Positions 1-39,884 of a DNA stretch of 39,884 nt are shown piece after piece. Each line of letters opens with the position of its first letter. Positions within the stretch are counted from its first letter, which is position 1. A program made the position numbers and the translations under genes. The notes under the pieces are model-generated. The model ran no database searches, was not told where the DNA came from, and worked only from the letters and a program-made list of their open reading frames with translations. Location: IMG/VR virus record IMGVR_UViG_3300009610_000054, positions 1 to 39,884 of that record; one strand, written 5' to 3'. The stretch is from a virus.

Positions 1-840
1 CGGGACGCTGACGGATAACGGATCGTGGGATACTTTCACTGTGGCGGGAATCGTGTCGAACGGTTCCTTCAGCGATAACGACATCGTTAAGGTGAACTTA
101 TCCCGAAGGGTGATAAGGGCGATACCGGCGCGACCGGCGCAGCCGGTTCAAACGGTGCAGCGGGCGCGGACGGAACGAAGCAATGGAACGTAGCCGTAGA
201 GCGAGCGATTTATTTTTACAACGGCGGGACTACCAGCTTGGGGAATGCGATGACTTCTACGGCTTCTTCCGGCAATCCGGTTGCGGCCACTTCAACAAAA
301 TTGGAAGGTCGTGATCTTCGCACTTCTACGACGCTGAACAACTCAGCATTCTATGAAGCCCCATCAACGAGCACGTTCTTTTTGAGTTATAAGATGACAT
401 CGGTCATCCTGTGTAATTTGAATGAGACATCGGGAAATCGATGTTGGATTGGTTGGGCTGCGAATACGGGTGCTACCCTGTTCGGAAATAATAGTGACAC
501 GCCGGGGACGACGTTCGTTGGGTTTCGGTATTCAGCCGGAACTGATTCGGAGTGGAAGGTCGTCACGTATGATGGCACAAATTTGAACGTCTTCACGACG
601 GGCGTGAACGTTTCCACAACCACCACGCAGGATTTTCGTATCGAGTGGGAGAACGGCGGTTCTGAAGTTCGATTCTATATCAATAATACTTTGGTTAAAA
701 CGGCGACGGTGCAACTTCCTGCTTCCGCGACTGCGATGCGCTTCGTGGCGGGTGTGAAGAACACCGTGGGTGGCGCAGGCACTGCGCGGCAGATGAATTT
801 CGCCGTGATCAAGTATTTGGAGGGTATCGTCAACCCCTAA
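1..840 (+). CDS. Tail fibre protein, C-terminal part, 5' truncated and apparently frameshifted
   Basis: The 3' end of a tail fibre gene whose start lies left of the window. From base 2, one frame reads as protein (GTLTDNGSWDTF... to ...DNDIVKVN). From about base 100 the sense continues in the -1 frame as collagen-like Gly-X-Y repeats (KGDKGDTGATGAAG), then a beta-rich, Thr/Ser/Asn-rich globular tip of about 200 residues that ends at TAA 838-840. Collagen-like triplets followed by a compact C-terminal domain are typical of phage fibre shafts and receptor-binding tips. Neither frame alone covers the region: the downstream frame has stops at 16, 76 and 88. A single missing base near 100-103 would join them. 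No classical slippery heptamer is seen, so a sequencing error or a true mutation is more likely than programmed frameshifting. An internal ATG at 247 could only give the tip. Tail-fibre assignment is confident in general, but the receptor is unknown. Confidence 0.75.
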
Positions 841-845
841 AAAAC

Positions 846-863
846 CGCACCTTTTAGTATATG
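846..863 (+). promoter_or_regulatory. Leader motif copy A (CGCACCTTTTAGTATATG)
   Basis: An 18-bp motif ending in the ATG of the next gene, preceded by six A residues (839-844). It matches the copy at 15713-15730 at 16 of 18 positions and is close to copies at 5099-5117, 20601-20618, 33353-33367 and 36246-36262. It is a candidate phage-specific promoter or translation leader; the function is inferred only from recurrence at gene starts. Confidence 0.5.
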
Positions 864-1178
864 AAGATGAATCTCAACATCAAACTCGGCGAACCTATGA
901 AAGGGCCATCGCCTCTCGGGCCGGAGGACCCATATTATCCTTCGATCACCTTTCACGAGGATGAGCCGCTGGACCTTCCCAAAGAAGGGCTGATGGTAAT
1001 TCGGTATAAGAAAGCCCGGGGCACCGAGGAAAAGGACGGCTCGTATTCTTGCACCGTGGAGGTTCAGGAGATCGTCTCTGTTGAGGCCAAGAAAACTGAG
1101 GCCCCGAGCAAGCGCGACAAGTCTGCTGAGGAAGCCCTCGACGCGCACATGGCCGCTCGCGAAAAAGAAAGCTATTAA
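861..1178 (+). CDS. Hypothetical protein in the virion cluster (105 aa)
   Basis: A small acidic/lysine-rich soluble protein of 105 residues. It has no signal peptide or membrane segment. The C-terminal third (about residues 75-105) is a charged, Ala/Lys/Glu-rich helix. The start is fixed by the ATG that ends the 18-bp leader motif; an alternative is Met3. It lies between the tail fibre and an adaptor-like gene and ends one base before the next start, so it is co-transcribed with structural genes. A minor virion protein or assembly factor is plausible from context, but no family is recognised. Confidence 0.7.
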   Translation: MKMNLNIKLGEPMKGPSPLGPEDPYYPSITFHEDEPLDLPKEGLMVIRYKKARGTEEKDGSYSCTVEVQEIVSVEAKKTEAPSKRDKSAEEALDAHMAAREKESY

Positions 1179-1179
1179 T

Positions 1180-2127
1180 ATGTTTCGGGTTGCCGACGTA
1201 GAAGAAGAAGCCCGCAAGATCATCGGGGTCTGTGACGACACCAAGCTGTTCCGATGGCTCGGTGACGCGGTCACGATGATTGCGAACAAGGGCGAGTTCG
1301 AGGGATTCAAGGCGTGGCTTGATATCTGCACGTCCGGCGACGACCGTTGCATCACGCTCCCTCGCGAGGTGGAGACCGTCATCGCGGTGAACATCGGTGG
1401 ACGCCCCACACTTGGCTACGGAACGCTTTTCAATTTTCATCTCAACGGTATGGGCGACTGTCGGTGTTCGTGCGATTGGTCGTGGCAAGATCAAGGCGCG
1501 TGGCACGTCACGTATCGCGATCTCAGCGAACCTCGCCGACTTGTTGCGCACCTCCAGACCGCTGATGACAACGGCAAAGAGTTGATCGTCTACGGATACG
1601 ACACGAATGGAAACAAGCTGCGCCGACAGGTGGATGGCCAGTGGCTCGACGGCTATCAGGTCCCGACCATCTATGGCGTTGCAGTCCCGGACACAGAAGC
1701 GCCGACTATCGCGCGCATCACAGGAATTTTCAAAGCGAGGACCGCAGGCTCGGTCAAGCTGGTGACGGAAGACAACATCGTGCTCGGAGTGTATGAGCCC
1801 GACGAGGAAATTCCGCAGTTCCGGCGCATCAAGATCAATCGCGGTGCTTCGTGGGTGCGCATCGCATACATGCGCAAGAATCCCGTTTTCACCAGTCTGT
1901 ATGATCACGTCCCACTCCGCAGCCGCGTAGGATTTTTGCTCGGCCTTCAGGCGCGCAAATATTACTCTAACGAAAAGTTGGCGGAGGCGCAGGCGTATGA
2001 AGTCAACGCTACGCGTCTGGAGTTGGAAGCGCAGAATAAAGTGGAACCGAATACGACCGTCAGCCCGATTCAGGTGATGGACGGTTCGGGTGCGCTCACG
2101 GACAAACATGACTACGACATTGTCTAA
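1180..2127 (+). CDS. Virion structural protein, possibly tail/neck adaptor (315 aa)
   Basis: A 315-residue protein starting MFRVADVEEEARKIIG. The start at 1180 is chosen because it follows the previous stop by one base in the usual AT-rich context (TTAATATG); an upstream in-frame ATG at 1081 would overlap the preceding gene. The N-terminal approximately 80 residues look helical, followed by a beta-rich middle with a Cys-Trp patch (DCRCSCDWSWQDQG, about residues 91-104) and a helical C-terminus. Position just before a beta-propeller tail protein resembles the gp11-gp12 (tail tubular A and B) order of T7-like podoviruses, which is the basis of the adaptor suggestion. The stop codon TAA overlaps the next ATG by one base (TAATG). 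The functional call is inference from size and synteny. Confidence 0.6.
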   Translation: MFRVADVEEEARKIIGVCDDTKLFRWLGDAVTMIANKGEFEGFKAWLDICTSGDDRCITLPREVETVIAVNIGGRPTLGYGTLFNFHLNGMGDCRCSCDWSWQDQGAWHVTYRDLSEPRRLVAHLQTADDNGKELIVYGYDTNGNKLRRQVDGQWLDGYQVPTIYGVAVPDTEAPTIARITGIFKARTAGSVKLVTEDNIVLGVYEPDEEIPQFRRIKINRGASWVRIAYMRKNPVFTSLYDHVPLRSRVGFLLGLQARKYYSNEKLAEAQAYEVNATRLELEAQNKVEPNTTVSPIQVMDGSGALTDKHDYDIV

Positions 2128-4124
2128 TGCCCTCACAACCCTTTTACGATTACGACGGCTCGTTCTTCCGTGGGATGAAATCCGACACGGACCCCGCTCA
2201 GTTGCCCCTCGGGTATTACTGGTGCGGTGAGAACGTGATCAACGTCGGCGGTATGCCGGGCTGTCGCCCCGGCTATCGATGCGTCACCGAACTCCCGGAC
2301 GGTAAGCTTCAAGGCGGCACTCTTTTTCGTCCCCAGTTTGGGGTGGAGCAGATTGTGGTCTGCATCTCTGGCGTGCTCTACGTCTCGGGCTGGCCCTTTC
2401 TCTCGTTTAAACAGATTCCCGGGGTCCTGATGTCTCCTTCGGCGAAGCAGGTATTCTGGTGTCAGACCGTTCAATCCGCCCGCCGAAAAACGACTGACTT
2501 TGCGTCGGCCATCGAGGTAATCGACCCGCGCAACGTGTTGATCATCCAAGACGGCGGCGAGACTGCCCCCGCATACTACGATGGGTCTCAGTCCGGCCAC
2601 ATCCGCGACAACGCATTCGAAACGCCGGTGGGCGGGCCGATGGCGTGGGTGGGCGACCGCCTATGGGTCGCGCATCGAAATTTTGTTCGCGCCAGCGATC
2701 CTGCCAATCCATTTTCTTTTCGTGAGGATACATATCTCGGCGGCATTAGCGCGTTTGCGTTCAAGTCGGAAGTGACCGGTCTTGCGGTGACTCCGTCATC
2801 CGACACTCCGAACTTGATTGTGTTCACGCAGAACGAAGCGGAGTTGATCAAGGCATATATTCGCGACCGTGATTCATGGCCGACGACCACGAACATGCAG
2901 GCGGAAGCTTTCAAAATTGGGACGCCGTCGCATAAGTCCATCGTCTCTCATTATGGTCGCCTCTCGTGGTTCAGTTCCGCTGGTGGCGTCGTGATGCTCG
3001 ATGCGGCGCAGGCGAGTATGATTACGTCTCGCTTGCCGATTCGCGACAACGAGATGATGGTCAGCAAGGCGCGCCTCGGGGAAGACCTTACCGCGGTTGC
3101 AGGCGCAGCGTTCGGCTCTTACATGCTCATGAGCGTGCCCGCTGAGGACACGTTCAACAAGCACACATGGGTGCTTAACAACGCCAGCTTGGAAACGATC
3201 AACGATGACTCCGGCCCCTCGTGGGCGAGCTACTGGACCGGGACTCGCCCGGTCGAGTGGGTGTATGGGAACATCGTCGGTCAGGATCGAATTTTTCATG
3301 TGTCCACTGACAAGGACGACAAGAATCGTCTGTGGGAAGCTTTTCGTCCAGATCGATTGGACAACGGATGCCCGATCACATGGTTCGTGGAGACGCGCGG
3401 ATATTTTGGTCAGAGTTCGCAGACCAAACCTCCCGGGGAGATGTGCAAGTTCGGGTGGGCGGAAGTTGCGCTCGTCGGCATCGAAGAAGATTTGGACCTC
3501 GGCGCGTTCTACGCTGGCGGTTTGCGCGGGGCCTACAAAAATATTCTCGCGAAGCGGTTCAACGTGGAGCGCGGTAACCTTGTGCCCGAGCACGAGATCA
3601 CGGCGGAGACCGAAATCTTTGCGTTTAAACCTCAGACTCGCGTGGCCCGCACTGAAGAAGCCCGGCAGAAATCTGACGAGAGCGGTTCATGTCCTGTGGA
3701 ATCTTCGAACAATGAAGATATCGATGAAAGCTTTCAGTTACTCATCGTGGGTCACGGTCCAGCGGCCATCCGATGGATTCGCGCCTTCTCTACGCATGAG
3801 CAGGTGGACACAAATGGTTCCAACGAGGCGTGCCAGAACGAAACCGGCTACAACGGCGTCCGATTCGATGGGGCCGGAGTCAAGGGCGAAGACCGCGATG
3901 GGCTCGTGACCGAGATGGAAGCGAAAGAGATTGTTATCTACACCGCGAACAAGACCGTCTCTATCACACAAGAAAATATCACGTCCGTGGGAGTTGGATA
4001 CGGGGAGAGCGTGGTGTCGCAGGATGCGGCAGATCGAGTTGCTGAGCGAGTCGCGCAAAAACGCGCCGAGATTGAACTCTCCGCGCTGCTCCCGAGAATC
4101 CTTGGAATTGGTGAAGCCCTATGA
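2127..4124 (+). CDS. Tail tube/nozzle-like beta-propeller protein (665 aa)
   Basis: A 665-residue, Gly/Trp/Tyr/Asp-rich protein dominated by repeated short beta strands (for example YYWCGENVINVGG, GGMPGCRPGYR, DRLWVAHRN, NLIVFTQNEAELI, SHYGRLSWFSSAGGVVML). This pattern, with an N-terminal 'G...N...GG...CRPG' segment, is typical of the six-bladed propeller that forms the tail nozzle in podoviruses (T7 gp12 relatives; usual size 600-800 residues). The C-terminal approximately 100 residues are charged and end in a helical stretch. It starts in a TAATG overlap with the upstream adaptor-like gene and ends in an ATGA overlap with the downstream gene, so translation is coupled. A GTTTAAAC palindrome lies in the gene at 2405 and 3623. 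Function is inferred from fold-like composition and synteny. Confidence 0.65.
   Translation: MPSQPFYDYDGSFFRGMKSDTDPAQLPLGYYWCGENVINVGGMPGCRPGYRCVTELPDGKLQGGTLFRPQFGVEQIVVCISGVLYVSGWPFLSFKQIPGVLMSPSAKQVFWCQTVQSARRKTTDFASAIEVIDPRNVLIIQDGGETAPAYYDGSQSGHIRDNAFETPVGGPMAWVGDRLWVAHRNFVRASDPANPFSFREDTYLGGISAFAFKSEVTGLAVTPSSDTPNLIVFTQNEAELIKAYIRDRDSWPTTTNMQAEAFKIGTPSHKSIVSHYGRLSWFSSAGGVVMLDAAQASMITSRLPIRDNEMMVSKARLGEDLTAVAGAAFGSYMLMSVPAEDTFNKHTWVLNNASLETINDDSGPSWASYWTGTRPVEWVYGNIVGQDRIFHVSTDKDDKNRLWEAFRPDRLDNGCPITWFVETRGYFGQSSQTKPPGEMCKFGWAEVALVGIEEDLDLGAFYAGGLRGAYKNILAKRFNVERGNLVPEHEITAETEIFAFKPQTRVARTEEARQKSDESGSCPVESSNNEDIDESFQLLIVGHGPAAIRWIRAFSTHEQVDTNGSNEACQNETGYNGVRFDGAGVKGEDRDGLVTEMEAKEIVIYTANKTVSITQENITSVGVGYGESVVSQDAADRVAERVAQKRAEIELSALLPRILGIGEAL
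2405..2412. repeat. GTTTAAAC palindrome, first of ten copies
   Basis: This 8-bp perfect palindrome begins at 2405, 3623, 10449, 14620, 20303, 24032, 26763, 29695, 36297 and 38891. About 0.4 copies would be expected by base composition at 55 % GC. Most copies are inside genes (often TTT-AAA for Phe-Lys). The 26763 copy lies between the -35 and -10 boxes of a promoter and the 36297 copy lies upstream of a gene start. Every copy is preceded by C or T. Confidence 0.85.
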
Positions 4125-4747
4125 ACTCTGTAATCGAAACTATTTTTGCTCGTCGTCCTCCGATTGAGTATGTGTCGCCCGCTGCGTGCGAGGTGATTCT
4201 GTCCGGCAGTGGACTTCTGTCCCTCATTCTGCCGGTGCTCAATCCGTTTGGTCGCATCCGGCCAGTCGGCAACGTGATTGTGCTCGGGGAGGGTGCAGGT
4301 CCTTTTTCGTTGAACTGGGAAACTGAACCCGGCGAGGACCCACCGGTCATCTGCTATAACATTTATCAGGTGGTGGGCGGAGAATTGATCCTCGTCGCTG
4401 AATGTGTTACGCCTCCGCCCGGTGGAGGTGGAGTCCCGCTGCCGCCCGGCTCTCCCGAAGGTGGCGATACATATGTTGTCACTCCGATCACGACCGAGGG
4501 CGAAGGTCCGCCGAGTAACCCGGTTACAACTCCCGTCATTCCGCCCGTGGACCCGTGCAGTTCGAATGAAGGCACCGACACAACGTGCGACTATGGCTCG
4601 ACCGGCACGCAGTATCGAATCAAGAATTTCAACTCCGCTCTCTTTGATATCACGGACTGCGGTTTGTTCTGGACGAACTGCGTCAACTGCGAAATTTCCG
4701 GTAGTGACCCTCCCCCGGGGATTAACTTTGCTGAAGCGGTTGAGTGA
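4121..4747 (+). CDS. Tail-associated protein with Fn3-like segment (208 aa), first part of a TGA-split frame
   Basis: A 208-residue product starting in an ATGA overlap with the propeller gene. The middle (about residues 55-145) reads like a fibronectin type III-like beta sandwich (FSLNWETEPGEDPPVICYNIYQ ... YVVTPITTEGEGPPSNPV), interrupted by Gly/Pro-rich turns. The last third is Cys-rich (CSSNEGTDTTCDYG, DCGLFWTNCVNC). Fn3/Ig-like modules are common decorations of phage tail proteins. The frame stops at TGA 4745-4747, but the same frame then continues open to 5080 with convincing protein sequence, so this may be only the N-terminal two thirds of a 319-residue protein. Confidence 0.65.
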   Translation: MNSVIETIFARRPPIEYVSPAACEVILSGSGLLSLILPVLNPFGRIRPVGNVIVLGEGAGPFSLNWETEPGEDPPVICYNIYQVVGGELILVAECVTPPPGGGGVPLPPGSPEGGDTYVVTPITTEGEGPPSNPVTTPVIPPVDPCSSNEGTDTTCDYGSTGTQYRIKNFNSALFDITDCGLFWTNCVNCEISGSDPPPGINFAEAVE

Positions 4748-4762
4748 TCCGGGACGTGGCCT

Positions 4763-5080
4763 GTGAAAGTCAACGACGGACATTTTATAGATCAGGAATT
4801 TGAACCCGATCCGAGTTGCGGCGATTGCTTTCCCGGCTCGTGCCCCGGATGCGTGATTCCGCCCCCGCACAAGTTGCACGGGTTCTGCATCAGTTCGGCG
4901 CTCGTCACGTCTGGTGCCGCCAACGAAACTGGATGCGGTTGGTCCTTCTCGATCACCGGCTCGTTTGGTGAGAATGTTTGGACCGGCACGAAGACCAAAG
5001 GTGAGGGTCCAGTAGGTAAATATTTCAAGGTTTCAGGCTGCTCGCCCGGCCCCGATTGCGTGGAAGTTGAGGCGTATTAA
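4763..5080 (+). CDS. Cys-rich beta protein (105 aa from GTG), probably the continuation of the preceding frame
   Basis: The only available start is GTG 4763, giving 105 residues rich in Cys, Gly and Pro (PSCGDCFPGSCPGC near the N-terminus; a beta-sandwich-like GWSFSITGSFGENVWTG segment). The frame is the same as the upstream gene: between TGA 4745-4747 and the GTG the codons read SGTWP without another stop. If the TGA is read through (for example as Trp), the joint reads ...AEAVE-X-SGTWPVKVNDG..., which looks natural. No Shine-Dalgarno or AT-rich start context precedes the GTG, unlike the other genes here. It is therefore more likely a C-terminal extension or a gene broken by one nonsense change than an independent gene. 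Confidence 0.55.
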   Translation: MKVNDGHFIDQEFEPDPSCGDCFPGSCPGCVIPPPHKLHGFCISSALVTSGAANETGCGWSFSITGSFGENVWTGTKTKGEGPVGKYFKVSGCSPGPDCVEVEAY

Positions 5081-5098
5081 ACGTTGCGATTATGCGGC

Positions 5099-5128
5099 AA
5101 AAAACCCACCTTTTAGTGACTACGCATG
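5099..5128 (+). promoter_or_regulatory. Leader motif copy B (A6-CCCACCTTTTAGT)
   Basis: Six A residues followed by CCCACCTTTTAGT (to 5117) and then the ATG at 5126. The upstream part matches copy A (A6-CCGCACCTTTTAGT, 839-858) except for one missing base. Both copies sit in short gaps before virion genes, which supports a shared late promoter or leader role. Confidence 0.5.
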
Positions 5129-5947
5129 AATGACACGAACCTGATTATCTCAGTGGCTCAAATCCCGGTGACTTTCCGAGGAAAGCCCAACGATCTCGCC
5201 CAAGAGATCGTCAAACGGATGAAAATCGTGTCCCCGAGCGGGTCAAACTTCATCTTCATCGGCGACACGGAACCGACATCTGATGTTGGTCCGTGGCTGA
5301 AAGACGGCAGCAAGTGGTATGTCTTCGATGACGAGTTGAAGCGGTATGTGCCGCAGGATATTTCCGACTCCGAGACCCGCTGGTTTCAGACTGGAAAGAA
5401 TGCGCCGTCCGAAACCGACCCTCCGGTGTGGCTAAAGACCGATAAGGACGCGACTGAGGATGACCCGAGCATTGGTAATCCGATTAGCTGGCACGTTTAC
5501 AACGGTGCTGCGTGGGTGCCTTTTTCCGGGATCGTATTGTCCGGCCCGACTGCGAATCGTCCGAATGCGCCGGTGGAGTATCAGCAGTATTATGACACGG
5601 ACATCGCGTGTTTGATTTGGTGGGAGCGCAATGCGTGGCGCACAATGGCGGGTGTCCCGGGTGACATCAAGTTTGTCGCGTTCACCGTCTTGACGGAAGC
5701 ACTCACTCGGAATCCCGGCTGGTCTGTTTTCGGCGAAGGCAGTCAGAGCGTGCGCGGTCGATGGATTTCGCAAGCGACAAAAGATGCAGGGGCCACTCCC
5801 GAAACGGAGTTGACGGTTGCTGCCGGGCTCGCGACGCGTGCTGCGTTCGAAACTTACGGCGAGAGCACGAGTTTGGACATCGCGGATGGTGGTGGAAGCA
5901 CCTCGTTCCCCGCGACCATCGCTCTCTGGTGTTTGCAGAAAGACTAA
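5126..5947 (+). CDS. Tail fibre-like protein with tandem W-x-Y/V-F/Y units (273 aa)
   Basis: A 273-residue protein. Residues about 45-180 hold three related units of 40-45 residues: 'FIGDTEPTSDVGPWLKDGSKWYVFD', 'APSETDPPVWLKTDK ... SWHVYNGAAWVPFSG' and 'RPNAPVEYQQYYDTD ... IWWERNAWRTMAG'. Each reads as a proline-bounded beta hairpin pair with an aromatic 'W/Y-V' core, a layout seen in phage tail fibre shafts and collar-attached fibres. The last 70 residues are Ala/Thr-rich and end 'IALWCLQKD', recalling the Leu-Gln-Lys-Asp/Asn C-termini of fibre tips. It lies three bases before the next start. It is probably a second host-contact or tail-decoration protein; the partner is unknown. Confidence 0.65.
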   Translation: MNDTNLIISVAQIPVTFRGKPNDLAQEIVKRMKIVSPSGSNFIFIGDTEPTSDVGPWLKDGSKWYVFDDELKRYVPQDISDSETRWFQTGKNAPSETDPPVWLKTDKDATEDDPSIGNPISWHVYNGAAWVPFSGIVLSGPTANRPNAPVEYQQYYDTDIACLIWWERNAWRTMAGVPGDIKFVAFTVLTEALTRNPGWSVFGEGSQSVRGRWISQATKDAGATPETELTVAAGLATRAAFETYGESTSLDIADGGGSTSFPATIALWCLQKD

Positions 5948-5950
5948 TTT

Positions 5951-6898
5951 ATGTGGGACTCACTTTTCGGCGCGGTTGGTAGCATCGTTGGCGGCTACAT
6001 GCAAGCCAATGCTATCGAGGACGCCACAGAAAAACAAATCGAGGCGATTGAGAAACAGCGCCAGTTTGTTTTCGATCAACTCAACCCGAGCAAAATCAAC
6101 AACAAGGCGCGCATCGCCGACGAGCAGCGCGCGCAGGATCGTCTTCGTCTTCAGGGCATCATTGACCCGGAGCTACTGAACCAACGTTACAATTCTCAGA
6201 AGCAAATTTCTGATCGTCTCGCAGGTCTAACCGGCGATGATGCTGACAAGGTTGCCGGTGTCGCGGCTGATGAGGCCATTGCTGGGACTCCGGGGCTCAA
6301 TGATGTCAAAGCGAAACTGATTGATGCGGCACTCAGCGAGATTAACGCGGGTGCGAGCATCCCCCCGGATGTGCAGGCCGAACTAGTCAATGCGGGTTTG
6401 GAACAGACCGGGCAGATGAGCGGGTCCGCTACTACCAAAGGTTTTGGTGGAAACATTTTACGTCAGATCATCGGCACGGCTGCGATTCAACTCAAGGCCG
6501 ACCGTCAGGCGCGCGCCACGAAGCTTGCGGAAGCGGCGCAGGACATGGACGTGAAACGTCAAGCGGTTCTCGGCCAGCTTTTTCCGAATCTCGTAAACAA
6601 GTCGGTTGCTAAACTCGGCGCGGCGCAGAGCGTGCTCAGTCAATCGAATCAGATGGTGCCCGAAGCGGGTCTCGGCGGCACGGACATCGCGAATCTTTGG
6701 CTCGCGCGCGTGGGCGCGACGAATCAACTCGCGCAGAGCGCGGCGGACGTTGCCTCTCGCGGAACAATTGGTCAGGCCAACGCTGTCGGGAACATGATCG
6801 GTGGCGCGGCCAGTGGGGCCGGGTCACTTTTGAATGCGATCCTGAACAAGCCAAAGACCATGAGCGACGACGAATATTATTTTCGTAACCCGGTATAA
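5951..6898 (+). CDS. Internal virion (ejection) protein, gp14-like (315 aa)
   Basis: A 315-residue, Ala/Gln-rich, largely alpha-helical protein. The N-terminus 'MWDSLFGAVGSIVGGYMQANAIEDATEKQ' has a short Gly-rich amphipathic/hydrophobic helix followed by a long coiled-coil-like stretch. A second Gly-rich hydrophobic patch lies near the C-terminus (about residues 278-300). Small, Gly-rich, membrane-active N-termini before long helices are typical of podovirus core proteins such as T7 gp14, which are ejected to form a trans-envelope channel. It is followed by two more Gln-rich proteins and a giant polypeptide, matching the order small to large core protein in podoviruses. The call is inference from composition and synteny. 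Confidence 0.6.
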   Translation: MWDSLFGAVGSIVGGYMQANAIEDATEKQIEAIEKQRQFVFDQLNPSKINNKARIADEQRAQDRLRLQGIIDPELLNQRYNSQKQISDRLAGLTGDDADKVAGVAADEAIAGTPGLNDVKAKLIDAALSEINAGASIPPDVQAELVNAGLEQTGQMSGSATTKGFGGNILRQIIGTAAIQLKADRQARATKLAEAAQDMDVKRQAVLGQLFPNLVNKSVAKLGAAQSVLSQSNQMVPEAGLGGTDIANLWLARVGATNQLAQSAADVASRGTIGQANAVGNMIGGAASGAGSLLNAILNKPKTMSDDEYYFRNPV

Positions 6899-6901
6899 CC
6901 T

Positions 6902-7540
6902 ATGGGCTGGACTGCATCAACCTTACTACCCAAGACCATGATTCGCAATGCTGTGAATCAGGCCATGACACCGGAGCAAAAACTTGCGGCGTCTGGTGGT
7001 GTCACTCGTCAAGCTTTGACGAATGCCATCGTCCCAGCGGCTACCAACGGAACCGGCGCAAATGTTCGTCGTGACAATGTCGTTCCGGGGACGACGCATC
7101 CGGTGGACAACGTTACACCCGCGCCCACAAACGCTCCGTCATTTTTGAATGGTCAGAATCAGTCTACGAATCCGCAACAGGATTTACTTTCGATGCTTCA
7201 GGATTTGATCGGTGGCCAGAAGCAGGACCCGGATTTGGTCAAGGCGCAAACGGTGCTCGCGCAACAGCAAGCGATGCAGGTGGCACGCGATAATGAAGCG
7301 GCTCGTAACCGCGAAGTTAATATGGCTGCACAGGACTATCTGAAAAGCCAACTGAAAGACGCAGCGAAATACACGACCGGCAGTGTCGGAAACATTCTCA
7401 CGCAGCGGTATAATGATCGCCTGAAGGTTCTTCAGAGCGGTCAAGACCTTAACTGGTTGACGATGCCCCAATCTAACTACTCTGTGCCGAAGCGCAGCGG
7501 TTGGACCGGTCCCGCCATGCCCGGAACGTGGGGACTATAA
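6902..7540 (+). CDS. Virion protein, Asn/Gln-rich (212 aa)
   Basis: A 212-residue protein with a low-complexity Asn/Thr/Pro-rich first half (about residues 35-95) and a helical second half with Gln/Ala-rich coiled-coil character ('AQTVLAQQQAMQVARDNEAARNRE'). There is no signal peptide or membrane helix. It starts three bases after the upstream stop in the context AACCTATG and ends four bases before the next gene. Placement inside the ejection-protein block suggests an internal virion protein. No family is recognised. Confidence 0.65.
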   Translation: MGWTASTLLPKTMIRNAVNQAMTPEQKLAASGGVTRQALTNAIVPAATNGTGANVRRDNVVPGTTHPVDNVTPAPTNAPSFLNGQNQSTNPQQDLLSMLQDLIGGQKQDPDLVKAQTVLAQQQAMQVARDNEAARNREVNMAAQDYLKSQLKDAAKYTTGSVGNILTQRYNDRLKVLQSGQDLNWLTMPQSNYSVPKRSGWTGPAMPGTWGL

Positions 7541-7544
7541 TTTT

Positions 7545-8999
7545 ATGGGTCTCGAATCAGCACCTCAGCAATCAATCGGTCGCATTGATCCGTCGTCCAT
7601 CGTGGCGAAACCGGACCATGTGATCACGCCCCTTGCCGTTGAGCAGCTTTCAAACGCTGTGCGGCAAGGATTCATCACGGCGGAGGATATCAAGGGCCGT
7701 ATTGCCGCTAACCCCGCGATTACGGAGCAGCAAAAGCTGGCCGCGATGATCGCGAAGGAAGGGCAGTCTCCCGAGGCGCAAGCTGTGCGCGCGGGCGCGA
7801 CGCATCTGGCGGGCTCCGACATCGAAGCCAAAGAGGCACAGATCAAGTATGGACCCGCGATTCAGTATTTTCAACAGTTCGCCCCTGAGGCGGGCATCCC
7901 GGCTCCGGTCACGAGCACCGGAAAACCCGACTACGCGAAGATGGCCGAACTCGGCTCGCAACTTTACAACTGGAAAATCCAGAAGCAGACCGCCGTTGAT
8001 CGTCTCACTCCCGTGGAGTGGAAAGAGGGACTTAAAAATGGCCAGAAGGTTCTGCTCAAGTTCAACAAGTCCGGCGAGTTGATCTCTCCCGAGTTGGAAA
8101 ATGAACTTCACACGCGCGTGATGACTCCGTTCTCCGGTGTTCAGCCCGGTGCGGTGCAGGCCGCCCCGGTTCAGCAAGCCGCTCCTACCGCTCAATCGGC
8201 TGTGCCAGCGGTGACGCCCAATTTTTCTGGACCCGCGAGCACGCAGCAAGAGGCGATTGCCCGTGATCAACAGCTTTCGAAGTTGTTACCGACTGCCATC
8301 CAGCCGAAAGCGGCTGCTCAGGCTCCGGCGATGCCTTCTGTTCAACCAGCGCGATCCACTACTGCGGTGCAACCCGTAGGCACGAAGATTCCCGGCGTTG
8401 GCATCAGTCTCGGTGCGAACCTCACGGAGGAAGAAAATCAGCGCAAAGAAGCTGCGGGCGTCGCGAGCAACCTCGCGGTGAACGATCAACTGAAGCAGAA
8501 CGTTTCGGAAGCGAAGAAACTTTTGATGCAAGCTAACATCGTCGGACCCGGCGCGGGTAGTTCGGTGGTTCAGACGTTGAATCAGGTTGGGGCGGCTCTC
8601 GGTATTCGTGAAACGGAATATAACTCTCAGCAAAAGCTGGTGCAACTCATCAACAAGAAAGTGCTCGAAGGCGCGCAGGCCATGAAAGGCAATCTGTCCG
8701 ACAAGGACGTTCGCTTTTTGCAGCAATCGTTCCCGGGCCTTACATCAGACGAGCCTACGTGGAACAGCTATCTTGATCAGTGGGACAAAATGCTGGACCT
8801 CAACAGTCAGGTGTTGCGCGGCGTGTCTCCCAAAGGCGCATCCATTTTCGATCAAGCGAACGCAGCGGTTAAGCCCGGTGGTGCGGCCCCTGCGGCTGCT
8901 CCTGCGGCTCCGCAAGGCCAGATGGGTCCTGTCATCAATTTACCCGGTCGTGGCCCAGTGCGGCGCGGCCCGGACGGTCAATTCTACCCTGCTCAGTAA
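7545..8999 (+). CDS. Internal virion protein (484 aa)
   Basis: A 484-residue soluble protein. Residues about 1-190 and 290-430 are helical and charged. They are separated by an Ala/Pro/Gln-rich linker (about 195-280), and a second Ala/Pro linker precedes a basic tail ending 'GRGPVRRGPDGQFYPAQ'. The 'QFYP' ending echoes the 'FQP' linkers in the neighbouring giant protein. Long helical blocks with low-complexity linkers fit a core or ejection protein. It ends two bases before the giant ORF, so the two are translated in tandem. Function is inferred from position only. Confidence 0.65.
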   Translation: MGLESAPQQSIGRIDPSSIVAKPDHVITPLAVEQLSNAVRQGFITAEDIKGRIAANPAITEQQKLAAMIAKEGQSPEAQAVRAGATHLAGSDIEAKEAQIKYGPAIQYFQQFAPEAGIPAPVTSTGKPDYAKMAELGSQLYNWKIQKQTAVDRLTPVEWKEGLKNGQKVLLKFNKSGELISPELENELHTRVMTPFSGVQPGAVQAAPVQQAAPTAQSAVPAVTPNFSGPASTQQEAIARDQQLSKLLPTAIQPKAAAQAPAMPSVQPARSTTAVQPVGTKIPGVGISLGANLTEEENQRKEAAGVASNLAVNDQLKQNVSEAKKLLMQANIVGPGAGSSVVQTLNQVGAALGIRETEYNSQQKLVQLINKKVLEGAQAMKGNLSDKDVRFLQQSFPGLTSDEPTWNSYLDQWDKMLDLNSQVLRGVSPKGASIFDQANAAVKPGGAAPAAAPAAPQGQMGPVINLPGRGPVRRGPDGQFYPAQ

Positions 9000-9001
9000 T
9001 T

Positions 9002-12000
9002 ATGTCCGAACCGCTCCAGCTAACGCCCGAGGAAATCTCGGCGTATGAAGCGGCTGCTCAACAGCAGCCTGCCTCGATCAACCCGCTCCGGGACCTTTCG
9101 GCGGACGATTTGTTTTCTCTTGCGACTCAGGACAAGGAATTCGATCTCGTCAACGAGTTTCGCCGTAACAAGGACTTGTGGGGGGATCAGAATCTCGTCA
9201 GCAAGGTCGCTGACGTGCATGAGCGCATCAAGCAGCGCGGTTTTCAACTTTCAGATATCCCCGGCCCCGGTAAAATGGCGCACACTGCCTTCGGCATCGC
9301 GAAGGGCTTCGGGAAACAGGCGTGGAACTATGCTAACGCGCTGATCGGCGTTCCCGTCGCGGGCGCGATTGGTGAAATTACCGGCGATGCGAGGAACCCG
9401 GGCTTCCATACGGAACTCGCGCAGGAAGGACAGCGCCGGGTGATGGAAAACGTCGCGGGAACTGAGTCCGGCATGTTTGGGGTCGCTCAACTTGGAAAGA
9501 AAGCCCTCAACACTGTGAAGAAATCGGCGCTCGCGTATAGCGGGGTCGAGGAAAATCTCACGCCGGAGCAAAAAGTAAGTAATTTATGGTCTGATGTCGG
9601 TGTCGGCGATATCGCCGAGGACATCACGAAAGGCAAAGGCGCATTTTTGACACCAATTGGTGTCAATGTGCGCGAGGAACTCGAAGCCGCAGGCAAACCG
9701 ATCCGCCCCGAGGAAGTTCAGGCCCTTGCAGCGGGTGATCCCGTTTCTTTTTATACATATGGCCGCGCTTTTGGTGGCGCAGGTAAGGCTGTTGGCCGCG
9801 CTGCTCAGGAAGTTCGTGCTGCGTTGCCCGCAGGCGTCACGAAAGCAGTTCAAGCGACTGCTGCGAAGCTGCCCACGGCTGAAGAAGCGGCTGGTAAAGC
9901 GATTCAGGCTACTGGAAATCTTGTGGACCTCGGGGGACGCGCTGTTAAGGTCGCTGGACCCACTGCTGGGTTTGTTAAGGGTGCGATGACGGGCGGACCC
10001 ATCGCAGCCCTCGCAGGTTTGAAGGGCGGCGAGATCGCGGCGAAGTTGGGAAGCAAAGTTTCCAAGATCGGTGAAGGTATCAAAGCCGCAGGTAAAGAAG
10101 TGGCTGGAGAAACTCCCGTTACGTCGGCCACAGCGCAGCTTGCGAAGGACGTGGCCAGTTCCGTGCCCAGCACTGCCGCTGAGATCGGCAAGGGCCTCGC
10201 GTTCGACATCGGCACAGCCGCGTTGACCTCTGAATCCCCGCACGACACCCAATCGGTGGGTATTGGCGCTTTTTTCGGCGGCATGAACGCAGCCAAGCGG
10301 GCGGGCGGGCGCATCATGAGCGGTCAGATCGTCGCACCGCGCGAATGGGGTGTTGATAAGTATGTTCCGCCTTCCGGGCAGGTTGATTCCAGCTTCGAGA
10401 ACATGCATATCGCTGCAACGAAGGACGCGTCGCCAGCGGTGAAGGTTCGTTTAAACGCCATCCGTCAATTCCTCAAGGGCTCGCATGCGGACGCAGATGT
10501 GTTCCTCGCGAAGGACTCTGCATCGCTGGAAAATACTCTGAAGCAAAACGGCGTGAGCGATGCGCAAGCGAAAACTCTTTCCCAACAGGAAGGGTTCTTC
10601 ACCGCGAACATCCCCGGCAAGAACGGTGGCACCCGGCGCGTGATCATCGCCCGCAATGTGGATGCCGCGCCCCACGAAGCTTTTCATGCGATTCAGGATG
10701 TGCTCGGTGAGGACGCGAATCAGCACATCGATCAGATCGTCCGTCAAGAGTATGGTCCTCAGTGGGAGCAAGAGGGTCAGCGTTACGCCAATCGTATCGC
10801 CCCGGGCGGAGACTGGCGCGAGATCATTTTAGACTCGACCGGCACCGGCTTGGACTACGCGAAGGAAAAGATCGCGATGTCGGTGGGCAATGAGTATCGG
10901 AATATCACCGGTGCCGAACCTACGGCTGAATACGTGCAGGCTCGCACGAAAGAAATCTTGGGCCAGAAGATGGACGCCGCTCTGGAAGCGAATCAGGGCG
11001 TTGATCCCAATCAGATTTCTCAGCAAGTGTGGCGCGACATCCTCTCGCCGCAGGAAGCTACCGCGATTGCGGATTCATATCTCGCTCGCGAACTCGCGGC
11101 AGAGAATTTCGACATGGTCTTTAAGAACCTCAGCGCCGCGTTGCAGAATCCCGGGCTCCCGGGCCGTCTCGCGCGCGTTGTGGCGAACTTGGTCAGCACC
11201 CTTGGTGGTGAGCCACTGTCGCCGGGGGTCACGTCTCAAATCGGTCAGGTCTCGCCTAAGTTCAAAGTGACTGAGGCAGTCCGGCTTGCTCCGCACCTCG
11301 TTCAACCCAAAGCCGGTTCACCCAAACCGGAGATTTTACCCGTCGTTAAACCGAAAGGTCCCAGTGAACCCTTGCTTCCGTCTCCCAAGCCCAATGAGCC
11401 CAAGCCCGAAGTCAAAGAACCCATCACCGAAGAAAACCCGGCACAGATCGCTGCGGAAGCGCCTACAACACCTATTGCAGGTGGCACAGCTTCGCCCCGA
11501 GAACTACTCGGGACGATTGCGGAAGCTATCGCTCAGCGAGCAGGAGTTAAAATCAATTATCTCTCAGCACCGGAAGAACCGGCAGCAGCTACAACTTCAA
11601 ACCGAGATGTCCGACGACAAATGATCGAAACCTTCCGCACGATGCCGCCCGAGGCGCGCTCGCTGTGGGAGAAGACCTTTTTCCCGGAGAAGGTTTTGAA
11701 GTTGAAGGGCGACAAGTATCAGGTGCTCGGTTGGGCTCCCGAGGTGTTCGCCGCCAATGCGCACAAGTTAGCGGCGAAGCTGGAGGAACTCGGCGTTTCT
11801 GAAGCATCACCGTATCCGATTGAGAAGGGCTCGTTCACCTCGGAGGGATGGCAGGAACTTTACCGCGACGTGCAGAAGTTCGTCCAGAATCAAATGGGCG
11901 GTCGCACCGGCGCGGGCGAATCACTGGTGGTCCCCAAGATGCCGGGCATGACTGCTCCCCCGGAGAAGGGCCAGCCTGCCGCACTCGATCAGACTAAAGC

Positions 12001-15000
12001 GGACCTGATCAACATGCTTTTCAATTTCCGATTGCCGGATACTGCCCGGGTGCAGAAGGGCAAGCTGCCCCTTAACATCGCCGGTCAGGATGTCAGCGAA
12101 GCCACAAAGCCGGGCCGCACTGCCATCCCGATTATTCCTCGTGGATCGTTCGAGGGCGCGGAAGCAGCACGTCAAGGAATTGAAGGTCGTCCGATCAAAG
12201 AGGTCAATCCTCTGCGTCAACAGATTGAAGCCGCCGCGCAAGCCAAGGGCGTGCCTATGCCGGAATTTCTGGAAGCAATCCAACGGCTCAATCTGGAGAA
12301 CATCAAAGAGGTTCAGATCGCCCCGGAGGTGCCGGAGTTTCGCGGTAATACTCTCACGCTGTCCGCTGGATTCCAGCCACCCAAGACGGCGAAGCAGGCG
12401 GAAGAACTGGTGAAGTCGGTCGCCAAGATGACACCCAAAGAATTCGACAAGTGGGCGCATGAGACGCCAGATGGTTTGACGGAAGCAGCATATCAAACTG
12501 GATTAAATGCCCCCAGCAAAGAGTTCGTTCAGTTTTTGAACATCGCGGCAGAGTCGTTCGGCAAGCGGGCCTTGGACTTGATCTCGACCAATCCCGAGGA
12601 AGGGATGATCCTCGCCGCACAGCAGCAGTTTTTCAATGAGGCATGGCAAGCCGCCACAGGCGAAGGCTCTGCGGGATACTCTCTCCGTAAAGAGAAGCCC
12701 GGTTATCAACCTAAGTTTCCAGTAAATGTAAATACCTCTGAGACTAATTTACAAAAGAAAGTTCTTGACTCGGCTCCTGAAATTTCAGATGATGGGGGTA
12801 ATATGAGCACCCAACTACAGCCGAAGAAGGCTGCGAAGAAAGAGTTCAAGATGAAGCCTGCACAGGCCGGATTCAGCAAAGCATGGATTCTGCCGGACGG
12901 CACACCCGTGCAATTGGGCGGCAAGTGGCATCACGAATTCATTAACGAGTCTCCCGAACTTCGCAGCAAGTATGGTCTGCCGATGGACGAGAACACCGAG
13001 CAGAACCGGATTGAAGCCTTGAAAGAGGGATTCGTCCAGGTCAATTGGGCCGACGCATCCGGGCGCATTACCATCGAAGCGCGTGAAAAGGACTGGCCCA
13101 AGCAGCGGGAAGCGGTTCGCTCTTTTGTGGAGCGGAACGCAGACAAGATCGACTGGATCAAAGTCTACCTTTTCGATGACACGGTCCAGAGCATCAAGAA
13201 TCAGGATGAAGCGAAAGTTTTCACCTTGGATGACATCGAGAAACCGGCAATGGTTCCGTTCCTCGATTTGGACACGAAGCGCGCCACTGGGGATGCCTCG
13301 GATCGGTTATTTCAAAAAGCGGTCGAGAGCACAAATAAGGCTCCGGCTGAGTCTTTCAAAAAAGGTCTGACGACGGTGGATGGTGAAGGCTACTGGGTTG
13401 ACCCCAAGGGCGAGTTCATCCAAGCCCCTGATTCACATGAGATGACTGCTTACGAGATCAACAATGCTCGCAAGCTTGGTCTGGATTTGGACAAGCTTCA
13501 GCGCGAGATGGATAAGATCGGCAGTGAAGCCGTCTACCACGCGATGAATGCCAAGAAGTATCTGCGCGCCTACAACGTGGGTCCTGATATCCTCGCGGTC
13601 GAAGGCTTGGGAAAATGGGAAGACATCCCGCGCACACAGCGCGAGAAGATGGAAGATGCAGCGGTTGAGTCCGGGCGTATCCTGTATTTCAACGACCGGA
13701 AGATTGATTCTACTGACGTGGTTGACCTCGGCGCATCATTCCAGCCTAAGAAGGTGGCTGAGGACTACGCCAAGAAGGCGGGCATCAAATACACCCCCAG
13801 CACCACTCGTTCAGAGGTGCCAGTGGAGACTGCAAAGAAGTTAGCGGATTTTTACGAAGCGGCCTCACATAGCCCAGAGGACGCGGAGGTGAAAAAGTCC
13901 TATGAGGCGTTGGCCAAAGAGACGCTGGCCCAATACAGCGCCATGAAGGATGCGGGCTATACCATCGAACCGTGGACCGGCGAGGGCGAGCCCTACAAGT
14001 CTAGCGCCGACATGGTCAAAGACGTGACCGAGAACAAGCACCTTTTCTTCCGCCGCACTGAGGACAGCTTTGGCAAAGAGGAAACGGATCGCAGCCGCAA
14101 GAACCCGATGCTCGAACCGTCCGGCATCGATGATCTGCTCGTGAACGATGTGTTCCGCGCAGTGCATGACTTTTTCGGACACGCCAAAGAGGGATTGCAA
14201 TTCGGACCCAAGGGCGGGTTCAATGCGTGGAAGGTCCACTCGGAAATGTATTCGCCAGATGCCCAAGGGGCATTAGCTGCGGAGACTCTCGCACAAAACT
14301 TTTGGGTGAACTTCGGCAAGCAGATTCGCCGCACGGATGGCAGCATCCCGGCGAAGGGCGACAAGGATTACGTCGCACTGCCGGATCGCCAATTTGCCGA
14401 GCAGAAGAACCTCGTGATCCCGGATGAATTACTGGATGAAGTGCGCGCGCAGTTCCAACCCCGTCGCGCGGATGAGGACCTGTTCGGTGCAAAGCCGACC
14501 TATACCAAGTCCGAGGTATCGAAGATGACGCGCGCGGAATTGAAGGAAGCGTTCCCCGAGGCAATTATCCCCAAGCAGAAGGACGAAGCCATTCCTTCGG
14601 ATATCACTGGCTCGCCTCTGTTTAAACGTGCTGGTAATGAGGAAGCCGCCGTCAAAGCTTTTGCAGATGGACTCGTGAAGTTCGCTCGCGAGAATCGGAA
14701 CGATCCCGTTTTCAAAGCCGGTGTCGAATGGTATGACGAATTCACGCCCATGCTGAAAAAGGAATTCGGAGAGCATGCAGACCTTTTCGCCGAGTTACTT
14801 GCGGCTACATCCCCACAAACTGGCGTAGAGACCAATTTCGCCTACGCGGTGGACGCCATCGAGAGCCTTAAGGCGGGCCGATTCAACAAGATCATCCCCA
14901 AGTTCAACGAAGGCTTGGAAAAGATTGCGACTGGCGCATGGGAAAAGTGGTATAACAAGGAACTGCCCAACATTCCCGAGCCGCCTAAAAATCCTACGCC

Positions 15001-15556
15001 TGCCGCGTTCCTTGAGCACTGGATTTTCAAGCACGATCTCAAGCCGCGTCAGAGCAACGGGAAGTTATACGGCATCCACTCCCTGCCGGTGCTTCAGGTG
15101 CTCGCTCGGAAATGGTTGACTGAAGCGCGCGGGCCAAAGACTTTGAACTTCGTGGAGAACCTTCTCGGCAAGGGTGAGGAAGCCACCATCGATTTATGGT
15201 CTGATCGCACCATGCGGCGCATTGGCTATGCGGGGCAGGAACGCTGGCGCATTCTCCCTAAGAACATCGGCCCAGTGTCCGACAAGGATTTTGCATTCGC
15301 CCAAAAGGCATACCGCGCTGCCGCCGAGCGGCTGGGTATGAAGCCCAGTTCCCTACAGGCTGCTCTGTGGTTCGCAGAGAAGAAGCTATGGGCGGAGAAC
15401 GGCTGGAGTCCGTTGGACCTCGGAGATTTTCGGCAGGAGATGAAGAAGCTGCCCATGATGCGACAGGGCTTCCAGAGCCGCTTGACGGCGGAGAAGAAAT
15501 CTGCTAAGGTAAGGCCAGCAGAAGCCCTAGATTTGGGCCTCATTCAACCGAGATAA
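9002..15556 (+). CDS. Giant polyvalent internal virion protein with metallopeptidase-like motif (2184 aa)
   Basis: A 2184-residue protein, the largest in the window and a candidate ejected core protein (position of T7 gp16). An N-terminal region (1-480) is Ala/Gly-rich with hydrophobic stretches. A domain around 490-620 holds HEAFH at 558-562 (HExxH zinc-site pattern), so it may be a metallopeptidase. A Pro/Lys-rich linker lies near 765-810. Around 1340-1410 is a compact alpha/beta segment. Around 1715-1775 is the block 'VHDFFGHAKEGLQFGPKGG...NAW...SPDAQGALAAETLAQNFWVNFG', a conserved associated domain of large phage polyvalent proteins. The C-terminus (about 1880-2150, with 'IDLWSDR' and 'SSLQAALWFAEKKLW') resembles another such domain (DUF7178-like, from memory). 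Short 'FQP(K/R/P)' motifs recur at 1124, 1580 and 1818, with related QP sites near 1236 and 1273. An AT-rich dip at 12720-12810 precedes Met1268. There is no internal stop. Confidence 0.8.
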   Translation: MSEPLQLTPEEISAYEAAAQQQPASINPLRDLSADDLFSLATQDKEFDLVNEFRRNKDLWGDQNLVSKVADVHERIKQRGFQLSDIPGPGKMAHTAFGIAKGFGKQAWNYANALIGVPVAGAIGEITGDARNPGFHTELAQEGQRRVMENVAGTESGMFGVAQLGKKALNTVKKSALAYSGVEENLTPEQKVSNLWSDVGVGDIAEDITKGKGAFLTPIGVNVREELEAAGKPIRPEEVQALAAGDPVSFYTYGRAFGGAGKAVGRAAQEVRAALPAGVTKAVQATAAKLPTAEEAAGKAIQATGNLVDLGGRAVKVAGPTAGFVKGAMTGGPIAALAGLKGGEIAAKLGSKVSKIGEGIKAAGKEVAGETPVTSATAQLAKDVASSVPSTAAEIGKGLAFDIGTAALTSESPHDTQSVGIGAFFGGMNAAKRAGGRIMSGQIVAPREWGVDKYVPPSGQVDSSFENMHIAATKDASPAVKVRLNAIRQFLKGSHADADVFLAKDSASLENTLKQNGVSDAQAKTLSQQEGFFTANIPGKNGGTRRVIIARNVDAAPHEAFHAIQDVLGEDANQHIDQIVRQEYGPQWEQEGQRYANRIAPGGDWREIILDSTGTGLDYAKEKIAMSVGNEYRNITGAEPTAEYVQARTKEILGQKMDAALEANQGVDPNQISQQVWRDILSPQEATAIADSYLARELAAENFDMVFKNLSAALQNPGLPGRLARVVANLVSTLGGEPLSPGVTSQIGQVSPKFKVTEAVRLAPHLVQPKAGSPKPEILPVVKPKGPSEPLLPSPKPNEPKPEVKEPITEENPAQIAAEAPTTPIAGGTASPRELLGTIAEAIAQRAGVKINYLSAPEEPAAATTSNRDVRRQMIETFRTMPPEARSLWEKTFFPEKVLKLKGDKYQVLGWAPEVFAANAHKLAAKLEELGVSEASPYPIEKGSFTSEGWQELYRDVQKFVQNQMGGRTGAGESLVVPKMPGMTAPPEKGQPAALDQTKADLINMLFNFRLPDTARVQKGKLPLNIAGQDVSEATKPGRTAIPIIPRGSFEGAEAARQGIEGRPIKEVNPLRQQIEAAAQAKGVPMPEFLEAIQRLNLENIKEVQIAPEVPEFRGNTLTLSAGFQPPKTAKQAEELVKSVAKMTPKEFDKWAHETPDGLTEAAYQTGLNAPSKEFVQFLNIAAESFGKRALDLISTNPEEGMILAAQQQFFNEAWQAATGEGSAGYSLRKEKPGYQPKFPVNVNTSETNLQKKVLDSAPEISDDGGNMSTQLQPKKAAKKEFKMKPAQAGFSKAWILPDGTPVQLGGKWHHEFINESPELRSKYGLPMDENTEQNRIEALKEGFVQVNWADASGRITIEAREKDWPKQREAVRSFVERNADKIDWIKVYLFDDTVQSIKNQDEAKVFTLDDIEKPAMVPFLDLDTKRATGDASDRLFQKAVESTNKAPAESFKKGLTTVDGEGYWVDPKGEFIQAPDSHEMTAYEINNARKLGLDLDKLQREMDKIGSEAVYHAMNAKKYLRAYNVGPDILAVEGLGKWEDIPRTQREKMEDAAVESGRILYFNDRKIDSTDVVDLGASFQPKKVAEDYAKKAGIKYTPSTTRSEVPVETAKKLADFYEAASHSPEDAEVKKSYEALAKETLAQYSAMKDAGYTIEPWTGEGEPYKSSADMVKDVTENKHLFFRRTEDSFGKEETDRSRKNPMLEPSGIDDLLVNDVFRAVHDFFGHAKEGLQFGPKGGFNAWKVHSEMYSPDAQGALAAETLAQNFWVNFGKQIRRTDGSIPAKGDKDYVALPDRQFAEQKNLVIPDELLDEVRAQFQPRRADEDLFGAKPTYTKSEVSKMTRAELKEAFPEAIIPKQKDEAIPSDITGSPLFKRAGNEEAAVKAFADGLVKFARENRNDPVFKAGVEWYDEFTPMLKKEFGEHADLFAELLAATSPQTGVETNFAYAVDAIESLKAGRFNKIIPKFNEGLEKIATGAWEKWYNKELPNIPEPPKNPTPAAFLEHWIFKHDLKPRQSNGKLYGIHSLPVLQVLARKWLTEARGPKTLNFVENLLGKGEEATIDLWSDRTMRRIGYAGQERWRILPKNIGPVSDKDFAFAQKAYRAAAERLGMKPSSLQAALWFAEKKLWAENGWSPLDLGDFRQEMKKLPMMRQGFQSRLTAEKKSAKVRPAEALDLGLIQPR
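9647..9666. repeat. 20-bp perfect palindrome, copy 1
   Basis: TTGACACCAATTGGTGTCAA is a perfect 20-bp palindrome inside the giant virion gene, where it encodes part of LTPIGVN. Its inner 16 bp (GACACCAATTGGTGTC, 9649-9664) recurs exactly at 30085-30100 in a gene on the other strand. It is a candidate binding site for a dimeric protein. Confidence 0.8.
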
Positions 15557-15561
15557 CCTAT

Positions 15562-15708
15562 ATGAAAAAGATTACTATTGAGAAGAAAAAAGACCTGCTC
15601 AAGGCCGCGCGCATCGCGAAGCAGCCGCCTATCGAGAACCAAGTCTTTTGGGAAGCCGTCCGCGGGCGGATGGATGTTCGTCAGAAGAACATGGTCAAAC
15701 CTCGGTAG
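15562..15708 (+). CDS. Small basic protein (48 aa)
   Basis: A 48-codon frame MKKITIEKKKDLLKAARIAK...VRQKNMVKPR ending at TAG 15706-15708, six bases after the giant gene, in the start context AACCTATATG. It is very Lys/Arg-rich with an N-terminal amphipathic helix. It follows the same tight spacing as other genes of the cluster. It could be a DNA-associated or minor virion peptide; no family is recognised. This gene is short enough to be missed by length-filtered gene finders. Confidence 0.65.
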   Translation: MKKITIEKKKDLLKAARIAKQPPIENQVFWEAVRGRMDVRQKNMVKPR

Positions 15709-15712
15709 GGGA

Positions 15713-15730
15713 CGCACTGTTTAGTATATG
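15713..15730 (+). promoter_or_regulatory. Leader motif copy C (CGCACTGTTTAGTATATG)
   Basis: The motif includes the start codon of the next gene and differs from copy D (20601-20618, minus strand) at one base only. It lies in the 19-base gap after the small basic gene. A role as phage promoter or leader is proposed from recurrence. Confidence 0.5.
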
Positions 15731-16327
15731 GCCGACATCGTCATCGAACCCAAAGAAGCCCCCGTAACGCCCCCATCTGTCGATCCTAGCACCAAGGCCC
15801 CGGCGTCCAAAGGCGGGTTCTCTGACGAGCTACTGCAAATCCCGGCTATGCAGGCCCTTTTCGCCGGTTCCCCTCCAGCCCTTTCCACACCCCTACAGGA
15901 CTTTGGTAAACGGCCCGAGGCGAAGCTTTTGGGCGAGCACAAGGACGAGCTAATGAAGGCCGGTATCGGCTTCTATCGCAGCCTCGGTGGCGACCTAGGT
16001 GTTCTGTTCAATCAGCTTCATATCGCCGGGCAAGACCTACAGGAAGCCGACAAGGCCGGGAAGCTACTGGAGGTGGCCCCGCCCTTCGATCAAGTCACCC
16101 AGCAGGTCATGGGCTCCGGGGAAGCGCATCCCAGCCTCTCTGCGCAGGTCCCGGGCGGTCCTAAGACTGCCGCCCCGCAAGCCGTCCCCCCGACTCCCAC
16201 CCCCGCCAGCGTGCAGAACAAGCAGGCCACGGCGCGAATCAAAAACATTCAGCCCGGTTCTCCCACGAGCGGCCCCGCCCCCGGCGCAGGTCGCATCATG
16301 AACAACATCCTCAAGCCTGTTGTTTAA
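15728..16327 (+). CDS. Pro/Ala-rich virion-cluster protein (199 aa)
   Basis: A 199-residue protein with disordered, Pro-rich ends (residues 6-28 and about 135-185) flanking a helical core (about 30-130, 'FSDELLQIPAMQALFAGSPP ... LGGDLGVLFNQLHIAGQDLQEADKAGKLLEVAPP'). It ends 'GAGRIMNNILKPVV'. It is the last gene of the virion run and is followed by a 150-base control region. It could be a scaffold-like or ejected protein. No recognised family. Confidence 0.65.
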   Translation: MADIVIEPKEAPVTPPSVDPSTKAPASKGGFSDELLQIPAMQALFAGSPPALSTPLQDFGKRPEAKLLGEHKDELMKAGIGFYRSLGGDLGVLFNQLHIAGQDLQEADKAGKLLEVAPPFDQVTQQVMGSGEAHPSLSAQVPGGPKTAAPQAVPPTPTPASVQNKQATARIKNIQPGSPTSGPAPGAGRIMNNILKPVV

Positions 16328-16360
16328 TACAGCAGGTTCCATGCCACCTTCTTTCCGGTA

Positions 16361-16464
16361 GGGAAATACCCCATATAAGTTATTTACATGGGGGGGAAAT
16401 ACCCTATTTTCCTCATTGTAGCAATTTGCTATGCTGTGTTTACGATTCAATAGTGGATCGTAAA
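16361..16464 (+). promoter_or_regulatory. Promoter/operator region of the downstream regulator gene
   Basis: The 150-base gap holds several ordered elements. Two direct copies of GGGAAATACCC (16361-16371 and 16394-16404) are spaced 33 bp apart, about three helical turns. An inverted repeat TAGCAA-T-TTGCTA lies at 16419-16431. It overlaps an extended -10-like TGC-TATGCT (16427-16435). Another inverted repeat, TTTACGAT...ATCGTAAA (16439-16464), lies just downstream, where transcription would start. No good -35 is seen at the proper spacing, which fits activator use or an extended -10 promoter. Autoregulation by the DNA-binding protein encoded next is likely but inferred. Confidence 0.55.
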
Positions 16465-16479
16465 ACAGAAAGACCAAAG

Positions 16480-17163
16480 ATGAGACCAAATGAAGAAACA
16501 ATGGGCGGGGGCACCGCGATAGCAGAAGCGCCTCGCAAACCTGCGGCCAAGTCGGTTCGCAAAGTCAAAGAACTCAGTGCCTCAGAGCGGAATCGCTTGA
16601 CGGAAGCGGAAAAGGTGATCCAAAACCACTTCGAGTCGTTTTCGAAAGCGGGTGACGCGCTCGTGGAAATCCGGGACAACCGGCTGTATCGCGAAACGCA
16701 CGGCACGTTCGAAGACTACTGCCGTGAGCGGTGGGAAATGTCGAAGACTCAGGCCAACCGTTTGATTGCGGCGGCACAAGTCATTCACAACATCGTGAAG
16801 GTGAAGGAAAGCAAAGACATCGCCGAGCATCTCAGCGAGTCCGCAGTGCGTCCCTTGACTGGACTGACGCCAAAGCAGCAGCAGAAGGTCATGCGCAAGG
16901 TGGTTGAGAAAGCGCCTCCGCCGATTGCCGGTCGTGGCGTCGTCACGGCTCGCCTCGTGCAGACCGTCGCGCGGCAGGTTGTGCCCAGCGCGTTCAAAAA
17001 GGTGAAGACCAACGGTCGTCGCCCTAGCGCCGGTGATTTGATTCGCCGGTCTGAAGTCCTCGGTGCCCTCACCGCTTGGGAAAAAACCAAGGGGAAGAAG
17101 ATGGACATCCTGTCGGCTCGCGACGCCATTAAGGCTGTGCGCGAGATCATCACCAACCTGTAA
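16480..17163 (+). CDS. DNA-binding regulatory protein with ParB/plasmid-type HTH segment (227 aa)
   Basis: From ATG 16480 the protein has 227 residues. Residues about 40-110 contain the pattern 'AGDALVEIRDNRLYRETHGTFEDYCRERWEMSKTQANRLIAAAQVI'. This is a helix-turn-helix segment known from plasmid and phage regulatory or partition-associated proteins, in which 'TFEDYCRERW' precedes the recognition helix. The C-terminal half is basic with several short helices. In-frame ATGs at 16426 and 16501 are alternatives; 16480 is preferred because 16426 lies inside the operator-like repeats. It is preceded by its own control region while its upstream neighbours are virion genes, which suggests an independently regulated transcription or replication regulator. 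The exact target is unknown. Confidence 0.65.
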   Translation: MRPNEETMGGGTAIAEAPRKPAAKSVRKVKELSASERNRLTEAEKVIQNHFESFSKAGDALVEIRDNRLYRETHGTFEDYCRERWEMSKTQANRLIAAAQVIHNIVKVKESKDIAEHLSESAVRPLTGLTPKQQQKVMRKVVEKAPPPIAGRGVVTARLVQTVARQVVPSAFKKVKTNGRRPSAGDLIRRSEVLGALTAWEKTKGKKMDILSARDAIKAVREIITNL

Positions 17164-17190
17164 CCGAAACACCTGACCAAAGATACAGTT

Positions 17191-17382
17191 ATGGCTCGAA
17201 AAGTAAATGATTCGGTGATGTGGAACGCGGCGGAAATGTGGGATCAGGTCAAGCGCCAGATGAAGTGCAAACGGGGGGCGCGGATGTGCAAGCCGTTCGC
17301 GCACACGATTCCGTTCGCGGCAATCCCGCGAGTGGTAACGGCTCCGATGGATTGGAGTTACAACGCGGGGCATCGCCGGTAG
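17191..17382 (+). CDS. Small basic protein (63 aa)
   Basis: A 63-residue frame beginning MARKVNDSVMWNAAEMWDQ, with a basic Cys-containing middle (CKRGARMCKPF) and an aromatic end. The start context is CAGTTATG, like other genes here. It is 27 bases downstream of the regulator and just upstream of a strong hairpin, so it probably closes that transcription unit. No function is recognisable. Confidence 0.5.
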   Translation: MARKVNDSVMWNAAEMWDQVKRQMKCKRGARMCKPFAHTIPFAAIPRVVTAPMDWSYNAGHRR

Positions 17383-17392
17383 CAGTCAAAGG

Positions 17393-17415
17393 CCCAGCCC
17401 CAAGTGGGGGCTGGG
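17393..17415 (+). terminator. Strong GC hairpin after the regulator unit
   Basis: CCCAGCCCC (17393-17401), a five-base loop, then GGGGCTGGG (17407-17415): a perfect 9-bp stem followed by TCTCTATT. The U-tract is weak, so it may be an attenuator or a partly efficient terminator. Confidence 0.6.
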
Positions 17416-17427
17416 TCTCTATTAACC

Positions 17428-17685
17428 ATGGACTCACAAAACATCGTATGGTGCCGAAATTTTTTTAGTGGCTTGACAGAAAACGCAGTGTGGGCAATTC
17501 CACGATGCGGTCTAGTCTTTAAAAAGATGGGGAAAAAGTTAGTGCTGGTCAGTCGCATGCCGTGGGCGGAAGGCATGCCCGTGACTGAGGAAGAACTCAG
17601 GCGGATACAACGAGAAGAATTCTACGCCACTCAAAGGCACTTTGAGGCGGCTGGAATCGAAGTTGTTTGGGGATTCGACGATTGA
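17428..17685 (+). CDS. Hypothetical protein (85 aa)
   Basis: From ATG 17428 the product is 85 residues: an N-terminal beta-like part (NIVWCRNFFSGLTENAVWAIP), a short basic segment (FKKMGKKLVLVSRMP) and a helical, charged C-terminal part ('TEEELRRIQREEFYATQRHFEAAG'). An earlier in-frame start at 17404 falls inside the terminator hairpin and is rejected. It has no membrane helix. Its neighbours are a small basic protein and a lipoprotein, in the host-takeover or lysis position of many phages. No family is recognised. Confidence 0.55.
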   Translation: MDSQNIVWCRNFFSGLTENAVWAIPRCGLVFKKMGKKLVLVSRMPWAEGMPVTEEELRRIQREEFYATQRHFEAAGIEVVWGFDD

Positions 17686-17734
17686 TAGTTCACCGCGCTG
17701 CCACAAAGGATTGTCTGGCAAGGCGCGGAACCGC

Positions 17735-17763
17735 TGGCAGACCGGGTTTGAAATTGTCTGCCA
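17735..17763. repeat. Inverted repeat TGGCAGAC / GTCTGCCA in the gap before the lipoprotein gene
   Basis: The 87-base gap 17686-17772 holds no gene. It contains perfect 8-bp arms at 17735-17742 and 17756-17763 with a 13-base loop. The stem ends 9 bases before the ATG, so it could be an operator or an mRNA structure hiding the start. Confidence 0.5.
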
Positions 17764-17772
17764 CCACCTAAT

Positions 17773-18018
17773 ATGAAAAAACTAATACTGATCATGTTGT
17801 TAATGACGGGATGTGTGGCGAGACCTCAGACCCGGACTATGACTTGGAAGCCGGACCCCGGGGCCGTTGCTTGGGACGTTTTCGTCGATGGAACCTTGTT
17901 CCAACGCGTAACTACTCCCCGAGTGATTCTACCAAAGCGGGACATGGACATCAAAGTCGTGGCGGTGGGTCCGACCGGCGAGTGCAGTCCGCCCGCCATA
18001 ATCATCATTCGCCACTAA
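17773..18018 (+). CDS. Small lipoprotein (81 aa)
   Basis: The 81-residue product starts MKKLILIMLLMTGC: two Lys, a short hydrophobic helix and the lipobox LMTGC with Cys14, so signal peptidase II cleavage and lipid anchoring are predicted. The mature part (about 67 residues) is beta-rich and resembles a small Ig/Fn3-like unit ('AVAWDVFVDGTLFQRV ... DIKVVAVGPTGECSPP'). In phages such a protein may act as an outer-membrane spanin (Rz1 type), a superinfection-exclusion factor or an envelope modifier. An Rz1 role is less likely because mature Rz1 is usually Pro-rich and sits with an Rz gene, which is not seen. It is the last gene of the plus-strand unit, directly before a terminator. Confidence 0.7.
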   Translation: MKKLILIMLLMTGCVARPQTRTMTWKPDPGAVAWDVFVDGTLFQRVTTPRVILPKRDMDIKVVAVGPTGECSPPAIIIIRH

Positions 18019-18234
18019 GCAGTTGGCGGCAGAGATCGAGAAGGTCCTTGCCGCCGATTTTTTGTTATAAAAGGAAAAACGCCGATCCCTTTTCGGCGCG
18101 TCTGCGTAACCACAGGTGCAACCCATTGGCACTGGACTATGCCCGCTTCCACAGTGATGCCGGTCCATCGCTTCCCCGCAGTGACAATTTTCGGGGTCGA
18201 TTTCCCAACCGCATCCAGAACAAGTTACTGACAC
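17929..18234 (-). CDS. Small Cys/His-rich zinc-binding protein (101 aa, GTG start)
   Basis: The first 50 residues carry a dense zinc-ligand pattern: CSGCGWEIDPENCHCGE, then HHCGSGHSPVPMGCTCGY. The 'GHSPVPMGC.CGY' signature is familiar from small phage proteins of unknown role. GTG 18234 overlaps the TAA (18225-18227) of the frame that continues the metallophosphoesterase beyond its TAG. After residue about 60 the sequence runs through the minus-strand terminator and antisense to the lipoprotein gene, stopping at 17929. The C-terminal 40 residues may therefore be accidental or translated only from readthrough transcripts. Likely a nucleic-acid- or protein-binding zinc module; the function is unknown. 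Confidence 0.6.
   Translation of the reverse strand: MSVTCSGCGWEIDPENCHCGEAMDRHHCGSGHSPVPMGCTCGYADAPKRDRRFSFYNKKSAARTFSISAANCLVANDDYGGRTALAGRTHRHDFDVHVPLW
18025..18063 (+). terminator. Rho-independent terminator for the plus-strand unit
   Basis: GGCGGC (18025-18030) pairs with GCCGCC (18050-18055), and the 19-base loop contains an inner AAGGTCCTT. A run of six T follows (18058-18063). It lies 7 bases after the lipoprotein stop. Confidence 0.75.
18075..18098 (-). terminator. Rho-independent terminator for the minus-strand unit
   Basis: On the minus strand CGCCGA (18098-18093) and TCGGCG (18085-18080) form a 6-bp stem with a 7-base loop, followed by TTTTT (18079-18075). It faces the plus-strand terminator and closes the leftward transcription unit. 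It lies within the last part of the small Cys-rich frame listed next. Confidence 0.65.
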
Positions 18235-18371
18235 TCGAATCCCTCGGGGAGGGTGTAAGAATGAGGTGTCTCATCGCCACGATCCAGCCGCAGATCATAC
18301 GTTGCGGAGCGGACAAATTTCGGATGCATCAGACAGAACTTCTGGCAAGGATGCGAGGCATTGAAATACTA
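18225..18371 (-). other. In-frame continuation of the metallophosphoesterase beyond a TAG codon
   Basis: After the TAG at 18371-18369 the same frame stays open for 47 codons to TAA 18227-18225. It reads YFNASHPCQKFCLMHPKF and then RSATYDLRLDRGDE. As remembered from phage metallophosphoesterases, the C-terminus after 'NGAFPGTD.YAL' normally has a '..QKFFLVHP..G.T.RYDL.L' type strand, which this matches. The extension ends in an overlap with the next gene, the spacing normal for this operon, whereas stopping at the TAG leaves an atypical 134-base gap. Readthrough, suppression or a recent nonsense change are all possible. Confidence 0.6.
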
Positions 18372-19508
18372 ACCCAATGCGTAACCGTCGATCCCGGGGA
18401 ACGCGCCATTGACAATCACCTCGCCGCGTGAGTGCGGGATCGAGATGGGGCGATGGAGGTGGCCAACGAGGTAATAATCCGGGGCCGACTTGCCATTGCG
18501 CGTGAAAAGCTGTGAGGTGGTGCTCACCATGCGACCCATGGAGTGCGATGGGATGCCGAGCGCCTTGTCGCCGCCTCGGAGGTTATCGCCGTGGCCGCAG
18601 TAGAAGGTGTAGCCTTGCACATCGAACACTGCGAACGGCTGCCAGTCCAGAGTCCACTTGATGCGGGGGATGTCCCGGGTGAGCGCCTCGACAAACATAT
18701 AGAGCAGCATGTCGTAATTGCTGTTGCGATTTTTCGAGGGCATGCGGTGTTGATTCTGCCAGCGGGTGTGATTACCAACGCAACCATATAAACGCAAGGG
18801 CGCGAACACCGACAAGCTGCGAAGGAACTGCGCGATGGCGTGACCGCCCGCGTAGAACTGAGTCAGGATCGTGTTGGGCTGGCCCGACTCCGCGCTATGT
18901 GACAAAGCGCCATCCAGCATATCGCCGAGAATCGGAACGACGAGTTCAGAGATTTGCGTGGTGGTGTGATCCTTCAGGATCGAGCCCACCGATCTCTCCA
19001 ACCGTTGCAGACGGCGGAGAAAAATTTCGAAGTTGTAGTTCCCCATCCCGAGGGTCTGGTCGGGCTTCACGACCGCGCCAATGTGCGTATCAGAAAATGC
19101 CAGCACAGCAGATTGGGGAGATGAATGTGGAGTCTTCAGCGCGCAGTCTTTGACGATAGCCGGGGCGGGGTTATAAGAACGCGGTGCCATGTCCAGCACG
19201 TGCTCGCAGAGCATCTCCACGGCGGTTTGGGACTCCTGCGCTTTTTCGAGGGCTCGCCCCAATTCGGCAGCCCGTTTGCGCCAGAACTCTGCCCGGGCGG
19301 GCGCGTCCGAAGGGACTGGAGCGTCAGCTAGAGCGTCAGCTAGGGACAACTGGACCTTTTGGTCCAGCGGGAGGTGGTCCAGCTTGATCTCCACCGCTTT
19401 CGTGGTCCGGCCCAGCTTCTCCGCGATCTGGCGAGCCGTTAGGCCCGCCGTTTTCAATTTCTTCAGTTCCGTGAGTTCCTGCTCCGTCCAAGTTTTGCGA
19501 TTTGTCAT
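18369..19508 (-). CDS. HTH domain fused to calcineurin-like metallophosphoesterase (379 aa to TAG)
   Basis: From ATG 19508 the N-terminus (residues 5-47, 'TWTEQELTELKKLKTAGLTARQIAEKLGRTTKAVEIKLD') is a Myb/GcrA-like helix-turn-helix. A helical linker follows. A binuclear metallophosphoesterase core starts near residue 135, with motifs D140-x-H142, G195-D196, G245-N-H247, GHGD at 305-308 and GHLH at 349-352, the full metal-ligand set. A phosphodiesterase or DNA-repair-nuclease activity is expected from the family; the HTH suggests action at DNA. An upstream in-frame ATG at 19709 is rejected because it lies deep in the preceding gene and adds non-protein-like sequence. The start lies inside the upstream frame (173-base overlap). 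A 12-bp tandem duplication (19319-19342) encodes LADA twice. The frame ends at TAG but continues plausibly to 18225. Confidence 0.85.
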   Translation of the reverse strand: MTNRKTWTEQELTELKKLKTAGLTARQIAEKLGRTTKAVEIKLDHLPLDQKVQLSLADALADAPVPSDAPARAEFWRKRAAELGRALEKAQESQTAVEMLCEHVLDMAPRSYNPAPAIVKDCALKTPHSSPQSAVLAFSDTHIGAVVKPDQTLGMGNYNFEIFLRRLQRLERSVGSILKDHTTTQISELVVPILGDMLDGALSHSAESGQPNTILTQFYAGGHAIAQFLRSLSVFAPLRLYGCVGNHTRWQNQHRMPSKNRNSNYDMLLYMFVEALTRDIPRIKWTLDWQPFAVFDVQGYTFYCGHGDNLRGGDKALGIPSHSMGRMVSTTSQLFTRNGKSAPDYYLVGHLHRPISIPHSRGEVIVNGAFPGIDGYALG

Positions 19509-20064
19509 ATTGGTCTTTCGTGGGTGGCTGTAAGCCGTTTTGTAAAGCTTCTTCGCGCACTGCGATCCAAGCCTGCAAGTGCGAGGGCACACGTCCATTG
19601 AACATCTCGTCAAACGCCTCAAGCGCCTGTGCGGGGCATCCGCCCACGCCGACGATGGCATTGTTGATATCATCGATATCGCCGAGGAATGCGATCCACG
19701 TGCCATCATTCAACCGCCCGAGTTGCGGATTGTGCCGGGTATGCGGTTTGGCGAGTTCGTAAATCTGTTGCTGCTGAAGCTTAAGTGTTTTCGTGTGCTC
19801 GTGGTAGAAATTCGCGAGATGATTTTCCAGACGACACTGCCCTTCGATGCCCCAGCGCGAGTCATCGTTCAGAATTTTGTTGAGCCGGTCACACGCGTTG
19901 ATCAGGGTTCCCTCGACAACCGCGACGGTGCCTTCGTCCATCTGATTATTGAACGCCTCATGCCGATTCAGCAATGGGAGCACGGTTACAATTGCGCTGA
20001 GCACGGTGCCGACTTGCGTCTGCGTCACTTGGTCACGACTCTGGATTGGAATGACTTTGTTCAT
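19336..20064 (-). CDS. Hypothetical protein between RuvC-like and phosphoesterase genes (242 aa)
   Basis: Residues 1-185 are convincing, mostly helical ('VLSAIVTVLPLLNRHEAF', a Gln-rich helix 'HTKTLKLQQQQIYELAK', 'GTWIAFLGDIDDINNAIVGVGG'). The last 55 residues are Gly/Pro/Asp/Glu-rich low complexity and coincide with the region where the next gene's HTH is encoded in another frame. The true end may therefore be near 19505 after a frame change, since a TGA of the third frame overlaps the next ATG as ATGA; or the tail may be a real overlapping extension. The start forms an ATGA overlap with the RuvC-like gene. It has no known family. Context suggests a replication or recombination accessory factor. 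Confidence 0.6.
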   Translation of the reverse strand: MNKVIPIQSRDQVTQTQVGTVLSAIVTVLPLLNRHEAFNNQMDEGTVAVVEGTLINACDRLNKILNDDSRWGIEGQCRLENHLANFYHEHTKTLKLQQQQIYELAKPHTRHNPQLGRLNDGTWIAFLGDIDDINNAIVGVGGCPAQALEAFDEMFNGRVPSHLQAWIAVREEALQNGLQPPTKDQYDKSQNLDGAGTHGTEEIENGGPNGSPDRGEAGPDHESGGDQAGPPPAGPKGPVVPS

Positions 20065-20603
20065 CGTATGAAAAGTTGTGCGGCCCGTTTCCAGAGCCAG
20101 ATTGCGTCCACTGCGTTGTCGTCAATTCGAATGCTGGTATGACTATCCGGGTGCCAGTAAGCGCACGTCGGGTCTTCGTTCTTTGTGAAGTGCGGGTCCT
20201 CTTTGATCAGGGCGCGCACCATCTGCTCTTTGGTCGCCTTGTAATTTCCAGTCGCAAACTTTTTGAGCGTGGCGACAGGAACGGCGTCGAAAGTAGGACC
20301 GTGTTTAAACGCTCCCGTCCACATCGCTGCCCGGAGTGAGGACCAAAGCTGGACCTGCAAAGTGTAGCTGGCGAATTCCACATCCTCAAAAGAGATGACG
20401 TTGAATCCGTGGAGTTGCTGGAGACCTTCCACGAGGGTGAAAAGCTTGGTCACGCGGGGGTCGAGACGGCGATTCATGCGTTGGGCGCGGGCAGCTTTCA
20501 ATTCTTTGTCGGTGGCCAGTAGCCAAGTGCCGCACTGGTAGCCTGCACCATCATTAAACGCGTAACCGCAGTTTGTGGCGAGGTCCAGCGCGAGAATCTT
20601 CAT
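20061..20603 (-). CDS. RuvC-like Holliday-junction resolvase / RNase H-fold nuclease (180 aa)
   Basis: The length (180 residues) and motifs fit phage RuvC-like resolvases: 'KILALDLATNCGYA' with the first acidic ligand D7, a central strand 'VISFEDVEF' with E73 (and D74/E76), and the C-terminal 'DDNAVDAIWLW' with D161/D162 and D166. These acidic residues coordinate two metals for branched-DNA cleavage in the family. It probably resolves concatemer junctions before packaging. The gene overlaps the sigma gene upstream and an unknown gene downstream by ATGA. Its start codon closes leader-motif copy D, so it may also have its own transcript. Confidence 0.8.
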   Translation of the reverse strand: MKILALDLATNCGYAFNDGAGYQCGTWLLATDKELKAARAQRMNRRLDPRVTKLFTLVEGLQQLHGFNVISFEDVEFASYTLQVQLWSSLRAAMWTGAFKHGPTFDAVPVATLKKFATGNYKATKEQMVRALIKEDPHFTKNEDPTCAYWHPDSHTSIRIDDNAVDAIWLWKRAAQLFIR

Positions 20604-21370
20604 CTACTAAACAGTGCGCGCTTGCCCTTCAAAGCGCCACGGACTTTATTTATCGCCCGGGTGTGGGTGGCCTGAGTATCAGACCGGGAAACGCGCAGCA
20701 GGTCGCCAATCTGGCGAAAATTGAATCCGCTCTGGTATTTGAGTTCCAGAACCATGCGCTCTTTTTCACTGAGGCGGCTTTGGAGGATCGGCACCATGGC
20801 GTTCCACTCGTCGCGGGACATAATCCCTTCCATGTCCGACTCAACGATATCCGCCTTGGCTTCGAGATACGTGTCCGAGTCGCGCGTCTGGCAGGCAGCC
20901 TCGTTGTGGTCATCAGCACATTCGTTTTGCAGGATAACATCGGGCGACAGCGTTTGACATTCCGCGTGACGGACCACCTTCAACTCATCATGAGTCTTGT
21001 AAAGTTCGCTGCGAAGATACGGCTTGGCGAACGCGAGAAACCGGATGCGGCCCGGCTGAAAATTGGTCGCTGCGTAGCACAGCGCCTTCCAGCACATGCT
21101 GAAGATCGTGCCCGGGTCGAATCCATGACCACGGGAGCACGCCATGGTGTAGGCGAACGCCTCGCGCATGTTGTAGATGGCCAATTCGTTGATCGAGGTC
21201 AGGTCCGTGCCTTCCTGCTGCTTCTCAGCTTGAATCCGGCCCGCGAGTTCATCTTCCTGCTGGACAGAGAGTTGCTTTTTCGGCAAACCGCGAAGCAGGG
21301 ATTCGTTCGCTGTGGGGAAGCTATACGGGGCCAGTTTTGTAAACGTTAAGTTGTTATAACTAAGTTGCAT
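20600..21370 (-). CDS. Phage RNA polymerase sigma factor, sigma-70 family (256 aa)
   Basis: From ATG 21370, two bases after the primase-helicase stop, the protein has 256 residues. Residues about 60-135 look like sigma region 2 (helical, with 'FLAFAKPYLRSELYKTHDELKVVR', where the -10 element and core contact lie). Residues about 199-256 are a clear region 4: 'LSEKERMVLELKYQSGFNFRQIGDLLRVSRSDTQATHTRAINKVRGAL', including a helix-turn-helix for -35 recognition. Region 1 and a full region 3 are missing, as in small alternative sigma factors. It would redirect host RNA polymerase to phage promoters, probably for the virion module, since no phage RNA polymerase is seen. The upstream in-frame ATG at 21487 lies in the previous gene and is rejected. 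Confidence 0.8.
   Translation of the reverse strand: MQLSYNNLTFTKLAPYSFPTANESLLRGLPKKQLSVQQEDELAGRIQAEKQQEGTDLTSINELAIYNMREAFAYTMACSRGHGFDPGTIFSMCWKALCYAATNFQPGRIRFLAFAKPYLRSELYKTHDELKVVRHAECQTLSPDVILQNECADDHNEAACQTRDSDTYLEAKADIVESDMEGIMSRDEWNAMVPILQSRLSEKERMVLELKYQSGFNFRQIGDLLRVSRSDTQATHTRAINKVRGALKGKRALFSR
20601..20618 (-). promoter_or_regulatory. Leader motif copy D (CGCACTGTTTAGTAGATG)
   Basis: It lies in the last codons of the sigma-factor gene and ends with the ATG of the RuvC-like gene. It matches copy C at 17 of 18 positions although the two lie on opposite strands in unrelated sequence. A start-proximal promoter or translation signal is proposed. Confidence 0.5.
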
Positions 21371-21372
21371 TT

Positions 21373-23580
21373 CTATGTTAGTGGTTGGTTTGTTAACGGT
21401 GGAATTGTTTGTGGCGGAGTCGCCGGAGAGCCGAAGCGTTCGAACACCCACACGCGGCATTTCATTTCGTTGGTCTCCGAGGTGCATTTGACAAGGCCCT
21501 CGCGCTGGATCATCTCCAGATACCGGGTGACCTGCTCAAGCTTCATGGACCTCATGATCTGCTCGTTGAATGGGTGACTGTGGAGACACCGTAGCAGAGC
21601 AGTCGCGGTCCCGCGCCAACGGGTGGCAGCGGTTTCCGTCTTGAAAAAGGTTTCCAAATACTCCAGAAGCAGTTCTTTGAACGGCCCGCACTTGCTGCTC
21701 TGGTGGGCGGAGTCAAGCAGGGATTCGTCGTGGTATGACTTGTATCCGAAGCGCACATCGCGCTCGACAAAGTCGGGGATTTCCACGTCATAAAGCCAGC
21801 GGCCAAAATACGGCAACTCGTTCTCGATGATCTTCTCCAGTTCTTCTCGGGGCGGAAGCTTCATCAGGCCCGGCGCGCAGCGAAGCAGGTTGGACTTGTC
21901 TTTCGATGAGTTATCCATGGGGCCGACGATGCGGATCGAACTTTGATCCAGATTGTAAGAGCCATGAATTCTGACGGGATGGACGATGGTCACGGGCACT
22001 TCGAATTTCTTATGGTAGAGGAATTCCTGATTGGCTGCAACTTTTTTCCAGCTAGATTGGAAGCGTGCTTGCGCGGCTGGGTTGTCAGTGGAGGAATCGT
22101 CGTCGGAGCACCACAGTGGCACCTCGTGAAACTCCGAGGTGAAGTGCGCGTTCTCCAGAAGGTATCGCGACGCGTCCACCCATCCGCCCATCAACTTGCC
22201 CCATATGCCGCGCCCGGTCATCGTCTTGCCCTTTCCCGCTTCGCCCAACAGGAACACGTTAGTGCCGGAGCGTGCCACCTCATCGATGGCGCACATATAC
22301 ATATGCTTGCCCCACGCGAGGTAATACCACATCTGGAGCGGCGTGATGAGCAGCGTCTCCCAGTGCGCCGAGAGGAACGGAAAATTTCCGTGCGGTCCCA
22401 TCTTCTGCGTCCCGGTCGCGGGCTTGATCGCGCGATTGCGATAGGTGTTGATGATGCGGTTGCCCTGATAGATGATCGGCCCGGAGGGACGATAGCAGAA
22501 CGGCGCGCCACCAATGACGCGGTTCTTCTTGTGAATGTGCGACAGCGCGGAGCGCAGTGTGGATTTGCCGGTTTTGTCTTTCGTCATGCTTAAGCCGCAG
22601 TCGTTTTCCAGATAGTTGTTCATCTCGGCAGGCGGAACGCTATCCCAATAAGTATCCATCCACTGCCAGTAGTTTTTCTTGTCGTAATAGATGTTCGAGG
22701 TCGCCTTGGAGATCGAGGTCTCGGTGTAGGCTTGGACGAATTCCTTGCCGAGCAGAGATTCGTCACCCCATGGGTAAAAGGTTTTGTCCCGGTGCGCGGA
22801 GAAGGTGACCATGCCTTCTTCCTTCACAATGGCGGACAGCGGCGACGTAGACGCGGGAATCCAAAACGAAGGCCCCTGCGAGTCCACCGCGAAGTTGACC
22901 GGCCAGTTGAAGTTGTCGAATTTTTTCCTGAGCCCTGCTTCCACCACATCAAGCGGAATCTTGACCGTGTCGGAAGATTTGAATCGGAACGAGCCCGCCG
23001 TCTTGACGAAAAAGGCTTGAAGCTTCTCGTGCGGGATCGGCCCGGCCCCGGTGCTCTCCCAAACTGCGCCGTTGCATAGCAGACGCGACGCCTCAGTGAG
23101 CGCGCCCTCGTCGAGCCCGGGCAGCAGTTCGGCTTTCAACCACTTTGCGGCAGCCCGCTGAAAATATTCGTAGAAGTCACAGGTGTCGATCAGTAGCTTC
23201 TGCTCGAACAACCAAACGAGGCGGACCTTGCCGCCGAGAGATGTTTCGATCCACGATGGCTTGATGACCATCTGTTCTATTTGCTGACGCACATACTCGA
23301 TTGCAATTTTTACGTCGAAGTCGAGCGCGATGCCGTGACTGAAGCGAGGCGGGTTATCCTCTTTAGAAATCCGTTGGTTGGGATTGCATCCCTCCAGCGG
23401 AGTGTAGAAATTCCATTTCGTGTTAAAGTTCCGGTAGAACAATTGACGACTGTCCTTGTCGTGGCGTATTTGGGCTGTGATCTGCGCGGACTGCTCGGGA
23501 GAAGGTGAGAACTCCCAAGGGTTGTATGGAACCACCGATTGCGTCAGAACGAAGCCGTTATCAACTGCGTAGAACGACAT
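21373..23580 (-). CDS. Primase-helicase: AEP-like primase domain plus SF3-like ATPase (735 aa)
   Basis: The N-terminal part (1-300) has the archaeo-eukaryotic primase pattern: 'GIALDFDV' with D87 and D89 as metal ligands, followed by 'IETSLGGKVRLVWLFE' (about 111-126). The C-terminal part carries a P-loop 'GEAGKGKT' near 445-452 and the acidic 'LWCSDDDSS' about 45 residues later as a likely Walker B region, then a segment ending in 'RIHGSYNLDQSSIRIVGP'. This layout fits phage primase-helicases that prime and unwind the replication fork. A winged-helix-like tail follows (about 640-720). It lies directly downstream of DNA polymerase and upstream of sigma in one unit. The stop is two bases before the sigma start. 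The helicase class (SF3 rather than RecA-like) is inferred from motif spacing. Confidence 0.75.
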   Translation of the reverse strand: MSFYAVDNGFVLTQSVVPYNPWEFSPSPEQSAQITAQIRHDKDSRQLFYRNFNTKWNFYTPLEGCNPNQRISKEDNPPRFSHGIALDFDVKIAIEYVRQQIEQMVIKPSWIETSLGGKVRLVWLFEQKLLIDTCDFYEYFQRAAAKWLKAELLPGLDEGALTEASRLLCNGAVWESTGAGPIPHEKLQAFFVKTAGSFRFKSSDTVKIPLDVVEAGLRKKFDNFNWPVNFAVDSQGPSFWIPASTSPLSAIVKEEGMVTFSAHRDKTFYPWGDESLLGKEFVQAYTETSISKATSNIYYDKKNYWQWMDTYWDSVPPAEMNNYLENDCGLSMTKDKTGKSTLRSALSHIHKKNRVIGGAPFCYRPSGPIIYQGNRIINTYRNRAIKPATGTQKMGPHGNFPFLSAHWETLLITPLQMWYYLAWGKHMYMCAIDEVARSGTNVFLLGEAGKGKTMTGRGIWGKLMGGWVDASRYLLENAHFTSEFHEVPLWCSDDDSSTDNPAAQARFQSSWKKVAANQEFLYHKKFEVPVTIVHPVRIHGSYNLDQSSIRIVGPMDNSSKDKSNLLRCAPGLMKLPPREELEKIIENELPYFGRWLYDVEIPDFVERDVRFGYKSYHDESLLDSAHQSSKCGPFKELLLEYLETFFKTETAATRWRGTATALLRCLHSHPFNEQIMRSMKLEQVTRYLEMIQREGLVKCTSETNEMKCRVWVFERFGSPATPPQTIPPLTNQPLT

Positions 23581-23621
23581 TAGATATCATATGGTGCAAG
23601 TTGCTTAGAGATTTGTCCACG

Positions 23622-25646
23622 TCATTCTTTCAAATAATGCGGAATTTCGCCCGCGTCGCACGTTACCGGGCAGCCAACCAACCACGGAGGTGTCTTGGAC
23701 ATCTCTGCGTGGATATCGGCATCTGTCACGTCCTGATCGACCTCAAGGACTGCTTCGTCGTGAACATTGAACAAGTTCCACCACCCGCGTTTATCCATGT
23801 TCACGATGTGCCACGCGAGGATGTCGCGCGCTATCGCTTGGGTGATGTTCTCAGTCAGCTTGCCACCGTAGAAGATCATGCGCCTGCCGCCCACATCGGC
23901 GGTGAAGACCGATTTCTTTTTAGGCAGGCCGGTCTCTTTGTCGGGTTCGATGCGAGTCTCGCAACGCACCGCTTTGTAGGTCATCACGCGCCCGGATGGT
24001 AAGGTCATCGTGAAGTCCGAACCGACAGAGCGTTTAAACTGCGCGTCCAGTCTCGCCCATATGCCCTTCTCTTTATCGGCGATGAGCGGATTATCCGCAC
24101 GATATTTCTCCACGATCTTTTTGCTGTTGTAACCATAGCCACTGACCTGCTTCTCGCCGGTGAGGGTCTGCACAGTCACGAATTCGGGGTCGTCCACCGT
24201 GATGTCGAGACCCGCGAGGACCTTCGCCATGAGAATGAATTTCTCCCACCCAGCTTGGTAACTCAGCGCAAGGATGCGCGCCTTGGCGAGGTGGTAGATA
24301 CTCGCCGCCTCGGCGTCCTTCTTCGCGACGAATTTCAAGTCGCCGGGTTTGTTCCAACCCATCGTCGCCCGGGCGTGCGCCTCATATGGAGACATCCCAC
24401 TCGCCATTAGGGCGAGCATCTTTATATCACCCACAATCCACGAGAGCACGCGCGGCTCGATCTGACTCAGGTCCGAAGAAATCATTTTCTTCCCCGGACG
24501 AGGAATGATCAGATGACGAAAATCAATAGCGTGACGAACCCACTCGGGCCACGTGCCGGTGTTCTTCTTCCAGCCCATCGCTTCTTCCTCGCGCGCGGGA
24601 TTAGTCTCCATCAGGCCATGCTCGTTGCAGAACACAGGGCGCTTGCGCATGTTCTGCATGTTGACGCCTTCTGCGCCTGCCCAGCGTCCGGTGTGCGCGC
24701 CGAAATACTTCAACGCGAAGGGCATGGTGCCATCCGGGCGGAGTCGCGCTTTGACCTTCAGAAAAGTTTTGTATAGCTTGTTGACGGATCGCCATGCCGA
24801 CACGGCATAAATCCACTGATGCTTCGGTGCGTAGGCGAGTTCCCATTCCTCGTAGGCTTCCTCGTCTTCGCTCTTGACCGGGCAGCAGGGTATCCCGCTG
24901 CGGCGGCATTGCTCCGCGATGCACTTGGTGGAAGTGGGCTTCGCGTTGAATTCCTCCCACGAGTCGTCGTCCTTGTCTTCGGCCTCCACCATCCACGGGA
25001 TCACCTTTTCGGTGTTCATCTTCATCTCGTGCGTCTGGACGATGAATTGATCGAGCAGGTCCGTGTTGATCTGCACGCCCTTCAAACCTTGGTCGATGGT
25101 AATGCGGCTGATTTCACGCTCCAGTTCCGGCCACTTGTGAAAATGATCATTGAAAATCTTCCAACACCAAAACCCGTCTGGACGCGCGTATTCAATCATC
25201 TGCTGGCGTTCCTCCGGGCTGAAATCATCCGGCCAGTGCTTGCCGTCCGCGTTAGCACGCACTTCTTTTGCAAGCTTCTGCTTATATAGGAATTCTACCG
25301 CTTGCGCGAGCGCGCGACGATTGCAAAGAAAAGCGGTGAGGTTCGCGGTGCAATGAAAGGCTTTGATGCTCGCCATGGTGCCCTTGGGAATCCACTCCCG
25401 ACGCTCCATTTCGGTCATGACGGCTTTTTCTAAATACATGTTGTGGGCGACAACGACGCGGCCCGCGAGACAGCCCCAGTTAAACTCTCGTGGGTTGCCT
25501 ACCCAGCATCGTGTGCCGTCACAGGCGGAAATGAGATAGGGATCGAAGTGTGGGCTGCGGCAATACTGCTCAGCGATCATGGTCGTGAGCGAATACTTCA
25601 GTTTCTTCGAGAAAAAAGTCTCGAAGTCAATTGATAAATGGTCCAT
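23622..25646 (-). CDS. Family A DNA polymerase with 3'-5' exonuclease (674 aa)
   Basis: The replicative polymerase. The DEDD exonuclease shows ExoI D7-F-E9, ExoII 'VAHNMYLEKA' around 67-76, and ExoIII Y153-x3-D157. The polymerase domain has motif A 'SSDLSQIEPRVLSW' near residue 391, motif B as 'KARILALSYQAG' near 450-465 and motif C 'NVHDEAV' near 633. There is no 5' nuclease domain. Length is typical for phage polymerases of this type. It starts ATGGACC in the context TATCTATG and is followed 41 bases later by the primase-helicase gene. A GTTTAAAC site is inside (24032). It copies the phage genome with the primase-helicase; a processivity factor is not evident. Confidence 0.9.
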   Translation of the reverse strand: MDHLSIDFETFFSKKLKYSLTTMIAEQYCRSPHFDPYLISACDGTRCWVGNPREFNWGCLAGRVVVAHNMYLEKAVMTEMERREWIPKGTMASIKAFHCTANLTAFLCNRRALAQAVEFLYKQKLAKEVRANADGKHWPDDFSPEERQQMIEYARPDGFWCWKIFNDHFHKWPELEREISRITIDQGLKGVQINTDLLDQFIVQTHEMKMNTEKVIPWMVEAEDKDDDSWEEFNAKPTSTKCIAEQCRRSGIPCCPVKSEDEEAYEEWELAYAPKHQWIYAVSAWRSVNKLYKTFLKVKARLRPDGTMPFALKYFGAHTGRWAGAEGVNMQNMRKRPVFCNEHGLMETNPAREEEAMGWKKNTGTWPEWVRHAIDFRHLIIPRPGKKMISSDLSQIEPRVLSWIVGDIKMLALMASGMSPYEAHARATMGWNKPGDLKFVAKKDAEAASIYHLAKARILALSYQAGWEKFILMAKVLAGLDITVDDPEFVTVQTLTGEKQVSGYGYNSKKIVEKYRADNPLIADKEKGIWARLDAQFKRSVGSDFTMTLPSGRVMTYKAVRCETRIEPDKETGLPKKKSVFTADVGGRRMIFYGGKLTENITQAIARDILAWHIVNMDKRGWWNLFNVHDEAVLEVDQDVTDADIHAEMSKTPPWLVGCPVTCDAGEIPHYLKE

Positions 25647-25655
25647 AGATACTAC

Positions 25656-25679
25656 GTGGTCCCTTCACGCGGGGACCAC
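25656..25679 (-). terminator. Hairpin between the 125-aa gene and the polymerase gene
   Basis: GTGGTCCC and GGGACCAC form a perfect 8-bp stem with an 8-base loop ten bases upstream of the polymerase ATG. No U-run follows, so it is more likely an attenuator, RNA-processing site or operator than a full terminator. The rest of the 76-base gap (25647-25722) shows no gene. Confidence 0.45.
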
Positions 25680-25722
25680 ATCGCGGGCGTCTTACCCTCC
25701 GCCACGGGGTATAGTGCCGACG

Positions 25723-26103
25723 CTAACGCGTTGCACCAAGAGTCACGCCGGTGGTTTGCCGCCACACCTTCGATTGGATGATGCGAGCAACCTGCCGATT
25801 GATAATGGGCTTGAGTTTTTCGATCAAAGCCCCGGTAAGAAAGTCATCCACCGGCTCTAGGACCCCGGATGCCGCAACGTCCTTCATTGAGTCGGTGCGC
25901 AGGCCCCGGACAAATGATTCGACATCGGCTTCCACCTCATCGATGAAGTCCTGACCCACTCGGGTGAACTTCGGGCGCAGCCGTTGCGCGCAGTTCAGCG
26001 CGTGCTGCTTGATGGCGGACTTGTTCAGGAACCGCAGAGAGGCGAGGTCCAACCCATCCATGATGTCGCCGGTCACCGGCTTGTCGAGAACAGAACTATT
26101 CAT
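25723..26103 (-). CDS. Small protein with possible histone-like helix pair (126 aa)
   Basis: From ATG 26103 (overlapping the SprT gene end by eight bases) the product begins MNSSVLDKPVTGDIMDG. The middle reads 'NKSAIKQHALNCAQRL' then 'KFTRVGQDFIDEVEADVESFVRGLR', that is, a short helix, an R-V/S-x-x loop and a long amphipathic helix. This recalls the first half of a histone fold, where 'RVS..A...L......I' begins helix 2. The C-terminal part has a basic helical segment ('EKLKPIINRQVARIIQSKVW'). A DNA-binding or architectural role beside the polymerase gene is possible, but the fold is only suggested by pattern; no family is certain. An upstream in-frame start at 26136 lies inside SprT and is rejected. 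Confidence 0.65.
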   Translation of the reverse strand: MNSSVLDKPVTGDIMDGLDLASLRFLNKSAIKQHALNCAQRLRPKFTRVGQDFIDEVEADVESFVRGLRTDSMKDVAASGVLEPVDDFLTGALIEKLKPIINRQVARIIQSKVWRQTTGVTLGATR

Positions 26104-26737
26104 CGTCGTCACCTTCCAGTTCCTCGGGAATTTCATACTCCATGGGCTTCTTCGTCACCGGAGATAAAGGCGCGCCGAGATCGTTGATCCACTTTCGCGT
26201 AACGCGGCAGACGTAGCCGGACTTTTTGCACTCGCACTTCACGAGGCGCGTGGTTTGCTTTTTGGTCGGGCGCTTGTTCCCGTCCAACTTGGCGTGCGGA
26301 AACGGGCCGAGTTTCTCGTGCCAGTCTTTGCACATCTCCACCAATTCCTTGCTGGCGTAGGTTGAAGTCAACTTGCCTTCGAGCAGGATCGCGCGGGCGC
26401 ACTTGCCGAAAACCTTGTTGTGCCCTTCCTCGTTGCCCACGGTGGCGTGAATCAATTCGTGGATCAACACAGGCAGGATGCCTTGGGGATCAGACGGCTT
26501 GTCGAGCCACGGCGTGATGAAAATTTGCGCGACCTTATCGGACGCAGCGGTTTTGCACCATGCTTGGCCAAGAACCCGGCCTTTGGCACTCAAAGCTTTG
26601 TGAGAGGGCCAGCCGCAGGAGACGCGGACTTCCGGGACGGTGTAACCCTTCTCGGTAAAGAAGGGACGCATGAGAGAGACGGCTGCAAGCAGCCATCCCT
26701 CCCGAGTTGTATGTTTTAATTTGCTATCTTGTTTCAT
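26096..26737 (-). CDS. SprT-like zinc metalloprotease (213 aa)
   Basis: The active site 'LIHELIHATVGNEEGHNKVF' contains H93-E94-x-x-H97 and a third ligand H106, the SprT/Spartan layout (HExxH plus a downstream His). The C-terminal 'VKCECKKSGYVCRV' region (about 167-180) looks like a partial zinc ribbon, also usual in the family. Cellular SprT/Spartan proteins degrade proteins crosslinked to DNA; phage versions occur in replication modules and probably clear protein blocks or target host factors. The acidic tail is GDDDE. It is the first gene after a strong sigma-70-type promoter, with a leader of only a few bases. It overlaps the next gene by eight bases. Confidence 0.85.
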   Translation of the reverse strand: MKQDSKLKHTTREGWLLAAVSLMRPFFTEKGYTVPEVRVSCGWPSHKALSAKGRVLGQAWCKTAASDKVAQIFITPWLDKPSDPQGILPVLIHELIHATVGNEEGHNKVFGKCARAILLEGKLTSTYASKELVEMCKDWHEKLGPFPHAKLDGNKRPTKKQTTRLVKCECKKSGYVCRVTRKWINDLGAPLSPVTKKPMEYEIPEELEGDDDE

Positions 26738-26749
26738 GTAGCTTGCAAC

Positions 26750-26778
26750 ACTATAGCAGATTGTTTAAACTCTGTCAA
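26750..26778 (-). promoter_or_regulatory. Early sigma-70-type promoter with GTTTAAAC in its spacer
   Basis: On the minus strand TTGACA (26778-26773), 17 bases, then TATAGT (26755-26750) preceded by TGC (extended -10). The spacer holds the palindrome GTTTAAAC (26763-26770), one of ten copies. Only 12 bases separate the -10 from the SprT ATG, so the mRNA leader would be about 5 bases. It is the best host-type promoter in the window and should drive the SprT-polymerase-primase-sigma unit. Confidence 0.8.
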
Positions 26779-26786
26779 GTCTCCTA

Positions 26787-27017
26787 CTATTGGGCCAGAA
26801 GTGACAGGACGCGTGACCGAGTCGCGGACGCACGAGAGATTTCGGCGTGGCGTTCGCTCACCGAATTTTGCAGCTTCGCGATGACCAGATTGTCGAGACG
26901 ATTGTCTTCGTCATTCTGGACTTGGAGAGCAGCGAGTTCGTTGGCGATGTGTTCCAGCGGCGCGATGATGTCGCTGTAACGGCGCGGGAACAAACGGCGG
27001 AGAATCATTTTCAGCAT
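26787..27017 (-). CDS. Small helical protein (76 aa)
   Basis: The 76-residue product starts with a basic amphipathic segment (MLKMILRRLFPRRY) and continues as one long helix with heptad-like Leu/Ala/Ile spacing ('IIAPLEHIANELAALQVQNDED NR LDNLVIAKLQ'), so a short coiled coil is likely. The start context is AAATATG. It is flanked by a 10-bp hairpin upstream and the early promoter downstream, so it ends its own unit. A membrane-associated or protein-binding role is possible. No family is recognised. Confidence 0.6.
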   Translation of the reverse strand: MLKMILRRLFPRRYSDIIAPLEHIANELAALQVQNDEDNRLDNLVIAKLQNSVSERHAEISRASATRSRVLSLLAQ

Positions 27018-27033
27018 ATTTGTAAATGGGTTA

Positions 27034-27062
27034 GAGTGGGGAGACTGACGGGCTCCCCACTC
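27034..27062 (-). terminator. 10-bp GC hairpin after the 304-aa gene
   Basis: GAGTGGGGAG (27034-27043) and CTCCCCACTC (27053-27062) form a perfect 10-bp stem with a 9-base loop, seven bases after the upstream stop codon. No U-run follows. It may protect the 3' end of the abundant upstream mRNA or reduce downstream transcription. Confidence 0.5.
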
Positions 27063-27068
27063 AGATGA

Positions 27069-27983
27069 TTAACTATGGAGAACTTGCCGGACAAATTCCA
27101 GCAGGGTCTCGTCGGTCGGGCCGGTCGGAATACAGACCGGGACCCACGCCTTGTTACCGCCCGGATACGATTCTTCCTTGCTCGTGATCGCGAAAACGTA
27201 GCTGGGGTAACCGCCACGCTTCAGGCAACCCATCGCGCGAGCCGTGAAGAACGCGCGCTTGGCGACGGTGTAGGAGGTGCCCTTCAGGCCCCACAGACCG
27301 AGCGCGAACTTGCGCGGGCCGGGAGTGCCCTTGATGAGTTCGTCGATGTCGTAGGTGAAGACCGGGTCCGGGTCTTCCGGCTTCGAGCCCTTGGCGACGA
27401 GATGCGCCGGGCGTTGAATCGCGATGAGCGCCTCAGCGAGGCATTCAAAGCGTTTCATACCAGCGGCCTTCTTCGACTTCCACTCGTTGTAGTCGAGCGT
27501 GCCGCCATTGGCGCGAACAGCGTCTTCGGAGTCCACGATCATGCCGCGACCGCCACCTTCAACTTTTTCCACGTAGCGTGTCGGGCGGAAGCCGAGCACG
27601 ATCAGCGAAACGGGCGGCGATCCCGCTTTCTTTACTTCGCCGTCTTTAATGACGGGCGGAACGAACAACTCGACCTTCTGATCATAGACCAAGGACCCGG
27701 GAGCGAAGGTGTCCTTCAGATCGCCGATGTTCTGAACGATGTTCAGGCGGGGCAGGATGATTTCCTTCATCTCGGGAATCTTATCACCGAGCACCATGCC
27801 AGCCGGAGCAATCGCCGTGTTGTTATTTCGAACCGCAAGAGCCTGAGTCGCCGGTTGAGAAGGGGCCACGTAGGTCGTCGATTCGACAGTAACGCCTTGC
27901 ACGGGCGTCTCGTGTGTCTCGGTTCGCTCCAAGACGGGAGCCGGGCTCGCGCCCGATTCAGGACCAAACGTTACGTTTGCCAT
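27069..27983 (-). CDS. Possible ssDNA-binding/recombination partner protein (304 aa)
   Basis: A 304-residue soluble protein. Residues 1-60 are Thr/Pro/Ala-rich and probably disordered. From about 70 on a mixed alpha/beta domain begins 'EMKEIILPRLNIVQNIGDLKDTFAPGSLVYD' and continues with strands ('VSLIVLGFRPTRYVEKV', 'KFALGLWGLKGTSYTVAKRAFFTARAMGC'). It is immediately downstream of a Cas4-like nuclease and upstream of the replication genes, the place where phages often encode an ssDNA-binding or annealing protein. That is the only basis for the suggested role. The leader is purine-rich (AAAGAAAGAAAAACAAAATATG), perhaps favouring high expression. Confidence 0.6.
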   Translation of the reverse strand: MANVTFGPESGASPAPVLERTETHETPVQGVTVESTTYVAPSQPATQALAVRNNNTAIAPAGMVLGDKIPEMKEIILPRLNIVQNIGDLKDTFAPGSLVYDQKVELFVPPVIKDGEVKKAGSPPVSLIVLGFRPTRYVEKVEGGGRGMIVDSEDAVRANGGTLDYNEWKSKKAAGMKRFECLAEALIAIQRPAHLVAKGSKPEDPDPVFTYDIDELIKGTPGPRKFALGLWGLKGTSYTVAKRAFFTARAMGCLKRGGYPSYVFAITSKEESYPGGNKAWVPVCIPTGPTDETLLEFVRQVLHS

Positions 27984-28007
27984 ATTTTGTTTTTCTTTCT
28001 TTGTTGA

Positions 28008-29264
28008 TTAGTCGCTCTTTGCGACCGCTTTTAAATAGGTGTAAGGATCGCCCTTCGTCACCGCGCCATTCTCGATAATCTTGGCTTGAAATTCCCGGAG
28101 GGTGGCTGCCTTCTGGCCCCGTTGGGCTTTGTTCTCAATTGCTTTTTCCAGAGTTCCGAACGGCGGTTCCTGTGATAACAGCGCATCGTATTCTTCCTTC
28201 GTCAGATATTGCTGTGAAACTTCGCGAAGCTTCTTCACGTCCGTGACGCTGCGCTTCGAGCCGGTAGCCAACGTAAAGCCGTCTGGCACATCGGCGTCTC
28301 GCCGGACCACCCGGTCAGTGATGCGGCCACGGTAAGCAGCCGCCCATACCGCCATGACTGCCGCAAGCGCAAGGCCATGCTTCGTGTCGCGCGCGTTATG
28401 CACTTTAGTGGGCGTGATGTCGTCCGGGATTTTCAACGGATCGAATTTCTTGCCGAGAACAAAAGCAATGTCCAGCACCTTCGTGCAGTCCGCGATGTTC
28501 GCGCAGAAAAGACAGTTCGGGATCGTGGGGTTGGCCATAGACCAATCACCCTTGGTGGCGAGTTGCCGAGCCTTGCGAGCGCGCTCCACCACGGTCATGA
28601 TGCGCAGATAGTTTTTTGCGACGGTCTCCCGGGCGAAGTAATGATTGGTGATGACGTTGGTGTTCGGCTGTTTGAAAAAGAATCGAGCCCCTCTGAGCGA
28701 GGCGTAGCGCCGGAACAGGCCGAGCACGTAAGCGATACCCTGCAAATTGTTTTCGGCCTTCTCCACCGGCCACATGCCGAACTTCCAATCGAAAAGTTCC
28801 GCGTAAGTGCGGTCGTGCGTGATCAAAACCCGGTCCACGAATCCAGCGGTGGTGGCTTCAGCGTCCTCATACTTCAGGTCGTCGATGGGCAGATAGGTTT
28901 CGGTCAGTTCGATGATCTGCGGCGTTCGCTCGTGAGCGATTTGAAATGTTTCGTGATCGTCCGCGCCATCCAGCGTTGCGGCGAGAGCCTTCACCGCTTC
29001 GGTTCGGGCATCAATTGCGAGGCGCACGCGACCGTCATAAAAGTCCAAACACTCCGCTGCCGCTGCGGCATCCTCATCGCTCAGGCGCGCATCATCTTCG
29101 CGCGTCTCCGTGACCTTGTGCGAGATCGTTCCAATGATGGTGCGGATGTGCGTGCTAGACTTGCTCTTGTAATGTGGGCACACTTCAGTGGGCTGGAGCG
29201 AAGATGGGGAATAAGGATGGTGCGCCCTTTCCTCGGTTGCGGTGGGAGTAACAGCGGCGCTCAT
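28008..29264 (-). CDS. Cas4/RecB-like PD-(D/E)XK nuclease with Fe-S-type cysteines, DUF2800-like (418 aa)
   Basis: Nuclease motifs are clear: 'GTISHKVTE' with H49, 'GFVDRVL' with D144, 'ELFDWKFG' with D159-W-K161, and Q175...Y179. Four cysteines are placed as in AddB/Cas4 'iron staple' proteins: C29 near the N-terminus, then C252-x2-C255-x5-C261, so a 4Fe-4S cluster is likely. The family acts as an exonuclease on DNA ends and often works with an ssDNA-annealing or binding protein. The next gene is a candidate partner. The C-terminal 130 residues are helical and basic. The start overlaps the stop of a 54-residue gene as ATGA. Its role is likely recombination or degradation of host DNA. Confidence 0.8.
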   Translation of the reverse strand: MSAAVTPTATEERAHHPYSPSSLQPTEVCPHYKSKSSTHIRTIIGTISHKVTETREDDARLSDEDAAAAAECLDFYDGRVRLAIDARTEAVKALAATLDGADDHETFQIAHERTPQIIELTETYLPIDDLKYEDAEATTAGFVDRVLITHDRTYAELFDWKFGMWPVEKAENNLQGIAYVLGLFRRYASLRGARFFFKQPNTNVITNHYFARETVAKNYLRIMTVVERARKARQLATKGDWSMANPTIPNCLFCANIADCTKVLDIAFVLGKKFDPLKIPDDITPTKVHNARDTKHGLALAAVMAVWAAAYRGRITDRVVRRDADVPDGFTLATGSKRSVTDVKKLREVSQQYLTKEEYDALLSQEPPFGTLEKAIENKAQRGQKAATLREFQAKIIENGAVTKGDPYTYLKAVAKSD

Positions 29265-29425
29265 TCGACTTCCTCGATGATCACGTCATGGACGTGGAGG
29301 TTCGCGCCGATGATGTCGTCGCCAAGCTTGATGGCTTCCTGCTCAGCAGCCTTTTCGTCGGCAGCCACGACATCGATATTGACGCTGCCCCGGTATAGAA
29401 GATGGACTTTGAATTTCTTAGTCAT
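29261..29425 (-). CDS. Small protein (54 aa) coupled to the nuclease gene
   Basis: The frame starts MTKKFKVHLLYRGSVNIDV, then a helical 'EKAAEQEAIKLG', and ends 'VHDVIIEEVE'. The beta-alpha-beta pattern with an acidic tail looks like a real small domain. It overlaps both neighbours by ATGA (start at 29425, stop at 29261-29263), the standard linkage of this operon. Function unknown; it could be a small cofactor of the nuclease. Confidence 0.7.
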   Translation of the reverse strand: MTKKFKVHLLYRGSVNIDVVAADEKAAEQEAIKLGDDIIGANLHVHDVIIEEVE

Positions 29426-29595
29426 CGGAGGTTGCCTTTAGCTGCGGCCTTACCAAGCCATTTGCGCTGGATGCAGGGCCGGGATTCGTCGATTGGAAGG
29501 TGGCGGGTGATAGAAGCTTTCTTGCCTGCGGCATCGGTGTTGTGGAAGACTACCATTTGGTGGTTGCGTCGAGGACTTTTAGAAATCACGATCAT
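29422..29595 (-). CDS. Small basic protein (57 aa)
   Basis: It starts MIVISKSPRRNHQMVVFHN and ends 'RKWLGKAAAKGNLR'. It is strongly basic with a short beta N-terminus and a helical tail. The ATG lies 19 bases after the SF2 helicase stop and the TGA overlaps the next ATG. It may bind nucleic acid. No family is recognised. Confidence 0.65.
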   Translation of the reverse strand: MIVISKSPRRNHQMVVFHNTDAAGKKASITRHLPIDESRPCIQRKWLGKAAAKGNLR

Positions 29596-29613
29596 AATAA
29601 ATTCAAAGTTACA

Positions 29614-31119
29614 TCAAACTGTGCAGTTCCCTAAGGCGGTTGACCACATTAAATTGAAAGGATTTAAGTCCTCGTCGTTCAGCGCGTCGAGGTTGTTTAA
29701 ACACCTCTGCAAGTTCTTGTGAACTCGGACCTCCACCGTCTTCGCGGCGAACATCACCCGGTAGTGACAGTTCTCGCCGCCGTCGCGGTGTAGCCTGCCG
29801 AACACCTGCTTCAGTGTGATAGCCTTCTCGGGCGGGAACACTAGGCCGATTCTTCTCGCGCCGTGAAGTGAGACGGCAATACCACCAGCTTCATTGTTGA
29901 CGACGATAATTCGCGATCTCCCCGCCTGAAAATCATCAATGCACTTTTGTCGGTCACCCTCCCTTTGCTGTCCCTTAATAGAACAACTAGTTGAGAGACG
30001 CGCGCAGACTTCGGCCATGGTTTCCTTGAAGTTGACGAAGACCGCGACTTGATATCCTTTGTCCAAGTAGTCTCTTGCCAATTCGACACCAATTGGTGTC
30101 TTAAGTAGCTCGATCTTCTGTCGGGCTCGGAGAATCTGAGTGAGCGGATGGTCTGGATCGACATCCCCCGCTGACCGAAGATCAAGTCGTTCCAGTGCCT
30201 CCGCCATTTGATCGTAAAGCCGGTTAAGTTCGTTGTATTCATCGAGGTCATATAATTCACTTACAATTTCTCTCTTTGGAAATCCCGGGATATCTTCCAC
30301 GCAAACCCGCACTCCACGGGCAGGGATGATACTCCGGCGAATCTCCGCCATTACCTCCAATTGTTTAGCAGGAGTCACGCGCCATTGCAAGCCCCGCATT
30401 GGCTCTCTGCGAACACCTTTCTGCCGAGCCCATATCTCAAACCGGTCCTTACCACCGAAAAGCATGTCGTGATCCAGCGTGTGGAGGTCCAGAAAATAGC
30501 CCAGTGCCCGCATCTTTGTCGGGTCAGTGGCAGCGGTGGCGGAGAGCACCAAGGATTTAGGAACTCCCCTTCGGGCGGCGATCATCATGTCGGCGTTGAG
30601 AGAATCCAAGCCGCCGCAGCGATGGCCCTCGTCGAAAATCGTCATCTTGATCTGTGGCGCGAAGTGGAAGTCCCCATACTTCCACGGCTTCTTTTTTATC
30701 TCTACGCAGTGAATCCCGGATGGGTGACAGTAACAGGGAACGAACTTCTGAAAGTTTACTTTGAGTTGACACCATTGGCATTTGTATACCTCGTCGCTTG
30801 TGTATCCGGCTGGCGGAGTGTTATCCCATCTCCCATAGGGAGTGCGCCCCGTCCTCAACATCTCGTAATTGATTACCGAGAGGGAATCGCTGAAATGCTC
30901 AGCCGCCCGATGCCATTGGCTCACCGCGACTTTCGGCACGATGACGAGGGTCGGGAGTTTCATCGCGACCGCCACGGCTGCCGCTACAAAAGTTTTCCCA
31001 GTCCCGGTATCGCTGAAGTCGCACGCAGTGCGAGACGATGAGAGAATATCCAGCAGGTGCCGGGCAGGTTCGATCTGATGTGGCCGGAGCCTCTCCCGAA
31101 TTTCGGGCGTTAGATTCAC
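29614..31119 (-). CDS. SF2 (DEAD-like) helicase with Cys cluster insertion (501 aa)
   Basis: Motifs in order: the N-terminal 'LRPHQ' Q-like motif, Walker A 'SDTGTGKT' at 36-43, motif Ia 'VIVPKVAVSQW', Walker B 'IFDEGHRCGG' with D163-E164-G-H166, motif III 'LSATAA' near 195, and motif VI 'QVFGRLHRDGG' near 460. Between Ia and II an insertion contains C114, C117, C129, C131 and C138, a probable zinc-binding patch. The architecture resembles phage SF2 helicases used in replication, recombination or branch migration. It overlaps the HD gene start by ATGA. The 16-bp palindrome (30085-30100) and GTTTAAAC (29695) are inside this gene. Confidence 0.85.
   Translation of the reverse strand: MNLTPEIRERLRPHQIEPARHLLDILSSSRTACDFSDTGTGKTFVAAAVAVAMKLPTLVIVPKVAVSQWHRAAEHFSDSLSVINYEMLRTGRTPYGRWDNTPPAGYTSDEVYKCQWCQLKVNFQKFVPCYCHPSGIHCVEIKKKPWKYGDFHFAPQIKMTIFDEGHRCGGLDSLNADMMIAARRGVPKSLVLSATAATDPTKMRALGYFLDLHTLDHDMLFGGKDRFEIWARQKGVRREPMRGLQWRVTPAKQLEVMAEIRRSIIPARGVRVCVEDIPGFPKREIVSELYDLDEYNELNRLYDQMAEALERLDLRSAGDVDPDHPLTQILRARQKIELLKTPIGVELARDYLDKGYQVAVFVNFKETMAEVCARLSTSCSIKGQQREGDRQKCIDDFQAGRSRIIVVNNEAGGIAVSLHGARRIGLVFPPEKAITLKQVFGRLHRDGGENCHYRVMFAAKTVEVRVHKNLQRCLNNLDALNDEDLNPFNLMWSTALGNCTV
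30085..30100. repeat. 16-bp perfect palindrome, copy 2
   Basis: GACACCAATTGGTGTC is identical to the core of the copy at 9647-9666. Here it encodes TPIGV on the minus strand of the SF2 helicase gene, the same residues with the same codons as in the giant virion gene on the plus strand. Confidence 0.8.
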
Positions 31120-31766
31120 TTTTCAAGGCAGATGTCGCACTCGCATTTTCGCGTGTCGCCGAGAGCCCGGTCCAGCAGCAAGCGTAATTCGTGAATGCTA
31201 CGCTTTGCCAGTTGCGCAAAATGAGCGGCAACCTTGGCCCGGATTCGGGTGCGGTATCCTTGCAACCATTCCCGGGAAGTTTGCTCTGACTCACCAACGA
31301 GCCAGCGTTTGTGGTTATCGTTATCCACATACTCTTTCAGTTCTCCTGAAAGAGAGGCGCGGAGAAGATAGAACCACATCGGCTCTACTAGCACACAGGC
31401 TTTGTCTGGCAGATAAAGGCGGCTGACCTTCGCGCTTCTTTTAGTCGCGTAGTGGGTTGAATGATAGAGGGTCAGTTCATAGACTTCCTCCGCCAACGCT
31501 GAGGCGAAGTTATGATTGTGACGCAGCCGTGCTATCCTGTAGGCAAGTCGCCGTGCCGCCCTCGCGCCCAGTTCCGGGTGCGTCTGCCCTTCTGGAGAAT
31601 CCATCGCGGACTTACCCCAGTAACCGATGTCATGGCAGAAGATGGCGATCCATTCATACAGATTCGGCCACTGGCCATAGAGCGTTTTCCACGCATAAGC
31701 CACTGTTAGCGGGTGCCAGATGAATTGATGCACCCCGAAAAGAACTGACTTGGTCCCGCGCTTCAT
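31116..31766 (-). CDS. HD-domain phosphohydrolase (216 aa)
   Basis: Metal-ligand pattern: H18 ('WHPLTVAYAW'), H45-D46 ('FCHDIGYWG'), then 'HPELGARAARRL' with H63, and 'HSTHYA' near 103. This 'HDIGYWGK..MD.PEG..HP.LGA' type of HD protein is seen in phages and bacteria, with no proven substrate. HD enzymes in phage nucleotide clusters include dNTP triphosphohydrolases and 5'-nucleotidases. The C-terminus ends in a Cys pair (KCECDICLEK), perhaps binding zinc. The gene overlaps the deoxyribosyltransferase-like gene by ATGA, so both may act in nucleotide pool control. Confidence 0.75.
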   Translation of the reverse strand: MKRGTKSVLFGVHQFIWHPLTVAYAWKTLYGQWPNLYEWIAIFCHDIGYWGKSAMDSPEGQTHPELGARAARRLAYRIARLRHNHNFASALAEEVYELTLYHSTHYATKRSAKVSRLYLPDKACVLVEPMWFYLLRASLSGELKEYVDNDNHKRWLVGESEQTSREWLQGYRTRIRAKVAAHFAQLAKRSIHELRLLLDRALGDTRKCECDICLEK

Positions 31767-32287
31767 GATATGATGAACCGGGAGTCAGGAATTCGTTGAC
31801 CGGTCACGAGGTCCGTTATCATCGGAACCGGGGCCGACACCGCGAGAATTTTGATGGCCACATCAAACGCTTCGTCCAGAGTCGAAACGCGGAAGCCGGT
31901 GACCTGCTCGATCATTGGATGCTCGTGCGGGTTGCCTTCCCTTTCACTTACAAGGATGATTGGAATTCGCTGCGAGTCCGCCCACGCGATCTCCATGACG
32001 GTGCCGATGCTGACCTTCTTCGCGCCGAGAAAATTCACGAGCAACACATCGCACCGCATCGTGTCGAAACGATCCCGGGTGATGATCCCGCGCGAACAGG
32101 ACATGACCTTATCCTCATAGGAGCCCGTGATGGACTGTTCATTCTTGAGATAATCCTTGGCACGCATGGGAGATAAACCGATGATGCCATGGACATGCAA
32201 GCGTCGAATCATTTCCTGACGCCAGTCCGTGCATTCGCCAAAGGAACATCCTGTAATTGGCCCAGCGAGGTATACTTTCGGGTTCAT
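31763..32287 (-). CDS. Nucleoside 2-deoxyribosyltransferase-like protein (174 aa)
   Basis: It starts 'MNPKVYLAGPITG', the hallmark N-terminal strand and loop of the nucleoside 2-deoxyribosyltransferase/DUF4406 fold. It continues with 'CDVLLVNFLGAKKVSIGTVMEIAWAD', where the Ser-Ile-Gly-Thr loop and the Glu that follows in 'MEIAWA' correspond to the catalytic region. Family members break or exchange the glycosidic bond of deoxynucleosides or nucleotides. With the adjacent dNMP kinase-like and HD genes it may salvage or remodel host nucleotides, or prepare a modified base. The substrate is not deducible. Confidence 0.75.
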   Translation of the reverse strand: MNPKVYLAGPITGCSFGECTDWRQEMIRRLHVHGIIGLSPMRAKDYLKNEQSITGSYEDKVMSCSRGIITRDRFDTMRCDVLLVNFLGAKKVSIGTVMEIAWADSQRIPIILVSEREGNPHEHPMIEQVTGFRVSTLDEAFDVAIKILAVSAPVPMITDLVTGQRIPDSRFIIS

Positions 32288-33288
32288 TGAACTTCTAAAT
32301 CGGTTTTGAATTCTGGCACGGCTTCAGCGATGGCGACTTCCCGCAAAAACATCGGCAGGGTGTAGAGCCGCTTTGATGGCACAGGGCGATGGTCATTCCA
32401 AATAACCCGGAGCATGTTTCCCTGCGGTTGTTTCTTGATCTTCGCATAGACATCGCGATCCAACGCGATTGCAATCTGCTCGCTGTAGTCGTTCACCTCT
32501 TTCGATTGCGGGGTGAGTTTCTTTTTCGCGAGGCGCTCGGTCCACGTCTCCAGAGAACACATGACGTGCCAGTGATCCCACGCCGGGATGGCACGGAAGT
32601 ATTTGATTTCGTTCTCGAAGCGCGCATTCGTAGTCGCAACTCGCTTGCCGGGATTCTCATTCTGAAAAGCAGAAATGCGTTTGAACGCCGCGTTGAGCCA
32701 CAGGTCCGGGTCCAATCCGAATTTCGTCCAGTCTACGTCCGGGAATCCGAAAATACCACGGCTCCCAATGGCGCGGACAAGTTGCACGAGAACCGCGCGC
32801 TCAGCGGAGTAAGGATATTGCGCGTTGACGACGTGTTTCCCCCACTGGCCCACCTGTTGGAGGAAAGTGCGCATGCCGGGCAAGTCTTTGTTCTGCGTGC
32901 TGGTGACCTCCACGCCACAGAGATAAGTGGCGATGGCATACATCGGATCGGCAAACCCGATGATCTTCGCGTCCGCCTTTTCGGCGACGTAGTCCTTCCC
33001 TGCCGTCAGTCGTCCCGAGAGCAACAGGCACGAGCCTACCGGCTTTCGATTCGCAGGACGAACGGGGGTGGGCGGGGCCACCGGGCGGGATGGTTGCTCA
33101 GGTGGCGGGGATTCCTGCCCCGGGCGCTCTGCTTGGTGCGCCAGTTCGGGCGGGATGTCCGGCGATGGTCCTCCAACGAGTTCCAGTTCGGGGTTGTTCA
33201 ACATTTCCACGAAGCTGCTGAGACCTGCGTTCTCGTTTCGTGGTTTGATATTGAGTTGCCTCGGCGCTAGGGTGAATTTGTCGCTCAT
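32284..33288 (-). CDS. Deoxynucleoside monophosphate kinase-like protein (334 aa)
   Basis: The P-loop is 'LSGRLTAGKDYVAE' (about 90-103), with G92 to K98-D99. This 'G-x-x-x-x-GKD-x-(V/I)A' form is typical of phage dNMP kinases (T4 gp1 relatives). It is followed by 'KIIGFADPMYAIATYLCG' and the helical nucleotide-binding lid. The N-terminal approximately 80 residues are Pro/Glu-rich and disordered, an unusual extension for the family; a start further downstream cannot be excluded. It would feed dNTP synthesis for replication. It overlaps the deoxyribosyltransferase-like gene by ATGA. A frame beginning at GTG 33355 upstream might encode a short coupled peptide. Confidence 0.75.
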   Translation of the reverse strand: MSDKFTLAPRQLNIKPRNENAGLSSFVEMLNNPELELVGGPSPDIPPELAHQAERPGQESPPPEQPSRPVAPPTPVRPANRKPVGSCLLLSGRLTAGKDYVAEKADAKIIGFADPMYAIATYLCGVEVTSTQNKDLPGMRTFLQQVGQWGKHVVNAQYPYSAERAVLVQLVRAIGSRGIFGFPDVDWTKFGLDPDLWLNAAFKRISAFQNENPGKRVATTNARFENEIKYFRAIPAWDHWHVMCSLETWTERLAKKKLTPQSKEVNDYSEQIAIALDRDVYAKIKKQPQGNMLRVIWNDHRPVPSKRLYTLPMFLREVAIAEAVPEFKTDLEVQ

Positions 33289-33352
33289 AATTTGGTAATT
33301 CGATTGGCTGCTCGGTTTCGAGTAGCTCCCAATAGGCTTCCTGCCAAGTGTT

Positions 33353-33367
33353 CACAAAACAGTGCAG
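33353..33367 (-). promoter_or_regulatory. Leader motif copy E (CTGCACTGTTTTGTG), possible short coupled frame
   Basis: The motif matches GCACTGTTT of copies C and D and ends at a GTG (33355-33353). From that GTG the first 25 codons read MNTWQEAYWELLETEQPIEL..., which is protein-like, before the frame runs into the kinase gene in another phase. A tiny gene or an N-terminal extension lost by a frameshift is possible. Confidence 0.3.
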
Positions 33368-33390
33368 ATTTGATGGTTGGTTTGCCTGAA

Positions 33391-33906
33391 TTATTTACAG
33401 CGGTCTCGCCGAAACGAAGTGGCATTCACGCCCCGGATTTGAATTTCCGTGGCCAGAACGGCCTTGTCTCGCTCGAATCGTTCCGCCTGCGCAGTGAGTG
33501 CTGCGCCCATGTGGCGCTTGATCTTCTCGGGCGCATCGCTCTGCATGAGCCGTAGATAATTCTTCTGCGCCCGGGCCTTGCGCCGGTCGGCCCGCTTGTG
33601 ATGGGAGAGAAGCTGCACGTAAGTCAGCTTTGCCGCCTTCGCAGCGAGTTTGATCGCCTCGGGCTTCCTTGCATTAGGCAAATATTGCAACTCCACTTCC
33701 TCGCCTTCGATGGTATCATCGGAGACACGCACTTTCCGAATGGGCAGGTCACTGGAGTAAACTTTCTCCCGGGCCTTCATGCAGTTCTTCCGCATGCGGT
33801 TGCTCAATCTCACCTTGGGCGAGAAAAGCATTTCGTTGGCAACTTCGATTGGAATCCCGTCTACCTGAGAGGGAACGACTTTGAGGTTCTGTTTAGTTTT
33901 TGTCAT
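33391..33906 (-). CDS. Basic hypothetical protein (171 aa)
   Basis: A strongly basic 171-residue protein. It has an N-terminal strand region ('LKVVPSQVDGIPIEVANEMLF'), a middle 'VRVSDDTIEGEEVELQYLP' and a C-terminal helical, Lys/Arg/Ala-rich half ('KLAAKAAKLTYVQLLSHHKRADRRKARAQKNYL'). It could bind nucleic acid. Its ATG overlaps the end of a tiny membrane-peptide gene. The 102-base gap after it carries leader motif E. No family is recognised. Confidence 0.65.
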   Translation of the reverse strand: MTKTKQNLKVVPSQVDGIPIEVANEMLFSPKVRLSNRMRKNCMKAREKVYSSDLPIRKVRVSDDTIEGEEVELQYLPNARKPEAIKLAAKAAKLTYVQLLSHHKRADRRKARAQKNYLRLMQSDAPEKIKRHMGAALTAQAERFERDKAVLATEIQIRGVNATSFRRDRCK

Positions 33907-34003
33907 TTAAATTTTGGATGAAGGTTACGCCCGCCCAGCCGACGAAAAATCCGAAAGCAAAGAGAACGAGGCAGGTGTGTGCGATGAATGGATTACTTGC
34001 CAT
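33893..34003 (-). CDS. Tiny single-pass membrane protein (36 aa)
   Basis: The frame MASNPFIAHTCLVLFAFGF... holds one clear transmembrane helix (about residues 8-28, Phe/Leu/Val/Gly-rich) and a short polar tail (QNLNDKN). The start overlaps the upstream 61-aa gene by 11 bases and the stop overlaps the 171-aa gene by 14 bases, as usual in this operon. Small membrane peptides of this size in early phage regions may change membrane state or host transport; the role here is unknown. Confidence 0.6.
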   Translation of the reverse strand: MASNPFIAHTCLVLFAFGFFVGWAGVTFIQNLNDKN

Positions 34004-34178
34004 GTCTGAGTTGCGCCAGTCTTCGGTCGGCAGTGTTAGCCCATCGTCGTCGCGTGTGTGGGCTCACATCCTTATAGGATTCTGCCTCGCGGTTCAGGGC
34101 GTCAATGTCGGTTTCAGTTTTCGCCTGCGCAATTCGTTGGCGCAGACCCAGTGTTTTTGGTTTCAATTTGTCCACCAT
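33993..34178 (-). CDS. Small helical protein (61 aa)
   Basis: A 61-residue frame, MVDKLKPKTLGLRQRIAQAKTE..., is almost entirely helical and basic at the C-terminus (HTRRRWANTADRRLAQLRHGK). It could be a short DNA- or RNA-binding protein. It overlaps the upstream 131-aa gene by 65 bases, more than its neighbours do, so one of the two ends may be misassigned. No known family. Confidence 0.5.
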   Translation of the reverse strand: MVDKLKPKTLGLRQRIAQAKTETDIDALNREAESYKDVSPHTRRRWANTADRRLAQLRHGK

Positions 34179-34509
34179 TTTTTAGGTTGATTTTGATTGT
34201 TAGGAGGTCGATGTCAGAAAGCTTTGCCCACTGCTCCTTACTCGCATTGCTAAGAAATTCAATTGCCTCGTGCCTCATGATGGCACGGCGGAGGTCCGGG
34301 GTGACGGGTTTGAGGTTGCAGCGCGGGTATAAATTTCTTCCGCGCTTCCACGCGTAATCCCCAGCGGTGTTGGGCTCGAAATATTCGGACCCAATCCGCA
34401 ACCGCCCAGTGGGAGTGCGGGCCTCGACCTTCACGATCTTGCCCGGGCTGTAGTGGCCGTTCACGTAGACAACTTCGTCGCCGACTTGGACTTCATTTAG
34501 ATTTTTCAT
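34114..34509 (-). CDS. Hypothetical protein with small beta-barrel N-terminus (131 aa)
   Basis: Residues 1-50 read 'VGDEVVYVNGHYSPGKIVKVEARTPTGRLRIG', an SH3/Tudor-like small barrel of the kind that binds nucleic acid or protein. The rest is helical with 'DLRRAIMRHEAIEFLSNASKEQWAKLSD'. The start codon overlaps the stop of the 51-aa zinc-ribbon gene (ATGA). The last 20 residues overlap the next gene. Function unknown. Confidence 0.6.
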   Translation of the reverse strand: MKNLNEVQVGDEVVYVNGHYSPGKIVKVEARTPTGRLRIGSEYFEPNTAGDYAWKRGRNLYPRCNLKPVTPDLRRAIMRHEAIEFLSNASKEQWAKLSDIDLLTIKINLKNGGQIETKNTGSAPTNCAGEN

Positions 34510-34661
34510 GGGACCCTTTGCTTGTGGCCACAGCTACAAGTGAAGATCATCGTGTGCCCCATCGCCTGCTGTGCGATGCAGTAAACATCCTTCTTTTGAA
34601 CCTTCTTGCACTTCTCGCAAGTGAATTCAAACTCGCCAAGTTTCTGTTTCTTCCGCTTCAT
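34506..34661 (-). CDS. Zinc-ribbon miniprotein (51 aa)
   Basis: The frame MKRKKQKLGEFEFTCEKCKK... has C15-x2-C18, then C28 and a second knuckle 'CSCGHKQ', so a two-knuckle zinc ribbon with a basic N-terminus is likely. It is linked to both neighbours by ATGA overlaps (34506-34509 and 34658-34661). Such miniproteins often bind nucleic acids or modify host RNA polymerase; no direct evidence here. Confidence 0.65.
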   Translation of the reverse strand: MKRKKQKLGEFEFTCEKCKKVQKKDVYCIAQQAMGHTMIFTCSCGHKQRVP

Positions 34662-34897
34662 ATCACGAAAATATTTTCACCAGTGCGGGGAGAGTCGCAG
34701 TCCACTGCTAACGGCTCGCCGCCTATGTCGATCTCGTTCGCGGTCGGGTCGGTATTGATCTGGACCTTGCGCTTGCACTTTGAACAAGTCGCCTCATGCA
34801 GCCGGGCAGAGATTTTGGAAAAGTGCATCAGGTCATGCCCGCGTGTGCTGGCAGCTTCCCGGGCTTCGCGCTTCAGTTCAGCTAGGGTTCTTTTCAT
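34658..34897 (-). CDS. Small protein with Cys pair (79 aa)
   Basis: The N-terminal half is a basic helix (MKRTLAELKREAREAASTRG) and the second half contains 'ATCSKCKRKVQINTDP' and a beta region 'EIDIGGEPLAVDCDSP'. A single C-x2-C plus a later Cys suggests weak or shared zinc binding. It overlaps the 61-aa gene by 20 bases and the zinc-ribbon gene by ATGA. Unknown function. Confidence 0.6.
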   Translation of the reverse strand: MKRTLAELKREAREAASTRGHDLMHFSKISARLHEATCSKCKRKVQINTDPTANEIDIGGEPLAVDCDSPRTGENIFVI

Positions 34898-35063
34898 TGA
34901 ACAGTTCGCCTTTCTTTTTGACCTGACGCTGGAGTTCCTCCAGCACGAGAGAAATTTCGTTAAGGTGCCCGAGGTAGCTGAACCGCTTCGTTTTCGGGAT
35001 CGCGTCGAACATCTCGGTCAGAGCCGCGTTCGCCGTATCAACTCTTTCTTTGGTAATGATCAT
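34878..35063 (-). CDS. Small helical protein (61 aa)
   Basis: From ATG 35063 the frame MIITKERVDTANAALTEMF... is helical with a charged, coiled-coil-like C-terminal half ('LNEISLVLEELQRQVKKKGELF'). The upstream in-frame start at 35234 adds residues that belong to other genes' frames and is rejected. It overlaps its upstream neighbour by ATGA. No family recognised. Confidence 0.6.
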   Translation of the reverse strand: MIITKERVDTANAALTEMFDAIPKTKRFSYLGHLNEISLVLEELQRQVKKKGELFNEKNPS

Positions 35064-35206
35064 TGCAGGATGCCAATCTCTTTTTTGTAGAACGCCGGAA
35101 TCCCAGCCGTCGCACCGCGCACTATCTTCGATGCAAAGTGTTTGAACAATTCGTCCTTGATATAGTCCGCTTCCTCTTTCAGAATATCGGCTGCCGCTTC
35201 CTTCAT
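35060..35206 (-). CDS. Small helical protein (48 aa)
   Basis: From ATG 35206 the frame MKEAAADILKEEADYIKDEL... is a charged helix followed by a Gly-containing turn and 'PAFYKKEIGILQ'. The start overlaps the RNA-ligase stop by ATGA and its own stop overlaps the next ATG. An in-frame earlier start would invade the ligase gene. Unknown function. Confidence 0.55.
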   Translation of the reverse strand: MKEAAADILKEEADYIKDELFKHFASKIVRGATAGIPAFYKKEIGILQ

Positions 35207-35958
35207 GATTGGGCCAATGTCCTGCGCGTGCCATTGATCAGCGCGCGTTCTGTCAGGTGTTGAATGGCCTTGCGCCAGCGCGCCTCTGAGGTGAGTTCGG
35301 CAATGAGGCGTTCTTCGATGTCCGCCTTCGTTGGATTGGATTTCTTCCACTCGCCGACGTGCTTCTCTTTGAAAGCCGGGCTCACAAATTTGCCGACGAG
35401 GATGTGCTTGTCCGGGCCAAACTTGTCGTAGTTCTTCACCACGACGCCTTCGATCTTACAACCACCGAGAAAACTTTCGCGCCCGAAAAATACATCGAGT
35501 TGCGAAACCTCAACTTCGGAACCTGCGCCAGAGTAGAAGCAGGGCGTGCAGTCCATCCCTAGGCGCTCCGCCTCAGTTTGCTTCGTGGCTGGGTCGAGAT
35601 AGTGCTCGCCCTCACTGATCATCACGTCGAACAGCACGAGGAAGTTGCGCGGGGTGCGGCCATACGCCAAACAGTTGTGCTTGGGCTTGCTGAGATACTC
35701 GGCACGGTAGGTCCATCCCGGGATCAGGCCATGTGATTGATGCATGATTTGCACTGCGGTGATGGCATTGTTGAACATCTTCTCGGGACCACCGGCGTGA
35801 ATTTGCTGGCCCTTGGAGCGAAACTCAAGCTGGCCATCGAACAGGCCAAATGAGAACTGCGAGCCGTCAACTTTTTCTTCGATGATCACTGCGCCGGAAA
35901 ATAAATCCGCGATGAAGCGATGACCAAGTGCGTAGATGCTAGGATAGGATGGGATCAT
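35203..35958 (-). CDS. RNA ligase (251 aa)
   Basis: Nucleotidyltransferase motifs appear in order: motif I 'EEKVDGSQ' with Lys29 as the adenylated nucleophile, 'EFRSKG' near 47-53, motif III 'YRAEYL' near 85, motif IIIa 'FLVLFDVM' near 108, motif IV 'EGVVVKNY' near 170 and motif V 'LVGKFVS' near 186. Length and motifs fit the Rnl2-like RNA ligase family, which seals nicked or cleaved RNA; T4-type phages use such ligases to repair tRNAs cut by host defences. No polynucleotide kinase/phosphatase or tRNA gene is visible nearby. ATG 35958 is preferred over a TTG nine bases upstream because it gives the usual ATGA overlap. Confidence 0.85.
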   Translation of the reverse strand: MIPSYPSIYALGHRFIADLFSGAVIIEEKVDGSQFSFGLFDGQLEFRSKGQQIHAGGPEKMFNNAITAVQIMHQSHGLIPGWTYRAEYLSKPKHNCLAYGRTPRNFLVLFDVMISEGEHYLDPATKQTEAERLGMDCTPCFYSGAGSEVEVSQLDVFFGRESFLGGCKIEGVVVKNYDKFGPDKHILVGKFVSPAFKEKHVGEWKKSNPTKADIEERLIAELTSEARWRKAIQHLTERALINGTRRTLAQS

Positions 35959-36248
35959 ATTAGGCAATATTGAGTTGGATACTGGAAATTAGATGGTAAC
36001 GAGCCGAGCCTCGGAAAGATTTCGAGCACCTCGTTTTCGGATCGCGCGGAGCACGCCGGGCCAAATGTAACCGCAGCGCGCTTGCCGAAGTGCGATGAAT
36101 CCATTTGAAGACACTCATAGCAGACAAACCCGGTGATGCCTTCTTCAGCGGCTTTGCGGGCGAGTTGGTCCTGCGCCTCGGGGCTGAACAAACCCCAAAA
36201 CTCGATCTTGCTCACCTGCTTAACTTCGCCGCCGATCATATTCTGCAT
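35955..36248 (-). CDS. Hypothetical protein (97 aa)
   Basis: From ATG 36248 the product starts MQNMIGGEVKQVSKIEFWG. It contains helices ('AQDQLARKAAEEG') and one Cys pair (VCYECLQMDSSHF), perhaps a partial metal site. The start codon closes leader motif copy F, and a GTTTAAAC palindrome lies 49 bases upstream, so this gene may head a transcription unit containing the RNA ligase. An upstream in-frame start at 36335 would cross the intergenic control region and is rejected. Confidence 0.6.
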   Translation of the reverse strand: MQNMIGGEVKQVSKIEFWGLFSPEAQDQLARKAAEEGITGFVCYECLQMDSSHFGKRAAVTFGPACSARSENEVLEIFPRLGSLPSNFQYPTQYCLI

Positions 36249-36304
36249 ACTACAATGTGCGTTATTTATTGGTTTGGTGTCAAATCTTTCGAGAGCGTTT
36301 AAAC
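36246..36304 (-). promoter_or_regulatory. Control region with leader motif copy F, TTGACA and GTTTAAAC
   Basis: The 62-base gap 36249-36310 holds, in the minus direction, GTTTAAAC (36304-36297), a TTGACA, the AT-rich AATAAATAA and CGCACATTGTAGTATG ending in the ATG. No well-spaced TATAAT partner for the TTGACA is seen. The grouping of the palindrome with the leader motif in one intergenic region supports a regulatory role for both. Confidence 0.45.
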
Positions 36305-36310
36305 ACATCC

Positions 36311-36862
36311 TTACACTACAGCCTCGGCCATCCATAGCTCGCCGTGGATGTAAGTCATGCGCAACGCGAATTCCGTCTGGAGCCCTTGCATCATCACCTT
36401 CACCATTTCCTCTTTCTCCATCCCCTCGGTGTTGATGTAGATGTGAAGCAGGGAGCGGTAGGCGCGCATGATTCCTTTCATGTCTTCCATCTCTTTCTTG
36501 CTGCCCATCTTTTCCATGCGGAACTCACAGTAAGCCTTGTTGAATTCCTCCATGGTGTAACTCTGTTTGCCCTTTGGCTGGAAGGGCACCGACTTCGCCG
36601 GAGGTTTGGTCGGGGTGGTCACGCCTTTGATATTATCGACATGCAACCAGAATTGCGTCTGCTCCGGCAACTGGGTGTCCTCCACCATCAGGGCATATCC
36701 TTCGGTGCGGGGCCGGACGGGCAGGCGTCGCGCGTCGCAGTAGCCGAGCGCCTTGAAGCCCGGCTTGACTTGGTCAAAGGAATCGATCACTTGGTTTACA
36801 GAGTAACCGACTCTGCCGATGTAGAGTTCGAACAGGAATTTTTCAGGACTGATCTTTTTCAT
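36311..36862 (-). CDS. Hypothetical protein (183 aa)
   Basis: From ATG 36862 (context TATCTATG) the protein begins MKKISPEKFLFELYIGRVG. Residues 1-75 are mixed helix/strand. A Pro/Lys linker follows ('TPTKPPAKSVPFQPKGK'), then a long Met-rich helix ('MEKMGSKKEMEDMKGIMRAYRSLLHIYINTEGMEKEEMVKVMMQ'). It is notably rich in Met in the second half. It is followed by the control region of the next unit. No family recognised. Confidence 0.65.
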   Translation of the reverse strand: MKKISPEKFLFELYIGRVGYSVNQVIDSFDQVKPGFKALGYCDARRLPVRPRTEGYALMVEDTQLPEQTQFWLHVDNIKGVTTPTKPPAKSVPFQPKGKQSYTMEEFNKAYCEFRMEKMGSKKEMEDMKGIMRAYRSLLHIYINTEGMEKEEMVKVMMQGLQTEFALRMTYIHGELWMAEAVV

Positions 36863-36924
36863 AGATAAAACCTTCCACACCAAACTCGATATTCGCGATT
36901 TTGCTTTTGATTCGCTCCCGCGTT

Positions 36925-37131
36925 TTATGGGCCGATTTGGTTCATCACCCGCGTCAGCAATTCGCGGAGGGATATGGCGCGAGTCTTGCCGGTGATGACC
37001 CGAATACCAAACTCATTGACCCAGTAGGTGATGTCGCCACACCTATTCCACGATGGGTGGTCCAACCGGGGGCAGCGTTTAAAGCCCGCGCGCTTCATTA
37101 GCTTGTCGTTTCGATCTGGTCCGCTAGTCAT
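36925..37131 (-). CDS. Small protein (68 aa)
   Basis: From ATG 37131 the frame MTSGPDRNDKLMKRAGFKR... has two Cys ('RCPRLDHPSWNRCGD') and a helical end ('SLRELLTRVMNQIGP'). The start overlaps the upstream stop by ATGA. After its TAA an open stretch in the +1 frame (36849-36924) reads KTRERIKSKIANIEFGVEGF, ending inside the next gene. That stretch has no start codon and may be an extension reached by frameshifting or an error. Confidence 0.6.
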   Translation of the reverse strand: MTSGPDRNDKLMKRAGFKRCPRLDHPSWNRCGDITYWVNEFGIRVITGKTRAISLRELLTRVMNQIGP

Positions 37132-37739
37132 GCTGACCTCTTGCTTCTGCGCGTGGCCTTGGTGCTGCCGTGAAGGACGACTTGCTTCACGCTGGCCCAC
37201 ATAGGCGCTGACGTAAAACCTTTCTCCAGACCTTGCAGAAAACCAATCGCTTCTTCCGCAGTGAGTGTAAAAGACTCATCGAAGACAACCACATCGAAAA
37301 TGCGATAGCTAACATCGATGGGAACCATGTAGATTTTACAGCCTGCGGCCTGCACGCGCTCTATTCGCACCTGCGCCCAAGGTGGCAGCGTTTTATCAGG
37401 AGCGGACGGAGACGGGGGACGAAGGTGGCGCAGATTTCCACTCCGGATTGAAGCTTTGCGGCGGAGGTCATCCACCCGCTTCGCCGCCTCTAGGGTGGCC
37501 GTTTCGCCACGTCGCCGTGCTGCCGGAATAGAATCGCGCAATTGTTCGCCGGACCATCCCGTGCTGCTCGCAATCTGGTGCATAGTGATGTTGTCGGTGA
37601 AGACCTGCACGCTAGTGTAATTGGTGTCGGCCATCTCGGTTTTATACGAGACCGAGTATCGTCTGGCCGCGCGTGCGAGATGAAAAAGGTTCATCTCGGT
37701 GACGACATGGTCGGGGATAAAAATGTAGGTGTGTTTCAT
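37128..37739 (-). CDS. Hypothetical protein (203 aa)
   Basis: A 203-residue protein starting MKHTYIFIPDHVVTEMNLF. The N-terminal 60 residues are alpha/beta. Residues 60-130 are helical and basic with a Pro linker. A second alpha/beta part follows ('CKIYMVPIDVSYRIFDVVVFDESFTLTAEEAIGFLQGLEKGF'). The C-terminus is Lys/Arg-rich (STKATRRSKRSA). The start context is AATCTATG. No known family. It belongs to the early unit downstream of the 68-aa gene. Confidence 0.65.
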   Translation of the reverse strand: MKHTYIFIPDHVVTEMNLFHLARAARRYSVSYKTEMADTNYTSVQVFTDNITMHQIASSTGWSGEQLRDSIPAARRRGETATLEAAKRVDDLRRKASIRSGNLRHLRPPSPSAPDKTLPPWAQVRIERVQAAGCKIYMVPIDVSYRIFDVVVFDESFTLTAEEAIGFLQGLEKGFTSAPMWASVKQVVLHGSTKATRRSKRSA

Positions 37740-37745
37740 AGATTA

Positions 37746-37952
37746 TTATTTCGTGTCCTCCAGTATGTCGAGCGAGAACAGCGCGGAGTGAAGTGCAGCG
37801 GTCGCATCGCCGGTCGCATCTGCGGCAGCGCCGACGAGAGCGCGCCTCGCTGGAACGGTTTCCAGATGCCGGTGTTTGCGCAACGCATTGTTCAAGTCTT
37901 CAATCTCCCCTTTCAGGACGATCAGTTTCAGTGCAATTTGTTTTAGTTCCAT
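37746..37952 (-). CDS. Small helical protein (68 aa), probably from a leaderless mRNA
   Basis: The frame MELKQIALKLIVLKGEIEDL... is a heptad-like helix, then an Ala-rich second helix ('GAAADATGDATAALHSALFSLDILEDTK'). The ATG lies only 7 bases after an extended -10 box, so transcription should start at or next to the A of ATG. It opens a unit read into the 203-aa gene. No function recognised. Confidence 0.6.
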   Translation of the reverse strand: MELKQIALKLIVLKGEIEDLNNALRKHRHLETVPARRALVGAAADATGDATAALHSALFSLDILEDTK

Positions 37953-37959
37953 ATTGGGT

Positions 37960-37978
37960 AGTATAGCAGACGTGTCAA
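37960..37978 (-). promoter_or_regulatory. Extended -10 promoter TGC-TATACT
   Basis: On the minus strand TATACT (37965-37960) is preceded by TGC. A TTGACA (37978-37973) is present but only 7 bases upstream, too close for a normal -35. The -10 resembles the SprT promoter (TGC-TATAGT) and the regulator promoter (TGC-TATGCT). Compared with the SprT promoter, ten bases including GTTTAAAC are absent from the spacer. Confidence 0.55.
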
Positions 37979-37988
37979 GTTCATATTC

Positions 37989-38201
37989 TTAGTGATGTGT
38001 TAAGTTCAGCCGATACTTCCAACCACGATGACGTTTCGGGATAAATGACAGCCAATACTGGCCACATCCGTAACCGAGGTTGGCCATCACATTCTCAATC
38101 GCGTTCTGATCTTCAGTTCCAAAAATGATACGGTTCATATGAGCGTGCTTTTTCTTTGTCCGCTCAATCACCACGATGATGTCCATCTTTCGCTTGTTCA
38201 T
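37989..38201 (-). CDS. Small basic protein (70 aa)
   Basis: From ATG 38201 (context TAAATATG) the frame MNKRKMDIIVVIERTKKKHA... is a basic alpha/beta domain ending 'RGWKYRLNLTHH'. It begins just after the SF1 helicase stop and ends before the extended -10 promoter, so it closes that unit. The N-terminal strand plus basic helix suggests nucleic-acid contact. No family recognised. Confidence 0.6.
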   Translation of the reverse strand: MNKRKMDIIVVIERTKKKHAHMNRIIFGTEDQNAIENVMANLGYGCGQYWLSFIPKRHRGWKYRLNLTHH

Positions 38202-38203
38202 AT

Positions 38204-39884
38204 TTACTCTTTCGGTTGCGCGGCCCGGACCAAAACTTTTTTGGCCCGGGTGACCGCGACGTAAAAAATGTTCGCTTCTTCGTTGGACTTGTCTTTGTTC
38301 TTGAAAGTATCTTCGATGATGCACACGCGATTCCATTCAAGGCCCTTCGCCTTATGCACCGAGGAACAGACAACCGCTTCGCGGCGGCAGTTGTCGCTGT
38401 CTTCAAAAAGATTCGTGATGCGCTGCTCGATATTCTCCACGCTGGTGCAGTCCTGCGCCACGGTCGTGAGAGTAAGCGCCTGATCCATCACCAGTTCGAC
38501 TTTCGATTGCACGTGCCGTCCACCGCTCGATTCGATGCGCTTGGTTTGCTTCTCAGCCCACGCGGAAACTTTCTTCAGGAAGTCCGGCACTGATTTGGCC
38601 TTAAATTTACGGACCTGCGCGATGATCTGCTTGCCGATGTCGCGTCCTTCGATGCGCGCGGGAATGTTGTTGCGCAGAAGCTTCAGCGCAATGCCCATCA
38701 GTGGGGCATTCAATCTTGAAACAACTGCGTCACCCACTTGGAGAGATTCAATGATCTTCTCCACGGTCGTATAAATCACTTCACCCTCGGGAGCACTCGG
38801 GGCGGCGGTGTAGTCCGAGACGATGGTCTGCGCAATCTCAACCACCAGACGGGGGCAGCGGTAAGTCGTGGTCAATCCAAGCTGCGTGGCGTTTAAACGC
38901 TGCCGCATCATGTGCATTCCATCCGACGCTGCACCGCGAAAACCATAGATGGCTTGGCGGTCATCGCCCACCACGCAGATGCGTCCATTGGACTTGCACG
39001 CGCGTTCGGCCATGAGAAGCTGGGGCATGTTCATGTCCTGCGCTTCGTCCACGGTCACTAAATCAAACCAAGGGCGAACCCAATCAGCCGCCACCGGCAA
39101 CCAAACCATGTCGTTGAAGCTAATGCGGCCACGGCCGTCGCGAATTAAGGAAGCGTGCAATACGTCAATCGCGATCTTCGCCAGTGTGGCGGAGGAAAAT
39201 TGCGTCGCGTCAGCGGCGTAGATGTCGCGCGCGTCAATAATGTCCAACACCTCGTTCAGGCTGGGGATGCCCACCGTCAGGTTCTTGCAGAAGCCCACAA
39301 GCTTGACAATCACGTTGCGCGTGTCGTCGTCGATGCGGGGCACCACTTGATCCACGCGGTCATATTCCACGCCGTCATCGGGCCGGGCATCACGCCACAT
39401 GTTCTTGATGTAAGCAAAGCCGAGAGAGTGAAGGGTCTTCACCTCAACACGCGAGTCCACGATTTTCTCCAAAGCTTCCTTCTGATTTTTCTTGTTGAAG
39501 ACCGCATAGAGAATTTTCGCTTCTGGCGCACACGAAAAAGCCTGTTTGATGGTGGTGGTCTTGCCAGTGCCAGCGCGCGCTTGCACAACGAGATTGCCGG
39601 TGCCGGTGGCGAACCACGCAAAGATGGCCTTCTGCTCGTCGGACCAAACGCGCTCGGGCTCCGGGGAAGTAACTTGCCCGGCGTATGTAGGGCCAGCCTT
39701 GCCAACGAGTGCGGTGCCGCCCACGATTTCAGCCGCCTTCTCGGCTAAGTCGGCGGCAATCATCCAACAACGGTAGGCCGAATTCCAGCGCGCGCCGAGC
39801 GCCTTAAGTTTGTCTTTCACGGGATACGTATTGCCGTGAATCTCCACGAGCCCGGCTGGAGTAGGGGCGAGAGCAATGTCATTC
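38204..39884 (-). CDS. SF1 (UvrD/PcrA-like) helicase with N-terminal accessory domain, 5' end beyond the window
   Basis: Helicase motifs: Walker A 'QARAGTGKTTT' (89-99 counted from GTG 39847), motif II 'VTVDEAQDMN' near 258, motif III 'VGDDRQAIYGFRGA', motif V 'VHKAKGLEW' and motif VI 'YVAVTRAKK' near 530. It is shorter than full UvrD (about 720 residues), lacking large 1B/2B inserts. Residues 3-40 ('IHGNTYPVKDKLKALGARWNSAYRCWMI') form a small 'ALGARW...W' module seen as an accessory domain in other DNA-processing proteins (DUF5710-like, from memory). The frame is open from GTG 39847 to the right window edge (NDIALAPTPAGL...), so the true start may lie outside. Probably a replication-fork or recombination helicase. 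GTTTAAAC is inside at 38891. Confidence 0.85.
   Translation of the reverse strand, partial: NDIALAPTPAGLVEIHGNTYPVKDKLKALGARWNSAYRCWMIAADLAEKAAEIVGGTALVGKAGPTYAGQVTSPEPERVWSDEQKAIFAWFATGTGNLVVQARAGTGKTTTIKQAFSCAPEAKILYAVFNKKNQKEALEKIVDSRVEVKTLHSLGFAYIKNMWRDARPDDGVEYDRVDQVVPRIDDDTRNVIVKLVGFCKNLTVGIPSLNEVLDIIDARDIYAADATQFSSATLAKIAIDVLHASLIRDGRGRISFNDMVWLPVAADWVRPWFDLVTVDEAQDMNMPQLLMAERACKSNGRICVVGDDRQAIYGFRGAASDGMHMMRQRLNATQLGLTTTYRCPRLVVEIAQTIVSDYTAAPSAPEGEVIYTTVEKIIESLQVGDAVVSRLNAPLMGIALKLLRNNIPARIEGRDIGKQIIAQVRKFKAKSVPDFLKKVSAWAEKQTKRIESSGGRHVQSKVELVMDQALTLTTVAQDCTSVENIEQRITNLFEDSDNCRREAVVCSSVHKAKGLEWNRVCIIEDTFKNKDKSNEEANIFYVAVTRAKKVLVRAAQPKE

Follow-up and report, generated by a model that had tools for sequence, protein, structure and literature searches.

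The window analyzed here is a viral contig of 39,884 bases (IMG/VR virus record IMGVR_UViG_3300009610_000054, positions 1 to 39,884). A metallophosphoesterase gene on its minus strand begins with ATG at position 19508, runs for 379 residues and meets an in-frame TAG at positions 18371 to 18369 (open reading frame [ORF], 18369 to 19508). Translation of positions 18225 to 19508 confirmed that the frame stays open beyond the TAG for another 47 codons (YFNASHPCQKFCLMHPKF...ATYDLRLDRGD...FECQ) and is closed by TAA at 18227 to 18225, so that the tail with its stop codon occupies positions 18225 to 18368. If the TAG ends the gene, a gap of 134 bases is left before the GTG at 18234 that starts the next minus-strand ORF (17929 to 18234), and the extended frame overlaps that ORF by 10 bases. 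The interruption, the open stretch and this spacing had all been pointed out in the preliminary description, and all three were found to be correct. By our estimate, 47 open codons after a stop would arise by chance about 1 time in 10, which taken alone is weak evidence. The open frame is more than chance because the relatives of the gene are homologous across the tail.

The 379-residue ORF matched PF00149 with an E value of 4e-5 (24.6 bits, above the cutoff of 21.5) and the exonuclease family phrog_284 with an E value of 8.4e-37, covering positions 76 to 364 of the 398 in the profile. The phrog_284 match breaks off at profile position 364, which is the position of the TAG, and the annotated ORF is without a complete C terminus. 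The N-terminal segment is helix-turn-helix/GcrA-like and matched PF07750 (GcrA; 3.5e-5, below the cutoff). All of the canonical metal-ligand motifs (DTH, GDxxDG, GNH, GH, and GHLH) are present in the calcineurin-like phosphoesterase domain, and every one of them lies N-terminal of the TAG. In an alignment of 24 sequences, D140, H142, D196, N246, H247, and H306 were invariant and H350 was nearly so.

The fold neighbors of the protein were the PolD subunit DP1 and phage proteins that carry the annotation DNA polymerase II small subunit or metallophosphatase, with modest global TM-scores of 0.4 to 0.6. The surrounding genes belong to DNA metabolism and encode a DNA polymerase, a helicase, an exonuclease, a RuvC-like protein, and an RNA ligase. 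From these sequence features, the enzyme is likely to be a 3'-5' exonuclease or a DNA repair phosphoesterase. Among annotated phages, no match was found at the DNA level. The domain and the metal-ligand motifs are common to this enzyme and the phage calcineurin-like phosphoesterases (phrog_284, PF00149, and the PolD DP1 fold), and the C-terminal beta hairpin of those proteins is also present once the tail is included. The window copy differs from the phrog_284/PF00149 phosphoesterases in the TAG that precedes the last hairpin and in the additional GcrA/helix-turn-helix-like segment at the N terminus.

The tail alone matched four of five relatives, with E values from 1e-14 to 7e-23 and no internal stop. 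A profile scan of viral contigs yielded 25 relatives, all of which read on past the TAG column and end 42 to 50 residues later. The codon at this column is Glu in 17 of the 25 (GAA in 11 and GAG in 6) and Ser, Gly, or Asn in the remainder; none has a stop there. The closest relative, at 74% identity, has GAG. Measured against this relative, the pN/pS ratio was 0.23 for the tail and 0.17 for the catalytic body. The tail value falls inside the range of 0.04 to 0.29 obtained from 46-codon windows of the body, and long-standing decay of the tail was rejected on this ground. The tail has thus been kept as protein by purifying selection until very recently. Since the tail is under purifying selection, the stop would have to be either very young or not real.

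An AlphaFold2 model built from 24 sequences (pLDDT, 78.5; an earlier model from 6 sequences was poor, with a pLDDT of 54) places the tail, at pLDDT values of about 77 to 93, within the enzyme domain. Its two predicted strands, residues 388 to 395 and 399 to 407, form a beta hairpin of that domain. Truncation at the TAG would, according to this model, delete a folded hairpin yet spare the metal ligands. The segment that would be lost includes conserved residues. The suggestion that the segment after the TAG resembles the usual C terminus of phage metallophosphoesterases is thus borne out by its matches to relatives, by their uniform continuation and by its predicted folding with the enzyme domain.

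The same observations bear on the idea that a shorter form of the protein, with its end at the TAG, is genuine in this family and that the downstream homology belongs to a separate small gene. No point in favor of a shorter form was found. That none of the 25 retrieved relatives ends at the TAG refutes it for those 25. In addition, the strands of the tail follow on in order from those of the enzyme fold, and every relative encodes enzyme and tail in a single frame. We regard this as scarcely credible. Amber readthrough or suppression had been listed first among three options in the preliminary description; if programmed, it would mean that one protein is made in two lengths or that the TAG is read as an amino acid. 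In its favor, the frame after the TAG is conserved coding sequence. The conservation of the stop itself that programmed readthrough would be expected to show is lacking among the 25 relatives. TAG moreover serves as a normal terminator for other genes of the contig: it closes the gene at 25723 to 26136 exactly where relatives end and the gene at 21373 to 23580 within a few residues of their ends. It is also the stop codon of the metallophosphoesterase gene itself in 3 of the 25 relatives. Genome-wide reassignment of TAG was rejected on the basis of this stop usage and of the gene ends of the relatives. With a hand-made gene list, coding density under table 11 was 92%, and the in-frame TAG proved to be the only one in the window. 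The proposed search for a suppressor tRNA was equally fruitless. ARAGORN called no tRNA within the window, which may be an incomplete contig, and no tRNA with a CUA anticodon was called in the contigs of four relatives, where one tRNA had no called anticodon. The UAG is followed by U, and the predicted folding of the RNA beyond it was not more stable than that of shuffled sequences (z = +0.77), so that no stimulatory hairpin was detected.

Comparison with phages that use an alternative code leads in the same direction. Code 15 phages, in which TAG encodes Gln (PMC10607447, PMC9523058, PMC11210395), likewise carry in-frame TAG codons inside conserved phage genes. In the alternative-code phage phAss-1, TAG occurs in 41 ORFs and is accompanied by three suppressor tRNA genes (PMC10607447), and code 15 phages have a median coding capacity near 67 to 69% before reannotation with the right code (PMC11210395). 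The window differs from code 15 phages in having one such TAG rather than dozens, a normal density under table 11, TAG as a terminator and no suppressor tRNA seen. Readthrough or suppression is therefore considered highly improbable. A variant of it, in which a genuine lineage-specific amber codon is partly read through to give a short and a full-length phosphoesterase and, together with a gene split by TGA elsewhere in the window, reflects occasional suppression of solitary stop codons without code reassignment, seems slightly more improbable still. The claim of recoding does not stand, and the finding is an ordinary one. The other two options, a recent nonsense mutation and a base-calling error, both fit the data.

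When the ORFs of relatives were compared with the window, two further genes were found to be broken, a structural gene (4121 to 5080) and the RNA ligase gene (PF09414; minus strand, 35060 to 35967). A scan with the structural gene retrieved five contigs, all from other metagenomes, with 99.9% identity to parts of the first 16 kb of the window, and the comparison of the window with these contigs covers about 15.4 kb. The structural gene, on the plus strand, is split by an in-frame TGA at 4745 to 4747, and the codon is TGG in all four of the other assemblies that cover it. A collagen-like tail fiber frame (plus strand, 1 to 240) has a one-base deletion near position 97; all four of the other assemblies there have the base, and the frame is open in one of them (L047). 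Two disabling lesions are thus private to the window within about 15.4 kb. By comparison with contig G003, the RNA ligase gene is shifted by one base near 35225, and no near-identical contig over that site was found; this frameshift fits the lesion rate seen in the covered 15.4 kb. Likewise, two DNA patterns and six peptides retrieved no near-identical contig over the TAG at 18369, nor was one found between 16144 and 39884 at the sites probed (18 to 36 kb). Near-identical contigs were retrieved for only the first 16 kb or so, although G003 keeps the same gene order along almost all of the window.

Within the 15.4 kb, the window carries five private substitutions (at 3505, 4728, 4747, 4789, and 11226) in addition to one deletion. 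Three of them, at 4728, 4747, and 4789, fall inside 62 bp (P of about 0.0005), a cluster that has the look of one bad stretch. When private substitutions were pooled over six sequences, 14 of 17 were nonsynonymous, including a second nonsense change (contig L048, position 1502). This proportion is close to the roughly 75% expected in the absence of selection and is at odds with the roughly 36% seen in the divergence of the metallophosphoesterase between phages (P of about 1e-4). The private differences bear the stamp of consensus errors or of individual genomes that were never filtered by selection. At the private rate of the window, about 0.6 nonsense codons would be expected per contig, and the two seen are not excessive (P = 0.12).

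Two unusual residues lie in the tail within 59 bases of the TAG, Val399 at a site that is Gly in 25 of 25 relatives and Cys392 at a site that is mostly aromatic. Odd residues at conserved columns numbered 2 of 11 in the tail versus 3 of 112, a difference that is marginal (Fisher P = 0.06; P values of 0.05 to 0.06). In a BLOSUM test, the window tail was within the range of the body, and G002 is likewise variable in the tail stretch that holds the odd residues. Cys392 and Val399 near the TAG may at most hint at a bad stretch.

On this evidence, the TAG would be a single isolated lesion, without function, in a phage metallophosphoesterase gene that is intact in all other respects. A consensus error of the contig, introduced in sequencing or assembly, is its most likely origin, and we assign this a probability of roughly 0.7. 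An error of this kind is favored because the window has private lesions of the same type that independently assembled contigs of this phage lack. The error at 18369 is inferred from those other lesions, with the TAG itself outside the part of the window that near-identical contigs cover, and its membership in the same error class is to be read accordingly. In the virus, the gene would most likely be uninterrupted, as it is in the relatives, and encode one protein of about 427 residues whose frame closes shortly after the start of the next gene. The TAG resembles the private nonsense codons and frameshifts that occur as errors in phage contigs assembled from metagenomes, such as those of the window and L048, which are single-base lesions missing from other assemblies; it differs from them in that it is known from this one assembly. 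A literature search on errors in viral contigs found no report.

A real, recent nonsense mutation in the sampled phage is the other reading to be weighed; the TAG would then be a minor or dead allele in a low-coverage assembly or would mark a strain with a truncated enzyme. One base change is enough to convert the closest relative's GAG (Glu) to TAG, a stop that arose very recently would be consistent with the purifying selection seen on the tail, and the metal-ligand motifs all precede the TAG. Against this, private lesions are already proven for virion genes of the contig and would disable those genes if they were real, which makes errors the commoner class here. Moreover, the missing segment contains conserved residues and is predicted with confidence to form a hairpin of the enzyme domain, so its loss should do harm. 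We therefore hold a real mutation to be possible but rather unlikely, and a consensus error remains the preferred explanation.

The locus provides a worked example of how real stop codon recoding can be distinguished from errors of the consensus sequence in viral metagenomes. Comparison with near-identical contigs exposed private, unselected lesions at a rate sufficient for a nonsense codon. Two of the other assemblies also showed private irregularities. L048 has a private Trp-to-TAG change of its own at window position 1502, six bases from another private change. In L049, about 59 bases (window positions 13160 to 13218) are duplicated where the assembly has a junction, close to private differences, which is likely an assembly fault of that contig.
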